This document shows positions 1-64,000 of a stretch of 64,000 bases of DNA, in pieces; within the stretch, counting starts at the first letter, position 1, and each line of letters opens with the position of its first letter. Source of the DNA: an uncultured Saprospiraceae bacterium (lineage in GTDB: Bacteria > Bacteroidota > Bacteroidia > Chitinophagales > Saprospiraceae). The stretch spans positions 1 through 64,000 of the forward strand of contig CALFWW010000101.1 in NCBI GenBank assembly GCA_937928575.1, written 5' to 3'. Made by a program: the position numbers and the translations under genes. The notes beneath the pieces were generated by a model. The model was given only the letters and a program-made list of their open reading frames with translations. It did not search any database and had not been told where the DNA came from.

Positions 1-35
1 CAAATATATCCGCACTTTTAGACTACAATTTGTAT
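1..35 (-). mobile_element. Truncated copy of the 188-bp inverted-repeat element
   Basis: The first 35 bases are the reverse complement of the left end of the element found whole at 46678-46865 and 26871-27058. The terminal inverted-repeat sequence lies at 22-35 and the adjoining bases match the 46678 copy closely. The rest of the element lies outside the window. It abuts the dispersed repeat starting at about 41, so two repeat families are nested or adjacent here. No protein is encoded in the visible part. Confidence 0.6.
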
Positions 36-40
36 AACTC

Positions 41-440
41 GGATAGGCCCTTCCTTTAAAAAAGGAAGGGGAGCACGTGAAGAGCACGTGAAGAAAACGT
101 AAATATAATGTTTGGATTTTAATGTTTTAGCTCCGCATCCTCCCCGCGAATCCAGTGTCATTGAAATAAGGAATTTCGAAAGTTAAAATTTAGCGTAAAC
201 CAATTTTAATCAGAATAATAATAAATGAACCTCTTGTCATTCTGAGTGAAATCCCGAGAAAAACTCGGGATGGAATCGAAGAATTAAGAGGTTGGAAGGA
301 TTTTAAATTTCGACCGTGTGTCGGCTTAAGTGGGTGAGCTGCGGAGAAATCTGAGTACTCTGAACATAGATTTTAGTGTAAAATTGATTCAAGTAAATAG
401 ATTTCTCCACTAGCTCGATATCAATTACTCAAGGCACGGT
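41..440 (-). repeat. Dispersed composite repeat, copy A (inverted relative to 31351-31684)
   Basis: This gene-free stretch matches, as its reverse complement, the stretch at 31351-31684 over most of its length. Shared blocks include a hairpin of the CATTCTGAGTGAAATCCCGAG type near 238-272, blocks around GGAGAAATCT, and a purine/pyrimidine hairpin at about 50-70. Copy A carries extra sequence at about 71-150, including a 12-bp tandem repeat (GAGCACGTGAA) at 71-94. Sequence matching here was by eye; the two copies are clearly homologous but diverged. No coding capacity is seen. Confidence 0.7.
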
Positions 441-481
441 GGATACTGCGAGTGTAGATTCAGAGTAGCTCCGCATCGTAG

Positions 482-1324
482 CTACAGCACCTCCTCCCGA
501 TCATATTCAATCGGAGGACGATAAGGCTGAAAAGGCATTTTCAAAATATTGGGAATACTCGTTACTTCTGCAGGATCCATGTGCGTATCGACTCCATATT
601 TCAATTTTGCATTGTCAACTTTCATGTAGGTGCCAAATAAACGATCCCAGGTTGAAAAGATATTGCCGTAATTTGAATCAGAATAAGGTTGTCTGTAGTG
701 ATGGTGTACTCGATGCATATTTGGTGTGCAAATAATCCAAACCAAAATGTTATCCAGCCATATCGGAAAATTCATGTTAGAATGATTGAATTGGGTCAAA
801 ATAACCGAACAAGTTTGATACATAAAAACCATCCACATTGGTGCACCAACGATTAGCACTGCCAACAAGGTAAACACATATCTGAAAACGCTTTCTCCTG
901 GATGATGTCGATTGGCAGAAGTGGTATCTACATGTTGGTCGGTATGATGGACGAGGTGGAATTTCCAGAGCACTTTTACTTTATGTTCAATCCAATGAAT
1001 CGCATAAGCACCAATCAAATCCAATAACATTAAGCCTACAATTGCATATAACCAGCTAGGCAATGCAACCATATTGATGATTCCAAAGTTGTTGATAGTT
1101 ACCCAATTCGCAGTGGCTAATAAAAGGAATGCCATAGGCAAATTAACCAAAACAGTCGTAAGGGTAAAAAAGATATTGGTACCAGTATGTTTTAATCGAT
1201 TATTCTTAAATCTGAAAAATGGGATTGCACTTTCTATCATCAAGAAAAATGCTAAGCCACCAAATAAAAATATTGAACGATGCAACGTTGGCATATCTGT
1301 GAAATAATTGATGATCGTATCCAT
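482..1324 (-). CDS. Sterol desaturase / fatty acid hydroxylase superfamily protein
   Basis: A 280-residue integral membrane protein with the histidine clusters of the FA_hydroxylase superfamily (PF04116): HWIEH at 110-114, HLVHH at 123-127, NRHH at 139-141, NHSN at 180-183 and HRVHHH at 204-209. In this family the histidines bind two irons that activate O2 to hydroxylate or desaturate lipid substrates. Hydrophobic segments lie near residues 15-35, 48-72, 88-110 and 145-175. The exact substrate (sterol, fatty acid, carotenoid or ether lipid) cannot be told from sequence. It is the last gene of a minus-strand run, about 130 bp downstream of the subtilase gene, and probably has its own promoter. 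Confidence 0.88.
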   Translation of the reverse strand: MDTIINYFTDMPTLHRSIFLFGGLAFFLMIESAIPFFRFKNNRLKHTGTNIFFTLTTVLVNLPMAFLLLATANWVTINNFGIINMVALPSWLYAIVGLMLLDLIGAYAIHWIEHKVKVLWKFHLVHHTDQHVDTTSANRHHPGESVFRYVFTLLAVLIVGAPMWMVFMYQTCSVILTQFNHSNMNFPIWLDNILVWIICTPNMHRVHHHYRQPYSDSNYGNIFSTWDRLFGTYMKVDNAKLKYGVDTHMDPAEVTSIPNILKMPFQPYRPPIEYDREEVL

Positions 1325-1451
1325 TGATGATGCTATTTGATTTGATGCCTAATTTAATAAAAAGGATTTGTAAATTTTAATGAAGTGATAAGTATAATCC
1401 ATTAGCAACCTGTTTTATATACTTCGTCATAATCAAAAAAAAAAGCGTAAA

Positions 1452-3050
1452 CTAATATGCAAAGAATGGAGTGGTATGGATATCATTCACATTTTCAATT
1501 GTCAAAAAGTAAACACCGCCCATCAAGGAATGTTTCAAATCAATCGTGTGTCTCTTTTCTCCAAATGGAAGAACAGGCACTACTTCGGTGTAGATTAATT
1601 GGCCAATTGAATTGTAAATCGAGAAGGTATAGTCATCTTCTTCTGGAGTTGTGAACTCAATCATCATAGTGGAAGTAACTGGATTTGGTGTGATGTTATC
1701 AATATTTAAAGCACCGGTTTCACCACTACAAAAAGCTTTTACTTCTTCAATACTATTGACGATATCTAAACGACCTCCTGTAAGTGTTTTGTCTTCTAGG
1801 TCGGGAAGTGGATGTACTCCATTTAAAATAATGTCTTTCATTGTCAACGCGGTATTGGCAGGGTTGAGGATTGCTTGTGTAGCTAGGTCAGTGCAAGGCA
1901 TGCTATATAACAATGCAACTGCGCCTGTGACGTGCGGAGCTGCAGCGGAAGTGCCACCTAAGACACCATAGTTATCCGGTCGAGTGGTATAAGAATTTTT
2001 TCCTGGAGCTGCTAAATCGATTGACGTTGTTCCATAGCCACTTGAAACGCGCTGATCATCTTCATCAGTGTTGCTAACTGTGATCAAAAAATCACTTGGA
2101 CAGGATGTTGGCATATCTCCATTTTCCTCTACGTTGATATTGCTATTGGAAGTGGAAGCAATATTGATGATGCCTTCCATGCCTAAGGAATCATAAGCTG
2201 CGCCCCAGATCTGAAAGTTGTCACAAAACTGAGAATTGATTCCAAAGGATGCATTGGTGCTAACAATAAACGCACCGGAAGCACCATTGGTTTGATTGTA
2301 TTGTCTTCTTAGATTCAATGCATAATAATAACCTTCTACCACTTCAGACTCAAATTCTACATTGGTGATTGGTAATATTTTGACATTCCAATTCACTCCG
2401 GTTACACCGATTCCATTATCACCTTTCGCACCGACAATTCCAGTCACAGCGGTACCGTGAATTGAAGAAAAATGATTGTCATTTCCGGCTTGTACATTTA
2501 ATCCTTTAAAGTCATCTGCATATCCATTGTCGTCATCATCGATTCCATTATTGGGAATTTCTAAATAATTTCTCCAGATATTTTCTGTCAAATCAGGATG
2601 GTCAACCTGGCAGCCATCATCTAACACTGCAACCACAATAGTGTCCCCATTGACCGTCAAGCCACCGGTTGAAATCTCCCATGCCTCTGGCGCACCAATC
2701 ATATCCATGTGCCACTGATTACTGAAAAATGGATCATCCGGCATGGTTCTTAATACCACTCTGTGATTTTTCTGAACAAATTGCGTAAGTTTATTTTTTG
2801 ATAATGCGTCGATTGCAATATCTAAAGCATCGGCAGGGACGACATCTAACACATAGATAGTGTGATGAATTTTCTTTTTGAGAAATAAGTCGTAATTATT
2901 TTTTTGAATAGAAGAAATGAGGATATCGATATCTTGATCTTTCTTTAATTGGATCAGAATTTCACCTTTCTTAAACTCGAGCTTGTTCTGGGCAAACGAA
3001 TTCGAAGTAAAAAAAGTTATACAAATTAATAATCGTAATAATGTCCTCAT
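1452..3050 (-). CDS. Secreted subtilisin-like serine peptidase (S8) with T9SS sorting domain
   Basis: A 532-residue subtilase. Residues 1-20 form a signal peptide ending SFA-Q, and residues 25-100 resemble an inhibitor/propeptide region. The S8 catalytic domain shows the triad: Asp144 in VLDDG with HPDL following, His199 in HGTAVTG and Ser368 in GGTSAAAPHVTG. Residues from about 453 to the end (NITPNPVTS, then GQLIY and GGVYFLTIE) form a type A T9SS C-terminal sorting domain, so the enzyme should cross the outer membrane and be cell-attached or released. Likely role: extracellular protein digestion. It lies 28 bp downstream of the metal-receptor gene but is probably functionally unrelated to it. 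Confidence 0.93.
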   Translation of the reverse strand: MRTLLRLLICITFFTSNSFAQNKLEFKKGEILIQLKKDQDIDILISSIQKNNYDLFLKKKIHHTIYVLDVVPADALDIAIDALSKNKLTQFVQKNHRVVLRTMPDDPFFSNQWHMDMIGAPEAWEISTGGLTVNGDTIVVAVLDDGCQVDHPDLTENIWRNYLEIPNNGIDDDDNGYADDFKGLNVQAGNDNHFSSIHGTAVTGIVGAKGDNGIGVTGVNWNVKILPITNVEFESEVVEGYYYALNLRRQYNQTNGASGAFIVSTNASFGINSQFCDNFQIWGAAYDSLGMEGIINIASTSNSNINVEENGDMPTSCPSDFLITVSNTDEDDQRVSSGYGTTSIDLAAPGKNSYTTRPDNYGVLGGTSAAAPHVTGAVALLYSMPCTDLATQAILNPANTALTMKDIILNGVHPLPDLEDKTLTGGRLDIVNSIEEVKAFCSGETGALNIDNITPNPVTSTMMIEFTTPEEDDYTFSIYNSIGQLIYTEVVPVLPFGEKRHTIDLKHSLMGGVYFLTIENVNDIHTTPFFAY

Positions 3051-3078
3051 GTTAGTTATTTTTGAGATACTTTGGCGG

Positions 3079-3885
3079 CTATTTATGCCAAAGTTCTTGT
3101 TGGAGTTGTTGTAAATAATGGGTCGTTTTTAACAATCTGTTTCCATACCATGAAAATAACTCACCATCCACCAATTTAACAATGGCATTTGGACAAGCTG
3201 TTTTCAATTCTTCGATATGTTTTTCTTTGAAAGGATAGGGCTCCGAGGAAAGAAAAATAGCATCGGGATTGACCGTTTTTAAATCTGCTATTTCGATTTC
3301 AGGATATCTTTTCAAATTTGAAAAACAATTCTCAAAACCACCTCTTTTCAGTATATCATCAATGAAAGTATCGCATGCAGCGACCATATAAGGTTTGCGC
3401 CATATGAAGTAGGCCACTTTCTTCGATTGATCAACTTTTTGATTTGAGGCTAAATTATCGAAATTCTTGCTCAATTGCACTCCTAATTTTTCAGAAAAGT
3501 CGCTTTTGCTAATGATTTTACCAATTGCATGAATCATATCAATGGCATCTGGTATCGTTTGAATATCACTGATCCAAACAGGAAATTGTGTTTGAAGTGA
3601 TTCAATTTGATCTTTGTCATTTTCTTCTTTGTTCGCAACGATTAGGTCAGGTTTTAGTCGTTGGATTAAATCCAAGTTTAACTTTTTAGTACCGCCAACT
3701 TTAGTTTTCGATTTGAATTGGTGACTGGGATGAATACAAAATTTAGTGATGCCGACTATTTCTTCATCCAATCCCAAATGGAATAATAATTCCGTTTGGG
3801 ATGGGACGACAGAGATAATTCTCTTGGGCGGGAAGGGGATGGTTATACTGTTTCCAAGTTGGTCTATAAATGTTTTTGTTGACAT
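3079..3885 (-). CDS. Helical-backbone metal receptor / BtuF-like substrate-binding protein
   Basis: A 268-residue protein of the periplasmic-binding-protein-like family PF01497 (BtuF/FhuD type). It starts with the family's typical line KRIISVVPSQTELLFHLGL (about 21-39), followed by DEEIVGITKFC and LKPDLIVANKEEN. No signal peptide or lipobox is visible, and no ABC permease or ATPase lies nearby, so it is probably a cytoplasmic or orphan member, as is common in Bacteroidota, rather than a proven cobalamin importer subunit. Its ATG overlaps the upstream stop by one base (TAATG at 3885), which implies translational coupling with the DUF1684 gene. Confidence 0.8.
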   Translation of the reverse strand: MSTKTFIDQLGNSITIPFPPKRIISVVPSQTELLFHLGLDEEIVGITKFCIHPSHQFKSKTKVGGTKKLNLDLIQRLKPDLIVANKEENDKDQIESLQTQFPVWISDIQTIPDAIDMIHAIGKIISKSDFSEKLGVQLSKNFDNLASNQKVDQSKKVAYFIWRKPYMVAACDTFIDDILKRGGFENCFSNLKRYPEIEIADLKTVNPDAIFLSSEPYPFKEKHIEELKTACPNAIVKLVDGELFSWYGNRLLKTTHYLQQLQQELWHK

Positions 3886-4499
3886 TATTTTTCCTTCTTA
3901 GCTCCTCCATACATTTTTTCACCAGCGAAAATAGAGACTCTTAATGTATTTTCTTTTGGAGGAACAGGACAACTATATCCGTCCGCATAAGCACACCATG
4001 GATTATAACATTTATTAAAATCGATGGTTACAAACTCAGTTTCAAAATCAGAAATATTCATATCCATATAACGACCACCTTCATAAGTCAGATCTTCTTT
4101 AGTTGTACCATCTTTAAAAGGAATAAATAAATGATCTTTATAGTCTTCGGATTCCATTAGCTTCAAACTTTGATACACGGATAATTCTTGGTTTTTTCCA
4201 TCAAGACGGAAGTATAGTGTTCCATATTTTTGGTATTGCCTTACTTCACCGCTGTAAGTTGCCATATCGAATGGTTTCGGTTCTTTTTCCTTCAGAAAAC
4301 GGCATTCGATGCGATACTTTTCGTTGGGTTTGAAAAATTTTATTTTTGCGACCTCTTTCTTTTCCTTTAATGGGGACCGTTCTTCTTCCAAAAACTTTGC
4401 CTTGTATTCATCTCTAAAATCTTTGATTTCAGATTTGAAATTTTGAGCATTTAAATTCAAACAAATTGAGGAAACGAAAAGTAAAACCAGTAAACGCAT
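3885..4499 (-). CDS. Exported DUF1684 family protein
   Basis: A 204-residue protein with a signal peptide (residues 1-18, cleavage after LNA). It shows the DUF1684 C-terminal signature: NPWCAYADGYSCPVPPKEN followed by L-V-I-AGEK. The molecular function of DUF1684 is not established. Conserved Cys, Pro and Asn residues near 165-185 suggest a folded binding or catalytic site. It overlaps the start of the metal-receptor gene by one base, so the two are co-translated. The pairing is suggestive but does not define a function. Confidence 0.85.
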   Translation of the reverse strand: MRLLVLLFVSSICLNLNAQNFKSEIKDFRDEYKAKFLEEERSPLKEKKEVAKIKFFKPNEKYRIECRFLKEKEPKPFDMATYSGEVRQYQKYGTLYFRLDGKNQELSVYQSLKLMESEDYKDHLFIPFKDGTTKEDLTYEGGRYMDMNISDFETEFVTIDFNKCYNPWCAYADGYSCPVPPKENTLRVSIFAGEKMYGGAKKEK

Positions 4500-4548
4500 A
4501 ATTATAATTTGTATTAAAAAGTTTGTAAATAGATATTCTAAAAAGTCA

Positions 4549-5433
4549 TTAATTGGAGACTAAAGCAATTTTATAATTATCTGGACTAATTGCAATTCTT
4601 GAAATGTTATTCATTCCAAAATTTGAAAAATTAGCAATTTCCAACCAATCTTGATCTTTACCTGCTTTGTATTTATATAATTTTGATCCTTTAGCCATCA
4701 GAAAAGTACCATCTCTTAATACGACAAAATCTTCACTAAATGGAATAGTCTGGATGATTGCACTTTTTCGGTAATTCATAAGATTCACCTCTTTTAACTC
4801 CCAATTGTTGTCAGATATTTTGTGGACAAACGCGAAATTTCCATTAGGCAAATTACAGAAGCTTCTTCCAATTTGATCGGAGATAAAAACTTCCTTCTCA
4901 TCAACAACGTTTCGAATCGCTAAATGATGGGGTTTCCCTACTATAAATAGTGCTGTTTCTCGGTCATTGATCCAGCTATGATAACCGACACCTGTCGTTT
5001 CTTCATACACGCGCTCACCGTTATTGGATTGGTTGATTGGGAATTTCCAGAGGCGCTGGGTTTTTTTGCCATCTGCTTCTTCTCGAATGCAAGTAAAAGA
5101 TTTGCCATCTGGCGTCTTGATAGGGGAGTATTCCCTATCGACAGTTTCTGTTACTTTGCGACGTGTTTTCTTGATTAAATCAAAAGCGATGATATCGGTT
5201 TGATCTTCGCCAGCTTGTTGTGAGGTAATGTACAGCTCATAGTTGCTAAAAAAGTGTGGCTGATTGTTATACCCATTGGCATTAAAGAAGGTCAGGAACT
5301 GTGGTTTTTTGAAAACATAAATGCTGTCAGTATATTGTTTTAAATCGAATAAATAGATATTCGTTTTAGGTAATTGTGCTGATAATAATTGAAACCCAAA
5401 AATGAGAATCAACGCGGTAAAAATATTTTTCAT
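4549..5433 (-). CDS. Secreted TolB-like beta-propeller protein
   Basis: A 294-residue protein with an N-terminal signal peptide (MKNIFTALILIFGFQLLSAQ). The mature part shows repeats of about 40-45 residues with WD40-like/PD40 character (YSPIKTPDGKSFTCIRE, LPNGNFAFVHK, ISRIAISPDNYKIALVS), so a partial or complete six-bladed propeller is expected. It is probably periplasmic or outer-membrane associated and likely mediates protein contacts. No catalytic motif is seen. It stands about 50 bp upstream of the DUF1684 gene in the same direction and may be co-transcribed with it. Confidence 0.75.
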   Translation of the reverse strand: MKNIFTALILIFGFQLLSAQLPKTNIYLFDLKQYTDSIYVFKKPQFLTFFNANGYNNQPHFFSNYELYITSQQAGEDQTDIIAFDLIKKTRRKVTETVDREYSPIKTPDGKSFTCIREEADGKKTQRLWKFPINQSNNGERVYEETTGVGYHSWINDRETALFIVGKPHHLAIRNVVDEKEVFISDQIGRSFCNLPNGNFAFVHKISDNNWELKEVNLMNYRKSAIIQTIPFSEDFVVLRDGTFLMAKGSKLYKYKAGKDQDWLEIANFSNFGMNNISRIAISPDNYKIALVSN

Positions 5434-5512
5434 TCAGTTGTGATTGGTTTTTAAGCTAAATAGAATAAAACGAAAGTGAAGTTTAGCGTGTTTATTGGAT
5501 TGAATCCTTCGT

Positions 5513-6316
5513 TTATTGAAGACCTCCAGGGGATGTATACTTTTTGATTGAATTATCAATTTCTTCTAGTCTGTTCTCAGGGTTGGGGTGGGTACTAAAA
5601 AATTCTGGTTGCCGATTGGGACCAGCAGACGCCGCCAGTATTTCCATAACTCCTTTCATTTGATGCGGGTCATATCCAGCTTTTAACATGAAGCGCACGC
5701 CTAAGTCATCACATTCTAATTCTTGGTCCCGACCATATTTCATGTTGATTACGTTTCCGATCATTTTTGCGGCTTCCGCTGTATTGTAATCTCCTGTAGC
5801 GAGTACGGCGGCACCAGTAAGTCCTTCTGTTAGTTGTTGTTTGGCAATTCTTTGAGCGGAATGCCGGGCAACGACATGACCTATTTCATGACCTAATACA
5901 CCTGCAAGCTGATCTTCATTGTGCAATTGTGCAAAGAGTGCTTCCGTAATAAAAATTTGACCACCAGGTAAAGCAAATGCATTAACCGTTTTCCGATCTG
6001 CTAACAAATGAAATTCAAAACGGTATCCAGTTTTTATTGCATCCGAATTTTCGACCAATCTAGCTCCTACTTTGTCAACCAGATCTTGCGCTTCTTGATC
6101 GGGTAGGAGGCCACCGTGTTGTTGCGCCATACGAGGAGCACTTTGAAGTCCGAGTGCGATTTCTTGTTCTTTGGTAATGCTGATATATTGTTTTTCACCA
6201 GTCAACTCATTGACCGTTGCTGAACCAAAATATTTCATGACAGAGAATGCTGCCATGACAAGACCGATGATTAGCATCATTTTAGTGGAGCCACCACTTC
6301 TTCTTCTACCGTACAT
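5513..6316 (-). CDS. Membrane-anchored M48 family zinc metallopeptidase
   Basis: A 267-residue protein. A basic N-terminus (MYGRRRSGG) is followed by one membrane segment (about 12-30), so the catalytic domain is probably periplasmic. The zinc site is HEIGH at 143-147, with the third ligand in ELECD at 199-203. FSTHPNPENRLEEI near 240 is typical of the YggG/LoiP and BepA-like M48 group. Such enzymes act in envelope protein quality control. The next gene upstream encodes a second membrane zinc peptidase, but a 270-bp gap with a large hairpin separates them. Confidence 0.9.
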   Translation of the reverse strand: MYGRRRSGGSTKMMLIIGLVMAAFSVMKYFGSATVNELTGEKQYISITKEQEIALGLQSAPRMAQQHGGLLPDQEAQDLVDKVGARLVENSDAIKTGYRFEFHLLADRKTVNAFALPGGQIFITEALFAQLHNEDQLAGVLGHEIGHVVARHSAQRIAKQQLTEGLTGAAVLATGDYNTAEAAKMIGNVINMKYGRDQELECDDLGVRFMLKAGYDPHQMKGVMEILAASAGPNRQPEFFSTHPNPENRLEEIDNSIKKYTSPGGLQ

Positions 6317-6357
6317 GTTTTTATTTTTTATTACTATTGGTGCTATGCTGATTCAAG

Positions 6358-6389
6358 TTGGCAACTAAGGAGCGATCATTTTACATTTG
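6358..6389 (+). promoter_or_regulatory. Candidate Bacteroidota promoter facing a long hairpin
   Basis: TTG at 6358-6360 and TACATTTG at 6382-6389 are 21 bases apart and match the Bacteroidota -33/-7 pattern (TTG, TAnnTTTG). Transcription would begin near 6396, just before the hairpin at 6406-6500, on the strand opposite to the flanking genes. No open frame of meaningful size follows. Confidence 0.45.
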
Positions 6390-6405
6390 GAACTAAGGAC
6401 CTTTA

Positions 6406-6500
6406 GAAGTATAGATATTAGGACGCTTCTACTTCAAAGGAAATGTTGAATAATAATCAAAATTTCCTTTGAACAAGAAGCGTCCAAAATTCTATACTTC
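6406..6500 (+). ncRNA. Long imperfect hairpin; candidate small structured RNA or palindromic element
   Basis: Three stem blocks pair in order: GAAGTATAGA (6406-6415) with TCTATACTTC (6491-6500), GGACGCTTCT (6421-6430) with AGAAGCGTCC (about 6476-6485), and TTCAAAGGAAAT with ATTTCCTTTGAA, leaving a loop of about 16 bases. It is preceded by a good promoter match on the plus strand. There is no clear T-run after it. It could also be a small mobile palindrome, or a terminator/processing hairpin for the minus-strand ypfJ-like gene. Confidence 0.35.
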
Positions 6501-6585
6501 AAAATATCAATCCCGTAATCGAAATAGATGCTTATATAATTATAAAATCAACCCACTTTAAAATCAACCAGCACATATTATTTAT

Positions 6586-7458
6586 TTACAAATACTGAGT
6601 ATTAAAAGTATCACCTTGTCTTAAGTCACCTGTTTCCAATCCTTTTCTGAACCATCTTACGCGTTGCTCGGAAGTGCCATGTGTGAAAGAATCAGGTCTG
6701 ACTGTGCCTGTCGATTTTCTTTGGATGTTGTCATCGCCGATAGCATGTGCTGCGTTCATGGCTTCTTCAATATCTCCGCTTTCCAAAATTCCTTTCATCT
6801 GATGTGCGTGATGTGCCCATACACCTGCTAGAAAATCTGCTTGTAATTCCAAACGAACGGAAAGGTCATTTTGAGCGACTTTACTGATTTTACCTCGTTG
6901 ACTATTAACATAATCGGTGAAACCCAACAAATTTTGCACGTGATGAGCGACCTCATGTGCGACTACATATGCCATTGCAAAATCACCCGAGACATCAAAA
7001 CTTCGATTGAGTTGTTCATAAAATCCTAAATCAATATAGACCTTATTGTCAGGGGGACAATAAAAAGGTCCGGTTGCTGCCGAAGCATGACCACAAGTGG
7101 AATGTGTTCTATCAGAAAATAAAACCAACTTGGGCGCTACATATCTTTTATTTAGCTGTTCCGGAAATAGCCGATTCCATACATCTTCTGTGTCCTTTAA
7201 CACAACAGATACAAATTGAGCTAATTCTTCATGTTCGCGTGCAGCTTGAGGATTTCGTTGTTGTTGATGTTGCTGCTGCTGTTGTTGTTGTGCAGCTTGT
7301 TGGAGTACTTGTTGACCGTCACCACCAAGTAAAGATACTACCAAGGCCAATACCAAAACACCGGCACCAATACCTACTCCGGTTTTAGCACCTCCACTCA
7401 TTCCTTGACCTCTGCGGTCTTCAATATTTTCACTTCCTTGTCTACCTTCCCATTTCAT
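6586..7458 (-). CDS. ypfJ: YpfJ-family neutral zinc metallopeptidase with polyglutamine linker
   Basis: A 290-residue protein of PF04228 (putative neutral zinc metallopeptidase, YpfJ). MKWEGRQGSENIEDRRG opens the family N-terminus, one membrane segment lies at about 28-46, and the zinc motif HEVAHH is at 168-173. GHASAATGPFYCPPD (about 123-137) and LELQADFLAGVWA further on are family hallmarks. Between membrane and catalytic domain is a Gln-rich linker (about 49-67), coded by CAA/CAG repeats at about 7258-7315 that could vary in length. The biological substrate is unknown. Total length is normal for the family. Confidence 0.9.
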   Translation of the reverse strand: MKWEGRQGSENIEDRRGQGMSGGAKTGVGIGAGVLVLALVVSLLGGDGQQVLQQAAQQQQQQQHQQQRNPQAAREHEELAQFVSVVLKDTEDVWNRLFPEQLNKRYVAPKLVLFSDRTHSTCGHASAATGPFYCPPDNKVYIDLGFYEQLNRSFDVSGDFAMAYVVAHEVAHHVQNLLGFTDYVNSQRGKISKVAQNDLSVRLELQADFLAGVWAHHAHQMKGILESGDIEEAMNAAHAIGDDNIQRKSTGTVRPDSFTHGTSEQRVRWFRKGLETGDLRQGDTFNTQYL

Positions 7459-7518
7459 AATGTATAGATTTTATTATTTAAAAAATATTTGTCGTTTAAA
7501 TATACTTGAAGATATAAA

Positions 7519-7551
7519 TTTTGAATAGGATTTTAAATTAAGGTACTTTTG
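7519..7551 (+). promoter_or_regulatory. Promoter of ribA
   Basis: TTTTG (7519-7523) and TACTTTTG (7544-7551) are 20 bases apart and fit the Bacteroidota -33 and -7 elements. The predicted start point near 7558 leaves a leader of about 118 bases before the ribA ATG. I looked for an FMN riboswitch in the leader and did not see its conserved core. Confidence 0.55.
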
Positions 7552-7675
7552 TATTCGAATAATTAGGTAAAATTTTGCTCAAATCATCTGTTTTCGATGA
7601 AATTATTGAACAATCAAAAGGATTTAGCATTTAATCTACAGTAAACAGCCAAACGTTATACAAAGAGCAAAAGAT

Positions 7676-8254
7676 ATGATCAAACAAGGAAATGCTACGA
7701 TTCCTACCCAATGGGGAACTTTCAATATGATTGCTTATGCCAACAATCCTGGGGAGCCTTCTCCACACTTAGCATTGGTTCACGAAAATTATGTGCCTTC
7801 CGAAAATACATTGTTAAGAATACATTCAGAATGTCTTACTGGTGATATCTTTGGATCCAAGCGATGTGATTGTGGAGAACAGCTGATGAATTCTCTAGCG
7901 ATGATTGCCAAAGAAGGAGGTGTGTTGTTGTATCTACGTCAAGAGGGGCGAGGAATTGGTTTGATCAACAAACTAAAAGCTTACAATCTTCAAGATGATG
8001 GATTGAATACAGCGGACGCCAATACCCATTTAGGTTTTAAAGAAGATGGACGTCAATACGGTGTTGCTTTAGAAATGATAAAAGACCTTGGTATCAAAAA
8101 GATTAGGCTAATTACGAATAATCCATTGAAAGTTGCTGCGATTGCAGATAGCGAAATCGAAATTGTGGATCGAGTGCCTATCGTAATTCCTACTGTTGAG
8201 GAGAATGAATTTTATATCCAGACTAAGAAAGAGGTGTTTGGACATTTATTTTAG
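7676..8254 (+). CDS. ribA: GTP cyclohydrolase II
   Basis: A 192-residue enzyme that opens GTP to 2,5-diamino-6-ribosylamino-4(3H)-pyrimidinone 5'-phosphate, formate and pyrophosphate, the first step of riboflavin synthesis. Zinc ligands are Cys53, Cys64 and Cys66 (SECLTGDIFGSKRCDCGEQL). The substrate/catalytic motif RQEGRGIGL is at 88-96 and the guanine/phosphate site TNNP at 147-150. It is the stand-alone form, without a fused RibB domain, and its length is normal. It is monocistronic here, converging with the histidine kinase gene. Confidence 0.96.
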   Translation: MIKQGNATIPTQWGTFNMIAYANNPGEPSPHLALVHENYVPSENTLLRIHSECLTGDIFGSKRCDCGEQLMNSLAMIAKEGGVLLYLRQEGRGIGLINKLKAYNLQDDGLNTADANTHLGFKEDGRQYGVALEMIKDLGIKKIRLITNNPLKVAAIADSEIEIVDRVPIVIPTVEENEFYIQTKKEVFGHLF

Positions 8255-8277
8255 CTAATGATTTCTCATGGCATTGG

Positions 8278-10341
8278 TTATTCTAACAATACCATTTCAT
8301 TGACTTCAGATTTATTGAATTTTTCATTATTCGCAGCACTCATGTGGAGTGAAATCCGGAAAGTACTTCCTTTATCAATTTCAGAGGAAACGCTAATGTC
8401 TCCACCTAGTGCGATAATAATTTTTTTACAAATTGACAATCCTAATCCGGCAGAATTATGAATATGGCGACTCTCTAAAGTTTTGAAAGGCTCAAAAATA
8501 TAATCAAAGTATTGTTCTTGAATTCCTATTCCGTTGTCTTCCACAGAAATTAACAACTGATTGTTCTTTTGAGTATATCGTATAGTAACATGTGGCTTTT
8601 CCGAATTATTAAACCGAATTGCATTATTGATAAGTGTTTTCAGCACGATCGTTAATCCTATTTTAGAACAATTGATAAAAGGAGTAGCTAATTCATTTTC
8701 GATTGTAACGACAGCATTTTTCTTGTTGATTGCTTCCAATAATTCCTCCTCGATCAATTCATGGATTTCATGGATGTTTATCTTCTCAAATACCAATTTT
8801 TCATCATCATTTATGTCAAAATAGATTCTTATTTGCTCCAATAAATTAGATAGTCGAGTTAGGTTTTGGTTGACATATTGAAAATGCTGCGTATTCTTTT
8901 GAGTTGTATTTTCTTTTTCTATTAAGCTCAAAAAGTTTTTGATGGTAATGATAGGTTCTTTTAAATCATGCGAACAGATGTGTGAAAACTGAAATAATTC
9001 CTTGTTCGTTTTGTTTAATCGTTGATTGGTCGTTTCAAGATCATGTGTTTGTTTCCGAACCTCTTCTTGTAATTTTTGACTGTATTGCTTTTTTTGAAAA
9101 TAGGCAATTATCAGAATCAAAAGACCTAATAAAAAAGCGCACGAAGTAAAGTAAAGTAATCTATTTTGATTTTGTTCCGCCAGTATGCTGACCGCAAGTT
9201 TTTGATTTTCACTTTCTTTTTGCTCCGATTCAAATTTAATTTTTAGGTAAGCTGTTTCTTGTTTCTTTTTCTTTGCTTGAATTTTCTTATTGACTTCATT
9301 TTGTAAAGTAGCGTATTGGTAAGCCTTTGTATGATCGCCTAATTTGAAAGCAACCTTATGTGCGTAATCAAGAATTTCATATTTAGTTTCAAAATTGTTA
9401 GAATCCTGATTGACAAACATCGCATCATAAATGGATAAGGATGAATAATAATCTCCTTCCAATGCTAACAATCTTGCATGAAATAAATCAAGATCGTATT
9501 CATAGATTGAGCTCTCCCTTTGAAGAGCGAGTGGAGCTGCTACTTCATAGAATTTTCTAGCGGAAGCGGGGTCATTTTGATTCAAAGAAATTTTTCCTTT
9601 TAATAGTAAAAAATCATGTTTCAATCGGTCTATATCTTCATTTTCTAACAATGTTAACCCAGCTTCGATAACGTCCAATCCTTTTTCGTACTGCCTCGCC
9701 TCTACATATGTAAAAGCTAGTTCGTAACTTAGCAAAGCGATACTCGTCGAGGTATCTTCAAAGGTTTCATTTAACTCGAGTATTTGAAGAAAATTTTTGA
9801 TTGCACTTTCATAATCTTCTTCTTGAGTATATAATTGTCCTAGTGAATAAAGACTACTAATGTATAGACTAGTATCTTTTTCTGCTTCACTTTGCATGGC
9901 AAGCTCATAATATATATTTTGTGCAGTGGCTAAATCTCCGATAGCCATGTGCGTAAAACCGTTTACATAATTAAATCTTCGTTTTTTCTTAGAAGAAATT
10001 GATTCATCGTCGAGTAGCCCCTCATTCTCTTTTATGATTTTGTAACTTAAAATCAAATCATTTATATCTATCGCAAAAAAAGTCTTCTCAATTGCAAATT
10101 CCATAAGAAGCGAATTAGGTATTTCTGAATTTTCTGCAATAATTAGGTCTGCTATTTCAATTGTTTGATCAACGATTTTATTATCTCGGTATAAGTAACG
10201 ACCGATCGTATCAATACACATTGATAGCTTCGTTGAAGGATCAAGGTCAGGATGAAATGAAATAGGTGGTAGGCTATCTGATTGGGCAATACCAGATAAA
10301 GTGGTTAGAAAAAAAAGTACTATGATAATTGAAAATCTCAT
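8278..10341 (-). CDS. TPR-containing membrane sensor histidine kinase
   Basis: A 687-residue kinase. Residues 1-19 are a signal peptide, about 120-355 contain tetratricopeptide-like helices (for example QLYTQEEDYESAIKNFLQIL), 356-394 is a charged coiled coil, and 395-416 is one membrane segment. A second coiled coil leads to the HisKA-type dimerisation helix with phospho-acceptor His458 (SHDLKEP). The ATPase domain has the N box near Asn572-Asn573, DNGIGI at 602-607, and GLGLSICKKI near 632-641. The TPR part should sense a periplasmic signal. No receiver domain and no response regulator gene are adjacent, so it is an orphan kinase. Confidence 0.92.
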   Translation of the reverse strand: MRFSIIIVLFFLTTLSGIAQSDSLPPISFHPDLDPSTKLSMCIDTIGRYLYRDNKIVDQTIEIADLIIAENSEIPNSLLMEFAIEKTFFAIDINDLILSYKIIKENEGLLDDESISSKKKRRFNYVNGFTHMAIGDLATAQNIYYELAMQSEAEKDTSLYISSLYSLGQLYTQEEDYESAIKNFLQILELNETFEDTSTSIALLSYELAFTYVEARQYEKGLDVIEAGLTLLENEDIDRLKHDFLLLKGKISLNQNDPASARKFYEVAAPLALQRESSIYEYDLDLFHARLLALEGDYYSSLSIYDAMFVNQDSNNFETKYEILDYAHKVAFKLGDHTKAYQYATLQNEVNKKIQAKKKKQETAYLKIKFESEQKESENQKLAVSILAEQNQNRLLYFTSCAFLLGLLILIIAYFQKKQYSQKLQEEVRKQTHDLETTNQRLNKTNKELFQFSHICSHDLKEPIITIKNFLSLIEKENTTQKNTQHFQYVNQNLTRLSNLLEQIRIYFDINDDEKLVFEKINIHEIHELIEEELLEAINKKNAVVTIENELATPFINCSKIGLTIVLKTLINNAIRFNNSEKPHVTIRYTQKNNQLLISVEDNGIGIQEQYFDYIFEPFKTLESRHIHNSAGLGLSICKKIIIALGGDISVSSEIDKGSTFRISLHMSAANNEKFNKSEVNEMVLLE

Positions 10342-10721
10342 ATCTGGTTTTTGTGACTACTCCCATTTTGTAGGGTCTTGTTATAGCCTCTCAATAGCCT
10401 CTCAGTATAAAGAGTAGGAATAATAATGCCACTAAGTGCGGATAAGCTGATTTTAAAAGTTAATTCTATTATTAAATTCAGTTATTGATATATAAGTATC
10501 TTAAGTTACTGAAAATGAATGGGAAATATATAATTAAAAAACAGGATAAGAGAAAGGTATCTTTGGAAATGAAATCAAGAATTGAAACAAACCATTTCCT
10601 TATGTATTGAGCAATCCAACTATTGAGCGTGATTTGAAGGAAAATTTTGACAAACCGAAAGATTTTTATCGGATGAAATGGGAGTTTTTGAATGCTTAAC
10701 TGCTAAATAATTTGCAAAAAG
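10342..10721 (+). other. Gene-poor gap with two short possible gene remnants
   Basis: A 380-bp gap. A 31-codon frame starts at the ATG at 10515 and ends at 10610. A second overlapping frame ending near 10701 reads like genuine protein (PTIERDLKENFDKPKDFYRM) but has no good start. They may be remnants of one decayed gene, or chance frames. A direct repeat of CTCTCAATAG lies near 10386-10403. I see no terminator. Confidence 0.3.
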
Positions 10722-10931
10722 CTAACCATTCTTAACCTCCGGCATTTTGCAAGCTTCATCCGCTTTCTTACCACACAATTTACAGTCTCCAACTTTGCTT
10801 TTCAACATCGGATTATTGCTTGAGCAAGTCCCACGAAATTCATTTCCAGTAACGAGATGACGGATGTTAATCAAGGCAAATGCGATTCCGAAAGTCATGA
10901 AAATGATAGCAAAAGTGTATAAGAAAGTCAT
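10722..10931 (-). CDS. Small membrane protein with four conserved-looking cysteines
   Basis: A 69-residue protein: one membrane helix (about 3-22), then a short soluble tail with Cys36, Cys50, Cys53 and Cys61 (GDCKLCGKKADEAC). The cysteine spacing suggests metal or Fe-S binding, or disulfides. Similar short proteins are annotated in Bacteroidota only as membrane or secreted protein, some near Na+-NQR/ApbE genes, but no such partner is present here. Its function is unknown. It is transcribed divergently from mazG. Confidence 0.65.
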   Translation of the reverse strand: MTFLYTFAIIFMTFGIAFALINIRHLVTGNEFRGTCSSNNPMLKSKVGDCKLCGKKADEACKMPEVKNG

Positions 10932-11092
10932 GATGAATGTTTTTTATCTAACAACTATAATTATTAAACAACTTATAGCTGAAAAGAGTTTAAATTTGAA
11001 TTTCAAAATTGATTTTCAACAAAGATACAGGTTATTAGTGAATAATAACTGGGGTACTTATTAAAAATAGAAACCTGCTCAATTTAATTGCA

Positions 11093-11851
11093 ATGGATAA
11101 AAAACTAGAAGCATTTGGACGACTATTGAACATCATGGATGAATTGCGTGAAAAGTGCCCCTGGGATCGCAAACAAACTTTCGAAACCTTGAGAATGTTG
11201 ACCATCGAGGAGACGTATGAATTAGCAGATGCAATTCTCAATGAAGACCTAAATGAGATCAAAGAAGAAATTGGTGACTTGATGTTGCACATGGTTTTTT
11301 ATGCCAAAATTGCAGAAGAGAAAAAAGCTTTTGATATGGCTGATGCTTTAAATTCGGTTTGTGAAAAATTGATCAATCGACATCCTCATATCTACGGAGA
11401 TGTGGAAGTGAATGGCGAAGAAGATGTGATGAAAAATTGGGAGCAAATAAAAAAGAAGGAAGGGAAAAAATCAGTATTGTCAGGTGTTCCAAATTCATTA
11501 CCCGCTATGGTAAAAGCTTATCGGATGCAGGACAAAACAAAACAAGTTGGTTTCGAATGGGAAAACAAAGATCAGGTTTGGGAAAAAGTAGAAGAGGAGT
11601 TGGGTGAAATGCGCGAGACCATCCAAAAAGATATGTCTCATGAAAAGAAGGAAGAAGAATTCGGAGATGTATTGTTTTCTCTGATCAATTATGCGCGATT
11701 TGAAGGCATCGATCCGGAAACTGCGCTAGAGCGAACCAACCGAAAATTTAAAAAACGTTTTGAATATATTGAAGCGAATGCTACTCAGGATTTGGAGGAT
11801 ATGAGTTTGGAGGAGATGGATAAGTTGTGGGATGAGGCGAAGAAGGTTTGA
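11093..11851 (+). CDS. mazG: Nucleoside triphosphate pyrophosphohydrolase MazG
   Basis: A 252-residue all-alpha NTP pyrophosphatase that hydrolyses nucleoside triphosphates to monophosphates and pyrophosphate, cleaning the pool of non-canonical nucleotides. The first MazG domain shows CPWDRKQTFETL (about 22-33) and metal-binding EETYEL with EEIGDLMLH. The second repeat shows EEELGEM and EEFGDVLFSLINYAR. NRHPHIYGDV between them is typical of full-length MazG. Length is normal. It stands alone, with two 31-bp direct repeats after its stop. Confidence 0.95.
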   Translation: MDKKLEAFGRLLNIMDELREKCPWDRKQTFETLRMLTIEETYELADAILNEDLNEIKEEIGDLMLHMVFYAKIAEEKKAFDMADALNSVCEKLINRHPHIYGDVEVNGEEDVMKNWEQIKKKEGKKSVLSGVPNSLPAMVKAYRMQDKTKQVGFEWENKDQVWEKVEEELGEMRETIQKDMSHEKKEEEFGDVLFSLINYARFEGIDPETALERTNRKFKKRFEYIEANATQDLEDMSLEEMDKLWDEAKKV

Positions 11852-11857
11852 TTTTTT

Positions 11858-11933
11858 TCAGTCGCTGAAGCTTATTCGAATGTATGATTTACCCTTATTT
11901 TCTCAGTCGCTGAAGCTCCTTTGAATGTATGAT
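11858..11933 (+). repeat. Pair of 31-bp direct repeats after mazG
   Basis: Copies at 11858-11888 and 11903-11933 match at 28 of 31 positions (both begin TCAGTCGCTGAAGCT and end GAATGTATGAT). The period is 45 bp. Related CATACATTCGA words occur on the other strand at about 12710-12720. The function is unknown. Confidence 0.65.
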
Positions 11934-11985
11934 ATGACCAAAGGACGAAAATTACGTGGACTCACAAAACTCTCACGCAACATTC

Positions 11986-12342
11986 CTAATCATCCATCTC
12001 ATTTATAAAAAACGAAAAATACCCTCCACCAAAAAAATAAAAAACATAATCCAAATTATCCCTAGTGAATGAATCCGAAATCCTAGGAAATACTTCTTCA
12101 AAAATAATCGCTAATACTGTTGTGATAATGACCACTTCTAAGGTCGTAAAATTAAAATCAGGTTGCCTCAAGAGCCATCTTCGCTCCTCCAATAACAAAC
12201 TCAAGAAAATTGGGATACTTAAAAACGGATCTAAATAACTATCCAAGAAAGGAATTGGAATTGCTACTATTTTTTGAAAAAGTTGATGAATCGCAAAAAG
12301 TGCAATGCATATTATAAATGCGGGGTGTTTCAAATTATCCAT
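11986..12342 (-). CDS. Small multi-pass membrane protein
   Basis: A 118-residue protein with about four hydrophobic segments (near 8-24, 40-52, 68-85 and 96-112) and the motif LDSYLDPFLSIPIFLSLLLEERR. Bacteroidota proteins of this type are sometimes labelled magnesium citrate secondary transporter, a name with little support. I chose the ATG at 12342, whose A is shared with the TGA stop of the upstream gene (TGATG), rather than the TTG one codon before. The overlap implies a two-gene operon with the next entry. Confidence 0.6.
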   Translation of the reverse strand: MDNLKHPAFIICIALFAIHQLFQKIVAIPIPFLDSYLDPFLSIPIFLSLLLEERRWLLRQPDFNFTTLEVVIITTVLAIIFEEVFPRISDSFTRDNLDYVFYFFGGGYFSFFINEMDD

Positions 12343-12575
12343 CAAAACGCCGCAAAAAGTCCAAATAACAATCCAATAATCAAAAAAGGAGAAATCGCAA
12401 TAAAAAACAAAATACCCGCAACACGAATTCCAATTTTGATAACACTCGCACCAATAGAATCGTCTTCTTTGCTAGCAGCCGCTTCTTTCCAACGATCGTA
12501 ATATTGTCCAAACTTTTCTATTAGAATATCGAAGCTATCATTCTCCCGACTGGGTTTTTCTTCTTCCTTTTTCAT
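12342..12575 (-). CDS. Small single-pass membrane protein
   Basis: A 77-residue protein. Residues 1-45 are charged and probably helical (FGQYYDRWKEAAASKEDD) and residues 47-76 form one or two membrane segments (GIRVAGILFFIAISPFLIIG). Its stop overlaps the start of the downstream small membrane protein gene, so the two are likely translated together. I do not recognise a family. Confidence 0.55.
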   Translation of the reverse strand: MKKEEEKPSRENDSFDILIEKFGQYYDRWKEAAASKEDDSIGASVIKIGIRVAGILFFIAISPFLIIGLLFGLFAAF

Positions 12576-12776
12576 GTTGAAATATAAGAAGTTTAAGGAA
12601 AATGAGAGAATTGTTTTCTTGCTAATTGTATGATGTTACCATGACTAAAAACCTATGGATTCACTAAACGCCCGCGTGACATCTCGCGTACTTATGTCCT
12701 ATCATACATCATACATTCGATCCGACTTTAGGAGGAGAGAAAACCATCATAGATCAAAAAACCGACTTCGGAGCTT

Positions 12777-13667
12777 TCATTCTCCCTCCAAAGAAAAAAG
12801 AGGCGCCTTTTCATTTCGCTCAATCAAAAAATTAGATAACAATTGCAAACTATCAGAGTTAATAATATCGACGCCTTTATTAAGCAATGCATTCCAAGTC
12901 TTAGTATTTTCTGGTGTTTTCCAAATCCGTAACTTCTTTCCTTCGGCAGCTACTTTTTTAGCAATGTTTCCGATATTTTTCAATTTCACTTGATGGCACT
13001 TTCTGAATAACCAAGAAGCATCACACACCTCATCATAATGACCACTCACCAGCGGCATCAGTTCGGGATGATAGTGTTTTCCCAAATCACAAATACGACC
13101 ATCTAATTGAACCCATCTTTGCGTTTCGGCTATTACTTTACGGATAGGACGTTTACCACTTAATATGATGTTGACGCTTTTGGTACAGGCTTCATTATTT
13201 TCCCATGAAGTGAGCATTTCCTGAAAAGGTTCAATTGTTTTTTTGAGAACTTCGTAGGTTTGATTTTTTCGATTTTTAATATCGATCATCAATGAAATAG
13301 ACTGATTGGAATCCTTAAAAAATTGACCACCCGTTACTTTGTATCTTGCCAGTAATGGTTCTAAATATAATTTTGTAAGCGTTCTTTTTGGATTGGGAAA
13401 AATCGGACGATTGTGATAAACATACAACTCACCATTCATCAGAAAAACATCTACCTCGATAGAAGTAAAACCATGATTCAAGGCATCCAGCAAAGGTTGT
13501 GGATGCTGGTAATCATTGTGTGCATGTGCTTGTGTAAGTGGAATGTTGGAATTGAAAGAATGGAAAGAGTGGGGTGCAGGATTTCTTTTTTCGTTTGCAA
13601 CTTTTGTTAGTTGACAAATCAAAATTGCGAAAACGCAAAATGAAAAAGTATATCCTTTTAGTCCCAT
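12777..13667 (-). CDS. Exported glycerophosphodiester phosphodiesterase-like protein (PI-PLC superfamily, AIM6-like)
   Basis: A 296-residue protein. A hydrophobic N-terminus (about 5-22) is followed by QAHAHNDYQHPQPLLDAL (about 46-63) and SIEVDVFLMNGELYVYHN, which match the catalytic start of the GDPD/PI-PLC fold in the AIM6-like group. The His-x-His-Asn pair and the Glu-Val-Asp metal site are present, and SLMIDIKN supplies the third acidic strand. It should cleave phosphodiesters of lipids or glycerophosphodiesters outside the cytoplasm. The exact substrate is not predictable. Confidence 0.82.
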   Translation of the reverse strand: MGLKGYTFSFCVFAILICQLTKVANEKRNPAPHSFHSFNSNIPLTQAHAHNDYQHPQPLLDALNHGFTSIEVDVFLMNGELYVYHNRPIFPNPKRTLTKLYLEPLLARYKVTGGQFFKDSNQSISLMIDIKNRKNQTYEVLKKTIEPFQEMLTSWENNEACTKSVNIILSGKRPIRKVIAETQRWVQLDGRICDLGKHYHPELMPLVSGHYDEVCDASWLFRKCHQVKLKNIGNIAKKVAAEGKKLRIWKTPENTKTWNALLNKGVDIINSDSLQLLSNFLIERNEKAPLFSLEGE

Positions 13668-13761
13668 GTTGTTTTAGTGTCTCAAGCCTAATACAACAGC
13701 TATCCATTTTTATTCCATGATTTTTTTCTTAATTCGTAATTAGTTGAAAAAGTATTATGAC

Positions 13762-13798
13762 AAAAAAAATGCGTCCCGATATTGATCAAGACGCATTT
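13762..13798 (-). terminator. Terminator of the SprB-repeat adhesin gene
   Basis: AAATGCGTC (13767-13775) pairs with GACGCATTT (13790-13798). On the minus strand the stem is followed by a run of eight T. It lies 23 bp past the adhesin stop. Confidence 0.8.
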
Positions 13799-13820
13799 CT
13801 GTTTTTTAAAATATGTTGAG

Positions 13821-16800
13821 TTACTTTATGATGACTAACTTTCTCGTTATCAATTGATTATCAATATTCATGCGAAGTAAATAAGTGCCATTTTCAAGCG
13901 AATAAGTATTTATTTGAATATTATGATGACCTACTGGTTTTCGTTGGCTTCCCAGAATCTTTTGGACCAATTTTCCAGTAATATCGAGTAAATCAATCTC
14001 AACAATGACGTCTTCATTTAATTCATAAAACAAACTTGTAAAATGTTGGGCAGGATTTGGGGACAGCTGGATATTATTGAGCGCGGCTAAATTTTCAACC
14101 GCAAACCAAGCATCAAATATGGTTCTTACTTCATTAGTAATTATAGGAGTGTTGTAGTCGAAAAAGATCGCAGCATCATTTAAAACATCTTCTCCTAGTC
14201 CAATATCTGTAACATCAACATCAAAAAAGACATAACCATGACTCGCAGGCTCATTCGTTGTGCTGTCCGGAAGTAGTATGTTGTCAAAGGTGAAGACTAA
14301 GGTGTTGTCATCACGTACATCGAGATTGTATGAATGAGAAGACGGACCAGGAGTAATATTGCGAATGTCAATAAGTTCATCCAATTCATCTTCAATCACA
14401 ACAGTAAATGCAGTATCTGTTCCCGTATTTTGAAAACGTATTCGATAAGTTATTTGATCAGTCGAACCATACCAAACTATCTCTGGATCAAAAAACCAAA
14501 CTTCTCCATCATGCATCACCAATTTATCATTCGGGTCATAAGAACCAACGACTTCTGAAACACAAGTAGCCGTATTATTGTCTACATCAAAATCACCGAT
14601 TAATGGATCCACTGTTCCGGTGACTGCTATTTCTGTTCCTAATGATGTCGTTGAAGGGGTGTTGAATTGAGATAAAAATACGAAATTCTCCAACGGGTCT
14701 AAATTGTTATAATCCCAAGTGATCGTTCTCGTAGTCGCATCATAATTTGTAGCGGGTGGTTGAGAAACAATAAATGTTTGATTAACAGAATGCACAAGTG
14801 TATACGTACCATTGATGATCTGATTGCCATAATTAAAAACATTGGAAGTAACATAATGATTGAAACCAGGTCGAATCGGCGTCTTACTGATATGTAGTTT
14901 TAAGTCCGTAATATCATTTTCATAGACAAAGAAATTGTTGCCTTCAGAAATGTTACCAAAATTTGGAATCGTAACATCAATCGGTACAATACAAAGTGGT
15001 TCGTAAAGTGCACTTTCTGTTAGGTAATATAAGGTATGCGTGCCTGGCTCTGTCTGAAATTCAAAGTATCCATTTTCATCAGTATAAGTATATTCCGTTT
15101 CGTCCAAACTAATCAAAATATTCGGAATACTATCAGCATCTACACTAGGGATACAATCTTGGTCATTGTCGACAATCACATATCCAGAAATAGTCACGAA
15201 GCAACCTGCCGCTTCTTCAATAATTATATTTTCATGACTTGCACAACCATTCGCATCGTCTGTGACGGTTACTGAATAGCCACCAATTGCTAATCCACTA
15301 GCAGTCATATTGTTGTCGCCATTGCTCCATTCATAACTATAAGTAGACGTACCTCCAGGCACCGAAACGGTTGCGGTCCCATCAGCCATATCACAAGATG
15401 CAGTTGTGGCTTCGATAATCACATCAAAGGGGCCATCGATCGTTACAATTTGTTCAACCGTACAACCTGTAATTAGATCAGTTACGGAAGCAGTTAAGTC
15501 TCCGGGTGCAAGGTCAGTAGCCGTATTGACACCTACTTGGAATCCATTAACAAAGTAATCGTAAACACCAGAACCATCCAAAACATTGAAAACTAAACTT
15601 CCACCTGCATCACAACTTGCATTGGTTGTAATAGTCTCAAATATCAAGTCGGTAGTATTGCTGATGGTGGCAGTTGCCGTTCCATTTGCGCCCAAAGCAT
15701 CGGTTACTGTAACGTCATAATTACCAACACAGAGATCCGTTCTGATTGCTCCAATTTCACCGTCAGCCCAGAAATATTCGAAAGGAGGGGTTCCGCCAAA
15801 ATCAACAAAAACTTCAGCTTCACCCGTGCACTCACCCGGACAATTGGTATCTATACTAAAAGTGCTGACTTCCAAACCTCCAGCATCTAATGTGATTTCT
15901 AGCTGAGCAACGCATCCAATGATATCAGTGACAAAGACGGTATAATCACCAGCACAAACAGCGATAAGGTCTTGATCAATCTCTCCGGTAGGTGACCATT
16001 GAAAAAAGTAAGGTGGTTGTCCTCCTTGTACATCTAAGTAAATACTGCCATCACAGCTTCCAGCACTCGTTTCTGGTTCAAGTAAAAAGATGCTTACAAT
16101 AAGTGCAGGAGTAACGACTAAATTCATAGTTGCGGATTCAATACACCCATCTGCATTCATGACTTCAACCGTATAAACACCAGGAGTACATAGTGTTATA
16201 TTTTGAACATTGTCAATAAGTTGACCACTGCCATCGTACCAAGCAAAAGTAAGTCCATTTGCAGTTCCCTCAATTTCTGGTTCAGCGACAATACAATCTC
16301 CCTCGCATACTTCGAAATCAAATAAGGAAACCGAGAATGGATTTTGAGAATCATTTTCAACCGGTATCGTTAATTCTACAATACATCCATCAGCATCCGT
16401 TACAGTCGCGAGATAATCACCCGAACAAAGGTCAGTAATATCTTCTGTTGTTGCTCCATTACTCCAAATGAAATTAAAAGGAGCGGTTCCATCAATTACT
16501 GAAATGTCAATAGCGCCTTCACAATTTTCACACAAAGGAGCTTGTACATCTGTAATATCTACTGTGAAATTTCCACTGGTATAACCAATAGTAATGCTGG
16601 CTGTCTTATAACATCCAATTCCATCATTATCAGAAACTGTTACTTCATATGTTCCTGCGCAAAGTCCTGATATATCTTGCCATCCAAATCCTGTGCTCCA
16701 GTCAAAACTATATGGAAACGTTCCGCCAACAACTTCAATATCAATAGCTCCATCACAACCTCCTCCACAAGTTGCATTTTGTACGTTCGCTATGACGATT

Positions 16801-17801
16801 TCGAATTCACTTGGCTCGCTCGTTACTATAATGTTGGAAACAGTACTTTGACATCCATTGCAGTCGGTTCCTGTTACACTATAGGTGCCCGGATCACAGC
16901 CTAAAGGTGCATTGCCAGTTGCTGTATATCCGTTAGGGCCAGACCATTGATAAGTAATTGGATCGCAGCCACTTACAGGGTAAGCAAATAATAGACCGCA
17001 TCCTCCAGGACAAGTTGATTGCCCATAAGCGTTTATTTGAAATTCTGTCTCAACAGTAATAGATGTTTCCTTGATGCATCCATTATCATCTTCGACGGTC
17101 ACGGTATAGTCCCCGGCACAAATATTACTAATGTCTTCTGTTGATTCACCATTACTCCAAGTAAAAATATAAGGAGGGCTTCCACCATTAATTGATAGAT
17201 CAATAGCACCATCACATCCACCACCACATGAAGTGTTTTCAATATTCACAATATCGATTGCAAATGTGGTAGGAGTAGTTGAAACTGTAATGTTAGAAAT
17301 GATGCTTTGACAACCATTACAATCAGTTCCTGTGACGCTATAGGTACCCGCATCACATGCAAGTGGTGCACTACCCGTTGCAGAATATCCGTTAGGTCCT
17401 GACCACGCATATGTGTAAGGCGCACATCCACCACCTGCTGCAACAAACATATCCGCACAACCTCCTTGACAAACTACAACTTGCGTAAAAGCATCAATCT
17501 GAAAATCCCCTTGTGTAAGTATAGAAGATTTGACCGCACTACAGCCATTTACATCCGTCACAGTGACAGCGTGAAAACCAATGGATAAATTTGTAACAGT
17601 ATATGCACCATTGGTTTGAATGCTTCCACCGTTCCATTCATATTGGTAGGGAGGCATTCCATTTTGAGGAGTCAATTCGACCATTCCATCTTCCATACCG
17701 CAAGTTGGATGGATCACATTTCGATCAACATCTAAACATTGTGCATTCATTGAAATACAAAAAAGGATATTGCAAAATGAAAAGTATATTATTCGTAACA
17801 T
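13821..17801 (-). CDS. Large SprB-repeat surface adhesin with T9SS sorting domain
   Basis: A 1326-residue protein if started at the ATG at 17801 (MLRIIYFSFCNILFCISMNA), which places a signal peptide first; the longer frame adds 31 unlikely residues. About a dozen Ig-like SprB repeats (PF13573 type, GAIDLSINGGSPPYIFTWSN followed by CAGDYTVTVEDDNGC) fill residues up to about 900. Two kinds alternate in the N-terminal part: GGCDGAID modules and Cys-rich GPNGYSATG modules. Then come a carboxypeptidase-regulatory-like domain (VIVDNDQDCIPS), a DUF7619-like domain (SYDPNDKLV) and a T9SS C-terminal domain (LSPNPAQHF). Likely surface adhesion or gliding. Confidence 0.9.
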   Translation of the reverse strand: MLRIIYFSFCNILFCISMNAQCLDVDRNVIHPTCGMEDGMVELTPQNGMPPYQYEWNGGSIQTNGAYTVTNLSIGFHAVTVTDVNGCSAVKSSILTQGDFQIDAFTQVVVCQGGCADMFVAAGGGCAPYTYAWSGPNGYSATGSAPLACDAGTYSVTGTDCNGCQSIISNITVSTTPTTFAIDIVNIENTSCGGGCDGAIDLSINGGSPPYIFTWSNGESTEDISNICAGDYTVTVEDDNGCIKETSITVETEFQINAYGQSTCPGGCGLLFAYPVSGCDPITYQWSGPNGYTATGNAPLGCDPGTYSVTGTDCNGCQSTVSNIIVTSEPSEFEIVIANVQNATCGGGCDGAIDIEVVGGTFPYSFDWSTGFGWQDISGLCAGTYEVTVSDNDGIGCYKTASITIGYTSGNFTVDITDVQAPLCENCEGAIDISVIDGTAPFNFIWSNGATTEDITDLCSGDYLATVTDADGCIVELTIPVENDSQNPFSVSLFDFEVCEGDCIVAEPEIEGTANGLTFAWYDGSGQLIDNVQNITLCTPGVYTVEVMNADGCIESATMNLVVTPALIVSIFLLEPETSAGSCDGSIYLDVQGGQPPYFFQWSPTGEIDQDLIAVCAGDYTVFVTDIIGCVAQLEITLDAGGLEVSTFSIDTNCPGECTGEAEVFVDFGGTPPFEYFWADGEIGAIRTDLCVGNYDVTVTDALGANGTATATISNTTDLIFETITTNASCDAGGSLVFNVLDGSGVYDYFVNGFQVGVNTATDLAPGDLTASVTDLITGCTVEQIVTIDGPFDVIIEATTASCDMADGTATVSVPGGTSTYSYEWSNGDNNMTASGLAIGGYSVTVTDDANGCASHENIIIEEAAGCFVTISGYVIVDNDQDCIPSVDADSIPNILISLDETEYTYTDENGYFEFQTEPGTHTLYYLTESALYEPLCIVPIDVTIPNFGNISEGNNFFVYENDITDLKLHISKTPIRPGFNHYVTSNVFNYGNQIINGTYTLVHSVNQTFIVSQPPATNYDATTRTITWDYNNLDPLENFVFLSQFNTPSTTSLGTEIAVTGTVDPLIGDFDVDNNTATCVSEVVGSYDPNDKLVMHDGEVWFFDPEIVWYGSTDQITYRIRFQNTGTDTAFTVVIEDELDELIDIRNITPGPSSHSYNLDVRDDNTLVFTFDNILLPDSTTNEPASHGYVFFDVDVTDIGLGEDVLNDAAIFFDYNTPIITNEVRTIFDAWFAVENLAALNNIQLSPNPAQHFTSLFYELNEDVIVEIDLLDITGKLVQKILGSQRKPVGHHNIQINTYSLENGTYLLRMNIDNQLITRKLVIIK

Positions 17802-18101
17802 ACGCTTTGTTTTACTTGATGAAAACTGGTTTTTGAAAACAATAAATTTACTAACTAACTTAAAATACGGAAAAGAGTAGGATAATAAAGGCAAAATAGA
17901 TAGCTAAATGCGAATTCAGTAGGCATTTTCAAACAAATTGTGACGTAGTTATATAAAGTCTAAATTTATATTGTTTTAAGTGTTAATAAGTTCAATCCTC
18001 CCTGAATTAAAGCTTCATCCCTTTCCATTTCCCATATAAAAGTGTACATTTGCACCGCTGTAACTGATTTCAGTAATCACTAATGGTAAAACTTTAAAAA
18101 T
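17802..18101 (+). other. Divergent promoter region between the adhesin gene and rpsO
   Basis: A 300-bp gap between divergent genes. It holds the rpsO -7 element at 18045-18052. The adhesin promoter must lie near 17810-17900, but no clear consensus is visible on the minus strand. No other structure is seen. Confidence 0.6.
18045..18052 (+). promoter_or_regulatory. -7 promoter element of rpsO
   Basis: TACATTTG followed by CACCGC is the form often seen before Bacteroidota ribosomal protein genes. The start point would be near 18059, about 43 bases before the rpsO ATG. A clear -33 TTG is not visible. Confidence 0.6.
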
Positions 18102-18377
18102 ATGCCAGTTTATTTAACACCAGAGAAGACCCAAGAGATCTTCGCAGAATTCGGGGGAGATGCTAAAAATTCAGGATCTACCGAAGGACAAATCGCTTTA
18201 TTTACCTACCGTATAAAAAGCCTTTCACAACACCTAGAACGTAACAAAAAAGACCACTCTTGCAGAAGGACTTTATTGACGCTTGTAGGTAAGAGAAGAA
18301 GATTATTAGCTTACTTAATGAAGAAGGATATTACTAAATATCGTACAATCATTGAGAAGTTAGGTATCAGAAAATAA
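18102..18377 (+). CDS. rpsO: 30S ribosomal protein S15
   Basis: A 91-residue protein that binds the central domain of 16S r[19 protein letters not shown] (about 23-38), [16 protein letters not shown] and [12 protein letters not shown] are typical of S15. It is followed by its own terminator and then pnp, the widespread rpsO-pnp order, in which PNPase and S15 expression are often linked through RNA processing. Confidence 0.98.
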
Positions 18378-18386
18378 TTTATAAGG

Positions 18387-18427
18387 GAAGTATTTCTTCG
18401 AGTGCTCGGGGAAATACTTCTTTTTTT
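18387..18427 (+). terminator. Intrinsic terminator after rpsO
   Basis: GAAGTATTTC (18387-18396) pairs with GAAATACTTC (18411-18420), with further pairing inside, followed by seven or more T. Confidence 0.9.
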
Positions 18428-18602
18428 TAGTGTGTGTGGAATTCTTGTGATGAACGAGGTATCTCAGCCTACACCAATTTCATATCGGTTAATGCTTTCC
18501 TGCCTCCTGAATCTACTCGATTCATTATAGCAAATGTATGCTTATTGTTTGCTCTTCTTATCAGATTATAACGAGATTTAAAATAAAATAAAATAAAGAA
18601 AC

Positions 18603-20762
18603 ATGGGAAAAAAAATTCCTATTTCAACTTCATTCAATTTACCTGATGGTACAGAGGTAACACTTGAAACTGGAAAGTTGGCGTCATTTGCAAATGGCAG
18701 TGTCGTAGTAAAAGTTGGCAAAACTATGTTGTTTTGCTCCGTTGTATCAAAAACAGAATTGAGAGAAGGTCAGGCTTTCTTTCCTTTATCTGTAGATTAT
18801 CAAGAAAAATTCTCTGCAGTCGGAAGAATTCCTGGAAACTTCTTTAGAAGAGAATCTAGACTTTCTGATTATGAAGTGTTGATTTGCCGTCTTGTTGATA
18901 GAGCAATCAGACCTCTATTTCCGGATGGTTATATGTACGAGACACAAGTTATTATCAACTTGATTTCTGCAGACAAAGATATCCAACCTGATGCATTAGC
19001 TGCATTGGCTGCATCTGCTGCAATTGCGGTTTCAGATATTCCTTTTGCAGGACCTATCTCTGAAGTTCGTGTCGCACGTATTGATGGTAAGTTTGTTGTC
19101 AATCCATTGTTATCTCAAATGGAAAATGCAGACCTTGATTTAATCATCGCTGCAACTGCTGACAACGTAATGATGGTAGAAGGTGAAGGTGATGAAGTTG
19201 AAGAAGCTGCAATCATCGAAGCGATTAAAGTTGGCCATGATGCGATTAAAGTTCAATGTGCTGCTCAATTAGAACTCGCTAAATTAGTAGGCGACAAAGC
19301 ATTGATCAAAAGAGAATATATTCCTCACGAAATTTCTGAGGAAGTAAAAGCAAAAGTGAAGCCTTTAGTAAAAGATAAAATCTATGCTGCTGCCAAAGGT
19401 AAGTTATCTAAGAATGCTCGTAAAGAAGCTTTCAAAGAAACGAAGGAATCAATGAAAGAAACTTTGCTCGAAGAAATGGGTGAAGAATGGATGGAAGAAA
19501 ATAGCGAAGATATCAGCACTTATTTCGGGAAGTTGAACAAAGAGATTGTTCGTGAAATGGTGATGTCTGAAGAAATTCGTTTAGATGGACGTAAGTTGGA
19601 TGAGGTTAGAGATATCTGGACTGAAGTAGATTATCTTCCTGCTGCTCACGGTTCTGCCATCTTTACAAGAGGAGAAACACAAGCTTTGGTTTCGATGACT
19701 TTGGGAACCAAATTAGATAGCTTGATGCGTGATAATGCTTTGGGTAATTACTACGAAAAATTTATCCTACATTATAATTTCCCTGCCTATTCAGTTGGGG
19801 AAGTAAAAATGATGCGTGGACCTGGACGTCGTGAAGTTGGACATGCCAATTTAGCACAACGTTCTTTGAAGAAAGTAATGCCGGATGAAAATCCATACAC
19901 ACTTCGTATCATTTCTGATATTATGGAATCTAATGGATCATCTTCTATGGCAACTGTTTGTGGTGGATCGATGGCATTAATGGATGCAGGAATTCAAATC
20001 AAAGCACCTGTTTCAGGAATTGCAATGGGTATGATTTCAGACGGAAAGAGAAATGCTATTTTATCTGACATCCTTGGTGATGAAGATGCATTAGGAGATA
20101 TGGATTTTAAAGTAACAGGTACCCGTAAAGGAATTTGTGGTTGCCAGATGGATATCAAAGTCGAAGGTTTGCCTTACGAAATTTTGGAAAGAGCTTTGAA
20201 ACAAGCAAAGGAAGGAATGGTTCATATCCTTGATGAAATGGATAAAACGATTGCTAAACCAAATGAAGACTTCAAACCACATGCACCTCGTATCATTGAG
20301 CTTAAAATTGAGAAGAGTTTCATTGGTGCGGTTATCGGACCTGGTGGATCTATCATTCAAGAAATTCAAGCTGAAACTAACACGGTTATCAATATCGAAG
20401 AAGTTGGAGATAAAGGTGTAGTTACTATTGCAAGTAATGACGGACCTTCAATCGAAGCAGCTTTGAAACGTATTAAAGCCATTACATTTACTCCAGAAGT
20501 TGGTGATGTATTCGATGCAAAAGTAGTTACCGTTATGCCATATGGAGTATTCGTTGACTTCGCTGGAAAGAGTGGTTTACTTCACGTTTCTGAAATTGCT
20601 CACGAACGTATCAACAATGTTGAAGATGTAATGAAGCAAGGCGATACTTTTGAAGTGAAGTTAATCGGTATCGATCCGAAGACTGGAAAATTTAGATTGT
20701 CTAGAAAGGCGTTGTTGGAAAGACCTCCACGTCAGCCTAGAAAAGAAGATGCTAGACGATAG
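18603..20762 (+). CDS. pnp: Polyribonucleotide nucleotidyltransferase (PNPase)
   Basis: A 719-residue 3'-5' phosphorolytic exoribonuclease. Two RNase PH domains (about 10-230 and 325-545) flank a helical linker. The catalytic half shows LDGRKLDEVR and RGETQALVSMTLGT, and GTRKGICGCQMDIKVEG carries the conserved Asp. A KH domain (IGAVIGPGGSIIQEIQ, about 567-582) and an S1 domain (VMPYGVFVDFAGKSGLLHVS) end the protein. It forms trimers and degrades mRNA in the cytoplasm. Length and domain order are normal. Confidence 0.98.
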   Translation: MGKKIPISTSFNLPDGTEVTLETGKLASFANGSVVVKVGKTMLFCSVVSKTELREGQAFFPLSVDYQEKFSAVGRIPGNFFRRESRLSDYEVLICRLVDRAIRPLFPDGYMYETQVIINLISADKDIQPDALAALAASAAIAVSDIPFAGPISEVRVARIDGKFVVNPLLSQMENADLDLIIAATADNVMMVEGEGDEVEEAAIIEAIKVGHDAIKVQCAAQLELAKLVGDKALIKREYIPHEISEEVKAKVKPLVKDKIYAAAKGKLSKNARKEAFKETKESMKETLLEEMGEEWMEENSEDISTYFGKLNKEIVREMVMSEEIRLDGRKLDEVRDIWTEVDYLPAAHGSAIFTRGETQALVSMTLGTKLDSLMRDNALGNYYEKFILHYNFPAYSVGEVKMMRGPGRREVGHANLAQRSLKKVMPDENPYTLRIISDIMESNGSSSMATVCGGSMALMDAGIQIKAPVSGIAMGMISDGKRNAILSDILGDEDALGDMDFKVTGTRKGICGCQMDIKVEGLPYEILERALKQAKEGMVHILDEMDKTIAKPNEDFKPHAPRIIELKIEKSFIGAVIGPGGSIIQEIQAETNTVINIEEVGDKGVVTIASNDGPSIEAALKRIKAITFTPEVGDVFDAKVVTVMPYGVFVDFAGKSGLLHVSEIAHERINNVEDVMKQGDTFEVKLIGIDPKTGKFRLSRKALLERPPRQPRKEDARR

Positions 20763-20823
20763 TTAGTCTCCATTCTGTGTTGCTTTTGGCATCTTGCCAA
20801 AGAAGCATATTAAATTAATATTC

Positions 20824-20858
20824 AAACCCAATTCTGTTTATTCAGAGTTGGGTTTTTT
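20824..20858 (+). terminator. Intrinsic terminator after pnp
   Basis: AAACCCAATTCTG pairs with CAGAGTTGGGTTT (with G-T pairing) and is followed by T residues. Confidence 0.88.
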
Positions 20859-20969
20859 TCATAATAAAACTTTTTTCCTAAAAATATATTATTTACATAT
20901 TATAGAAAAAATTGTATCTTTTCAATGGGAAATATTTTATCTTTCAAATTTTAACAATAGTCATACATT

Positions 20970-23057
20970 TTGAATAAAAACATATTGTTTGCATTTGTTT
21001 TTTTAACAATGTTCTTTCAATTAAAATCAAATGCTCAAACCTATCAGGGAGGATTCGCATGTGCTTCCCAAAGTGAAGTAGAAGCTGCTGTTCAAATTTT
21101 GTTGGATGGGGGATATACTGCTATTTCTGGCAGTTTATTTATTGCCTCAGCAGATGATAATAATCCGGCGATTATAACTGATCTGTCTGGATTTTCTATG
21201 TTGGAAAGAGTGGGAGAATTACAAATAATAAACACAGATAGCTTAACGTCTTTATATGGTTTACACAATTTAGACACAATTTCTAATGTAGTAATTTTTA
21301 TAGAAGACAATCAGGCATTGGTTAGTACAGCTGGATTGAATGGAGCTATTTTTCATAATCTTAACAATAGTATTGATTCTTATGTTGCGATTCGCAATAA
21401 TCCCAAATTGGAAAATTTAAATGGGCTGGAAGGAATTACACATGTAAGCGGCCAACTTCGAATAAATAATAATCCAATGCTATCAGACATCTCCGGTCTT
21501 TCAAATCTTCATACGGCAGGAGATCTTGATAATGGAGGTGGCTTATTCACTTTATCTGAATTCGCAGGGCAAGATATTTCTCCATTAAACAATTTAAAAA
21601 TAGCCGCAAGTTTTTCATTGCGAAATTGCCCGTCATTGATTAACATTGATGTGTTGTCGAATCTGGATACTGTAGGAAGACTCGCTTTATCTGATCTTCC
21701 AGAATTAATAGACATCAGTCCATTTGATTCTTTAGTCATAATAAACTCTGAAGGTAATTTATGGCTGTATAATTGCCCTAGAATTCAGACAATTCCTAAT
21801 TTAATTTTTGAGAATAATAGAATGACTCGGATTCAGCTTATAGATATGGAAGGTTTGTCTGATATTTCTGTAATCGAAGACTTAACTACGATCTTTAGAT
21901 TAGAAGTTAACAACTGTGCTTCTCTAGCTTCATTAAACACTTCCAATTGGGAGGGTGGTTTGTTAGAGCTAGTCGAGAATGAGTTAATAACTTCAATCGA
22001 TATATCAAATTTTAGTGAACCTGATCATTCACAAGGTATTAGATTAGAAATAAAAAACAATCCGTTGTTGCAAGAAGTCGTAGGCAGCAATGATTTTACA
22101 AGTGCTTCAGAAATCTTGATAGAGAATAATGAATCGCTCAATCAAATTATTGGCTTTAATGGATTGGAAGAAGTGGTAAAAGTAATCATAGATAATCCAA
22201 ATTTGGAATTGGTTTCAGGGTTTAAGAGTGTAAGGACGATTGGGGAGCAATTTGCAAATGGAGGGCTAATCATTTCAGGAAATTTAATCGAATTGAATGC
22301 TTTTGATAATTTGGTAGAAGTGATTGAGGATGATTTGAGTATTGGAGCTTTAGGACTTGAGCATGTACCACCCTTTGATAGTTTACAAAGAGTAGGCGGA
22401 CGCGTAGGAATTGGAGGCAGCAACTTAATAGAATATAATGGCTTTCATAATTTGCAGTTTGCAGGAATCATGTCTTTTGGAAATAATCCATATTTAGAAT
22501 CTCTCAACATTGCAAATAATTTGGATAGTTTGTATTGGGGTTTTACATGTGCAAGAAACCCAATCTTGGCAGAAATAAGCGGTTTCAATAACTTTAATTA
22601 TTGGCACGATGATGATGAACCAGTTTTTAAACTATTTGAAAATCCATCGCTTGAATCTATACCTGGACTATGTAATGTCATCAATGTAATGGAAGAATGG
22701 CCTACCACCTCTTGGGGTTTAGATATCTATGATAACGCAGAAGGCTTCAACTCTACTGAAGAAATAGAAAACTATTGTGAAGAACTAACCCCAATAGAAG
22801 ATCCCACCAGCTTCTTAGATTTGAAGGTATTCCCTAATCCGACTTTAGGGCTGGTCACAATAGACCATATTGATGCCAACAAAATTTATTCAATTGCGTT
22901 GTATGACGCACTTGGCCGAGAAGTATTGAATCTAATACCAACTTCAGAACAGCATGTACTCGATTTGTCTTTATATAGTGATGGGCTTTATTGGATTGCT
23001 TTGTTGGACAAAAAAGGAACTGTTGTAGGTCGGTCTTCTATTGTGAAGTTGGAATAA
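20970..23057 (+). CDS. T9SS-exported receptor L-domain/LRR-like surface protein, paralogue 1
   Basis: A 695-residue protein. The only reasonable start is TTG at 20970, since a stop lies in frame at 20958; it gives a good signal peptide (NKNILFAFVFLTMFFQLKSNA). The mature protein consists of leucine-rich turns of about 25 residues of the receptor L-domain kind (SLTSLYGLHNLDTIS, NNPKLENLNGLEGI, NNPMLSDISGLSNL). A T9SS sorting domain follows from about 615 (KVFPNPTLGLVTIDH). Probably a surface-bound binding protein; the ligand is unknown. The next gene is a tandem paralogue, and the last 142 bp including the spacer are nearly identical to the matching part of that gene. Confidence 0.85.
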   Translation: MNKNILFAFVFLTMFFQLKSNAQTYQGGFACASQSEVEAAVQILLDGGYTAISGSLFIASADDNNPAIITDLSGFSMLERVGELQIINTDSLTSLYGLHNLDTISNVVIFIEDNQALVSTAGLNGAIFHNLNNSIDSYVAIRNNPKLENLNGLEGITHVSGQLRINNNPMLSDISGLSNLHTAGDLDNGGGLFTLSEFAGQDISPLNNLKIAASFSLRNCPSLINIDVLSNLDTVGRLALSDLPELIDISPFDSLVIINSEGNLWLYNCPRIQTIPNLIFENNRMTRIQLIDMEGLSDISVIEDLTTIFRLEVNNCASLASLNTSNWEGGLLELVENELITSIDISNFSEPDHSQGIRLEIKNNPLLQEVVGSNDFTSASEILIENNESLNQIIGFNGLEEVVKVIIDNPNLELVSGFKSVRTIGEQFANGGLIISGNLIELNAFDNLVEVIEDDLSIGALGLEHVPPFDSLQRVGGRVGIGGSNLIEYNGFHNLQFAGIMSFGNNPYLESLNIANNLDSLYWGFTCARNPILAEISGFNNFNYWHDDDEPVFKLFENPSLESIPGLCNVINVMEEWPTTSWGLDIYDNAEGFNSTEEIENYCEELTPIEDPTSFLDLKVFPNPTLGLVTIDHIDANKIYSIALYDALGREVLNLIPTSEQHVLDLSLYSDGLYWIALLDKKGTVVGRSSIVKLE

Positions 23058-23094
23058 CTTTGCAATTAAAATCACAACAATAATCATACATTTT
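22953..23094 (+). repeat. 142-bp near-identical repeat, copy 1
   Basis: It spans the last about 105 bases of paralogue 1, the spacer, and the TTG region of paralogue 2. It matches 25061-25202 at 139 of 142 positions, far more closely than the rest of the two genes. Recent recombination or gene conversion is likely. Confidence 0.85.
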
Positions 23095-25165
23095 GAAAAA
23101 AAACATACTATTCACGTTACTATTCCTAACAATTTCCCTCCAATCAGACGTTAGTGCTCAGGTCTATGAAGGTGGTTTTTTGTGCACTTCACAATCAGAA
23201 GTAAATGAAGCAGTACAAATATTGTTAGATGGTGGCTATACGGAGATGACTGGAGGATTATTTTTTGCTTCAACAGAAGTGGATAATCCTGCAGTGATAC
23301 ATGATATATCCGGCTTTTCTATGTTAGAAAGAGTGGGTGGGTTAATGATTCGAAATACAGATAGTCTTACCTCTTTATATGGATTGCATAATATAGATTC
23401 TGTAGCGATGTCTTTAATATGGATTACAGATAATCGGGAATTATTGAGTACTTCAGGTCTTAATGGGATGGTATTTCATAATTTAGAGCATGGTGATTCA
23501 GAATTCAGAATTGAGAATAATCCGAAGCTGGAAAATTTGGATGGATTAGAAGGGATAACTAATGTGAGAGGTCAGCTTAGGATTTATAACAATCCAATGC
23601 TTAGTGATCTTACAGGTTTGTCCAATCTACATACCGTAGGTCATCTTGATAATTCAGGAGGATTGTTTCAGCTATCTCATTTTGCTGGTAGTAGTCTCGC
23701 TGGATTAGAGCAATTGAGGATATCACAAGATCTGTCAATAAGTTTAAGTCCCTTCTTAAATGATATAGAGGCACTTTCAAGCTTGGATACTGTTGGTTGC
23801 TTGGTACTATTGCAGTGTGATGAATTGATGAACATCGATCCATTGAATTCATTGACATTCACAAGTTTAAACGGTAACCTATCTTTAGTTGATTGTCCAA
23901 AGATTCAATCGCTGCCGGAATTGAATCCTATAAACAACAGGTTGAGTCAGGTACGCTTAAGAGGTATGGATAATTTGACTGAAATTACATCAATTGAAAA
24001 TTTAAGTTTGATTAGTACGCTACAGATAGTCAATTGCCCAGCTTTGACAGCTCTAAATACATCGAATTGGAAAGGAGGTCATTTAGAGTTGATCGGCAAT
24101 GACTTGTTGACTTCAATAGATATTTCTAATTTTGAGAACTCAGGTGGTGATATTAGTATGGAGATATTAGATAATCCATTGTTAGAAGAAGTAGTAGGTA
24201 GCGATAGTTTCACGTATTCTTCGTGGATACAGATTGAAGATAATGAATCGCTTCATCAGCTTCTCGGTTTCAATGGCTTAGACTCTGTTGAAAGTGTTAT
24301 AATTAATAATCCAAATCTTGAATTGATATCAGGATTTAAAAACGTCAAAACAATTGGAGGACAATATGGAGGAGGAATAACTATAACTGGTAGTCTGATA
24401 GAGCTAGATGCATTTGATAATTTGGTTGAGGTGATTAAAGATGATTTGTGGATTGGAGCGAGTGGACTTGAGTATATGCCTACTTTTGATAGCTTAAGAA
24501 GAGTGGAAGGGAGATTGACGATTAGCAATACTGACTTGGCTGAAATGGATATACTTCCTAATTTGAAAATGACTATTATTCTGTCGGTCGGGAATAACCC
24601 CAATTTAGAAACTTTGACATTAGCAAACAATCTTGATAGTCTAGGATGGGGGGTTGATTTTAGAGATCATCCGATGTTAACTGAAATAAATGGTTTCGAC
24701 AAATTTCCAGACTCGCCAACGATAGGAGTTAAAGATTTTAGGCTAAAAAACAACACAGTCTTAGAAACTACACCGGGATTATGTAATGTTTTGGCAGGAA
24801 TGGAAGAATGGCCTGATCCCCTAAATAATTTAATCATAGAAGGCAATGCAGAAGGCTTCAATACCACGGAAGAATTGGAAGCATATTGTGAAGAACTGAC
24901 CCCCATCTCAGAAACTTCTATATCTAACATCCATATCTTTCCTAATCCTACTTCTGACCAAATTGTCATCGATCATATCGACATCAATGAAGTCCACACC
25001 CTTGCCGTTTTCGATGGACTAGGTCGGGAAACATTGAGAATTTCCATTGTTAATCAACAACATGTACTCGATTTGTCTTTATATAGTGATGGGCTTTATT
25101 GGATTGCATTGTTGGACAAAAAAGGAATTGTTTTAGGTCGGTCTTCTATTGTGAAGTTGGAATAA
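23093..25165 (+). CDS. T9SS-exported receptor L-domain/LRR-like surface protein, paralogue 2
   Basis: A 690-residue paralogue of the preceding protein, again with a TTG start (23093) giving the signal peptide KKNILFTLLFLTISLQSDVSA. Corresponding turns are easy to match (SLTSLYGLHNIDSVA, NNPKLENLDGLEGI, NNPMLSDLTGLSNL), with substitutions spread through the body. A T9SS domain starts near 615 (HIFPNPTSDQIVIDH). The spacer between the two genes is only 35 bp, so they may be co-transcribed, but each has the same leader words before its start. The role is probably surface binding; specificity may differ between the two. Confidence 0.85.
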   Translation: MKKNILFTLLFLTISLQSDVSAQVYEGGFLCTSQSEVNEAVQILLDGGYTEMTGGLFFASTEVDNPAVIHDISGFSMLERVGGLMIRNTDSLTSLYGLHNIDSVAMSLIWITDNRELLSTSGLNGMVFHNLEHGDSEFRIENNPKLENLDGLEGITNVRGQLRIYNNPMLSDLTGLSNLHTVGHLDNSGGLFQLSHFAGSSLAGLEQLRISQDLSISLSPFLNDIEALSSLDTVGCLVLLQCDELMNIDPLNSLTFTSLNGNLSLVDCPKIQSLPELNPINNRLSQVRLRGMDNLTEITSIENLSLISTLQIVNCPALTALNTSNWKGGHLELIGNDLLTSIDISNFENSGGDISMEILDNPLLEEVVGSDSFTYSSWIQIEDNESLHQLLGFNGLDSVESVIINNPNLELISGFKNVKTIGGQYGGGITITGSLIELDAFDNLVEVIKDDLWIGASGLEYMPTFDSLRRVEGRLTISNTDLAEMDILPNLKMTIILSVGNNPNLETLTLANNLDSLGWGVDFRDHPMLTEINGFDKFPDSPTIGVKDFRLKNNTVLETTPGLCNVLAGMEEWPDPLNNLIIEGNAEGFNTTEELEAYCEELTPISETSISNIHIFPNPTSDQIVIDHIDINEVHTLAVFDGLGRETLRISIVNQQHVLDLSLYSDGLYWIALLDKKGIVLGRSSIVKLE

Positions 25166-25202
25166 CTTTGCAATTAAAATCACAACAATAATCATACATT
25201 TT
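25061..25202 (+). repeat. 142-bp near-identical repeat, copy 2
   Basis: The partner of 22953-23094. Its last about 35 bp is the leader that precedes each paralogue, but here no third gene follows, as if one had been lost from a longer array. Confidence 0.85.
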
Positions 25203-25820
25203 TACCAGCGACGGATGCGGTTTTTACGCGTATCAATTCTTCAGCCTACATCAAATGCCGGAATTTGCTTTCATTCCTTGTCATTTTGAGCTTTTGCTAT
25301 GGCGAAGATGTCGAAAAATCAAGGAATGTTGAAGCAGAGCTATTTCGACCTTGTGGAGAAATCTAGCTCCATTAAAAAACTATGTTCAAATTAAAATTGT
25401 AGATATTTTCACTACGGTCGAAATTGGAATAGGGCTTTTACGTATTTCAATGCTACAGCCTATCTCGAACATAGGCGGATCAATTAATTTTTTCGAAAAA
25501 AATTGAATGAACATTAATCCACCAACAAAAAGACGATTAAAAAACGATCACTAATCCTTTACAAAAATATCCCCAGTTCTTAAAAACCTTAACATTTACC
25601 CCCTTCACATAAAATACCCGATTCTAATTAATTAGAATCGGGTATTTTAATTTCTACTGAAACTTTTTCCTTTTTATATATGTATTAAGTGTAGAGAACG
25701 AGTTTATAAGACATTTTTTTAATAAAGTCAAGTTTATTTCAAAAATAAAGCAACTTTCACGAACAATCAGCGTATTAATATAGACCATGAACTTATAACC
25801 TTTTTTAAAGCAATTGGATT
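25166..25820 (+). other. 655-bp gap with repeat remnants, palindrome and rpoD leader
   Basis: The orphan leader copy runs to 25202. From about 25281 to 25430 lie fragments related to the dispersed repeat at 41-440 (TTGTCATTTTGAG, TTCGACC, GGAGAAATCT). A perfect palindrome lies at 25611-25648. The remaining about 170 bp before the rpoD ATG should hold its promoter, but I see no clear consensus. No protein gene is visible. Confidence 0.6.
25611..25648. terminator. Perfect 38-bp palindrome, likely bidirectional terminator
   Basis: AAAATACCCGATTCTAATT is followed directly by its exact reverse complement. The flanking A and T runs fit a terminator read from either side. It separates the paralogue region from rpoD. 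Confidence 0.7.
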
Positions 25821-26693
25821 ATGCGACAACTAAAGATTACGAACAAGATCACTACACGTGAAAGCTTGGCACTGGACAAATACCTAAATGATATAGGTAA
25901 GATCTCCATGCTGAACGCCGACGAAGAAGCCGAAATGGCAAGGCGAATTCGCGAGGGAGATCAGTGGGCGTTAGAAAGGCTAACCAAAGCCAACCTCCGA
26001 TTCGTTGTTTCCGTAGCGAAACAATACCAAAACCAAGGTTTATCCTTAAGTGACCTTATCAATGAAGGGAATGTCGGCTTAATGAAAGCGGCAAAACGAT
26101 TTGACGAAACCAAAGGATTCAAATTTATTTCTTATGCAGTTTGGTGGATACGCCAATCTATTCTACAATCTATCGTAGAGTATTCTCGTATTGTAAGACT
26201 ACCGCTTAACAAAGTCGGTTCTTACAATAAGGTGAACGAAGCATTTCTTTCTTTCGTACAAGAATTTGAAAGAGAACCGACCCATGAAGAATTAGCAGAC
26301 CTGTTAGGAATGACTCCTAAAGAAATCAGAAACATGCTGAAAGGAAACGGTCGTCATCTTTCTTTCGATGCACCAATGAGTGGTGAAGACGGTGACAGCA
26401 CTATGTTAGATGTAATTTCATCTGGTGTAGATGGTGACAACAGTCCTGACCTTTCTTTGATGGAGCAATCTTTAAAAGAAGAAGTTGCTGAAGGCTTAGC
26501 CATTTTATCCCAACGTGAAGTTGAAATCTTATCTTCTTACTACGGTTTAAATCAACACAAATCTTTGACACTCGAAGAGATCGGTGATTTGTACGGTTTG
26601 ACTAGAGAAAGAGTAAGACAGATTAAAGAACGTGCGATCCGAAGACTGAGAAAATCCTATAACAGAAATAATTTAAAATCTTATCTGGGATAA
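25821..26693 (+). CDS. rpoD: Primary RNA polymerase sigma factor (sigma-70/RpoD)
   Basis: A 290-residue sigma factor of the short Bacteroidota primary type, without region 1.1. Region 1.2 is RESLALDKYLNDIGKISML (about 14-32). Region 2 shows LSLSDLINEGNVGLMKAA, then KGFKFISYAVWWIRQSI with the -10-melting aromatics. Region 3 follows EFEREPTHEELADLLG. Region 4.2 is LTLEEIGDLYGLTRERVRQ, binding the -33 element. It directs housekeeping transcription and reads the TAnnTTTG promoters. Length and motifs are complete. Confidence 0.97.
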   Translation: MRQLKITNKITTRESLALDKYLNDIGKISMLNADEEAEMARRIREGDQWALERLTKANLRFVVSVAKQYQNQGLSLSDLINEGNVGLMKAAKRFDETKGFKFISYAVWWIRQSILQSIVEYSRIVRLPLNKVGSYNKVNEAFLSFVQEFEREPTHEELADLLGMTPKEIRNMLKGNGRHLSFDAPMSGEDGDSTMLDVISSGVDGDNSPDLSLMEQSLKEEVAEGLAILSQREVEILSSYYGLNQHKSLTLEEIGDLYGLTRERVRQIKERAIRRLRKSYNRNNLKSYLG

Positions 26694-26715
26694 GTATTTT
26701 ACATTGAAGATATTT

Positions 26716-26755
26716 AAAAGTCCATTTTCCAATTCGGAATTTGGACTTTTTTTTT
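26716..26755 (+). terminator. Intrinsic terminator after rpoD
   Basis: AAAAGTCCATTTTCC pairs with GGAATTTGGACTTTT with one mismatch, followed by a T run of nine or more. Confidence 0.9.
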
Positions 26756-26870
26756 ATTTTAGAATTGAATTTAAAAATATGGAGAATGGGTAGTTGAATT
26801 TGTGCTTTGTCCTTGCATTCATCAACTACGATCATCGCAGTATAAATATTCAAATTAATAGATACGTCTA

Positions 26871-27058
26871 ATACAAATTTTAGTCTAAAAGTGCGGAAAT
26901 ATTTGGAAGGAAAATTTTTCGAGATCAAGGCAGAAAACGTAGACATAGCCTTAGTTACGGCGAGCCTGCCTGACTGCGCCAAGCAGACAGGGCTTTTCAA
27001 CGCAGATATCGATAAATTTTTCTCATAGATAACTGCCATTTTGGGGTTCAATCTGTAT
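26871..27058 (+). mobile_element. 188-bp element with terminal inverted repeats, copy 1 (MITE-like)
   Basis: It has the same length (188 bp) as the copy at 46678-46865 and is largely identical to it. It begins ATACAAATTTTAGT and ends CAATCTGTAT, so its right terminal repeat has decayed. The core holds a GC-rich block with GGCGAGCCTGCCTGAC and CAGACAGGGCT, which can pair. No transposase is encoded; it would need one in trans. Confidence 0.75.
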
Positions 27059-27253
27059 AACAATCCTCAAAGGCTTCTCAAATATGGTGGCTTACAAAGA
27101 GCTTTCGTAAATTTATTTAGTATTCGTCGAGCAATTCTGATGTTCAATAGAATAATTGTGTGGACAACAAACTAAGTTTAGTTTAACTTTGTTTTAATAC
27201 CTAGTAACGTACCATTTTGCTTGAAAATGCGTCTTAAATAAGAATAATTAGAT

Positions 27254-27967
27254 ATGATTAAGATAATTTTTATGATGTTGGTAGCTTTATTGGCTGCTGT
27301 TGTGATTGCACCTTTTATCTTCTACTTCGTCGTCAAAAATTGGCAACCAAGTAGCAGTAAGATCAATAAAGATGTGAATGAATTGAGTTTGGCGGTGCAG
27401 GATGATATTGATGCGTTGTTGCCGTGGGATGAGGATGAATTAGAATTGTTGTCTTATGATGTGGTGAAGCAGTCATCAAAAAGAGGATTGGGTACTACTT
27501 ATAGTGGAACGATTACTTCGATTTATCAAGAACCTATGGTGGTTTATGTCGGAAAAAAATACATGAACCTATCCAAAAAAGCCAATGGATTTATTTATGC
27601 AGTGACGGCACATCACGATTTTTTCTATAGACTACGTAACAATGGAGTTACATTATACATAGACGAAAAAGAAGTCGGTTACCTAAAAGGAAATGGAGAC
27701 CTAGTGAGTATGGATCGTAAAAAGTTGTTGGCATCCATTAATTCCAAAAGCAATGAGTTGTTTGCTCCGGTGACGATTGGGAAAAGAGAAATTGCCAATA
27801 TCAAAAAATTGAAAACTTCCGTTAAGATCAATGAAAGGGCTTTCAATCATGTGAAAAAAGATATTTCAAAAGACGAAGAACGATTGTTATTGAGTCTTTC
27901 TATTTATGAAATTTTAAAACAAGATATTTTACCTGCAGTTATTGAGAAAACTGCACAAACTGTTTAA
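27254..27967 (+). CDS. Membrane-anchored protein of unknown function
   Basis: A 237-residue protein. One membrane segment (about 4-28: IFMMLVALLAAVVIAPFIFYF) anchors a soluble domain with a VDELS-like helix, then beta-rich sequence (GTTYSGTITSIYQEPMVVY) and a helical C-terminus. I do not recognise a family. The short 12-bp spacing to the next gene suggests an operon. An envelope role is an inference from the anchor only. Confidence 0.7.
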   Translation: MIKIIFMMLVALLAAVVIAPFIFYFVVKNWQPSSSKINKDVNELSLAVQDDIDALLPWDEDELELLSYDVVKQSSKRGLGTTYSGTITSIYQEPMVVYVGKKYMNLSKKANGFIYAVTAHHDFFYRLRNNGVTLYIDEKEVGYLKGNGDLVSMDRKKLLASINSKSNELFAPVTIGKREIANIKKLKTSVKINERAFNHVKKDISKDEERLLLSLSIYEILKQDILPAVIEKTAQTV

Positions 27968-27979
27968 CAATATATAGTC

Positions 27980-28429
27980 ATGAAGCAATTACTGATTTGT
28001 TTATCCTTTATCTGTTTTTTTGCGAGTACCTCTTTTGCTCAAAGCAGCAATCCTGATATCCAACAAGAACTTGAAAATTTACAAGATGAAATGAAACGTG
28101 CGATGTCTGACATGGAAATCTTCTTTGGAACGATTCCAAATTCTTTAGATAGCATGGACTTGCAGCAATTTGGTTTGGGAGATATCAATAAAGCAGATAT
28201 TCAAGAATTGATGGATAATTTAATGCCCAAAGGGGCTAATATCGACATTGATCAGATGATTCAACAATTTGAAAAAGAGTTGCAAAGTATTGATATGCAG
28301 CAATTTGAGGAGTTGTTTCAACAATTTGGTTTAGATCAACCTGCCATTCCTGCTCCAGATCGATTGAATGATGGGAGCTCCACAAAGCCAACTGAAAAAA
28401 AGAAGCAAAGGAAAAAATATTCCATGTAG
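27980..28429 (+). CDS. Exported Gln/Met/Asp-rich protein of unknown function
   Basis: A 149-residue protein with a signal peptide (MKQLLICLSFICFFASTSFA). The mature part is low-complexity and probably helical: repeated patterns such as DMEIFFG, SMDLQQFGLGDI, NIDIDQMIQQF and QQFEELFQQFGLDQP. The C-terminus is very basic (KPTEKKKQRKK). It may be a periplasmic assembly or chaperone-like protein, but no family is recognised. It is probably co-transcribed with the membrane-anchored protein 12 bp upstream. Confidence 0.65.
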   Translation: MKQLLICLSFICFFASTSFAQSSNPDIQQELENLQDEMKRAMSDMEIFFGTIPNSLDSMDLQQFGLGDINKADIQELMDNLMPKGANIDIDQMIQQFEKELQSIDMQQFEELFQQFGLDQPAIPAPDRLNDGSSTKPTEKKKQRKKYSM

Positions 28430-28525
28430 ATTCAGAAAAACACGCATTTTCGAATAAAAAACTGCAACTAATTAGTTTTTATGTTGTTCAATAATTATAA
28501 TTGTAGCAACAAAAAACCAACGATT

Positions 28526-28945
28526 ATGAGTGTTTTCGATCATGCGCGAATTATAATCTACCGTATCAACAAAAAGGGACTTGAAATTTTCTTAGTAGAG
28601 TCTGACAATGAAAGTCAATTGGAAATTCCTAATGGACTGAACCTGGAAGAGCTTTCAAGTGACGACCGATGTATCGAATTAGAAGGCGCCGGAAATGCAA
28701 ATAAAGTCTATGCCCTTGAAGGTGACTGGCATGACATCCCCTCCATTCGCCGGATGATTAAAGATGATGTGAAAATTGTCAAGAAAGAAATCAAGAAGGA
28801 ATTGAAAAAACGAGTACCGATCTTAGAGAAAGGGAGATATGTCGCGGTCAAAGAGACGATCAAAAAAGTTATGCCAGAAGAGTATAAAATGATTAAAGAG
28901 TTGAAAGATATTGTAGTCGAGCAAAACTTGGTACGTAATATTTGA
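28526..28945 (+). CDS. Conserved-looking cytoplasmic protein, possibly NUDIX-fold
   Basis: 139 residues from the ATG at 28526 (MSVFDHARIIIYRINKKGLE), preferred over the frame start at 28481, whose extra 15 residues look like leader. The first 25 residues resemble the opening strand of NUDIX-fold proteins (ARIIIYRINKKGLEIFLVE), but no Nudix box (GX5EX7REUXEEXGU) is present, so catalysis of that kind is unlikely. The C-terminal half is a basic helix-rich region (VKIVKKEIKKELKKR). Function unknown. Confidence 0.6.
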   Translation: MSVFDHARIIIYRINKKGLEIFLVESDNESQLEIPNGLNLEELSSDDRCIELEGAGNANKVYALEGDWHDIPSIRRMIKDDVKIVKKEIKKELKKRVPILEKGRYVAVKETIKKVMPEEYKMIKELKDIVVEQNLVRNI

Positions 28946-28977
28946 TTTAGTAAAAAGTACGAAAAAAATAATAAGTA

Positions 28978-29019
28978 TGACCTTGCTTCGTTCGTATGCG
29001 GAGCGAGGTCATTTTTGTT
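28978..29019 (+). terminator. Hairpin terminator
   Basis: TGACCTTGCTTC pairs with GGAGCGAGGTCA (two G-T pairs) and is followed by ATTTTTG. It ends the transcript of the small gene at 28526-28945. Confidence 0.75.
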
Positions 29020-29049
29020 TTATCACATATAGTATTAGAATTTGTGAAA

Positions 29050-29285
29050 AGCTCCAACGGAGCGGAATCACTAAAAATGGGCATCGCCCATTTACTAAAC
29101 ACCTATTATTGTTCAGCTCCAAAGGAGCATCAGCTTTTAAAATCGTGTTACAATTCGATTGGTTCCATTAAATATAAAAAATATTAAATCAGTTCTAAAA
29201 CTGCTTACGCTCCGTTGGAGCTTCTAATTTTTCCTTACAATTAAATGGGCGATGCCCATTTTTATTTCTTATGCTCCTTTGGAGC
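29050..29285. repeat. Six short palindromes in paired, inverted forms (REP-like)
   Basis: Three palindromes occur in order: AGCTCCAACGGAGC (29050-29063), AAATGGGCATCGCCCATTT (29075-29093) and AGCTCCAAAGGAGC (29115-29128). Their reverse complements follow in the same order: GCTCCGTTGGAGC (29209-29221), AAATGGGCGATGCCCATTT (29243-29261) and GCTCCTTTGGAGC (29273-29285). Each has a 7-8 bp or shorter stem and a 3-base loop whose orientation flips between the sets. Confidence 0.85.
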
Positions 29286-29319
29286 TTTCCGGAAACTTAA
29301 CCACATGAGAAGATATTAT

Positions 29320-30054
29320 TTAAAGTGAATCTCGGAAAACCACAGCCGATTTCTTCTCTCCATATTCAAATTTCAAGCTATTGCAAAAAGCGACATAATC
29401 TTTAATTGCAATCAGACTGTTATCTCTATTTACCAAGAATAACGAATCGCTCCAACTTTCTAAACTTTTGCATCCTTCATGGGCTTCTAAAGAGTCCATC
29501 ACTTCATTTTTCAAAAAATCGAACCCTAGACTATTTTTCTCAATGGCGAGTAACGTTTTCTTGATGGAAGGAGTTTTCAAATTGGATTTTGCAATTTCAT
29601 AATACTCATGAACTTTCGATAAGTCTTCATCAATAGATTTAATTCTAGAACAGATATTTCTTTTTGGAAAGACTAGTTTTTGTTTCAAAATACCACCAAC
29701 ATTGTAAAAAGCGGGATTCCACAAATAAGCGGAATCACTTAAATGGGCAGTACACTTTGCGATATCACTTTTTAGAAAGTCATAATCTTTTTGATAATCT
29801 TCACTCAGATTTTTACGAGTTATATCTTTTAATGAATTTTCGCTTTTCATGAAATACCTGATTGCTTTTTCAAATCTTTCCTTGTTAGGCAGAGCAAGCG
29901 ATGGTGGATATTCACCAAGTGGAATTTCAGGCAATAATTCTTCTCTGTTAAGCAAGTAATCAGTTTGGAAATCATCAAATCTACTTTCCATTGTGGCGGT
30001 GCGGCAACTACTCAATAGTAAAATAAATAGGATTATTGGGACAATTAGTTTCAT
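29320..30054 (-). CDS. Lipoprotein resembling the N-terminal part of DUF885 proteins
   Basis: 244 residues from the ATG at 30054, which places a lipoprotein signal first (MKLIVPIILFILLLSSC, with lipobox Cys17). The first nine residues of the longer frame are unlikely. The following sequence (FDDFQTDYLLNREELLPEIP, LSEDYQKDYDFLKSDI, LWNPAFYN) recalls the N-terminal helical region of DUF885 peptidase-like lipoproteins. Those are usually 550-600 residues and carry a C-terminal HExxxGH zinc motif, which is absent here. It could be a truncated derivative or a separate short family. It is divergent from purC. Confidence 0.6.
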   Translation of the reverse strand: MKLIVPIILFILLLSSCRTATMESRFDDFQTDYLLNREELLPEIPLGEYPPSLALPNKERFEKAIRYFMKSENSLKDITRKNLSEDYQKDYDFLKSDIAKCTAHLSDSAYLWNPAFYNVGGILKQKLVFPKRNICSRIKSIDEDLSKVHEYYEIAKSNLKTPSIKKTLLAIEKNSLGFDFLKNEVMDSLEAHEGCKSLESWSDSLFLVNRDNSLIAIKDYVAFCNSLKFEYGEKKSAVVFRDSL

Positions 30055-30140
30055 AAGATTGTTTGAAATAAAGAGGGTCATTGATTACATTTATGGACGC
30101 TTCAAAAATCACTTTTGAAGCTGCTAAATTAACACATATT

Positions 30141-31091
30141 ATGACAGCAGAAAATAATGCGATTGGTCAAACGGATTTTAAATTTCCAGGTCAAACTAAA
30201 TTTTACAGAGGAAAAGTTCGGGATGTTTACACGATAGGCGATACATTGGTGATGGTGGCTTCGGATCGTATTTCCGCATTCGATCATGTCCTTCCAAAAC
30301 CTATCCCATACAAAGGGCAAGTATTGAATCAGCTGGCCGCCTATTTTCTGAATGCAACAAAAGATATAGTGCCTAATTGGGTTATCGCATCTCCCGATCC
30401 TAATGTGACAATTGGTCACGCCTGTAATCCTATTCCGATTGAAATGGTAATTCGTGGTTATTTGGTGGGGCATGCTTGGCGGGAATATAAAGCAGGTAAG
30501 CGAATGATCTGTGGAGTGCCAATGCCTGACGGAATGAAAGAGAATGATCCGTTTCCGACTCCAATCATTACACCTGCTACTAAAGCGGAAGAAGGACACG
30601 ATGAAGATATTTCAAAAGCAGCAATTTTATCTAGAGGTATTGTATTAGAAAATGACTATGAATTGTTAGAAAAATACACTCATGCTCTTTATCAGCGGGG
30701 CACTGAAATGGCTGCAAAACAAGATTTGATTTTGGTAGATACAAAATATGAATTTGGAAAAAAAGGAGAAGACATTTTTCTAATTGACGAAATTCATACA
30801 CCTGATAGTTCCCGCTATTTTTATAAAGAAGGATATCTAGAAAGACAAGAAAAAGGGGAGCGCCAAAAGCAATTGTCTAAAGAGTTTGTAAGAGAGTGGT
30901 TGATGAAAAATGGATTCCAAGGTAAAGAAGGGCAGCTAATGCCGTTCATGACGAGTGATTTTGTGGCGTTGGTCTCCGAGCGATATATCGAGTTATTTGA
31001 AAAGGTGACGGGTGAAAAATTTATTAAAGCAGCTATTAGTGATGTTGAGGAGCGCATCGAGGGGAATGTTTTGGGGTATTTTAGTAGATGA
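30141..31091 (+). CDS. purC: Phosphoribosylaminoimidazole-succinocarboxamide synthase (SAICAR synthetase)
   Basis: This enzyme joins CAIR and aspartate with ATP in purine synthesis. 316 residues from the ATG at 30141 ([15 protein letters not shown]); starts at 30081 (TTG) or 30093 (ATG) add residues atypical of the family, and a TACATTTA promoter-like word at 30085-30092 overlaps them. Motifs: [27 protein letters not shown] then [50 protein letters not shown] and [14 protein letters not shown]. It is the roughly 300-residue Bacteroidota/yeast-like form. Confidence 0.95.
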
Positions 31092-31788
31092 GTAAGTAGG
31101 GAGTGCTTTGGCGCGTGAGTGCGTGAGTACTATGACTACCCACAACTATAATGTTAAATTTAAGCATCTTGCCCTCACGTCCTTCCCGCGCGTCAATGTA
31201 ATGGAAATAGGCTTCATATTGTTATAGTTATTCTGAATTTTGCAATATGCGCTTGTCATTCTGAGTATAGGCGATATACTCGTCCAGATTAAACAATTTT
31301 TAATTGGCATAGAGTCGAAGAATCAAGCGTACTTGGATTTTACTATTTCGACCGTGCCTTGAGTAATTGATATTTGAGCTAGCGGAGAAATCTATTTACT
31401 TGAATCAATTTTACATCAAAATCCATGTTCAGAGTTCTCAGATTTCTCCACAGCTCACTCACTTAAGCAAATACATGGTCGAAATTTAAAATCCTGCCAA
31501 CCTCTTGATTCTTCGATTCCATCCCGAGTTTCTCCCGGGATTTCACTCAGAATGACAAGAGGTAAATTAAATATTATTCTGATAAAAATTGACTTACTCT
31601 AAATTTTAACTGTCGAAAATCCTTAATTCCATGACATTGCCCAACGTGTTCCTCCTCCTTTTAGAAAAGGAGGAGCCTATCCGAAGGATTAGAAGGTAGA
31701 TACTGCGAACCCAGATCAAAAGATCAAAAGGTGGATACCAAAAACCCAAATCAAGAAAAGCAAATCTAACCTTTAATGATTATCTTAA
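31092..31788 (+). other. 697-bp gap filled by dispersed repeat
   Basis: It holds dispersed repeat copy B (31351-31684). Other pieces include a short TTGTCATTCTGAG block at 31254-31266 and two GATCAAAAG units near 31714-31730. No gene or clear terminator is seen. Confidence 0.65.
31351..31684 (+). repeat. Dispersed composite repeat, copy B
   Basis: It matches the reverse complement of 41-440 over its length. It contains the hairpin CATCCCGAGTTTCTCCCGGGA near 31522-31542 and a polypyrimidine/polypurine hairpin CTCCTCCTTTT with AAAAGGAGGAG near 31652-31674. Confidence 0.75.
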
Positions 31789-32988
31789 TCACCCATTCAC
31801 AAATTCTTCCAAATACCCAAAAGTATCCGTCAAAGCCCCATTTTTAGTAATACTCGCACGTTTAATCACTGCACTATCTCTCAATAATAATTCTTTGATG
31901 ATGAACTCCGAAAACTGATTGCCAAAAGATTCAGAAGCATCTCGAGGTAATTCATTTGGCAAGTTGTCAATGGTCATCATGTCTATCACATTTTCTCCAT
32001 GAGGATCGACTTCTTGTTCCGTTTGTGGGTCATAACCAAAAATCGGATTGGCAATGGTTGATGCCTTTAAAGTAGAAGGGATGGATGAGATTGGGGCGAT
32101 ATCACAAGTGACGTCTCCGATGACTTTGATATTAAATTTGTCGGACTTCATTTCTTCTTTTGTAAAAAATGTAGGAGCTTTGTTATCCCAAAAAATACCA
32201 TTAATCATGATATCTGCTACCTCTGTGTAGGATTGGAATTTACTAACAAAATCTTTTGGGTTTGAATAAAAATCAGTGTTCATAAAAGGAGCCCCATCTT
32301 TATGTGCTACATAATTCTGACAATCTAATTGCGTAAAAACGATTTCCTCATATTCTTTTGTTAAGAAATCGAAAGGGATGACTTTCTTGATCCCCATATC
32401 TTGCAAGACTTTGACTGCACCAGAAGCCACCCGTCCAGAGCCTGTAAGTACAATTTTTACTTTTGGGAATTCTGTTTTTTTATAAATTGAAATGGCCTCA
32501 GCATAATCATGACAATCTTTTAATCGCTTCAAGTTGGGTTGTCCAGTCCGTTTGCCATAGGTGTACAAAGCATTGTGTGCACCGACCATGCCAGCGAACA
32601 CACCGAAAGCAATCAATCGCTGATTTTTGGCATTGGTCAACAATTCATAATCCACCATATGGATGTTTTTTTCTAAAAAAGCTTTTAATAATTTTCGATT
32701 GTACACCTGCTTTTTATGGGTGTGTGAGAAGAAGAGATATTGTTTACCTGGAATCAGTTGTTCAATTGGCACCTCTTTAACACCAAGTAAAATATCTCGA
32801 TCCGTTAAATCTTCTTGTAATGTGACACCAGCCTGCACGAATTCTTCATCTTTGTAGCATCTAGTTGGAGAAGGTTGGACGACCAAATCTATATTATACT
32901 GTTCAATTAATTTTTTACACTGGATAGGAATTAAGGGTACACGTGCATCATTTGGAACCTTTCCTTCGCGAATTATGCCAATTTTCAT
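31789..32988 (-). CDS. Alanine dehydrogenase/PNT-superfamily protein, LYS1-like saccharopine dehydrogenase type
   Basis: A 399-residue NAD(P)-dependent enzyme. The substrate half opens with IGIIREGKVPNDARVPLIP; FSHTHKKQ (about 88-95) and MVDYELL are typical of the LYS1-like branch (NAD-dependent saccharopine dehydrogenase, L-lysine forming) rather than alanine dehydrogenase. The Rossmann motif is VLTGSGRVASGAVKVL (about 180-195). GDVTCDI near 290 is conserved in the family. It stands alone with no lysine-pathway neighbours, so the physiological substrate remains open. A candidate -7 element (TAATTTTG read on the minus strand) lies at 33015-33022. Confidence 0.82.
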   Translation of the reverse strand: MKIGIIREGKVPNDARVPLIPIQCKKLIEQYNIDLVVQPSPTRCYKDEEFVQAGVTLQEDLTDRDILLGVKEVPIEQLIPGKQYLFFSHTHKKQVYNRKLLKAFLEKNIHMVDYELLTNAKNQRLIAFGVFAGMVGAHNALYTYGKRTGQPNLKRLKDCHDYAEAISIYKKTEFPKVKIVLTGSGRVASGAVKVLQDMGIKKVIPFDFLTKEYEEIVFTQLDCQNYVAHKDGAPFMNTDFYSNPKDFVSKFQSYTEVADIMINGIFWDNKAPTFFTKEEMKSDKFNIKVIGDVTCDIAPISSIPSTLKASTIANPIFGYDPQTEQEVDPHGENVIDMMTIDNLPNELPRDASESFGNQFSEFIIKELLLRDSAVIKRASITKNGALTDTFGYLEEFVNG

Positions 32989-33014
32989 AGTAAGTCTTGA
33001 GTATTAATGAATTT

Positions 33015-33022
33015 CAAAATTA
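33015..33022 (-). promoter_or_regulatory. Candidate -7 promoter element of the LYS1-like gene
   Basis: TAATTTTG on the minus strand fits TAnnTTTG, 27 bases upstream of the ATG. A TTG lies 24 bases further upstream, a little longer than the usual spacing. Confidence 0.35.
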
Positions 33023-33299
33023 AGAATAATCTCAAGTAATTATTTGCAATGTCACAACTGAATTGATATGTGCATAATTTATTTTTTAATGCGATTATTA
33101 CATTGTTTTGGGTAGGTTGTGACAGTCAAAAGTTGGTCCGTTGGCACAGTAGTTGAAACTGTATAGGTATACAGCAATTGATAAAAATTAATTGAATAAT
33201 TAATTGAATAATTAATAAGGCTGATAAAAATCTTATCTATAACTAAGATTAAAAAGTAAAAAGTTCTACTTGTTTTGTTTTTGGAATTCTCATGATTGC

Positions 33300-33334
33300 A
33301 ATCGCTCTTCTAACTTGGAAGGGCGATTTTTTTT
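33300..33334 (+). terminator. Strong plus-strand intrinsic terminator
   Basis: AATCGCTCTTCT (33300-33311) pairs fully, with G-T pairs, with GGAAGGGCGATT (33317-33328), followed by a run of eight T. No gene on the plus strand precedes it for 2 kb. Confidence 0.75.
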
Positions 33335-33540
33335 ATGGTTGGAGGTCGATGCGCTTTACCCATCCTAGATATGATGTCTTCCTGTTGGGACTTTTTTTAC
33401 TTTTTTTTAAAAAACTTCAAATTTGGGTGATAACGTTTTGACAATTCTGGTACTTAGTTGTTGGGTGGGTAACCGAACACGCTCTAATTTTGGTCCCATT
33501 GAGTTTTGAAACGCTCACTCTAATGCGTTAGAGCTATTGG

Positions 33541-33562
33541 ACTGCTTCATTTATGAGGCAGT
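33541..33562 (+). terminator. Hairpin, weak terminator
   Basis: ACTGCTTCAT pairs with ATGAGGCAGT around a TT loop, followed by TCTTC. The T-run is poor, so function is uncertain. Confidence 0.4.
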
Positions 33563-33650
33563 TCTTCAAAAAAACAGATTGTACTCATAGAAAATAGTTA
33601 ATTCGCTCTCTAATATTTTCAAAATCTCTCTTTACTTGTTTTAACAAGAT

Positions 33651-33682
33651 AGAATCGTTCATACATTGGGCGGTTCTTTTTT
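33651..33682 (+). terminator. Plus-strand terminator-like hairpin
   Basis: AGAATCGTTC pairs with GGGCGGTTCT (G-T pairs allowed), followed by TTTTTT. It lies 31 bp from the 3' end of the convergent OmpA-like gene. Confidence 0.5.
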
Positions 33683-33712
33683 ATTGAAACAAAGCTATTC
33701 GAAAAGTAGAAA

Positions 33713-34873
33713 TTATTTTCTAACCAATATTTTCACATCAACTCTTCTTGCATTAGAATCATCGGTTGCATTGTAATCGATTCCATGGTATTCCGAAAAG
33801 ATGTGGGTTGCATGAACTCCGAGTTCCATCAAAAATCTCTTTACTGTTTCTGTTCTTCTCAAAGACAACTCTTGATTGTAAAGAGGACTTCCTTTGGAGC
33901 TGGTATATCCAGCAATCAAGACATCGAGTCGATCATCTTGTTTTAATAAGTTAGCGATGTAACGGATTGTATTTTTTGCATCCTCTGTCAAAGTATGGGA
34001 TGCGTTGGCAAATAAAATCTGAGAAGTTTCCCTTCCTTTTATCACCCTATTTAAATAGTCATAATTTGTGTTTGTATTGTTAGAAATTGTGTTGGTCTGA
34101 ATGGTTTCTTTGGTATGGGTTGATTTTGTTTTATCAATTTCAGCAATCATGTTCTTGATGTCTCTCAATTCTTTTTCAAATTGTTTGGTATCGGTTGTGC
34201 CTTGAGACTTATTGAGTTTGTTTTCCAAATTTTGAATAGAACGGCTCATATCAGTCATTTGCTTTTCCAATACACGCGTATCATTTTTTGAAGGAGAAGT
34301 TGAAGCTATTTTCTGTTCCATTGCGTTGATTGAGCGATTCATTTCATTCATGTTTTTGGCCAACTGCTCGTACAATTCAACATTTTCCGAATTATTTTCG
34401 GGCGCTCTTACGATGATTGGTTCTTTGGTTTCTTGATTTGGGATTGATCCAATGTCTGTTTTAAGTTTATTTATCTCACTTAAAATATCGGCTTTCATTT
34501 TATTCAATTCTCTACGGTTGAATTCAGAATTGTCATTTCTTGGAGTCGCCTGCTTTCTTTGAAGTTCAGTCAACATGCGCTCGATATTTTCAGATTGCTG
34601 ATCAGAAAAATTGGTCGATGGAGTAGTGTTTGCTTGATTTTGAGTCGTACTTCTTCTTCTCTTGTAAATTGTCTTTTTCTTGTGCATTTGAATTTGACGA
34701 TACATCAAATACTGTTGGTAGGACATTTTTTGCCTTTTAGCCACTACCAATTTTGAGATTAATGATTTTAGCTCATCCGGATTCATATCTACGTAAGAGG
34801 TAGATTCATTTTGAGCATTCAAACAATTTGACAACAAGCTAAATACGATAAGTGAGAATACTAATTTTTTCAT
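33713..34873 (-). CDS. OmpA-family peptidoglycan-binding protein with long coiled coil
   Basis: A 386-residue protein. Signal peptide 1-20 (ending NCLNA-Q), then a long Gln/Glu/Lys/Asn-rich region (about 55-265) predicted as coiled coil with basic linkers (MYRQIQMHKKKTIYKRRR). The C-terminal about 110 residues form an OmpA-like domain: ILFANASHTLTEDAKNTI, then VLIAGYTSSKGSPLYNQELS and RRTETVKRFLMELG, ending NARRVDVKI. This domain binds diaminopimelate of peptidoglycan. The gene follows the multi-barrel outer-membrane protein gene by 93 bp in the same direction, so they may form one envelope module. Confidence 0.85.
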   Translation of the reverse strand: MKKLVFSLIVFSLLSNCLNAQNESTSYVDMNPDELKSLISKLVVAKRQKMSYQQYLMYRQIQMHKKKTIYKRRRSTTQNQANTTPSTNFSDQQSENIERMLTELQRKQATPRNDNSEFNRRELNKMKADILSEINKLKTDIGSIPNQETKEPIIVRAPENNSENVELYEQLAKNMNEMNRSINAMEQKIASTSPSKNDTRVLEKQMTDMSRSIQNLENKLNKSQGTTDTKQFEKELRDIKNMIAEIDKTKSTHTKETIQTNTISNNTNTNYDYLNRVIKGRETSQILFANASHTLTEDAKNTIRYIANLLKQDDRLDVLIAGYTSSKGSPLYNQELSLRRTETVKRFLMELGVHATHIFSEYHGIDYNATDDSNARRVDVKILVRK

Positions 34874-34966
34874 TGGTCGGAATTAAGTTGATACGAAAAT
34901 ACAGTAGCAAGCCGGAGTAGGTGTCTCCAACTTGCAAACTGTAAAAAAAATCTAAATGATTTTATT

Positions 34967-37453
34967 CTAAAAAGGGAAACGATATCCAGCAACCAATTGG
35001 TTGTTCTTGAATAAGTTTCTTCCTGTCAAATCTACATACAATCTTCCTTTCCCGACAGTGAGGTAAGAACCAATTAAAATATTCGTAGCTCCTCTCAGTT
35101 TTGTATCATTTTCTTGTTCGATTCTCATAGCACCTAATCCTACACCTACATATGGTTTTACAGGACCTAGTTTGTCGATAACAATCGGGTACAATATGTT
35201 AGCAGAAATTCCAAAAGTGTTGTCCGTTCCCACTCCAAAAAATGTTTCTGGCATAAATTCAAAAGATAAATTATCATTGATATTTAAATCATAGTGCCAA
35301 CGCAATCCAAGATTGAAGGTATTACTTCCACCCAGGTTTAATCCTGCGAAACCAGAAGTTCCTTGGTACTTCATTTTTCTGAAAAAGCTTCCTTCTTTCA
35401 AGTCTTCTTGTACTTCAGCGGTATGACTATCATCAATAAATTTTTCATCAAAGTCACGATCTGCTAACTTTTTTCTTTCTTTTCCTTCTTTATTCTCAGT
35501 CTTACTTCTTTTACGTCTTTTCTTTTCGTCCTGAACTCTTTGCTTTTTAGACTTCTTGATTTCCTTCTCCATCTTTTCTATCTGCTTATCTTTGTCATCC
35601 AACTTCTTGTTCATACGCTCTAGAATTTCCAGCATTTGTTCATTCATCTCTTTTTGTTCGTCAGATAAACCACCATAATTGCCTTGATTATTTCTCAAAT
35701 TGTCAATCCTGGAATTGACATCCGTTCCTTTTTTGTCACCTCTTTTAGTGCGCTTGGTCGTTTTACCATTCTCATCAATTTCAATTTCTTCGATGTCCAT
35801 ACGCATTTGATCTTGAAACATCCATGGCATTGGTTGCGGTTGTTGGTTGACACCTTGTAAGATTTCTTCTATCAAGTTTTCAAATTCACCTGGCGTCATT
35901 CTAATCACACTTTGAGAATTATTGTTGGTGATTTCAACTGGTGGGGTAGGAGTCGCTGTCATAGCAACTTTTTCAGCTTCCTTTTTCGCTCTTCTTTTTT
36001 CGCGACGGCTTAATTCTTCAACAACTGCTTCCGCTTCCTCTTTTTCATCCATTAGTTCAGCCGCTTTCTCATCATCATCAGCTGCTAGCGCTTCATCCAA
36101 TTTTGATTCCAACTCAGCGATTCTATCTTCATATTCCGATTTCAATAAAGCAGCTTGTTTGTCATTCTCAGATTGTGCTGCAGAAACTGCTGCCTCTTTT
36201 TCCATGTTCAGCAATTTCTCAGTTTTGGCTTTTCTTCCTAACGATAACAATACACCTGCGCTATAATTCCAACTAGTTTGTATTTGTGATGGCTCATCAA
36301 TTGCATCTAATGGGGTTCCTGATGTTAACATTGCTTTTGCGCCTCCAAATACTTTGAAGCCACGTGCAAATGGGATGGTTACACCGACTCCACCCATTGC
36401 AAAAGGTTTGTCCTCCGCTGCATAAAAGAAAGTAGTTGAATCAGGCAAAGTTCTGCTTTTACCAATGTATGCTCCCTCTTTGATATCGATTTTTCCACCA
36501 CCTAAAATCAAGTATGGAATTAACCCAGTTCCTGCATTTAATTGGGTTCTGACCTCACCACCATAGATGGCGATATCATCTTGTTTTGTTAAGTCATCTT
36601 CCTGCATTCCTTGCCAGTAGAACGCTCGCAATCCAACGTAAGGACCAAAATCAAAACCAGCGCTACCACCAGCATATCTTGTTTCTCTATACGTTAAATC
36701 ATCATCCCATCTGATAAGACCCACGGTTGGTTCGACGGTCAAACTTAACCCTTTGTACCCGTTTGAAAAATTGTTCATATAGGCTTTGTCCAATTCGGTC
36801 ATTTTACCCGGTCTTCTTCCTCCGAGGTATAATTGAAGAGAAGCTAATGCTGACCAGTTTTGCAATTCTTCCAATCCGTAATCAGCGTCTTGAATGTTGT
36901 AAGTCAGTTTATCCTCTGGTGACATCAGGTACTGAATGGTGTTGTAGCGATACGCTGTATTTTTTCCTTCGAGGGATAGCGTCAAACGATCTCCAACACT
37001 CAAAACAATTCCTGCACCGATACTCAAATAAATTTGTTTGTTGGTGTCGAAAGTGTCCAATTGGATAGATTGAATTCCAGTACCAGCAGTGATGTAAGGA
37101 AGTAGTTTTCCTCTGCTAAGATTTAATTTCATTTCGCCTCCCCATCTTGTCATTTCTACATCACGTCCCATGAATAAACTATCCACATAGTTCGGTATTT
37201 CAAATCCAGCAAATGAAGTTTTCTGATCTAATGTTTGCATATAGGATCCTCGTAATTCAAAATTTTGACCAAAGCCAAATCCTAATTTTCCGCCGACCAT
37301 ATAACTGTCTTCAAGTCCTGCACGGTCATCCCACCAGACTCTTTCAGCAGTGGGAGAGATCGTATAACTAATTCCAGATACTTGCGCCAATATTGAATTG
37401 CTATATATAAATAACAATAAAAATACGGATGTTTTGATAATAAAATTTTTCAT
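34967..37453 (-). CDS. Outer-membrane protein with duplicated barrel-like domain and charged coiled-coil linker
   Basis: An 828-residue protein with a signal peptide (1-23). Two related beta-rich domains lie at about 28-212 and 236-406: PTAERVWWDD ... YMVGGKLGFGFG matches PTVGLIRWDD ... YAGGSAGFDFG, and LLPYITAGTG matches LIPYLILGGG. A very charged helical region follows (about 408-500 and 590-665, rich in Glu, Lys and Arg), then a third, different beta-barrel-like end (about 700-828) finishing in FPF, with the C-terminal Phe typical of outer-membrane barrels. I do not know a described family with this order. It probably spans the outer membrane at both ends. Confidence 0.75.
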   Translation of the reverse strand: MKNFIIKTSVFLLLFIYSNSILAQVSGISYTISPTAERVWWDDRAGLEDSYMVGGKLGFGFGQNFELRGSYMQTLDQKTSFAGFEIPNYVDSLFMGRDVEMTRWGGEMKLNLSRGKLLPYITAGTGIQSIQLDTFDTNKQIYLSIGAGIVLSVGDRLTLSLEGKNTAYRYNTIQYLMSPEDKLTYNIQDADYGLEELQNWSALASLQLYLGGRRPGKMTELDKAYMNNFSNGYKGLSLTVEPTVGLIRWDDDLTYRETRYAGGSAGFDFGPYVGLRAFYWQGMQEDDLTKQDDIAIYGGEVRTQLNAGTGLIPYLILGGGKIDIKEGAYIGKSRTLPDSTTFFYAAEDKPFAMGGVGVTIPFARGFKVFGGAKAMLTSGTPLDAIDEPSQIQTSWNYSAGVLLSLGRKAKTEKLLNMEKEAAVSAAQSENDKQAALLKSEYEDRIAELESKLDEALAADDDEKAAELMDEKEEAEAVVEELSRREKRRAKKEAEKVAMTATPTPPVEITNNNSQSVIRMTPGEFENLIEEILQGVNQQPQPMPWMFQDQMRMDIEEIEIDENGKTTKRTKRGDKKGTDVNSRIDNLRNNQGNYGGLSDEQKEMNEQMLEILERMNKKLDDKDKQIEKMEKEIKKSKKQRVQDEKKRRKRSKTENKEGKERKKLADRDFDEKFIDDSHTAEVQEDLKEGSFFRKMKYQGTSGFAGLNLGGSNTFNLGLRWHYDLNINDNLSFEFMPETFFGVGTDNTFGISANILYPIVIDKLGPVKPYVGVGLGAMRIEQENDTKLRGATNILIGSYLTVGKGRLYVDLTGRNLFKNNQLVAGYRFPF

Positions 37454-37818
37454 GTTTTAATTTTAATCCTTATAGTTTTTCAAATATGTATTAATACAAA
37501 ATGAAGTCGTTACTCCATTTGCTTAGTTTAATCTTAGTCTTATATTCTAGATGGGAATTTGTGGTTTAGCCTAAAAAATAGTTCTGTTGCCCTTACATTT
37601 AAAATGCAAAAGAAATACCTTGTTGCTAATTATATCTTCTCATAAGTCCTCGTAGGGTTGAGAATTATCAATGAAGAAATTCTCGAAAACTGATCCAAAC
37701 CTACAACGTATGTCATATTGATTTGTTAGCAAAAATCGTATGTTTTTTGTTGAATAATCGGATTTACACAGGAAAAAGTTTTGGCGTAATGAGTTGTAAG
37801 TGATTGACTTCGAATTAC
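37454..37818 (+). other. 365-bp gap, nothing recognised
   Basis: It is AT-rich and lies between the galK stop and the start of the outer-membrane protein gene, both on the minus strand. I see no terminator, promoter consensus or open frame worth noting. Confidence 0.5.
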
Positions 37819-38961
37819 TTATAGATTATCATAAGTTATGTGATCTACTCCTTTCCCGATATTTACAGGAATGACATTGGCTTCAAGACCTGTTTTTTGT
37901 TTGTAAAATGCGGTGATGACTTCAATTTTATTTTGTGCAGTTTCCTTCTCCAACAGATTGATGGTGCATCCACCAAAACCTCCACCCATCATACGCGCAC
38001 CGAGTACATTATTTTGCTTTGCAAGTGCAACCAATAAATCTGTTTCGTCACAACTTACTTGGAATTGTTTACTTAATCCCTCATGAGTTTCGTACAATGC
38101 TTTCCCAATTGCTGTCACATTTAACTCGATCAATTTGGCAGCACAATATTTGACTCTCTGAAATTCTTCGACAACGTAAATACCTTGTTGATGCTCATTG
38201 GCGGTTAATTGTTCTTTCACCTCATCTACCATATGGTGTTTCACATTTTGCCAAGAAGGAATGTTCTCGTATCGGTCTTGAATGGCACGGATAATCTTTT
38301 CACAAGTACGACGACGGTCATTATAAGGAGTGCCGATTAATTCATGTTTGATGTTGGAGTTGATTAAATACAAGGCATGCTTTCTAAGTTTCAGGTCAAC
38401 ATACTGATGCGTCTCATTTTTGCAATCCAATAAAATGGCTTTGTCTTTCATGCCAAACATGACAGCATATTGATCCATTAACCCACAATTGACACCAATC
38501 GCGTGTTCAACTTGTTGAGCAAACTTCGCGATTTCAAGTCGGGTCATTCCCCATTCATTCAACTCATTGAGTCCATATAGGTACCCACAACATAATGCAG
38601 CCGAAGAAGAGATGCCTGCACCTACTGGTAAGTTTGAAATAATTTTGCAGGAAACAGATTGGTGCCACATTTCCTTTTCCTTCATTAATTGATGAATAGC
38701 TTCGAAGTAAGCTGCCCACCCACTTGTTTGTTTCGAACCGTCAATTTCAATCGTCTCTCCAAAATCTATGGATTGAATCGAGGTTGGGTTTGCTTCTTTT
38801 TTAGTGAAGCCCAAATAAATGGCTTTATCGATGGCAGCAGGTAAAACGAACCCATCATTGTAGTCGATATGTTCGCCAATAATATTGATACGACCTGGAG
38901 CACTGACGATCAAGTGGGTATCTTTGAAATGACTTTTTAGCTTTTCCTTGATGGCATTCAT
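37819..38961 (-). CDS. galK: Galactokinase
   Basis: A GHMP kinase converting galactose and ATP to galactose 1-phosphate. 380 residues from the ATG at 38961 (MNAIKEKLKSHF); the longer frame adds 12 hydrophobic residues not seen in the family. Motifs: APGRINIIGEHIDYNDGFVL (galactokinase signature), VGAGISSSAALCCG (ATP loop) and GARMMGGGFGGCTINLL (GHMP motif 3). GLMDQYAVMFG carries the catalytic Asp. No galT or galE is nearby, so the Leloir pathway is encoded elsewhere or the substrate is another sugar. Confidence 0.93.
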   Translation of the reverse strand: MNAIKEKLKSHFKDTHLIVSAPGRINIIGEHIDYNDGFVLPAAIDKAIYLGFTKKEANPTSIQSIDFGETIEIDGSKQTSGWAAYFEAIHQLMKEKEMWHQSVSCKIISNLPVGAGISSSAALCCGYLYGLNELNEWGMTRLEIAKFAQQVEHAIGVNCGLMDQYAVMFGMKDKAILLDCKNETHQYVDLKLRKHALYLINSNIKHELIGTPYNDRRRTCEKIIRAIQDRYENIPSWQNVKHHMVDEVKEQLTANEHQQGIYVVEEFQRVKYCAAKLIELNVTAIGKALYETHEGLSKQFQVSCDETDLLVALAKQNNVLGARMMGGGFGGCTINLLEKETAQNKIEVITAFYKQKTGLEANVIPVNIGKGVDHITYDNL

Positions 38962-39093
38962 GGGCATGAAGATAAGCAAAAAGGGGTGGGTGTTCAAAAA
39001 TATAACTTCTGCGTTTTGAGCATTTGAATACCTAGCTTATGAGCATTTCGGTTATGGCACTTTACTTGAAGTATTGTGAGTAAAATATACTTT

Positions 39094-39696
39094 ATGAGAT
39101 CACTTTTAATGGCTTTTTTGATGGTTTTATGTGTAGGTTCCTGCAGTGATAGCGCTTCTACAGAGAAAGCACCAGAGCAGGTGTTGTCATTGGAAGAACA
39201 GATTGATCTAAAAAAGAAAACAGAATTGGCATCCGGAATTATCAATGACATAGTGATTCTAGATCACGTATTTGGGATGACCAAGAAAGAAGTGTATCAA
39301 CATAAAAATAAATTATTTAAGAAAAAGAAGATATACGGGATTTATAAAACAAAAAACACCCGTATTTTTGCATATGACTTAAAGACCGAGCATTTTGATA
39401 AACTCACATTATATTTCGATGCTTATTTTCACAATGATGAAATGTATCGGATGGAATGTATTCCCAAATTGAAAAAGAATGAGGATTTAAAGAAAGTCCA
39501 ATCTGACTTGGTTGATTTGTATGAAATAAAATATGGGGCCGCACATTTTGAAATTCCTCAAGATACCGTAAAGAATTTTTATTCCAACTTATGGATTAAC
39601 GGAAATCAGGCAATTGAGATTGAACGAAATGAGGAAGAGGTGATTATTTCTTATACCGATTTGAATCGCCAATTGAAGAAGTTGAATGACATATAA
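39094..39696 (+). CDS. Lipoprotein of unknown function
   Basis: 200 residues from the ATG at 39094, which starts a lipoprotein signal (MRSLLMAFLMVLCVGSC, lipobox Cys17). The GTG at 39076 would add six residues. The mature part is charged with mixed alpha/beta character (VFGMTKKEVYQHKNKLFKKK, KLTLYFDAYFHNDEMYRMEC). The DHVFGMTKKEVYQH region recalls SmpA/OmlA-like lipoprotein folds, but I cannot confirm this. Divergent from galK. Confidence 0.7.
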   Translation: MRSLLMAFLMVLCVGSCSDSASTEKAPEQVLSLEEQIDLKKKTELASGIINDIVILDHVFGMTKKEVYQHKNKLFKKKKIYGIYKTKNTRIFAYDLKTEHFDKLTLYFDAYFHNDEMYRMECIPKLKKNEDLKKVQSDLVDLYEIKYGAAHFEIPQDTVKNFYSNLWINGNQAIEIERNEEEVIISYTDLNRQLKKLNDI

Positions 39697-39736
39697 GTTG
39701 TTTTTTAAAAAAGAAATTATTTTGTTAGATACTCGC

Positions 39737-40822
39737 TTATTTCAACCCATCCAAAAACTCCAATTCCACATCCACTCGTTTTAATAACTCTTTGGAAGAG
39801 CCGACTACTTTTTTAATAAAGTTGGTTCCTTTTTTTGTGTTGACCTCAAAACTTTCATAGCCTTCAATAACTTCATTCAATTGTTGCTTTACGGTCTCCA
39901 TACTTTTCTTGGCGTATGGGATGGTCCATTTTTTGGATTTAAATCTTTTGTTTTTAGCCGCAATGTATTCGTTGAATAAGCCAACAGCGGCTTTGTTTTT
40001 TTGATTCAAATTGTTGAGTAATTCTGGTTGACTATTTAAATCATAGTTGCCTAAGTTATTAGTCCTATGTTTTCTCCATTTACTGATCAAACGAATACCA
40101 TCACCCAAAGCAATAGAGCGATCGAGTTCATCCTGCATTCTTTCTTTTTCTCCTTTTTTAAGGTGTGCATCAATTAATGCTTTGTAGTCAAAAGTAGTGG
40201 ATGATTTTGTAGATGAATTGTTGGATTCAAAAGTTTTATAGCTAATTGGATGATCCGACAATTGCCAGATCGGGTCAAATGGCATGTGTGTTTTAATCAT
40301 TTCCTCTGGAGCCGTATTGTACCATTGTGGGAAATACTTTTTTACAAACTTTTTTCCATCCTTTACATAACCTGCTGCCCAAGTTGGGTCAAATAATTTC
40401 CATGCGCCATCCACTTTGACAGCATTCCAACGGTGACTAAGTTTGGTGGCGACTCGTCCTTTTCGTTTCACATATCCACCGACCATGTAAGATTCATATC
40501 CCAATTCTTGCATCATCGAATGGAAGAGTAACGAGTAATCTTCACAAACTCCTTTTTTGCGTTTCAGCAATGTCTCGAGTAAATATTCCTGATAAGCTTC
40601 TGGACTTTTGAAACTTTTTCTTTTGCTAGTAGCATTTCCCGAACTGATTTGATCGCGTTTGGCGACATCATATCTGATATTGTCGGTGATCCATGAGAAG
40701 ATCGATTGGATAGGATCATCCTGAATGTCAATTTTCTTTATGGTTTCTTTAACCACTGTGGATTGGGCAAAAGTAAATTGGGGGAGGAGGAAGAAAAGTA
40801 GCAGTAGTTTTTTCATCTTCAA
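39737..40822 (-). CDS. Exported transglutaminase-like protein
   Basis: A 361-residue protein with a signal peptide (ending TFA-Q at about 20). A transglutaminase-like (cysteine protease fold) domain covers about 30-160: Cys93 in KKGVCEDYSLLFHSMM, His130 in SHRWNAVKV and Asp145 in WKLFDPTW make the expected triad. In bacteria such domains usually act as peptidases or in protein cross-linking. The C-terminal 160 residues are helical and charged, without a known domain. It is convergent with the lipoprotein gene. Confidence 0.85.
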   Translation of the reverse strand: MKMKKLLLLFFLLPQFTFAQSTVVKETIKKIDIQDDPIQSIFSWITDNIRYDVAKRDQISSGNATSKRKSFKSPEAYQEYLLETLLKRKKGVCEDYSLLFHSMMQELGYESYMVGGYVKRKGRVATKLSHRWNAVKVDGAWKLFDPTWAAGYVKDGKKFVKKYFPQWYNTAPEEMIKTHMPFDPIWQLSDHPISYKTFESNNSSTKSSTTFDYKALIDAHLKKGEKERMQDELDRSIALGDGIRLISKWRKHRTNNLGNYDLNSQPELLNNLNQKNKAAVGLFNEYIAAKNKRFKSKKWTIPYAKKSMETVKQQLNEVIEGYESFEVNTKKGTNFIKKVVGSSKELLKRVDVELEFLDGLK

Positions 40823-41087
40823 TTTGGATGGTTTGGAGTGAAGATAACGAAAATGTGGGATTGTTTATTATTAATTTGATGTGTTTTTACAAATGTATTG
40901 TTAAGCAAAAGTCGAAACTTTCATGAGTTAAAAGCAATTTAGAATGCAACAACAAATAGAGAATAAAACAAGTATTGTGGAAATATTTAGATGGTAAGGT
41001 ACAACTAGGATGCAAGGGAGCTAAACGGAAAAACACGTTGAAAAGTAGTTTGTTTGATTCGTGTTGGCTATAAACATCTCTTACAAC
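40823..41087 (-). other. Gap between tRNA-Arg and the transglutaminase gene, nothing recognised
   Basis: About 265 bp beyond the tRNA terminator. AT-rich; no clear promoter or open frame on either strand that I would support. Confidence 0.5.
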
Positions 41088-41117
41088 AAAAAAACTCACC
41101 AACAAGCAGTGAGTTTT
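41088..41117 (-). terminator. Terminator of tRNA-Arg
   Basis: On the minus strand AAAACTCAC pairs with GTGAGTTTT across a nine-base loop, and T residues follow. It begins 7 bp after the tRNA. Confidence 0.8.
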
Positions 41118-41123
41118 ATCTAG

Positions 41124-41195
41124 TGATCCCGCCAGGAATCGAACCTGGATCCTAAGCTCCGGAAACTTATATACTATCCGTTGTACGACGGGACC
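41124..41195 (-). tRNA. tRNA-Arg (anticodon CCG)
   Basis: The reverse complement folds into a full cloverleaf: acceptor GGTCCCG with CGGGATC (one G-T pair), D arm GTAC with GTAT, anticodon stem TAAGT with GCTTA around loop TTCCGGA, and T arm CCAGG-TTCGATT-CCTGG. The discriminator base is A; CCA is not encoded. Anticodon CCG reads CGG, a rare codon in AT-rich genomes. Confidence 0.95.
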
Positions 41196-41221
41196 ATATT
41201 ACAAAGGTAAAATCTTTTGAT

Positions 41222-42463
41222 TTAAACACTTACTTTTTTGCGACCTCTTTGAAAAACAAAAATGAAAACCAGTGCAGCACTGATGATAAAGAGGGAACCA
41301 GCCATTAAAGGATAATTTTCATCCAAAGTATTCAAATAACCGGCAAATAAAGGTGGGATGGCGGCTCCGAGCGCTAACATGGATTGGTGAATCCCCAATA
41401 CTTCTCCTTGTTTGGCAGCGCTGGCTTGATTGGAAATGACCGTTGTCATATTTGGGGAGGTCAAACCATAGGCGATGGCGATGCACGGATTGATGAGATA
41501 AAACCAGCGATCATTGTCAGGGATCAATATGATAAATATGCCGACACCGACTGCCATAATGGAGTACTTTAATATTTTTTCTGGTGCGACTTTTCCGCTC
41601 ATTCTTCTGACAATTAAACCTTGTGTGAGCGCCAACCACAATCCAATCCACCCGTATAAAAAGCCAATATTTTTTTCCGTGTAATCAAATTTCTGCAATA
41701 ATAAGACGGAGAAAAACTGCGTATAAAATGCAAATCCTAATGCTAATAACAATACAACCACAAATATCACTCTTAAGTTAGGTGTTTGAAAAGAAGTTGC
41801 AATATTTTTGATACCACTGAAGATGGAAATTTTCTCATTCCGTTTTTCTTTTAGTGTTTCTGGAAAGATAAAATAAATCAACAATAGATTGATGGTAGCT
41901 AAAATGGCGGTAAACCAAAATGGGGTAGAATGGTCAAACCAAGAAACCACAGAGCTATCCGCCAAAACACCACCAATAGCAGGTCCCAAAATAAACCCAA
42001 TACCAAAGGCTGCTCCAACTAAACCAAAATTTTTCGCTTTACTTGCATCATCGCTGATATCAGCAATGGCCGATTTGACAACCGAAATATTACCACCCAT
42101 AAATCCAGGTAGTAATCGAGCAAAAAATAATAGGTATATATTTTTAATCACAATCGCATAACCAAACAATAAATACCCGATTACAGAACCAATAATCGAA
42201 ATTTGTAACACCGGTTTGCGTCCATGTCGATCCGATAGCGCTCCTAAAATAGGGGCTCCAAAAAATTGCATCAAGGGATAACAGGAAATCAAAAAACCGT
42301 AAAGCAATGAGCGTGCATCTTCTGGAAAACTAGGTTCGAAAAAACTGGTATTGCCCTCAAAAAATAGAGATGGAATGACAGGAATGATAATCGTGATCCC
42401 CAGCATGTCAATAAAGACGGTGAGTATGATTATGAAAAGAGGGGATCGTTTTTGTTCATTCAT
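41222..42463 (-). CDS. MFS efflux transporter, TetA-like (DHA1 type)
   Basis: A 413-residue protein with twelve predicted membrane segments. The antiporter motif between helices 2 and 3 is GALSDRHGRKPVL (about 77-89), and LPGFMGGNISVVKSAIADI (about 118-136) is the TetA/TCR-type motif in helices 4-5. GFILGPAIGGVLAD is the motif C region of drug:H+ antiporters. It likely exports a small hydrophobic compound; the substrate cannot be told. Its start is near the tRNA only by location; the terminator of the tRNA is not shared. Confidence 0.88.
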   Translation of the reverse strand: MNEQKRSPLFIIILTVFIDMLGITIIIPVIPSLFFEGNTSFFEPSFPEDARSLLYGFLISCYPLMQFFGAPILGALSDRHGRKPVLQISIIGSVIGYLLFGYAIVIKNIYLLFFARLLPGFMGGNISVVKSAIADISDDASKAKNFGLVGAAFGIGFILGPAIGGVLADSSVVSWFDHSTPFWFTAILATINLLLIYFIFPETLKEKRNEKISIFSGIKNIATSFQTPNLRVIFVVVLLLALGFAFYTQFFSVLLLQKFDYTEKNIGFLYGWIGLWLALTQGLIVRRMSGKVAPEKILKYSIMAVGVGIFIILIPDNDRWFYLINPCIAIAYGLTSPNMTTVISNQASAAKQGEVLGIHQSMLALGAAIPPLFAGYLNTLDENYPLMAGSLFIISAALVFIFVFQRGRKKVSV

Positions 42464-42782
42464 GCGGCGCTAATGTAATACAAATTGAACTTTAAAAGGT
42501 TAGGGTGTTCAAAATACTGAATCATTGATGTGTAACTTTTGCTACTTTGAATTTTGCTTGAAACCTATGACCCCAAAGTGGTTCAAGCATATAACTTGGG
42601 GCATTCACCCCAAGTATTTCACGAATACTCGTCCAGCCCTGTAGGCCTGTCGGGCTGTTCGCCAGAACAGACAGGGGCTAGTAGATTTTCACAACAATTT
42701 ATTTACTAACATAAGTAACTACAAAAAAAGGCTGCACCCCATTTCAGAGTGCAGCCTTTTTTATATAAATCAGCAATTATTA
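42464..42782 (+). other. 319-bp gap with GC-rich palindromic segment and terminator
   Basis: A short inverted motif (ACTTGGGGCATTCACCCCAAGT) lies near 42594-42615. A GC-rich segment near 42627-42680 (CAGCCCTGTAGGCCTGTCGG, then CAGACAGGGGCT) recalls the core of the 188-bp element and may be a fragment of a related repeat. The terminator at 42724-42762 ends the gap. Confidence 0.5.
42724..42762. terminator. Bidirectional terminator
   Basis: AAAAAAGGCTGCAC pairs with GTGCAGCCTTTTTT. It serves the minus-strand exported protein gene ending at 42783 and would also stop plus-strand transcripts. Confidence 0.88.
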
Positions 42783-43493
42783 TTAATTACATTCTTTTGC
42801 GTGCTTGAAAACTGCTTCTTCAAAATCTGACCACTTTGATTTCAAATCTTTAACTGCTTTACACTTTCCAAAAAGGCCACTAGCTTCATCCTTGTAATTT
42901 TTCTTTTCCAATTTGAAAGCAGGGCTTTTTCCTTTTTGTACAAAGTAAGACTTTGCGATCCCACCTGCAACTTTTAATCCACCAACACCAAGGCTAGCCG
43001 TTTCTTTTGCATAAGGATCGAAGTATACTTTCAAATTTTCTTCAAAAGAAGGATTTACTAATTGCATCAAAAGTGTCATCGTTTTTTTCTTGATTTTCAC
43101 TTCTGCTTGCTCGAAATAAGCGTATCCATCTTTGATTTTTTCGCTATCTAATTCGTTGTCGGCACCCCATTGCCTAGGATCATTCATAAAATCCAAAGCT
43201 TTACCCATTTTGTCCCAACCTGAAGGTGGTAAATACATGTGCTTAATGTCTTTTGGTTCGTACGTAGTTTTCTTTTTGCTTCCAGTTTTCTTAATAGTAA
43301 CTTCCTCAATATTTCCTTTTTTGCGGTCCAAATCCCAAAGCACTCCTTCTACTGTTTCACCATTATTTAAAGTGATGTAAGAAGTTTTTTTCTTGGAAAA
43401 AGTAAATGCTCCTTGAAGGAATTTTTGTGCCATTGCAACATTCGCTGTTAAGAAAATAACTACAAATGCCATTACTAACTTTTCAAATTTCAT
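42783..43493 (-). CDS. Exported protein of unknown function
   Basis: 236 residues from the ATG at 43493, giving a clean signal peptide (MKFEKLVMAFVVIFLTANVAMA). The longer frame adds 18 improbable residues. The mature protein alternates strands and lysine-rich turns: YITLNNGETVEGVLWDLDRK (probably a small beta barrel) and TTYEPKDIKHMYLPPSGW. A helix with LFGKCKAVKDLKSKW follows near the C-terminus. No family recognised. A candidate -7 word (TAAATTTG on the minus strand) is at 43549-43556. Confidence 0.7.
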   Translation of the reverse strand: MKFEKLVMAFVVIFLTANVAMAQKFLQGAFTFSKKKTSYITLNNGETVEGVLWDLDRKKGNIEEVTIKKTGSKKKTTYEPKDIKHMYLPPSGWDKMGKALDFMNDPRQWGADNELDSEKIKDGYAYFEQAEVKIKKKTMTLLMQLVNPSFEENLKVYFDPYAKETASLGVGGLKVAGGIAKSYFVQKGKSPAFKLEKKNYKDEASGLFGKCKAVKDLKSKWSDFEEAVFKHAKECN

Positions 43494-43641
43494 AAATCTA
43501 TTTTTATTCGAAGGTTTGGTAAAAAAAATATGTTTTAAATTGATCAACCAAATTTAAGGAAAACTGCTGCACTTTTCCGTTTGATTATCTAACTTCGGTC
43601 GTATTATAAGACTTATTTAACACTACAATTGAATTTTACAA

Positions 43642-44415
43642 ATGAGATTTAAGTTTTTTAGAAAGGAATTGATATTTATCATTTTCATATTCACTATTTG
43701 TAATAAGTCCAGTTTTGCACAAACTATAGATAAAAATACCACGTTTTGGGGGGCAGTCGTACCTGCTTTTCGAATTGCTGACCAGGTAGTCATAAAAAAT
43801 GAATTCCATTGGAGAACCAGTGATTTTGTACAAGAATGGATGCAATTTATTATCCGACCGAGCATTACGTATACACCGATAAAGGGACTTAGTTTGACAG
43901 CTGGTTACACCTACGCCAATAATCATCCTTATCATGGATTTAGTGGACCTATCGCATTTCCTGAGAGCAATATTTGGGAACAAGTTGCGCTGACAAGTAA
44001 GTATGGGAAAGTAAAAGTGATCAATCAGTTTCGAATGGAACATAGATGGATTGGAATTGTCAACAATATAAATACGGAGAATCCTTTTATTGATGGAAAT
44101 AATTTTGTCAACCGATTTAGGTATCGTTTAATTGGAAATGTACCTATATTTAAGTTAAATGAAATTCCTGTCAGTCTCACTGTATTTAATGAAACAATGA
44201 TTTTGTTGAGCGATAATTTTCGTGTAAATAATGTTAATCAAAATTGGACAGTAGGGTTGATTAATTTTCATTTACCCCGAAAGAGTAAGATCAGTGTTGG
44301 CATCCAAAATCAATATATCATCAGAGATGGTGGTGATCGGATTTCCAATACTGCGATGTGGTTGGCATTATCAAAAGAATTTGATTTAAGAAAAAAAGAA
44401 ATAACTATAAATTAA
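43642..44415 (+). CDS. DUF2490 family outer-membrane beta-barrel-like protein
   Basis: A 257-residue exported protein. After a signal peptide ending SSFA-Q (about 26), the sequence shows the DUF2490 pattern: NEFHWRTSDFVQEWMQFIIR, then SLTAGYTYANNHPY and NQFRMEHRWIG, with alternating strands through to the end. Members are predicted 10- to 12-stranded outer-membrane barrels of unknown function. The OsmC gene begins 4 bp after its stop, so the two are probably co-transcribed. Confidence 0.85.
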   Translation: MRFKFFRKELIFIIFIFTICNKSSFAQTIDKNTTFWGAVVPAFRIADQVVIKNEFHWRTSDFVQEWMQFIIRPSITYTPIKGLSLTAGYTYANNHPYHGFSGPIAFPESNIWEQVALTSKYGKVKVINQFRMEHRWIGIVNNINTENPFIDGNNFVNRFRYRLIGNVPIFKLNEIPVSLTVFNETMILLSDNFRVNNVNQNWTVGLINFHLPRKSKISVGIQNQYIIRDGGDRISNTAMWLALSKEFDLRKKEITIN

Positions 44416-44419
44416 AATT

Positions 44420-44851
44420 ATGGAACCAACAATTAAAAAAATTACACTGAACCGGATTGATGATCATATGAATTTTGAGGCAGTTGATGCAAAAGGAAAA
44501 ACAGTACTTTTTGATGCAGGTCCGAAGATAGGAGGCAAAAGCAATGGCGTCAGTCCAATGGAGTCTTTATTGATGGCAGCAGCAGCTTGTAGTAGTATTG
44601 ATGTGGTAATGATTTTGAAAAAAATGAAACAGCAGATTGATGACTATAAGGTAGAAGTGGAAGCTGAAAGGATATCTGAAGGCGAAGCATCGAGATATAA
44701 AACAATTCATTTACATTTTGTATTGACAGGAGAAATTAAAGAAAAAAAGTTAGAAAAAGCGATTCAAATGTCACTAGAAAAGTATTGTTCGGTGTCCAAA
44801 ATATTGGCGCATAGTGCGGAGATTACTTCGAGTTATTCATTAAATGGTTAG
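44420..44851 (+). CDS. OsmC family peroxiredoxin-like protein
   Basis: A 143-residue cytoplasmic protein. The two catalytic cysteines are Cys57 (AAAACSSIDVVMIL) and Cys123 (EKYCSVSKIL), and GVSPMESLLMAA is the preceding family motif. OsmC/Ohr proteins reduce organic or fatty acid hydroperoxides using lipoyl or thiol partners. It is of the YhfA/short type. It sits 4 bp after the DUF2490 gene; a redox-stress link with the thioredoxin-SPOR gene 97 bp downstream is possible but inferred. Confidence 0.9.
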   Translation: MEPTIKKITLNRIDDHMNFEAVDAKGKTVLFDAGPKIGGKSNGVSPMESLLMAAAACSSIDVVMILKKMKQQIDDYKVEVEAERISEGEASRYKTIHLHFVLTGEIKEKKLEKAIQMSLEKYCSVSKILAHSAEITSSYSLNG

Positions 44852-44948
44852 TAAACCTTGCTAGCCGTAACTTCGATTTATTTGTTCCGTAAAATAATCG
44901 TAATTTTAATAATTCGAATTAATAAGATATTTTTTTAATTACACTAAT

Positions 44949-46331
44949 ATGAGAGTTGTATTACTTATTACAATTTGTTTTCTGACACTTAATTCATTTG
45001 CCTCTGAAATAATGTTTTTCCAAAAATCATCCGATGAAGCATTGGAGCTTGCAATGAAAATGGACAAACCGTTTTTCGTTTTTTATTGCGGTCGATGGTG
45101 TCCAACTTGTAAGGTGATGGAAGAGCACACTTTCACAGACGATGCAGTAGCTGATTTTGCCGCTCAAAACTTTATTGCATTTAAAGCAAATATCGACGAA
45201 CCCACAGGAAAAGAATGGAAAGAAAGGTATGGTGTATATGTCGTTCCTACGGTTATCTTTTTTGATAGGTACGGTCAGCAACAAGATTTACACGCATCGA
45301 CATTAAGCGCAATTGCTTTTCTTGATATTATGAAAAGAAATGCAGCGCTTTCCAGTAATCAATATAATATGACTCCTGTGTCACTCGTAACTTTTCCAAC
45401 CACGGTTACCCAACCAGTAGTAGCAATGCCAACTCAATCTACACCTACTACTCAAGAAGTGACACCTAATATTGCAAATGTGGTAGAAAAACAATCATCT
45501 CTTCCAGATATTGGTACAAAAATCAATTCAAAAGAGAAGCTTTTAAAAAATGAAATTATAGATGAACATGGTAGTAAGGAAGCTTCTGAAAAAGAAAAAA
45601 TTGCAGCACTTACAAAAAGAGCAGAATCTGAAACGCTAACGCAAAGCCTGACTGAAAATAAGAAGAATGACAACGAAACTAACAACGACGCTTCTGCAAT
45701 TCAACATGTTGTTATGACCAATGGTAAAATTTGGGCTGCTTCTAACAATAAGAAAAGCAAAGCGAAAGAGGAAAAGATTGTTGCTGCTGTAAATGAGGAT
45801 GCAATAGTAGAATTGAAAAAAGAAGTGGCCATTACAAAGCCAGTTGGACAACCAAGTGTTAGAAATACTTCTCCTAATGCAATCAACAAAAATACTTCCG
45901 ATGTTGAAAAACCAACCCGTCCCAAAATAAAATCAATCGTTTTAAACCCTAAAAAGAATGTTGCTCCAAGAAATATTGTAATTAGAACTACAAGAACAGA
46001 ATCAATTGTTCCTTCAACAAACACAGTTGCGCCTGCTCCTCATAAGGTGGTTTCAATGGTGGTTAACCAACCAGTTAATCAGAATTCCTCAATTTACTCA
46101 ACAAGCTATTTACAATTAGGATATTTTGAAAATCATACGAATGCAAGTGCGTTGGCGGCAAAGGTCAGACGTCAATTTTACAACAATATCATCAGTTTAA
46201 AGGAAACCAATGTAGACGGTATGAAAATGTATCGAGTGACAATGCAGGGTTTTCAGAGTAAAGATCAAGCCGCAAAAATGAAAACACAGTTGAAGGCAGC
46301 TGGATTTAAGAGTTATATTTTTGAGAATTGA
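44949..46331 (+). CDS. Exported thioredoxin-domain protein with C-terminal SPOR domain
   Basis: A 460-residue protein: signal peptide (1-19), thioredoxin-like domain (about 20-135) with active site CPTC at 51-54 and cis-Pro100 (VYVVPTVIFF), then about 240 residues of low-complexity linker rich in Thr, Lys, Asn and Pro, and a SPOR domain (about 382-460: YLQLGYFENHTNASALAAKV, then YRVTMQGFQSKDQAAKMK). SPOR domains bind glycan strands lacking stem peptides at division sites. A thiol-disulfide enzyme tethered to septal peptidoglycan is predicted; this fusion is not one I recall as common. Confidence 0.85.
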   Translation: MRVVLLITICFLTLNSFASEIMFFQKSSDEALELAMKMDKPFFVFYCGRWCPTCKVMEEHTFTDDAVADFAAQNFIAFKANIDEPTGKEWKERYGVYVVPTVIFFDRYGQQQDLHASTLSAIAFLDIMKRNAALSSNQYNMTPVSLVTFPTTVTQPVVAMPTQSTPTTQEVTPNIANVVEKQSSLPDIGTKINSKEKLLKNEIIDEHGSKEASEKEKIAALTKRAESETLTQSLTENKKNDNETNNDASAIQHVVMTNGKIWAASNNKKSKAKEEKIVAAVNEDAIVELKKEVAITKPVGQPSVRNTSPNAINKNTSDVEKPTRPKIKSIVLNPKKNVAPRNIVIRTTRTESIVPSTNTVAPAPHKVVSMVVNQPVNQNSSIYSTSYLQLGYFENHTNASALAAKVRRQFYNNIISLKETNVDGMKMYRVTMQGFQSKDQAAKMKTQLKAAGFKSYIFEN

Positions 46332-47070
46332 ATTGGTGAAAATTGGAATCGCTAGAAAAATTATTGACGCTATTCAACAAACACTTATAAAGGTAATGTT
46401 GGTTGGGAGATATGGATGCGGTCCAACGTCAACCACGCTATTTATCTTAAGTAGAAAGTGAATAGCAAGGACATAACATGAAAATCACGTTAAATCCTTG
46501 CCTAAATCACACCTTAATTATTATTTTATACCTGCAGAACAGCTATTCAAAATTTTATTGCAACATACTATCTATACTATCTACTGGTTTGCCAATTAAT
46601 AGTTGTAAATAATCTTAGCTCATCGTATTCATTCAAAAATGAAAATAACCAAAAGCATTGTTAAATGGATGTGTGTAATACAAATTGTAGTCTAAAAGTG
46701 CGGATATATTTGGAAGGAAAATTTTTCGAGATCAAGGCAGAAAACGTAGACATAGCCTTAGTTACGGCGAGCCTGCCTGACTGCGCCACGCAGACAGGGC
46801 TTTCTAACGAAGATATCGGGAAATTTTTCTCAAAGATAACCGTAATTATATACTACAATTTGTATAAAAGGTGTGTTACGAATATATAGATAAAACAATT
46901 GTTTAAATAAGCCATTAACAAAATTAACATTGTAAATGCTAATTTTATGTGACATAGCAAACTATTTTATTTCATCATATTTTTCTCTCGGGATATTTTT
47001 TTCTCAGTTTTGTTAACATCGAAAATAGTAAGAGTGAAATTTCGCTAGACAACGGTAATTGAAGGTTTGT
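46332..47070 (+). other. 739-bp gap with a 188-bp element and a hairpin
   Basis: It holds an imperfect hairpin (GCAAGGA pairing with TCCTTGC near 46466-46502) and the complete inverted-repeat element at 46678-46865. An open frame over the element (46665-46889) is not considered a gene. Nothing else is recognised between 46866 and 47070. Confidence 0.65.
46678..46865 (+). mobile_element. 188-bp element with 14-bp terminal inverted repeats, copy 2 (MITE-like)
   Basis: It begins ATACAAATTGTAGT and ends ACTACAATTTGTAT, an exact 14-bp inverted repeat. It has the same length as 26871-27058, with a near-identical interior (for example GGAAGGAAAATTTTTCGAGA) and the same GC-rich core. No target duplication is obvious in the flanks. 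It is non-autonomous. Confidence 0.85.
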
Positions 47071-48483
47071 TTAAAATAATGCGGCCTCTTCGGTTAACAA
47101 ATCTAATGCTTTATTGACGTGATGTTGGTTTACATAAGTTTGTGCAATGATCATTCTGATTAAAAACTGATCGTTGACTTTGGTGTGAGACAAGTACAAT
47201 TGTCCTTTTCGATTGATACTATTTAAAAAGTCTTTATTTATTTGATTCAGCTTTTCCAAATCATCAATCCCATTTGGACGAAATCTAAATCCGGTAAAAG
47301 TTGCAAATGGAGGCATCATCAATTCGAAATGCGGTGAGGACTCGATTTTAGAAGCAAAGTAGGAATTCAGTGAGATATGATGTCTCAATTTTTCTCTGAT
47401 TCCTTCCATCCCATAACTTCTTATGACAAACCACAATTTCAATGCTCGGAATCTTCTGCCTAATGGAATTCCCCAATCTCTGTAATCGTTGACAATTCCT
47501 CTTGTTTTTGTTTTCAGATATTCCGGTAATACTTCAAATGTTTGTAACAATAAATTGACATCTTTGACGTAATAAGCTGTGCAATCAAAATTTGTAAACA
47601 ACCACTTATGGGGATTGAAAACGAAACTATCTGCCATTTCAATTCCTCGATTCATCCACTGATATTCTTCCAATAAAAGTGCAGTACCCAAATAAGCCGC
47701 ATCTACATGCAACCAAACTTTATATTTTTGACAAATTTTTCCGATTTCATACAATGGATCAACTGCGACCGTGCTGGTAGTACCAATCGATGCGATAACA
47801 CAACATGGAATTTTGCCTTCGGAAATATCTTGTTGGATTGCTTGTTCTAGTTCTTCAGGAATTAAACGATACTTTTCATCGACCTTGATTTTCACAATAT
47901 TTTTTCTACCGATTCCAGCAATCTTGACAGCTTTTTCGATGGACGAATGAGTCTGTGTAGAGCAATATACCCTTAAATTACTGGGCACGCCATTTTCATT
48001 CGCCTCAAAATCGGTCACTACTTCTCTTGCGGTGATGATAGCAGAGAGCGTAGCAGTCGAAGCCGTATCTTGGATCACGCCTTCAAAATGATTGGGTATT
48101 TTCATTTCATCTCGTAGCCAATTTAAAACTCTTTTCTCCAATTCAGCAGCAGCAGGTGAGGTATCCCAAATCATACATTGAGCTCCAATCGCTGCAGTAA
48201 TAAATTCCGCAAACAAAGATTCTATTGAGCTGTTGGCAGGAAAGTATGCATGGAAATTGGGGTGTTGCCAATGCGTAATACCGGGTAAAATGATTTTGTC
48301 GAGATCGTCCAAAATATCATCTAGAGATTCTGATTGATTTGGTGGGTTTGTAGGAAGTTGCTTGTAAATTTCTTCGGGATGCACTTGCGATTTCACAGGA
48401 AAACTTTCTAAGTTTTTAAAATATCGGTCAATCCATGAAATAATTTTTGGTGCAAAATCAAAAAAATCTTTTTTCTCAATCAT
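47071..48483 (-). CDS. Group II pyridoxal-phosphate decarboxylase (aromatic-L-amino-acid type)
   Basis: A 470-residue PLP enzyme. The Schiff-base lysine is Lys293 in FNPHKWLFTNFDC. HVDAAY (259-264) provides the cofactor-binding Asp261, HS at 179-180 the ring-stacking His, and TSPAAAELEKRVLNWL (108-123) is typical of aromatic/group II decarboxylases. HWQHPNFHAYFPANSS is the aromatic decarboxylase signature near 71-86. It likely decarboxylates tryptophan, tyrosine or DOPA to amines; specificity is not proven. It stands alone, transcribed away from lpxD. Confidence 0.92.
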   Translation of the reverse strand: MIEKKDFFDFAPKIISWIDRYFKNLESFPVKSQVHPEEIYKQLPTNPPNQSESLDDILDDLDKIILPGITHWQHPNFHAYFPANSSIESLFAEFITAAIGAQCMIWDTSPAAAELEKRVLNWLRDEMKIPNHFEGVIQDTASTATLSAIITAREVVTDFEANENGVPSNLRVYCSTQTHSSIEKAVKIAGIGRKNIVKIKVDEKYRLIPEELEQAIQQDISEGKIPCCVIASIGTTSTVAVDPLYEIGKICQKYKVWLHVDAAYLGTALLLEEYQWMNRGIEMADSFVFNPHKWLFTNFDCTAYYVKDVNLLLQTFEVLPEYLKTKTRGIVNDYRDWGIPLGRRFRALKLWFVIRSYGMEGIREKLRHHISLNSYFASKIESSPHFELMMPPFATFTGFRFRPNGIDDLEKLNQINKDFLNSINRKGQLYLSHTKVNDQFLIRMIIAQTYVNQHHVNKALDLLTEEAALF

Positions 48484-48772
48484 GTCCTGTTTACTTTTTA
48501 TAAATATTCTGTGACTTTAAATACAGCGTTTGTTGCTAATCTTAGTTTGAAGTCTAAAAAAGGAAGGTACTAAAAGTTACTTATTCGTCTTAATTGCAGA
48601 GAAATGAATATTGCTTTATGGAGCTACAATTTAATAAGCTGGTTAATACACTCGACCATTTTGCACTCGTAAATTGGCTTTTTTGGTTACAGAAATGGTG
48701 ATAGGATCGCTTTCAATTGCAGTAAATTAGGAAAAGAAAACTACCTTTAGGTCTAAACTAAACTACTTTTTA

Positions 48773-49792
48773 ATGGAATTTACTGCACAACAAATTGCCG
48801 ACTTGGTAGGTGGAGAAATTGTTGGAGATGCCAACGCCTCAGTGAGCACTTTATCTAAAATTGAAGAGGGCAAACCCGGTTCTATTTCTTTTTTGGCAAA
48901 CCCAACCTATACTCCTCATCTTTATACTTCAAATGCAAGTATTGTCATCATCAACAAAAGTTTTGAGATAACTAAAGAAGTGAAATCAACACTCATAAAA
49001 GTGGATAATGCAGATGCTGCTTTCGCAAAATTATTGGAGATGTACAATCAAGTAAAGTTGAATAAATCAGGCATTTCTAAAATGACTTCAATTGATGAAT
49101 CCTCAAAATTAGGGAAGGATATTTACGCTGGTGAATATGTTGTTATAGGAAAAAACGTAACCATTGGAAATAATGTCAAACTTTATCCACACGTTTTTAT
49201 TGGTGACAATGCCGTGATAGGAGATGATAGTATTTTATTTTCTGGAGTTAAGGTGTATTCCGAAAGCATTATTGGAAAGCGGTGTATTTTTCATGCTGGA
49301 ACGGTCATTGGTAGTGATGGATTTCGTTTCAACCCTACAGACAATCACAAGAAAGTACCACAAATCGGTAATGTCATCATTGAAGATGATGTAGAGCTGG
49401 GTGCAAATTGTGCGATAGATCGAGCAACATTAGGATCTACGATTTTGAGAAAAGGAGTCAAATTTGACAACATGGTACACATCGCTCATAATGTAGAAGT
49501 TGGTGAACACACTTACATCGCAGCACAAAGTGTTGTTGGTGGAAGTACCATCATTGGAAAGAACTGTATGTTTTCTGGTCAAGTCGGAATGGTAGGTCAC
49601 ATCAAAATTGCTGACGGAACTAAATTAGGTGCCCAGACAGGTGTTTCAAAATCAATAAAAAATCCAAACACTATTCACATTGGAACTCCTTCTCAGGAGG
49701 CACGCAACTTCAAGATTAATACGATCCACGCTCGGAATTTGGGGAAATTGGTCGAGAGAGTAAAAAATATTGAAAAGGAATTGAAAATTTGA
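48773..49792 (+). CDS. lpxD: UDP-3-O-(3-hydroxyacyl)glucosamine N-acyltransferase
   Basis: A 339-residue lipid A biosynthesis enzyme. The N-terminal uridine-binding domain (about 1-100, SISFLANPTYTPHL) is followed by a left-handed beta-helix of hexapeptide repeats (IGKNVTIGNNVKLYPHVFIG and so on). The catalytic His is His239 in HIAHNVEVGE, the same number as in E. coli LpxD. A C-terminal helix (NLGKLVERVKNIEKEL) makes the trimer tail. It is the LpxD of a separate locus; the usual neighbours lpxC/fabZ and lpxA are not in the window. Confidence 0.95.
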   Translation: MEFTAQQIADLVGGEIVGDANASVSTLSKIEEGKPGSISFLANPTYTPHLYTSNASIVIINKSFEITKEVKSTLIKVDNADAAFAKLLEMYNQVKLNKSGISKMTSIDESSKLGKDIYAGEYVVIGKNVTIGNNVKLYPHVFIGDNAVIGDDSILFSGVKVYSESIIGKRCIFHAGTVIGSDGFRFNPTDNHKKVPQIGNVIIEDDVELGANCAIDRATLGSTILRKGVKFDNMVHIAHNVEVGEHTYIAAQSVVGGSTIIGKNCMFSGQVGMVGHIKIADGTKLGAQTGVSKSIKNPNTIHIGTPSQEARNFKINTIHARNLGKLVERVKNIEKELKI

Positions 49793-50245
49793 GAGACCTA
49801 GAGCTAAATAAATACCAGTCATTCAGACATACTTGATTTGGAATTATACAGTGGGCAAAAAATTGTATTTATCAAGGTATCAGCTGGTATATTAGCCCTA
49901 GGTGTTCTTCAAATTAGGTGTCGTTTTTTAGTGCGGATTTAATAGCTGCCAAAGAAGATAAATAGGAATAAGAAACACTTTTTATTATTGAGCTGCCTTG
50001 ACAATTCTTCAATTAAAACCAGCCAATTTTAGCGGACATTCATTTAAATCTTTGTAAGACCTACTGTGAAAGCTTGTCAAAAAAAGCGAATTGTCACTTT
50101 AGCGTACAATTTATATTTAATCCTGCTCTGTCTAAAATATGTTGAGCAAAGTGACAATTAAGTTACTATATTATTTTCGTTTCTATATGTCTCACTGCTT
50201 ACAAAATTTTACTTTTGTAGATATTCGAAAATTGAAATTCAGAAA
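49793..50245 (+). other. 453-bp gap with an inverted repeat and a promoter
   Basis: AATTGTCACTTT (50089-50100) and AAAGTGACAATT (50148-50159) form a 12-bp inverted repeat 47 bp apart, upstream of the promoter-like TACTTTTG at 50210-50217. The part before 50080 shows nothing recognised. Confidence 0.5.
50210..50217 (+). promoter_or_regulatory. -7 promoter element of the arylsulfotransferase-like gene
   Basis: TACTTTTG fits the Bacteroidota -7 consensus and lies 28 bp before the ATG. The -33 region lacks a clear TTG. Confidence 0.5.
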
Positions 50246-51904
50246 ATGAAAAATTTGCTCTTTCTTATTCCAATTGTGTTGTGGAATCTTCAATCAATTT
50301 TTGCACAAAATACTGTTGGTCTCTTATCCTTTGATCCTAGTCAGGCTTATGATGGGTACAATTTGTTATACCCACACAATCAACCAGCCGTATTTCTTCT
50401 CAACAATTGTGGTGAAGTTGTACATCGATGGGATGATGAAGCCAATTTTCGACCAGGAAATACAAGCTATATCCGATCTGATGGAACACTAGTCAAAGCT
50501 AAACGAGATGTCACCGTTACAGATGATGCAATTTGGGCAGGAGGAGGAGGAGAAACGGTTGAAATTAGAGATTGGAATAATAATTTAATGTGGTCCTATA
50601 CTTTAAATGATGAGCAAGGGCGATTGCATCATGATATTGAGCCGATGCCAAATGGAAATATTTTAATGATAGCTTGGGAATCCAAAACTAAAGAAGAAGC
50701 GATTCAAGCTGGAAGAGATCCTCTGACTTTAGATACAGATGTTTTTTGGCCGGATTATATTTTTGAAATTAATCCAATGAACAATGAGATAGTTTGGGAA
50801 TGGTATGCTTGGGATCACCTGATTCAAGATTTTGATAGTACCAAAGATAACTTCGGAGTGGTAGCAGAGAATCCAGGTTTAATCAATATCAATTTTGATA
50901 ACAATGGACTTTCAGATTGGATGCACAGTAATGCGATTGATTATTCTCCCGAACGAGATCAAATTTTGTTGTCCGTTCCTTTTTTTAATGAAGTATGGAT
51001 CATTGATCACTCCACTTCAACTGCTGAAGCGGCCGGGCATGTTGGAGGATTGGCAGGAAAAGGAGGAGATATTATTTATCGATGGGGAAATCCTGCGGCA
51101 TATGATCAAGGGACACTTGCAGATCAAAAATTATTTAATAATCATGATGCACATTGGGTGGAAGATTTTGTGTCACAAGCGCATCCACACTACAATAAAA
51201 TTGCTGTTTTCAATAATCAAGTTGGAGCAGATTTTTCTACCGCCAATGTGATTGCACCAAGTTGGGATATGTATGATTGGGGATATGGACTATCTAACAA
51301 TGTGTTTTTGCCTCAAGATTTTGATGTCATCTATGATCATCCGACACCGACTGATCTTTTTTCTACTGGTCTTTCTAGCGTACAGCTATTGCCAAATGGG
51401 AATACATTGATTTGTTCAGGAAGATTCGGATATACTTTTGAGTTAACGCCAGATGATCAAGTTGTATGGGAATATAAAACACCGTTCATGGGTCCGAATA
51501 TTGCGATACAAGGAGATACGCTGACGATCAACAATAATCTTACATTTCGTATGAGACGTTTCCCCATCAATTATACTGGTTTTGCAGGTAAAGATCTGAC
51601 ACCAGATGGGTATATTGAATTAGAACCTAATTTAGGTTTTTGTGATCAAATTCTTCCCACTTCAGATATTATGGAAGAATATTTTCTTGAAGTTTTTCCA
51701 AATCCGGCCAATACTTTTTTGACCATTGAATGGATTGGAGGAATGTATGCGGATGTTCAAATTTTTGATATGATGGGCAGGCAAGTAACCTCCTTTACAG
51801 AGACGGGAGGAAGAAAATACCTCGATATTTCGACATGGGAAGAAGGAATTTATTTTATAGAAATTGGAGGGATTGAAACTCGGAAGCTAGTTGTTAGTCG
51901 GTAA
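50246..51904 (+). CDS. Secreted arylsulfotransferase-like protein with T9SS sorting domain
   Basis: A 552-residue protein with a signal peptide ending FA-Q (about 20). The fold looks like the beta-propeller of arylsulfotransferases (ASST/Arylsulfotran_2): LHHDIEPMPNGNILMIAWE, DWMHSNAIDYSPERDQILLS, NNHDAHWV and LPNGNTLICSGRFG each carry the His-containing blade motifs. The C-terminus (VFPNPANTFLTIEW then GIYFIEI, ending TRKLVVSR) is a T9SS sorting domain. It might transfer sulfate between phenolic compounds outside the cell. The usual Dsb partners of ASST are not present. Confidence 0.85.
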   Translation: MKNLLFLIPIVLWNLQSIFAQNTVGLLSFDPSQAYDGYNLLYPHNQPAVFLLNNCGEVVHRWDDEANFRPGNTSYIRSDGTLVKAKRDVTVTDDAIWAGGGGETVEIRDWNNNLMWSYTLNDEQGRLHHDIEPMPNGNILMIAWESKTKEEAIQAGRDPLTLDTDVFWPDYIFEINPMNNEIVWEWYAWDHLIQDFDSTKDNFGVVAENPGLININFDNNGLSDWMHSNAIDYSPERDQILLSVPFFNEVWIIDHSTSTAEAAGHVGGLAGKGGDIIYRWGNPAAYDQGTLADQKLFNNHDAHWVEDFVSQAHPHYNKIAVFNNQVGADFSTANVIAPSWDMYDWGYGLSNNVFLPQDFDVIYDHPTPTDLFSTGLSSVQLLPNGNTLICSGRFGYTFELTPDDQVVWEYKTPFMGPNIAIQGDTLTINNNLTFRMRRFPINYTGFAGKDLTPDGYIELEPNLGFCDQILPTSDIMEEYFLEVFPNPANTFLTIEWIGGMYADVQIFDMMGRQVTSFTETGGRKYLDISTWEEGIYFIEIGGIETRKLVVSR

Positions 51905-51976
51905 TTTGGGATGCTAATGGAGTAGGGAGTCCATTTTTAATCAAAGCAACAATAAACGATTTTGCTTAAAATAAAT

Positions 51977-52813
51977 TTAATGACCTGGTATTTTAAACGT
52001 ACAAAATACGGGTAGGTGATCTGATATACTTCTTGCAAAATTTAAATGTTCGCATTTACCGACATAATCAATAACACTACTTTTTACAACATTTAATTCT
52101 GCTTTTTCATAAATAAAGAAATCGATTGCGTGATTTGAATATGTAAAATCATTGTTGGAAGTACATGCTCTCCTCAATGTTGATTTGTCTCCAAATGGAG
52201 TAAGTTGTAAATGTTGATCATTTAGAAGATCCCAAAATTTATCCGTTGAGCTAATATTATAATCACCTGCTATCAGGATTTTATCATTAGGATAAAGCAT
52301 CGGTAGTTGGAGTACTTGCTTATTTTCCCATTGAGGTTTTTTTGAATGAGGAATAGAGTGATAATTAGCGATTAAAAAAGATTGTTCCCCCATGTTGAAA
52401 CGTGCCAAATAAGGTTCACGACATACAATATCTGCAAGAGATTCATCCAACCATGGTCTACCATTTATTTTTACAATGGCAGTGTTCCAGATAAAAGCAT
52501 ATCGTTCTTTTTGCTGACTCGTCCCAGTAGTAGGGTGACTGACTTTGTAGTCCCATTTTGACCCGCTTCGATTTAATATATCTGAAATTTGAGCAACTGC
52601 TCTAGCGCCGGCAGGATCATTGGCGACCACTTCTTGGATGGCAATAATATCATATCCTTGCATGATGGAACACATGAATTCAATTTCTTCTGGACTTTTA
52701 GTTTTACCCAAATGTGCAATATTCCACGACAAAATAGATACCTCTTGAGCGTAGGTAAAACCATAAATGCTCATTGCGAAGCATACTGTCAGTAATAGTC
52801 GTGCTATTTTCAT
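51977..52813 (-). CDS. Secreted endonuclease/exonuclease/phosphatase-fold protein (DNase I-like)
   Basis: A 278-residue protein with a signal peptide (about 1-22, ending TYA-Q). The EEP fold motifs are clear: SILSWNIAHLG, IIAIQEVVAND (catalytic Glu), YAFIWNT, LIAGDYNISS (Asp and Asn) and SDHLPVFCTF (final Asp-His). The pattern AIQEV with ARAVAQI resembles bacterial secreted DNases. Its likely task is extracellular DNA or nucleotide digestion. It is convergent with the arylsulfotransferase-like gene and divergent from the cytochrome gene. Confidence 0.9.
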   Translation of the reverse strand: MKIARLLLTVCFAMSIYGFTYAQEVSILSWNIAHLGKTKSPEEIEFMCSIMQGYDIIAIQEVVANDPAGARAVAQISDILNRSGSKWDYKVSHPTTGTSQQKERYAFIWNTAIVKINGRPWLDESLADIVCREPYLARFNMGEQSFLIANYHSIPHSKKPQWENKQVLQLPMLYPNDKILIAGDYNISSTDKFWDLLNDQHLQLTPFGDKSTLRRACTSNNDFTYSNHAIDFFIYEKAELNVVKSSVIDYVGKCEHLNFARSISDHLPVFCTFKIPGH

Positions 52814-52979
52814 CGGGTTGTTTTGAATTCAAAATATAAAAACTATCAATAATATCAATTGATTTTGAAGAAACGAATTTTTAAAAAAAATTTTACTTGA
52901 AAAAACCTTCATCTTAAATGCAATTTTGCCAAGTTTTTCATCATCTTAGACTTCATTTTAAGACTGAAAAATTAAAATC

Positions 52980-53450
52980 ATGAATAGATTATTGGGCGTA
53001 CTATTAGTAGGATTTATATGCGTTTTGGTAAGTTGTGGAAGTCCCGATGAGCCATCTAAAAAATCAAAAGAACTACCACCACCGAAAAAAGAGATAAAAA
53101 AGGTAACCACGACATCGAAGCAAAATGACAAAAAACCAATGTCTGCATCAACTGGAGCAAGCCCAGCTGAGTTAGCTAAAGCAAAAGAAATTATTGCTGG
53201 TGTGACAGAAAAAGCAATTGCTGCAGTGGATGCGAAAAAGAAATTTAAAATGTTTTGTACGACTTGTCATGGAATAACCGGAGACTTAAATGTAAATGGA
53301 GCTAAAGACCTAACACAATCAAAAATAAGTCTGGAAGAAAGTGTAGCACAAATCTATCACGGAAAAGGTTTGATGACTCCTTTTAAAGGAATACTAAATG
53401 ATGAAGAGATAGTCGCAGTAAGTAAATATATTGTTAAATTAAGAAAATAA
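52980..53450 (+). CDS. Class I cytochrome c lipoprotein
   Basis: A 156-residue protein. The lipoprotein signal (MNRLLGVLLVGFICVLVSC, lipobox Cys19) is followed by a Lys/Pro/Ser-rich linker (about 20-60), then a monohaem cytochrome c domain with CTTCH (about 97-101) and a probable Met axial ligand in GKGLMTPFKG. It would be attached to the periplasmic face of a membrane and carry electrons. No oxidase genes are nearby. Confidence 0.9.
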   Translation: MNRLLGVLLVGFICVLVSCGSPDEPSKKSKELPPPKKEIKKVTTTSKQNDKKPMSASTGASPAELAKAKEIIAGVTEKAIAAVDAKKKFKMFCTTCHGITGDLNVNGAKDLTQSKISLEESVAQIYHGKGLMTPFKGILNDEEIVAVSKYIVKLRK

Positions 53451-53453
53451 TTA

Positions 53454-53490
53454 AAAGATACTCAGAAGCATTATTCTTCTGAGTATCTTT
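53454..53490. terminator. Bidirectional terminator between convergent genes
   Basis: AAAGATACTCAGAAG pairs perfectly with CTTCTGAGTATCTTT across a 7-base loop. It lies between the cytochrome gene and the convergent T9SS protein gene. Confidence 0.9.
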
Positions 53491-53510
53491 ATACAATAAG
53501 CTGAATAGAA

Positions 53511-54563
53511 TTATTTTTTAATCATTCTTCTGGTAATTGTTTCAGAAGTTGTTTCCAAGGATACAAAGTACACACCCGGAGTATATCTAAAAAGATCGAT
53601 TGAAACATTATTTACCCCTTCTACAGCATCAATGAAATAGGTCTTAACGATTCTTCCAGTTAGATCTAGAAGTTTGACGTCTACTTTTTCATTGCTTAAT
53701 GAAGTAAAATCAACGTTTAAAGTAGTTGTCGCTGGATTAGGATAAATATCAATTTCTCCACCAATCGAACCTCTTTCAACGAAAACGACATCAGAGATCG
53801 TTTCCGTTTTATCAAAATCAATGGTAACCAAACGATAGTAACTTTTTAACATTGGCTCAGGATCCATCAACTCATATCTATTGATACTGTTCGCATTTCC
53901 TGCTGCATTGATACGACCCACTTCCATCCATCTGTTAGATCCCATGGTTGATCTTTGGATGATATGGAATTCAGTGTTATTTTCAGAGGCAGTCAACCAA
54001 ACAATTTTGTTTTCGTCGCCTTCCGCAGTTGCAGTGAAAGAAGAAAGTTCAACAGGCAATGCGGTCGCAGCAACAACTGTTTCAGTAGAGTATGCTCCAC
54101 CACCACCATTACAGCCTCCGCCACAATTCCAACCATCACCATTTGCAAGGATTGTAACATCCGCTGGACACCCAGCTGGATCTACTGCAGTCAATGTAAA
54201 ACAAAATGTATAACTTCCATTACTCCAGATACCACAATTACTATCCGAAGCTAAACCAGTAAAGATAGAAGAACCACCAGGTGCTGCGCTTGGGCTGGTA
54301 TTCGCAGGAACATTAGATCCACAACCGCCAGTTCCATCGGTCCAATTCGGAGTTGCCGTAAAACCTGCAGGGAAAGTAAAAGTGAAATTGTCAACATATT
54401 CTGTAGTGCCAGATGAGACACTGACATCGATACAAATGACATCTCCTACTGCACAGCCAGCTGTGGTAGTTACCGCAGCAATATTCAAATCTGCGTATGC
54501 ATTGACACTTATAAAAAGCATCATGGTTAATGAAAGAATTAGTTTTGTAAATTTAGTTTTCAT
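53511..54563 (-). CDS. T9SS-exported protein of unknown function
   Basis: 350 residues from the ATG at 54563, which begins a signal peptide (MKTKFTKLILSLTMMLFISV). The longer frame would add 20 residues. The first part (about 25-170) is a Cys/Gly-rich beta domain (TAGCAVGDVICIDVSVSSGT, and a GGGCNGGGG stretch). LPVELSSFTATAEGDENKIV then opens the fibronectin-like segment common before Bacteroidota sorting domains. The T9SS type A domain covers about 275-350 (DIYPNPATTTLNVDF). Ligand and role unknown. Confidence 0.85.
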   Translation of the reverse strand: MKTKFTKLILSLTMMLFISVNAYADLNIAAVTTTAGCAVGDVICIDVSVSSGTTEYVDNFTFTFPAGFTATPNWTDGTGGCGSNVPANTSPSAAPGGSSIFTGLASDSNCGIWSNGSYTFCFTLTAVDPAGCPADVTILANGDGWNCGGGCNGGGGAYSTETVVAATALPVELSSFTATAEGDENKIVWLTASENNTEFHIIQRSTMGSNRWMEVGRINAAGNANSINRYELMDPEPMLKSYYRLVTIDFDKTETISDVVFVERGSIGGEIDIYPNPATTTLNVDFTSLSNEKVDVKLLDLTGRIVKTYFIDAVEGVNNVSIDLFRYTPGVYFVSLETTSETITRRMIKK

Positions 54564-54927
54564 AATAAACATGTTTAAATGAATAAATAAAGTGATTTTA
54601 CAACATAGTTTACCCGTAATCACAACTATGCTGTGTGAAGTTCAATGAGCACAAGAATGGATAATGGACAAATTCTTTTTTGAAGAGATGGATTGGAATT
54701 TCGACGATAGAGTCAAAAATCTGAGGTGATGCAAGCTGGATTACTTACTTGCATATATCTAATATAACAAAATAAAATTAGGCTTTAATGCTAAATGGCA
54801 AAATAAGTTGTAGGGTAATTTTTGGTTGGAATAAATGTAAATGTATTACGCGCTTAGTTCTAGCGATTTATTCAATTTGTAATAGGATTGTTAATTTAGC
54901 GTTTCGTAGAATAAATTTTAATTATCA
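54564..54927 (+). other. 364-bp gap with a weak hairpin
   Basis: An imperfect hairpin (ACATAGTT with AACTATG) lies near 54603-54635, upstream of the T9SS protein gene. I see no promoter consensus or open frame. Confidence 0.4.
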
Positions 54928-56148
54928 TTAGTTGAGCTGTTTTGCGATTGACTGCTTAATTGTATTTCGCCCCAATTGATACATATGAACTTCATCAGGA
55001 CCATCTGCGATTCGAATAGAACGACCGTACAACCAAAAACCAGCGAGCGGTGTATCTTGACAGACACCCATTCCACCAAAAGATTGGATAGCTTTATCAA
55101 CAACATTGCAAGTCATTCGTGGCACCACAATTTTTATCATAGCCACTAAATCTTTTGCCCCCTTGATTCCATATTGATCGATCTTATCAGCTGTTGCCAA
55201 GGTCAATAATCGAGCTTGTTCTATTTCACATCGAGAAGTTGCAATCTCTTGTCGGATACTACTAAAACCACTAATTTGTTTCCCAAATGCTTTCCTTGAA
55301 GCAACCCTCGTGCACATCATGTCGAGTGCTCGTTGGGCACCACCAATCAGACGCATACAATGATGAATCCTTCCTGGACCTAATCGTCCCTGTGCAATCG
55401 CAAATCCATCTCCTTCATTTTGAATTAGGTTGGAAGCAGGGACACGGACATTTTTTAGTTCTATTTCTGCATGTCCTTCTGGGGAGTCATAATTGCCAAA
55501 AACTTTTAGAGGACGAATAATTTTCACTCCAGGACTATCAGCAGGTACTAGTATCATACTTTGTTGGATATGTCGTTCTGCAGATGGATTCGTCTTTCCC
55601 ATAACAATAAATATTCGTGTTGCGGGATTCATTGCACCCGAAGACCACCATTTGCGTCCATTAATGACATATTCATCGCCATCTCTGACAATAGATGTTT
55701 CAATGTTGGTCGCATCTGAAGAGGCAACCGCTGGTTCTGTCATCAAAAAAGCAGAGCGAATTTCACCATTCATTAATGGCTCCAACCATTTTTTTTGTTG
55801 TTCTGGAGAGCCATATTTGGCGAGTACTTCCATGTTGCCAGTATCAGGAGCTGAGCAGTTAAAAATCTCAGAACTCCATAAAACTTTACCCATTAATTCT
55901 GCCAATGGTGCATACTCTAAGTTGGTCAAACCAGGACTCAATGCTCCATAACCTTTAGGAAGAAATAAATTCCAAAGTCCTTTTGATTTCGCAAGTGATT
56001 TCAATTTTTCCGTTTCAGGATAATGTTTCCACAAATTGTTTTCAACAAATTCATTGTGTGCTTTTTCATTTGGATAAATATGTTGATCCATAAATCTGGC
56101 AAGATCAGCTTGTAATTGCTTGGACTTTTCAGTGAATTCGAAATTCAT
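54928..56148 (-). CDS. Acyl-CoA dehydrogenase of the ACAD10/11 type
   Basis: 406 residues from the ATG at 56148 ([20 protein letters not shown]); the longer frame adds 25 residues. Sequence follows the ACAD10/11 branch: [69 protein letters not shown] and [15 protein letters not shown]. In the last motif the position of the usual catalytic Glu (YEGT) carries Asp. Mammalian ACAD10/11 dehydrogenase domains act on phosphorylated 4-hydroxyacyl-CoA. Here the kinase is encoded separately at 57363. The adjacent upstream SDR gene lies 369 bp away. Confidence 0.88.
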
Positions 56149-56516
56149 ATGTGATTTTGTAAATTTATTGTTATTAATTGATGTTATTAAAGTGTTCCAA
56201 ATTTCTAAGCTCAACCCACCCAAGAGCTTGCTCTTCTTGATGACTTGATTAACTCTTTAATGGCGCTCACGTCATACTGTGCGAAAATATCCAGAAGATA
56301 CTTAATTCGTCGAATTTTTGAACCTTCTCTTTCGGCGGCTAAAGACCACCGCTACATTAGATACAAGTGATGGAGAACTTTAGGTTTTAAAAATTAAAAT
56401 GGTCTCATTAGTTTCAACTTCAAAACATTTTTTTCGCACAGTCTGACGTTCTCCCACGCCCTCAACTTTACACTCTAGACTCTTCACTTTTAAAAACTCA
56501 ACACTCTTCAAAAAAT
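56149..56516 (+). other. 368-bp gap holding a possible 181-bp inverted-repeat element
   Basis: The gap lies between two minus-strand genes of the CoA cluster. ACGTCATACTGTGCGAAAA (56269-56287) and its near-perfect reverse complement (56431-56449, one mismatch) bracket about 143 bp. See the element entry. Beyond it nothing is recognised. Confidence 0.5.
56269..56449. mobile_element. Putative 181-bp element with 19-bp inverted repeats
   Basis: The two ends match at 18 of 19 positions as inverted repeats. The interior includes GGCGGCTAAAGACCACCGCT, a local palindrome. No open frame spans it. Only one copy was seen, so it could also be a regulatory hairpin rather than a mobile element. Confidence 0.4.
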
Positions 56517-57281
56517 TTACGCCACCATATACCCACCATCCGAAGTATAAACGCCACCAGTCGTATAGCTTGAATTATTAGCAGAAAGATAGACCGCTAG
56601 TCCAGCCATTTCATCAGGTTGTGCCATACGTTGCATTGGAATATGTTTTACAAATTGGTCAAGCATCTGTTCATTTTTCCAAATAGCAGCACTAAATTTT
56701 GTTTGAATTAATCCGGGACAAATTGCATTACTTCGAATTTTATCTTTGCCCCATTCTTTAGCTTGCGCTTTTGTCAGCATAATGAGAGCTGCTTTGCTAA
56801 CACTGTAAATACTTAATCCAAAAGAAGGTTTTAAGCCTTCGACGGACGCAATATTAATAATGGAGCCACCACCTCTTGTTGCCATGATTGGTTGGCATAA
56901 ATTAGATAAAAGCATACAAGCTTTTACATTGACGTTCATAGTTTTGTCAAAAATAGCACCATCCATTTCTGCTAATTGGCCAAAAACTGGATTGGTTGCA
57001 GCATTATTGATAAGGATATCGACCCCTCCAAATTCTTTCACAGTCGTTTCTACTAATGCTTTTAGTTGATCTTGATCCCCGACATGACATGCCTTTCCGA
57101 TAGCATTCCCGCCAGCTTCATTAATCCGTTTTGCAACTTCATTGACCGCCTCTTGTTTTCGACTACTCACCACTACTTTGGCACCATGTTCCGCTAGTGC
57201 AACGGCCATACTTTCACCAATTCCTTTTGACGAACCGGTAATAATAGCTACTTTATCAGAGAGGTCAAATTTATGTTTCAT
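56517..57281 (-). CDS. Short-chain dehydrogenase/reductase (DHRS4-like)
   Basis: A 254-residue SDR. Cofactor motif TGSSKGIG (15-22) and Arg41 at the end of strand 2 (VVVSSRK) suggest NADP(H). The NNAA motif is at 92-95. Catalytic Ser146, Tyr159 and Lys163 lie in NIASVEGLKPSFGLSIYSVSK. Sequence style resembles DHRS4 and bacterial SDRs of beta-oxidation loci. It might interconvert keto- and hydroxy-acyl substrates of the cluster. It is divergent from the kinase gene across an 81-bp shared promoter gap. Confidence 0.9.
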   Translation of the reverse strand: MKHKFDLSDKVAIITGSSKGIGESMAVALAEHGAKVVVSSRKQEAVNEVAKRINEAGGNAIGKACHVGDQDQLKALVETTVKEFGGVDILINNAATNPVFGQLAEMDGAIFDKTMNVNVKACMLLSNLCQPIMATRGGGSIINIASVEGLKPSFGLSIYSVSKAALIMLTKAQAKEWGKDKIRSNAICPGLIQTKFSAAIWKNEQMLDQFVKHIPMQRMAQPDEMAGLAVYLSANNSSYTTGGVYTSDGGYMVA

Positions 57282-57362
57282 TTGTAGTTATTTTGAGCAT
57301 TTAAATCTTTCGTAAAGTAAAGAAAATGTTTAACTTAAAGCACTTAAATGCTAATAAATTAA

Positions 57363-58424
57363 ATGCTAAAACCCGTACGTTTAGGTGAGGAATTGAATGT
57401 AGAAAATTTAAAAAAATTTCTAGCGCAACATCACCTCATTTCAGACACAACTTCCAATCTTGAGGTTTCCCAATTCTCCAACGGATATTCAAATCTGACT
57501 TATCTTTTGAAAATTCAGGACAAAGAAATAGTGCTTCGACGCCCACCAAAAGGTGCTGTGAAGCGAGGACATGATATGAGTCGAGAATATAAAGTATTGT
57601 CAAACCTGCATAAAGGATTTAAACATTCTCCAAAAGCATTGGCATACAATGAAGATGAACACATTATAGGAAGTAGTTTTTATTTGATGGAAAAAGTGGA
57701 TGGAATTATTTTAACTAACAAAGAAGTTGCGAAAAGGAATATTCCAGCTCGTGATTTTACTTCGATTTCTAACAATTGGTTGTCGATTTTTGTCAAATTG
57801 CATCGTACAGATGTAGAAGAAGTTGGATTGTCAGATTTAGGTCGACCGAGTGGGTATGTAGAAAGACAAGTTACCAATTGGGGAAAACAATATCACAAGG
57901 CCGCCACAATGGATATTCCAGAAGCAGATAAGTTGATAAAATGGATGATCGAAAATCAACCCAAAGAATATGACCACACTTTAATTCACAATGATTACAA
58001 ATACGATAATGTCGTTTTCAAGGATGATACTTGGTCTGAGATTAGGGCTGTACTAGACTGGGAAATGTGCACGCTCGGAGATCCGCTAATGGATTTAGGA
58101 ACATCTGTAGCTTACTGGATGATGCCTGGAGATGGACCCGCAACAAAAGTAATTCCATCTCCGACTTTGGCTAAAGGCAATCCTTCCAGAATAGAGTTAG
58201 TCCACTTATATGCTGAAAAAAGTGGGAGAAATATCAACAACTTTGTTTTTTACTACGCTTTCGGATTATTCAAAATAGCTGTGATCGTCCAACAGATTTT
58301 TTATCGATATAACAAAGGGTTTACAAAAGATGAGAAATTCGCAAAGCTAGACAAGGCCTGCGCTATGTTCATACAAATGGGGTGGCAAGCTATCCAGAAA
58401 AATAAAATAGAAGCATTCATGTAG
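57363..58424 (+). CDS. ACAD10/11-type (LvaA-like) APH-fold kinase
   Basis: A 353-residue phosphotransferase of the aminoglycoside phosphotransferase fold. SQFSNGYSNLTYLLKI opens the nucleotide loop, with VLRRPPKGA following. Catalytic Asp211 is in HNDYKYDN and the metal Asp232 in LDWEMCTLGDPLMDLG. Sequence order and motifs match the N-terminal domain of mammalian ACAD10/11 and stand-alone homologues such as Pseudomonas LvaA, which phosphorylate 4-hydroxyacyl-CoA. Antibiotic resistance is unlikely. The start ATG at 57363 fits the family length. Likely operon with the SDR gene downstream, across a repeat tract. Confidence 0.88.
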   Translation: MLKPVRLGEELNVENLKKFLAQHHLISDTTSNLEVSQFSNGYSNLTYLLKIQDKEIVLRRPPKGAVKRGHDMSREYKVLSNLHKGFKHSPKALAYNEDEHIIGSSFYLMEKVDGIILTNKEVAKRNIPARDFTSISNNWLSIFVKLHRTDVEEVGLSDLGRPSGYVERQVTNWGKQYHKAATMDIPEADKLIKWMIENQPKEYDHTLIHNDYKYDNVVFKDDTWSEIRAVLDWEMCTLGDPLMDLGTSVAYWMMPGDGPATKVIPSPTLAKGNPSRIELVHLYAEKSGRNINNFVFYYAFGLFKIAVIVQQIFYRYNKGFTKDEKFAKLDKACAMFIQMGWQAIQKNKIEAFM

Positions 58425-58429
58425 GGGTG

Positions 58430-58509
58430 GTTCACCGTTCACCGTCAACCGTCCACCGTCCACCGTCCACCATCAACCGTCCAACAACCATCAACCGTCA
58501 ACCATCAAA
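58430..58509 (+). repeat. Heptamer tandem repeat tract between kinase and SDR genes
   Basis: About eleven imperfect units of 7 bases (CACCGTC, CAACCGT, CAACCAT variants) fill the 88-bp gap. It reaches to within about 4 bp of the SDR ATG. It contains no T-run and no ribosome-binding site. Its length could vary by slippage. Confidence 0.85.
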
Positions 58510-58512
58510 ATA

Positions 58513-59262
58513 ATGAAAAACAAAACCACCATAATAACAGGAGCCGGATCAGGAATAGGAGCAGCTACTGCCAAACTGTTCGCCAAACACGGAGCAACCG
58601 TAATCATCTCAGATATTAACGAAGAAAATGCCAATCAAATCTGCAACGAAATAAATCATGAAGGAGGAAGTGCAGAAGTTATCCTGGCCAATGTCGCCAA
58701 ATATGAAGAAGTTGAAAAATTAATCAATGAAGTGGTTTCAAAATATGGTCAACTAGATGTGATGGTCAACAACGCTGGAATCGGAAATAAAGAATTACTA
58801 AAAACTGCTGAGCATACATTAGAAGATTGGAACAACGTAATTGCGGTTAATCAATCGGGTGTCTTTTATTGCATGAAGTTAGCATTGCAACAAATGATGA
58901 AACAGGGTGGTGGAAATATAGTAAATGTCGCTTCATTGGCAGGACTGAAAGCATCAGGAAGTAACATTGCATACACGGCAAGCAAATTTGCAGTAGTAGG
59001 GATGACAAAATCTGCAGCATTGGAATATGGTTCCAAAAATATCAGGATTAATGCGGTTTGTCCGGGTTATACAAAAACAAACTTATTGGACAAACTCACA
59101 CAAAGTAATGAAGTTATAGAAGGAAAATTATTAAAATATATTCCCATGAAAAGATTTGGGAAACCACAAGAAATAGCAGAAGCCATCTATTGGTTAGCTT
59201 CGGATCAATCAAGTTTTATAACCGGACAAACCATTACTTTAGATGGTGGAACATCTGTATAA
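58513..59262 (+). CDS. Short-chain dehydrogenase/reductase (FabG-like)
   Basis: A 249-residue classical SDR. TGAGSGIG (9-16) binds the dinucleotide, and Asp34 at the end of strand 2 (IISDINEEN) favours NAD(H). The NNAG motif is at 86-89. The triad is Ser141, Tyr154 and Lys158 (VASLAGLKASGSNIAYTASK). Its likely task in the cluster is oxidation or reduction of a 3- or 4-hydroxyacyl group, as LvaD does in the levulinate pathway, but specificity is not proven. The MDR gene starts 15 bp downstream, so co-transcription is likely. Confidence 0.93.
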   Translation: MKNKTTIITGAGSGIGAATAKLFAKHGATVIISDINEENANQICNEINHEGGSAEVILANVAKYEEVEKLINEVVSKYGQLDVMVNNAGIGNKELLKTAEHTLEDWNNVIAVNQSGVFYCMKLALQQMMKQGGGNIVNVASLAGLKASGSNIAYTASKFAVVGMTKSAALEYGSKNIRINAVCPGYTKTNLLDKLTQSNEVIEGKLLKYIPMKRFGKPQEIAEAIYWLASDQSSFITGQTITLDGGTSV

Positions 59263-59276
59263 AAAAAAATCAAGAA

Positions 59277-60275
59277 ATGAATAAACAACTAATTTTAAAA
59301 AAACGACCAGTAGGTGCACCATCTGCGGACACCTGGCAATTAATAACCAATGAAATTCCAGAACCCCAAGAAGGAGAAGTGGTAGTACAGACCCATTATA
59401 TTTCTTTGGATCCTGCAATGCGGGGATGGATGAATGAAACAAAATCCTATATACCACCAGTTGCAATTGATGATGTGATGCGTGCAGGTACGATTGGAAA
59501 AGTCATCAAAGCGAACAATCACCCAAAGTTCAAAATAGGAGATGTGTTGACTGGATGGGGTGGTGTCCAGCAATATTTTGCAACCGATGGGAAAGGGCAT
59601 TTCAAAGTCGATACTTCGATGGTTCCAATGCCAAAATACATCGGAGCTTTAGGAATGCCAGGAATGACGGCCTATTTTGGGATATTGGAAGTTGGTAAAA
59701 TCAAAGAAGGAGATCGGGTCCTGGTTTCAGGAGCAGCTGGTGCAGTAGGAAGCGTAGTTGGACAAATAGCTAAGATAAAAGGATGTTCAGTAGTCGGGAT
59801 AGCAGGTGGAGCAGAGAAATGTAAATATGTTGTTGAAGAATTGGGATTCGATGCTTGTATCGATTACAAAAATGAAAATATCCATGCAGGAATCAAACAA
59901 CATTGTCCAAAAGGAATTGATGTATATTTTGATAATGTAGGGGGCGAAATTTTAGATGCTGCATTGGCAAGATTGCGAATGCATGCGAGAGTTGTTATCT
60001 GTGGTGCCATTTCTCAATACAACAATAAAGAAGCAATTGTAGGTCCCAAAAACTATCTATCCTTATTGGTCAACCGAGCAACCATGCAAGGAATGGTAGT
60101 GTTAGATTATGCGGATCGATACAAAGAAGCAGGCATGCAAATGGGGATGTGGATGATGCAAGGCAAATTGAAAACAGAAGAAGATATCTACGAAGGAATT
60201 GAAAATTTCTACGAAACCTATCAACGACTTTTTAATGGGGATAAGCGGGGGAAGCTAGTGCTAAAGGTAATTTAA
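59277..60275 (+). CDS. Zinc-independent MDR reductase of the prostaglandin reductase/CurA type
   Basis: 332 residues from the ATG at 59277 (MNKQLILKKRPVGAPSADTW); the longer frame starting inside the SDR gene is spurious. LDPAMRGWMNE, GAAGAVGSVVGQIAKIKGC (NADPH motif) and PKGIDVYFDNVGG are diagnostic for the leukotriene B4/prostaglandin reductase branch. Family members reduce the double bond of 2-alkenals and enones, including oxidised-lipid products such as 4-hydroxynonenal. This supports a lipid-derived 4-oxygenated acyl theme for the cluster. Complete. Confidence 0.93.
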   Translation: MNKQLILKKRPVGAPSADTWQLITNEIPEPQEGEVVVQTHYISLDPAMRGWMNETKSYIPPVAIDDVMRAGTIGKVIKANNHPKFKIGDVLTGWGGVQQYFATDGKGHFKVDTSMVPMPKYIGALGMPGMTAYFGILEVGKIKEGDRVLVSGAAGAVGSVVGQIAKIKGCSVVGIAGGAEKCKYVVEELGFDACIDYKNENIHAGIKQHCPKGIDVYFDNVGGEILDAALARLRMHARVVICGAISQYNNKEAIVGPKNYLSLLVNRATMQGMVVLDYADRYKEAGMQMGMWMMQGKLKTEEDIYEGIENFYETYQRLFNGDKRGKLVLKVI

Positions 60276-60281
60276 AATTAA

Positions 60282-60332
60282 AATAGGACGCCCAATGCTT
60301 AGGAGTACGTGAACACGACTAGTCGTCCTATT
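60282..60332 (+). repeat. Palindromic spacer unit 1
   Basis: AATAGGACG (60282-60290) pairs with CGTCCTATT (60324-60332) after the MDR gene stop. It resembles the units at 62215, 62310 and 63412: each begins with GAC and ends with GTC inside AT-rich DNA. Confidence 0.6.
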
Positions 60333-60352
60333 GAAATTATAAATTGAAAATT

Positions 60353-62194
60353 GAGTCCACTCCGAAAAGTAAAATATTAAAATAAGAATTAAAGGCTAAA
60401 ATTTATTAAATTTAGTCATGTATAAAAAGAGTGAATCAAAGCAAGGGGATTTATTCAAAGATGTTCAACAACATTTATCAGATCGAAAGAAAAAGGAATT
60501 GACAAATCCCCATTCCTGGCAGAATGTATTTTACGAAAATGTTTTTTGCAATATAGATGAAGATATATATTCGGTACTGTACAGTTCATCTGGTCGTCCC
60601 AATGCAAGTATACGAGAAATAATATGCATGATTGTATTAAAAGAAGGCAATGGCTGGAGTGATGAACAATTGTTTGACCAATGCGATTTTAATTTAAAAA
60701 TAATGTGGGCATTGGGTTTGCATAATATAGATGATAGTGTTCCATCGTCATCGACGTATTATGATTTCCGAAAAAGACTAACAGATTATCAAAAAAGCAG
60801 CGGTGAAGATTTATTAAAAAAGTGCTTTAATAAGGTGACAGTAAATCAGGTATCAAAACTAAAGATATCGGGATTGAAAGTTAGGTTGGATTCAAAATTA
60901 ATCAATAGCAACATAGCTTTAGTTGATCGAACGAGCTTGATATTGGAAGCAATAAGAGTTTTTATTAAGCCGCTTGAAATAGAAAAAATAAAGCCTAAAA
61001 TATCGAGTAGAAATTATGAATTGCTGGAGATATTGAAAACAAAGTCAACCTCAAATGTAATCTACACCTTAAGTAAGGCAGAGCAAGAAAATTTATTGGA
61101 TGAAATGGGTAAAATCATTCAGCAGTTAAAAAAGAACTTTGGAGGGGCAAAGCACATAAAGGCACTAAGGCGCATTTATAAAGAGCAATATTACGAAGTG
61201 GAAGAGAAGAATGAGAACAATAAACAGACGGGAGGGAAAACCTCAAAAAAGAGAAATGGAGGCAAAGGCAAAAAACAGAAAAAGCGAACTAAAAAATATG
61301 TACCCAAATTAAAGGCATCGAAAGATGTACCTGCAACAAGTATGCAGTCCATCCATGACACAGATGCAACATTTAGAAGAAAAGGTAAAGGAAATGGCGA
61401 ACAGGTTATATCAGGATATCATGCCAATATAACGGAAGTATATGGTGAGGAAGAAGTAAATTTAATTGTTGATACCCAAGTGGCAAAAGCCAATATTAAT
61501 GAAAATGAATTCCTAATTCCTTCTTTGGATAACAGCCAGGATGTATTACACCAGGGTTCCACATCAACAGACAGAGCAACAAAAATAGAAGTTGCAACAA
61601 TGGACGGTGGTTATGACAGTGTTGAAAATCGAAAAGAACTGAGTAAAAAAGAAAGGCCAAAATATAACATCACAAAATTCAAAGGAAGAAAAAGAAGATT
61701 CGATATTAAAGTTGACATAAGAGGGATAACAAGAGTCTACGATAAGCAGTTAAAAAAGCGATGTAAATTAACTTACTCAGAAAAGACAAAAAAACATATC
61801 ATCAATTATGGTAATAATGAGAAACGTTATTTAACGCAGAAAGAATTAGATGACTACATATTGTTGTGTCAAATAACTATAGACTCAGCAGCGGTGAGTG
61901 AAAGAGCAAATGTTGAATCAACAATCCATCAGGTATTTCATAGACTTGAAAAAAGGAATAAAATAAAATATCGAAGCATCGAAAAATGTAATTTGTATGT
62001 TATAAGTCGAGTTTTATGGGTGAATTTCAAAAGAATCCTCAAAAATGAGGTTTCAACTTTGATTTTTAGAATTCTGATATTCTCTTGTCTCATGGAGCAG
62101 CACAATTTTAAAAATCAAAATATTACAGTCCACTCGTCTTGATGAGTAAAATCACTTTTAATCTATCAAAAGCGGTACTTTTAGGAGTGGGCTC
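60353..62194 (+). mobile_element. Complete IS1182-like insertion sequence
   Basis: 1842 bp with imperfect terminal inverted repeats: GAGTCCACTCCGAAAAGTA at the left and, read inward from 62194, GAGCCCACTCCTAAAAGTA, matching at 17 of 19 positions. Identical AAAATT flanks (60347-60352 and 62195-62200) look like a 6-bp target duplication, although the context is AT-rich. It encodes one intact transposase. It splits the spacer between the two MDR genes and damages no gene. Confidence 0.85.
60418..62142 (+). CDS. IS1182-family DDE transposase
   Basis: A 574-residue transposase. The N-terminal DUF772-type region (RPNASIREIICMIVLKEGNG, then WALGLHNIDDSVPSSSTYYD) is followed by a coiled linker rich in Lys and Asn (about 260-300). 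The catalytic DDE residues fit Asp in SIHDTDATFRRKGKG, Asp in VATMDGGYDS and Glu in SERANVESTIHQVFHRL. The frame is intact, so the element may be active. It lies inside the inverted repeats at 60353 and 62194, 65 bp after the left end. Confidence 0.9.
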   Translation: MYKKSESKQGDLFKDVQQHLSDRKKKELTNPHSWQNVFYENVFCNIDEDIYSVLYSSSGRPNASIREIICMIVLKEGNGWSDEQLFDQCDFNLKIMWALGLHNIDDSVPSSSTYYDFRKRLTDYQKSSGEDLLKKCFNKVTVNQVSKLKISGLKVRLDSKLINSNIALVDRTSLILEAIRVFIKPLEIEKIKPKISSRNYELLEILKTKSTSNVIYTLSKAEQENLLDEMGKIIQQLKKNFGGAKHIKALRRIYKEQYYEVEEKNENNKQTGGKTSKKRNGGKGKKQKKRTKKYVPKLKASKDVPATSMQSIHDTDATFRRKGKGNGEQVISGYHANITEVYGEEEVNLIVDTQVAKANINENEFLIPSLDNSQDVLHQGSTSTDRATKIEVATMDGGYDSVENRKELSKKERPKYNITKFKGRKRRFDIKVDIRGITRVYDKQLKKRCKLTYSEKTKKHIINYGNNEKRYLTQKELDDYILLCQITIDSAAVSERANVESTIHQVFHRLEKRNKIKYRSIEKCNLYVISRVLWVNFKRILKNEVSTLIFRILIFSCLMEQHNFKNQNITVHSS

Positions 62195-62214
62195 AAAATT
62201 AAAAAATTTAAATT

Positions 62215-62257
62215 GACACCCTGCCTAGTGCTTACATGCTCATACGTAAAGGGCGTC
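62215..62257 (+). repeat. Palindromic spacer unit 2
   Basis: GACACCCT pairs with AGGGCGTC with one mismatch. It shares the loop words CATGCTCATACG with unit 3, 95 bp away, as well as the AT-rich flank TTTTACATTTTTAATTAAAT. Confidence 0.6.
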
Positions 62258-62309
62258 ATATTTTTAATTTTACATTTTTAATTAAATTTTTCCCAAAAAA
62301 TTTAAATTC

Positions 62310-62348
62310 GACAACCGTGCGTGCTCACATGCTCATACGAAATGGGTC
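62310..62348 (+). repeat. Palindromic spacer unit 3
   Basis: GACAACC can pair with GGGTC; the loop repeats CATGCTCATACG from unit 2. With its flank it forms a tandem copy of about 95 bp reaching the start of the QOR gene. Confidence 0.55.
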
Positions 62349-62405
62349 ATATTTTCAATTTTTAATTTTACATTTTTAATTAAATTTTTTCCAAAAAATT
62401 TCAAA

Positions 62406-63386
62406 ATGAAAGCAATACGGTGCATAAAACACGGACCACCATCAGACTTAGTGTACGAGGAAGTGCCAAATCTAAAACCGGGACCAAAAGAAGTGGTGAT
62501 GGCAGTGAAAGCATGTTCTTTAAATTTTCCAGACACGCTGATAATTCAAGGAAAATATCAATTCAAGCCTGACATGCCTTTTTCTCCGGGAAGTGATATT
62601 GCAGGAGTTATCAAAGAAATTGGTGCTGAAGTTAGAAACGTAAAAGTAGGAGATGAGGTCTTTGGATTTGTTGCGCACGGTGGATTTGCAGAACAGGTGA
62701 TTGTCAATGCAAAACAAGTCTTCCATAAATTACCTAACATGGATTTTCCGACTGCCGCTTCATTTATGATGGCGTATGGAACTTCTTATTACGCATTGAA
62801 AGATCGTGCAAATTTGAAAGAAGGAGAAACCTTAGTGGTACTTGGAGCATCAGGTGGAGTGGGTTTGGCTGCTGTTGAATTAGGAAAAATAATGGGTGCA
62901 AAAGTAATCGCGTGTGCATCCACCTCTGAAAAATTGGAGCTGTGTAAAAAACATGGTGCGGACGAACTCATCAATTACATGTCCGAAGATTTGAAAAAAA
63001 GAATCAAAGAATTGACCGATGGAAATGGCGCGGATGTTATTTATGATCCAGTAGGTGGAGATTTCTCAGAAGTGGCATTGAGAGCAGCTGCTTGGGAAGG
63101 CAGATATTTAGTGGTAGGTTTTGCAGCTGGCGACATTCCAAAAATCCCATTGAATTTGACACTCTTGAAAGGATGTCAGATTGTCGGTGTCTTTTGGGGC
63201 AGTTTCGCCATGAGAAATCCGAAAGGCAATATGCAAAACAGCATCGAGTTGATGACGATGTTCTCAGAAGGAAAACTCAAACCACATATTGACAAAATTT
63301 ATCCACTCAAAGAGGCACCTTTAGCACTTCAAGATATGATGGATCGGAAGGTGAAAGGAAAGGTGGTGATTACTACTGAAAAATAA
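62406..63386 (+). CDS. NADPH:quinone oxidoreductase-like MDR enzyme
   Basis: A 326-residue zinc-independent medium-chain reductase of the QOR group. PPSDLVYEEVPNLKPGP, SLNFPDTLIIQGKYQF, PFSPGSDIAGVIKEIG and GASGGVGLAAVELGK (NADPH motif) are characteristic, with NGADVIYDPVGGDFSE later. Such enzymes reduce quinones or enoyl groups by one or two electrons. In this location it may reduce an enone or enoyl-CoA-derived product. A palindromic unit follows its stop by 25 bp. Confidence 0.93.
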   Translation: MKAIRCIKHGPPSDLVYEEVPNLKPGPKEVVMAVKACSLNFPDTLIIQGKYQFKPDMPFSPGSDIAGVIKEIGAEVRNVKVGDEVFGFVAHGGFAEQVIVNAKQVFHKLPNMDFPTAASFMMAYGTSYYALKDRANLKEGETLVVLGASGGVGLAAVELGKIMGAKVIACASTSEKLELCKKHGADELINYMSEDLKKRIKELTDGNGADVIYDPVGGDFSEVALRAAAWEGRYLVVGFAAGDIPKIPLNLTLLKGCQIVGVFWGSFAMRNPKGNMQNSIELMTMFSEGKLKPHIDKIYPLKEAPLALQDMMDRKVKGKVVITTEK

Positions 63387-63411
63387 ATTATAAAATGAAA
63401 ATTTAAAATAG

Positions 63412-63455
63412 GACGACCATTGCGTATCCGTACAGATGTACACGCAATGGTCGTC
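63412..63455 (+). terminator. Palindromic spacer unit 4, possibly a terminator
   Basis: GACGACCATTGCGT (63412-63425) pairs perfectly over 14 bp with ACGCAATGGTCGTC (63442-63455). Position just after the QOR stop suggests a terminator, and AT-rich sequence follows, but there is no strict T-run. It is the best-conserved of the four units. Confidence 0.5.
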
Positions 63456-63498
63456 AATTTATATTTTTTAATTTATAATTTTCAATTCTCGCAGTTCG

Positions 63499-64000
63499 TT
63501 ATAATTTCGCAGCCAGATAAGCAGCCTGCTTAATAGCCCGCTTTGCATCCAAGCCTTTCGCATCCAAAGCGCCACCAATCACATGCAAATTTTCTTTTGG
63601 CAAATTTAAACCACTCGTAAATGGATTATAAGGTTCTTGACCGGCACAAATAATAACATTATCTACTTTGATGGTTTGCGTTTTGCCATGAGCTTTTACG
63701 GTAAGCCCATCATCCGTGATACTGACATATTCGCAATCAGAAAGCATATTCACTTGCTTCTTTTTCAAACTCATTCGGTGAATCCATCCCGTTGTTTTAC
63801 CCAAATTTTTTCCATGTTTTCCAACAGAGCGTTTGAGTAAATAAATGTCTCTTTCTGGAGGTGTATCGACAGGAGTCGCGGTAGCACCAGGTTTTTCGTA
63901 GCTCATATCTACGCCCCATTCTTTCATATATGGTGCAATTCCCATCGAATGATCTTCGGGGTGTGCTAAAAATTCAGCAACATCAAAACCAATTCCACCT
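63499..64000 (-). CDS. fadH: NADPH-dependent 2,4-dienoyl-CoA reductase (FadH-like), C-terminal part
   Basis: The visible 3' portion (about 166 residues) is cut by the window end. It contains GIGFDVAEFL of the FAD/NADP Rossmann domain at the window edge, IYLLKRSVGKHGKNLGKTTG then WIHR, VDNVIICAGQEPYNP, and ends VIGGALDAKGLDAKRAIKQA. These are the C-terminal features of DCR/FadH, the flavin and Fe-S enzyme that reduces 2,4-dienoyl-CoA in beta-oxidation of unsaturated acids. It supports the lipid role of the cluster. The 5' half is not in the window. Confidence 0.9.
   Translation of the reverse strand, partial: GGIGFDVAEFLAHPEDHSMGIAPYMKEWGVDMSYEKPGATATPVDTPPERDIYLLKRSVGKHGKNLGKTTGWIHRMSLKKKQVNMLSDCEYVSITDDGLTVKAHGKTQTIKVDNVIICAGQEPYNPFTSGLNLPKENLHVIGGALDAKGLDAKRAIKQAAYLAAKL

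Follow-up and report, generated by a model that had tools for sequence, protein, structure and literature searches.

The palindromic hairpin between two metallopeptidase genes in the window (the whole 64,000-nt stretch of DNA analysed here, from an uncultured Saprospiraceae bacterium) is probably a gene-less, MITE-like copy of a dispersed palindromic element, part of an IVS-like class (after the intervening sequences of rRNA) that lies outside rRNA; mobility and processing are what we infer for it. A remnant of a small mobile element is a more likely origin than a promoter-driven small RNA gene, because the source genome holds about 25 palindromes built from short words, and because such a repeat brackets a gene for an intervening-sequence protein (IVP). 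Judged by its sequence, the window hairpin is best read as belonging to a class of word palindromes that also houses IVP genes.

A dispersed family of word-built palindromes

The window palindrome is 103 bp long, with two arms of 51 nt (6402-6452 and 6454-6504) that are 84% complementary (Table 1). An earlier reading of this stretch, made from the sequence only, had described a hairpin without an open frame, reading opposite to both neighbours, and this description holds. The RNA fold has a z-score of -8.49 on the plus strand (6330-6540) and -8.43 on the minus strand (6317-6585), and the DNA fold of 6390-6510 one of -11.90, in each case equalled by none of 200 shuffles; there is no ORF of at least 50 aa inside the palindrome; and both flanking genes lie on the minus strand. 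Counted from the ends of its model match, the copy is 70 nt from the stop codon on one side and 74 nt from the start codon on the other.

Table 1. Features at the hairpin locus (window coordinates)
Feature	Position	Strand	Basis or remark
Palindrome (hairpin), member of the dispersed family	6402..6504	none	Folding and arm pairing; R1 match at 6390-6516, both strands
Left core motif TTAGGACGCTTC, one mismatch to TTTGGACGCTTC	6418..6429	+	
Right core motif TTTGGACGCTTC	6477..6488	-	
Promoter-like TTG-21-TACATTTG	6358..6389	+	Probably a chance match
YpfJ-type neutral zinc metallopeptidase gene	6586..7458	-	NF050010, PF04228; stop towards hairpin
M48-family metallopeptidase gene	5513..6316	-	PF01435; start towards hairpin
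Segment holding the hairpin, missing between the YpfJ and M48 genes of congener G001	6335..6585	none	Approximate; edges by eye

A hairpin search of the source genome (a draft of 5.35 Mb in 284 contigs) found additional palindromic copies, bringing the family to about 25 places. They have a common core, TTTGGACRCTTC...GAAGYGTCCAAA, which is present in both arms, and outer arms made of tandem 8-bp words of the type WTTTRGNN; the inner parts vary among copies and are mostly palindromic as well. Allowing up to one mismatch, the core motif TTTGGACGCTTC occurs 54 times in this genome, compared with nine times for the reversed pattern, and motif pairs fold as palindromes at 18 places, plus one on contig C153. 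All but the long copy at C1:2121, that is 18 of 19, were aligned (alignment A2) and served as the source of a covariance model, R1. This model, in which the window palindrome is itself included and whose E-values are rough, matches 25 places in the source genome at E ≤ 1e-4, seven of them outside the model. The 8-bp period is apparent from the autocorrelation of 35 arms from 21 copies, with z = 18.1 at lag 8 and z = 14.2 at lag 16; these arms are not independent, since both arms of a copy are counted.

Two copies are weak additions: the one at C110:4759 (C110c) pairs poorly with itself, and the one on C125 can be aligned over 22 arm positions only. The number of places may also be inflated, since C248 and C122, with 90% identity over 572 bp, could be a single locus assembled twice, and the end of C220 (L017; contig end at 22131) repeats the C153 hairpin locus, so that these two may likewise be one. 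Contig C220 stops within a family hairpin whose full form stands on C153, as though assembly had failed at the palindrome. When 20 single-arm matches of the motif were tested for a partner arm, strong partners appeared only at L042 on C1 and at the second IVP locus on C110 (scores of 22 and 24); the remaining 18 scored 8 to 11, and many of these fall inside long ORFs and resemble chance matches.

IVP and GxxExxY genes between inverted arms

The source genome encodes four IVP genes and four PDDEXK_3/GxxExxY genes. On contig C110, an IVP gene (23S-rRNA intervening-sequence protein; 123.8 bits to PF05635 and 121.2 bits to TIGR02436) has a family copy on each side, and related arms, 76% complementary, enclose another IVP gene there. 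A similar layout occurs in another genus (genome G035, contig C39), where R1 matches both sides of an IVP gene and the word is GTTTGGCT; contig C14 of that genome has a gene-less palindrome made of the same word. The C110 and C39 layouts were the reason for a general test of inverted flanks, in which the 350 bp upstream of a gene were aligned with the reverse complement of the 350 bp downstream, and the result was compared with 100 dinucleotide shuffles per gene.

For a non-random sample (the best-scoring matches, at most 30 per search and one per genome, plus the four IVP and four GxxExxY genes of the source genome), inverted flanks within the taxonomic family scored above all shuffles at 21 of 29 IVP loci and 18 of 26 GxxExxY loci, eight of each failing to do so, compared with 1 of 26 M48 control loci of relatives and with 2/58 and 1/50 for displaced windows at the same loci. 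Across the phylum, 13 of 27 IVP loci exceeded all shuffles (displaced windows, 0/60). These counts follow the loss of some loci to contig ends (IVP 4/33, GxxExxY 7/33, M48 3/29, IVP across the phylum 3/30, and Y1 transposase 3/8). Inverted flanks also occur around other genes: two of the five testable Y1-transposase loci of the source genome likewise exceeded all shuffles. Direct repeats between the flanks did so at 7/29 IVP, 8/26 GxxExxY, and 0/26 M48 loci, as expected of word arrays able to grow locally without moving.

Where IVP loci exceeded the shuffles, the arms were periodic in 19 of 21 cases (p < 0.05, uncorrected), with a best lag of 7 in seven, 8 in six, 14 in five, and 9 in one. Arms at GxxExxY loci were periodic, again by uncorrected p values, in 9 of the 17 that were long enough (18 given), at lags of 8, 9, 11, and 12. 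The words themselves vary from genome to genome. IVP genes (PF05635/TIGR02436) are common, being found in 54 of 61 sampled genomes of the family and 116 of 148 of the phylum. The protein has some likeness to Avd of diversity-generating retroelements (NF033474 and PF22296 match below their cut-offs), so that movement by a route related to RNA or RT is worth considering. Our searches of open-licence PMC papers turned up no description of IVP or GxxExxY genes inside word palindromes, which is weak evidence of novelty. A passage on GxxExxY in PMC8934634 is unrelated to repeats, IVP genes are placed in cas loci in a passage of PMC3936711, and the phrase "intervening sequence protein" occurs once in PMC10910872.

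Palindromes of this kind might instead have grown locally from word repeats, by slippage and template switching, with neither an element nor mobility involved, the copies being alike through their words alone. A word period that stays constant while the sequence changes is consistent with such growth, as is the symmetric pairing of the arms, and template switching between imperfect inverted repeats is a known route to homogenised arms (passages in PMC7202029 and PMC8604942). However, unlinked copies have in common a 12-bp core and alignable sequence, and IVP genes are found within such arms far more often than the controls are; local growth by itself is therefore unlikely, if worth keeping in mind.

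Arm pairing, relatives, and neighbouring genes

The sequence-only reading proposed that the hairpin is a small structured RNA gene, transcribed from a plus-strand promoter; it might then be one of a whole family of RNA genes. The promoter-like site is present as it was described, with TTG at 6358-6360, a 21-nt gap, and TACATTTG at 6382-6389, the palindrome arm beginning about 13-17 nt further on. Its standing as a consensus promoter is more doubtful: the pattern TTG-N19..23-TANNTTTG has 14 matches in the window, counting both strands, against 10.95 ± 3.84 in 20 dinucleotide shuffles, and so is not enriched. At the density found in the window, the chance of meeting it in a given 100 bp of one strand is about 1%, before correction for post hoc choice of the site. 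The match here is probably due to chance. A search of the whole window against Rfam at the gathering threshold found a tRNA and nothing else.

Covariation, which had been suggested as a check, does exist across the family copies. The 18-copy alignment has 92.5% of its cells paired (89.2% in shuffles), 16 cells changed on both sides (8.5 in shuffles), and a covariation score of 0.162 (0.106 in shuffles), the latter two values reached by 0/500 shuffles, though such scores are inflated by kinship among copies. Two further measures are weaker: pairs with a both-side change (6 vs. 3.9, reached by 13/500 shuffles) and further pair types (15 vs. 13.5, reached by 88/500). Covariation alone does not show RNA function in this case, since the family consists of palindromic repeats. 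The more general warning is that intergenic hairpins which covary may be repeat palindromes instead of RNA genes.

The R of the core is matched to the Y of the opposite arm as GC in 8 cases, AU in 6, GU in 2, and other in 2. With copies oriented by their neighbouring genes, stem mismatches comprise 39 G.U and 31 A.C (p = 0.40), as counted in 19 oriented copies of the 21 given (two divergent ones were left out, and four of the 25 places were not given). Selection on RNA from either strand should tilt this ratio, G.U being tolerated over A.C; as there is no such excess, pairing is more simply explained by maintenance at the DNA level, which seems to be how the arms are kept complementary.

The closest congener, G001 (same genus; M48 gene 94% identical), has the YpfJ-M48 gene pair just 19 bp apart, with both flanks aligning at 82% DNA identity, and lacks about 250 bp including the hairpin. 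At this single unfilled site, no clear target-site duplication could be seen by eye. The repeat unit is not cleanly delimited, because about 250 bp differ between the congeners compared with 103 bp for the hairpin. Gain and loss at the locus cannot be polarised either, since among the 30 M48 loci compared, each spanning at most 1.5 kb either side, YpfJ is beside M48 only here (L121) and in G001 (L122).

R1 matches seven places in G001. Five of these were compared with loci of the source genome, and two proved to be the same sites as copies there, with the sequence changed and the palindrome retained; among the compared copies, the nearest relative of the window hairpin is at G001:C10:33711 (82% over 67 bp). 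A search of 100 relatives gave R1 matches in seven genomes at E ≤ 0.001, the source genome included. One match (L156, in G016) does not have the look of a word palindrome, and was not used. The exact palindrome pattern, searched for in a collection of 84,980 species, returned three stretches. L119 (LLEU01000030.1, an Acidobacteria MAG, positions 359-485) consists of arrayed TTGGACACTTC words, one half of them in inverted orientation, and is matched by R1 at E = 2.4e-5; from its sequence, the likeness may reflect common descent or merely a similar word, and it is not counted in the family. This R1 match falls outside the phylum of the window. L118 and L120, near-identical sequences on opposite strands (R1 E = 0.002), are not counted either.

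Absence of the hairpin from close relatives, together with a lack of covariation, was to have told against an RNA gene; the absence is seen at the G001 locus, and the lack of covariation is not. On the side of an RNA gene are thus the promoter-like site, the strong fold, and the covariation among copies. Against these stand the promoter pattern that is not enriched in the window, the family of about 25 places, the congener locus without a hairpin, the lack of any G.U/A.C asymmetry, the two covariation measures of five that are weak, and the position of most copies next to the stop codons of neighbouring genes. A promoter-driven RNA gene is accordingly very improbable, and the evidence favours what had been offered as the alternative, in which the palindrome is an insertion and the promoter match is due to chance.

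Family copies lie between ORFs. Using model-match edges for the 25 copies, there is a stop codon within 18 nt of the copy in 15 of 22 measurable cases, and a start codon in 3 of 23; 16 copies are between tandem genes, 3 between divergent and 1 between convergent genes, and 5 contexts are not determined. ORFs were called mechanically and overlap a copy by up to 16 nt; one flanking ORF on C174 would overlap its copy by about 50 nt if the first start codon were used. This stop-codon bias is explained no less well by selection that removes copies harming promoters and start sites than by targeting. The least probable reading is that of a terminator or 3'-end mRNA-stabilising hairpin serving the upstream gene, to which the 15 of 22 stops might point: a scan for terminators (a G+C stem with a T run behind it) found no site on either strand of 6402-6504, convergent genes surround just 1 of the 20 copies whose two neighbours could be determined, and the window copy is some 70 nt from the stop and missing in the congener.

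Known systems and a possible mechanism

Short hairpin IVSs without an ORF exist in Salmonella. As described in PMC4990558, 23S rRNA IVSs have stems formed by terminal inverted repeats, contain an S23/IVP ORF in some bacteria (Coxiella, Leptospira), and are cut by RNase III, and their functionality and origin are termed unclear. The window palindrome resembles them in its long terminal-inverted-repeat stem and patchy occurrence, and an IVP (S23) gene stands between family members at C110, and one between related palindromes at G035:C39. It differs in its position between protein genes, away from any 23S rRNA helix, in its arms of tandem 7-8-bp words, and in having no ORF, and excision by RNase III is putative in its case. 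Being outside rRNA, it is not an IVS by membership.

The family is like MITEs in being short, gene-less, palindromic, and multi-copy, with inverted repeats and with sites that are polymorphic between congeners. In contrast to MITEs, no cognate transposase was identified among the Y1-type transposases surveyed, and no clear target-site duplication at the one unfilled site.

The STRRs of cyanobacteria, which are short tandem repeats of heptamer type, can be compared with the words of the window family. TAACTGA heptamer arrays, known from Beggiatoaceae, Cyanobacteria, and Bacteroidetes, are likewise intergenic tandem words of 7-8 bp that are missing in some near relatives (passages of PMC4679880, in which no link to IVP was found), and P6b of the cyanobacterial trnL intron is a stem-loop of repeat motifs (a passage of PMC4476775). 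Unlike heptamer arrays, the words of the window family form inverted arms, and these recur at many loci.

REPs, by the definition in a passage of PMC3733652, are palindromes of 20-40 bp that end on one side in an unpaired tag, GTAG or CGTC. The present family shares with the REP/RAYT system that its palindromes are dispersed, extragenic, and multi-copy, but these are about 100 bp long, with a symmetric core paired in both arms and no unpaired one-sided tag. The core is found within one mismatch at none of the eight Y1 loci of the source genome, so that flanking of a RAYT-type gene is not seen; one of these loci, L232, has a weak R1 match (20.4 bits, E = 0.034).

If the window hairpin is a MITE-like copy, the full element would have the form arm-IVP-arm, an extragenic counterpart of the rRNA IVS, and bare hairpins would be shortened copies spreading in trans, which might persist beside stop codons as the place of least harm. 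Complementarity would be kept mainly by events at the DNA level, namely template switching between arms and slippage of words. If it is part of an operon transcript that comes from the YpfJ side, the stem would be a substrate for an RNase III-type enzyme; regulatory effects, if any, would be incidental. The analysis saw no movement, and among the eight Y1 loci it found no transposase linked to the family.

A bolder generalisation, which we offer only tentatively, would be an undescribed class of mobile elements in this lineage (Bacteroidota, judging from its proteins), in which inverted arms of tandem 7-8-bp words surround an IVP (or GxxExxY) gene and bare hairpins move in trans, the rRNA IVS being the special case of landing in rRNA loops. 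The word varies by genome and the period stays at 7-8 bp, as if the repeat were measured by a structure-reading protein, perhaps an Avd-like IVP. Should IVP genes normally sit in word palindromes outside rRNA, the origin and movement of IVSs would become testable.

The window also contains other palindromes. A long nested one at 29041-29295 is made of repeated AGCTCC/GGAGCT words, with arms of 54 nt that are 83% complementary and 147 nt apart; 29030-29310 folds at about -93.6 kcal/mol. A second family, with AATTTAAAATTAAAATAGGACG-type arms, has copies at 60269-60345 and 63385-63481, neither more than about 10 nt away from a stop codon (of ORFs that end at 60275 and 63386). The latter copy, taken as 63380-63486, has 37 matches in the source genome at E ≤ 0.01, itself included, and two of these are directly downstream of the GxxExxY gene on C233 (5724-5760 and 5785-5823). 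A 574-aa ORF at 60418-62142, by eye a putative transposase, adjoins the hairpin at 60269-60345. The Y1-transposase loci whose inverted flanks exceeded all shuffles are L226 (C195:47699) and L232 (C234:8393); the upstream arm of L232, TAGGACCGTTGTTACGTGTGTGCACGTGAGG, recalls the second family, which for this reason might be RAYT-linked.
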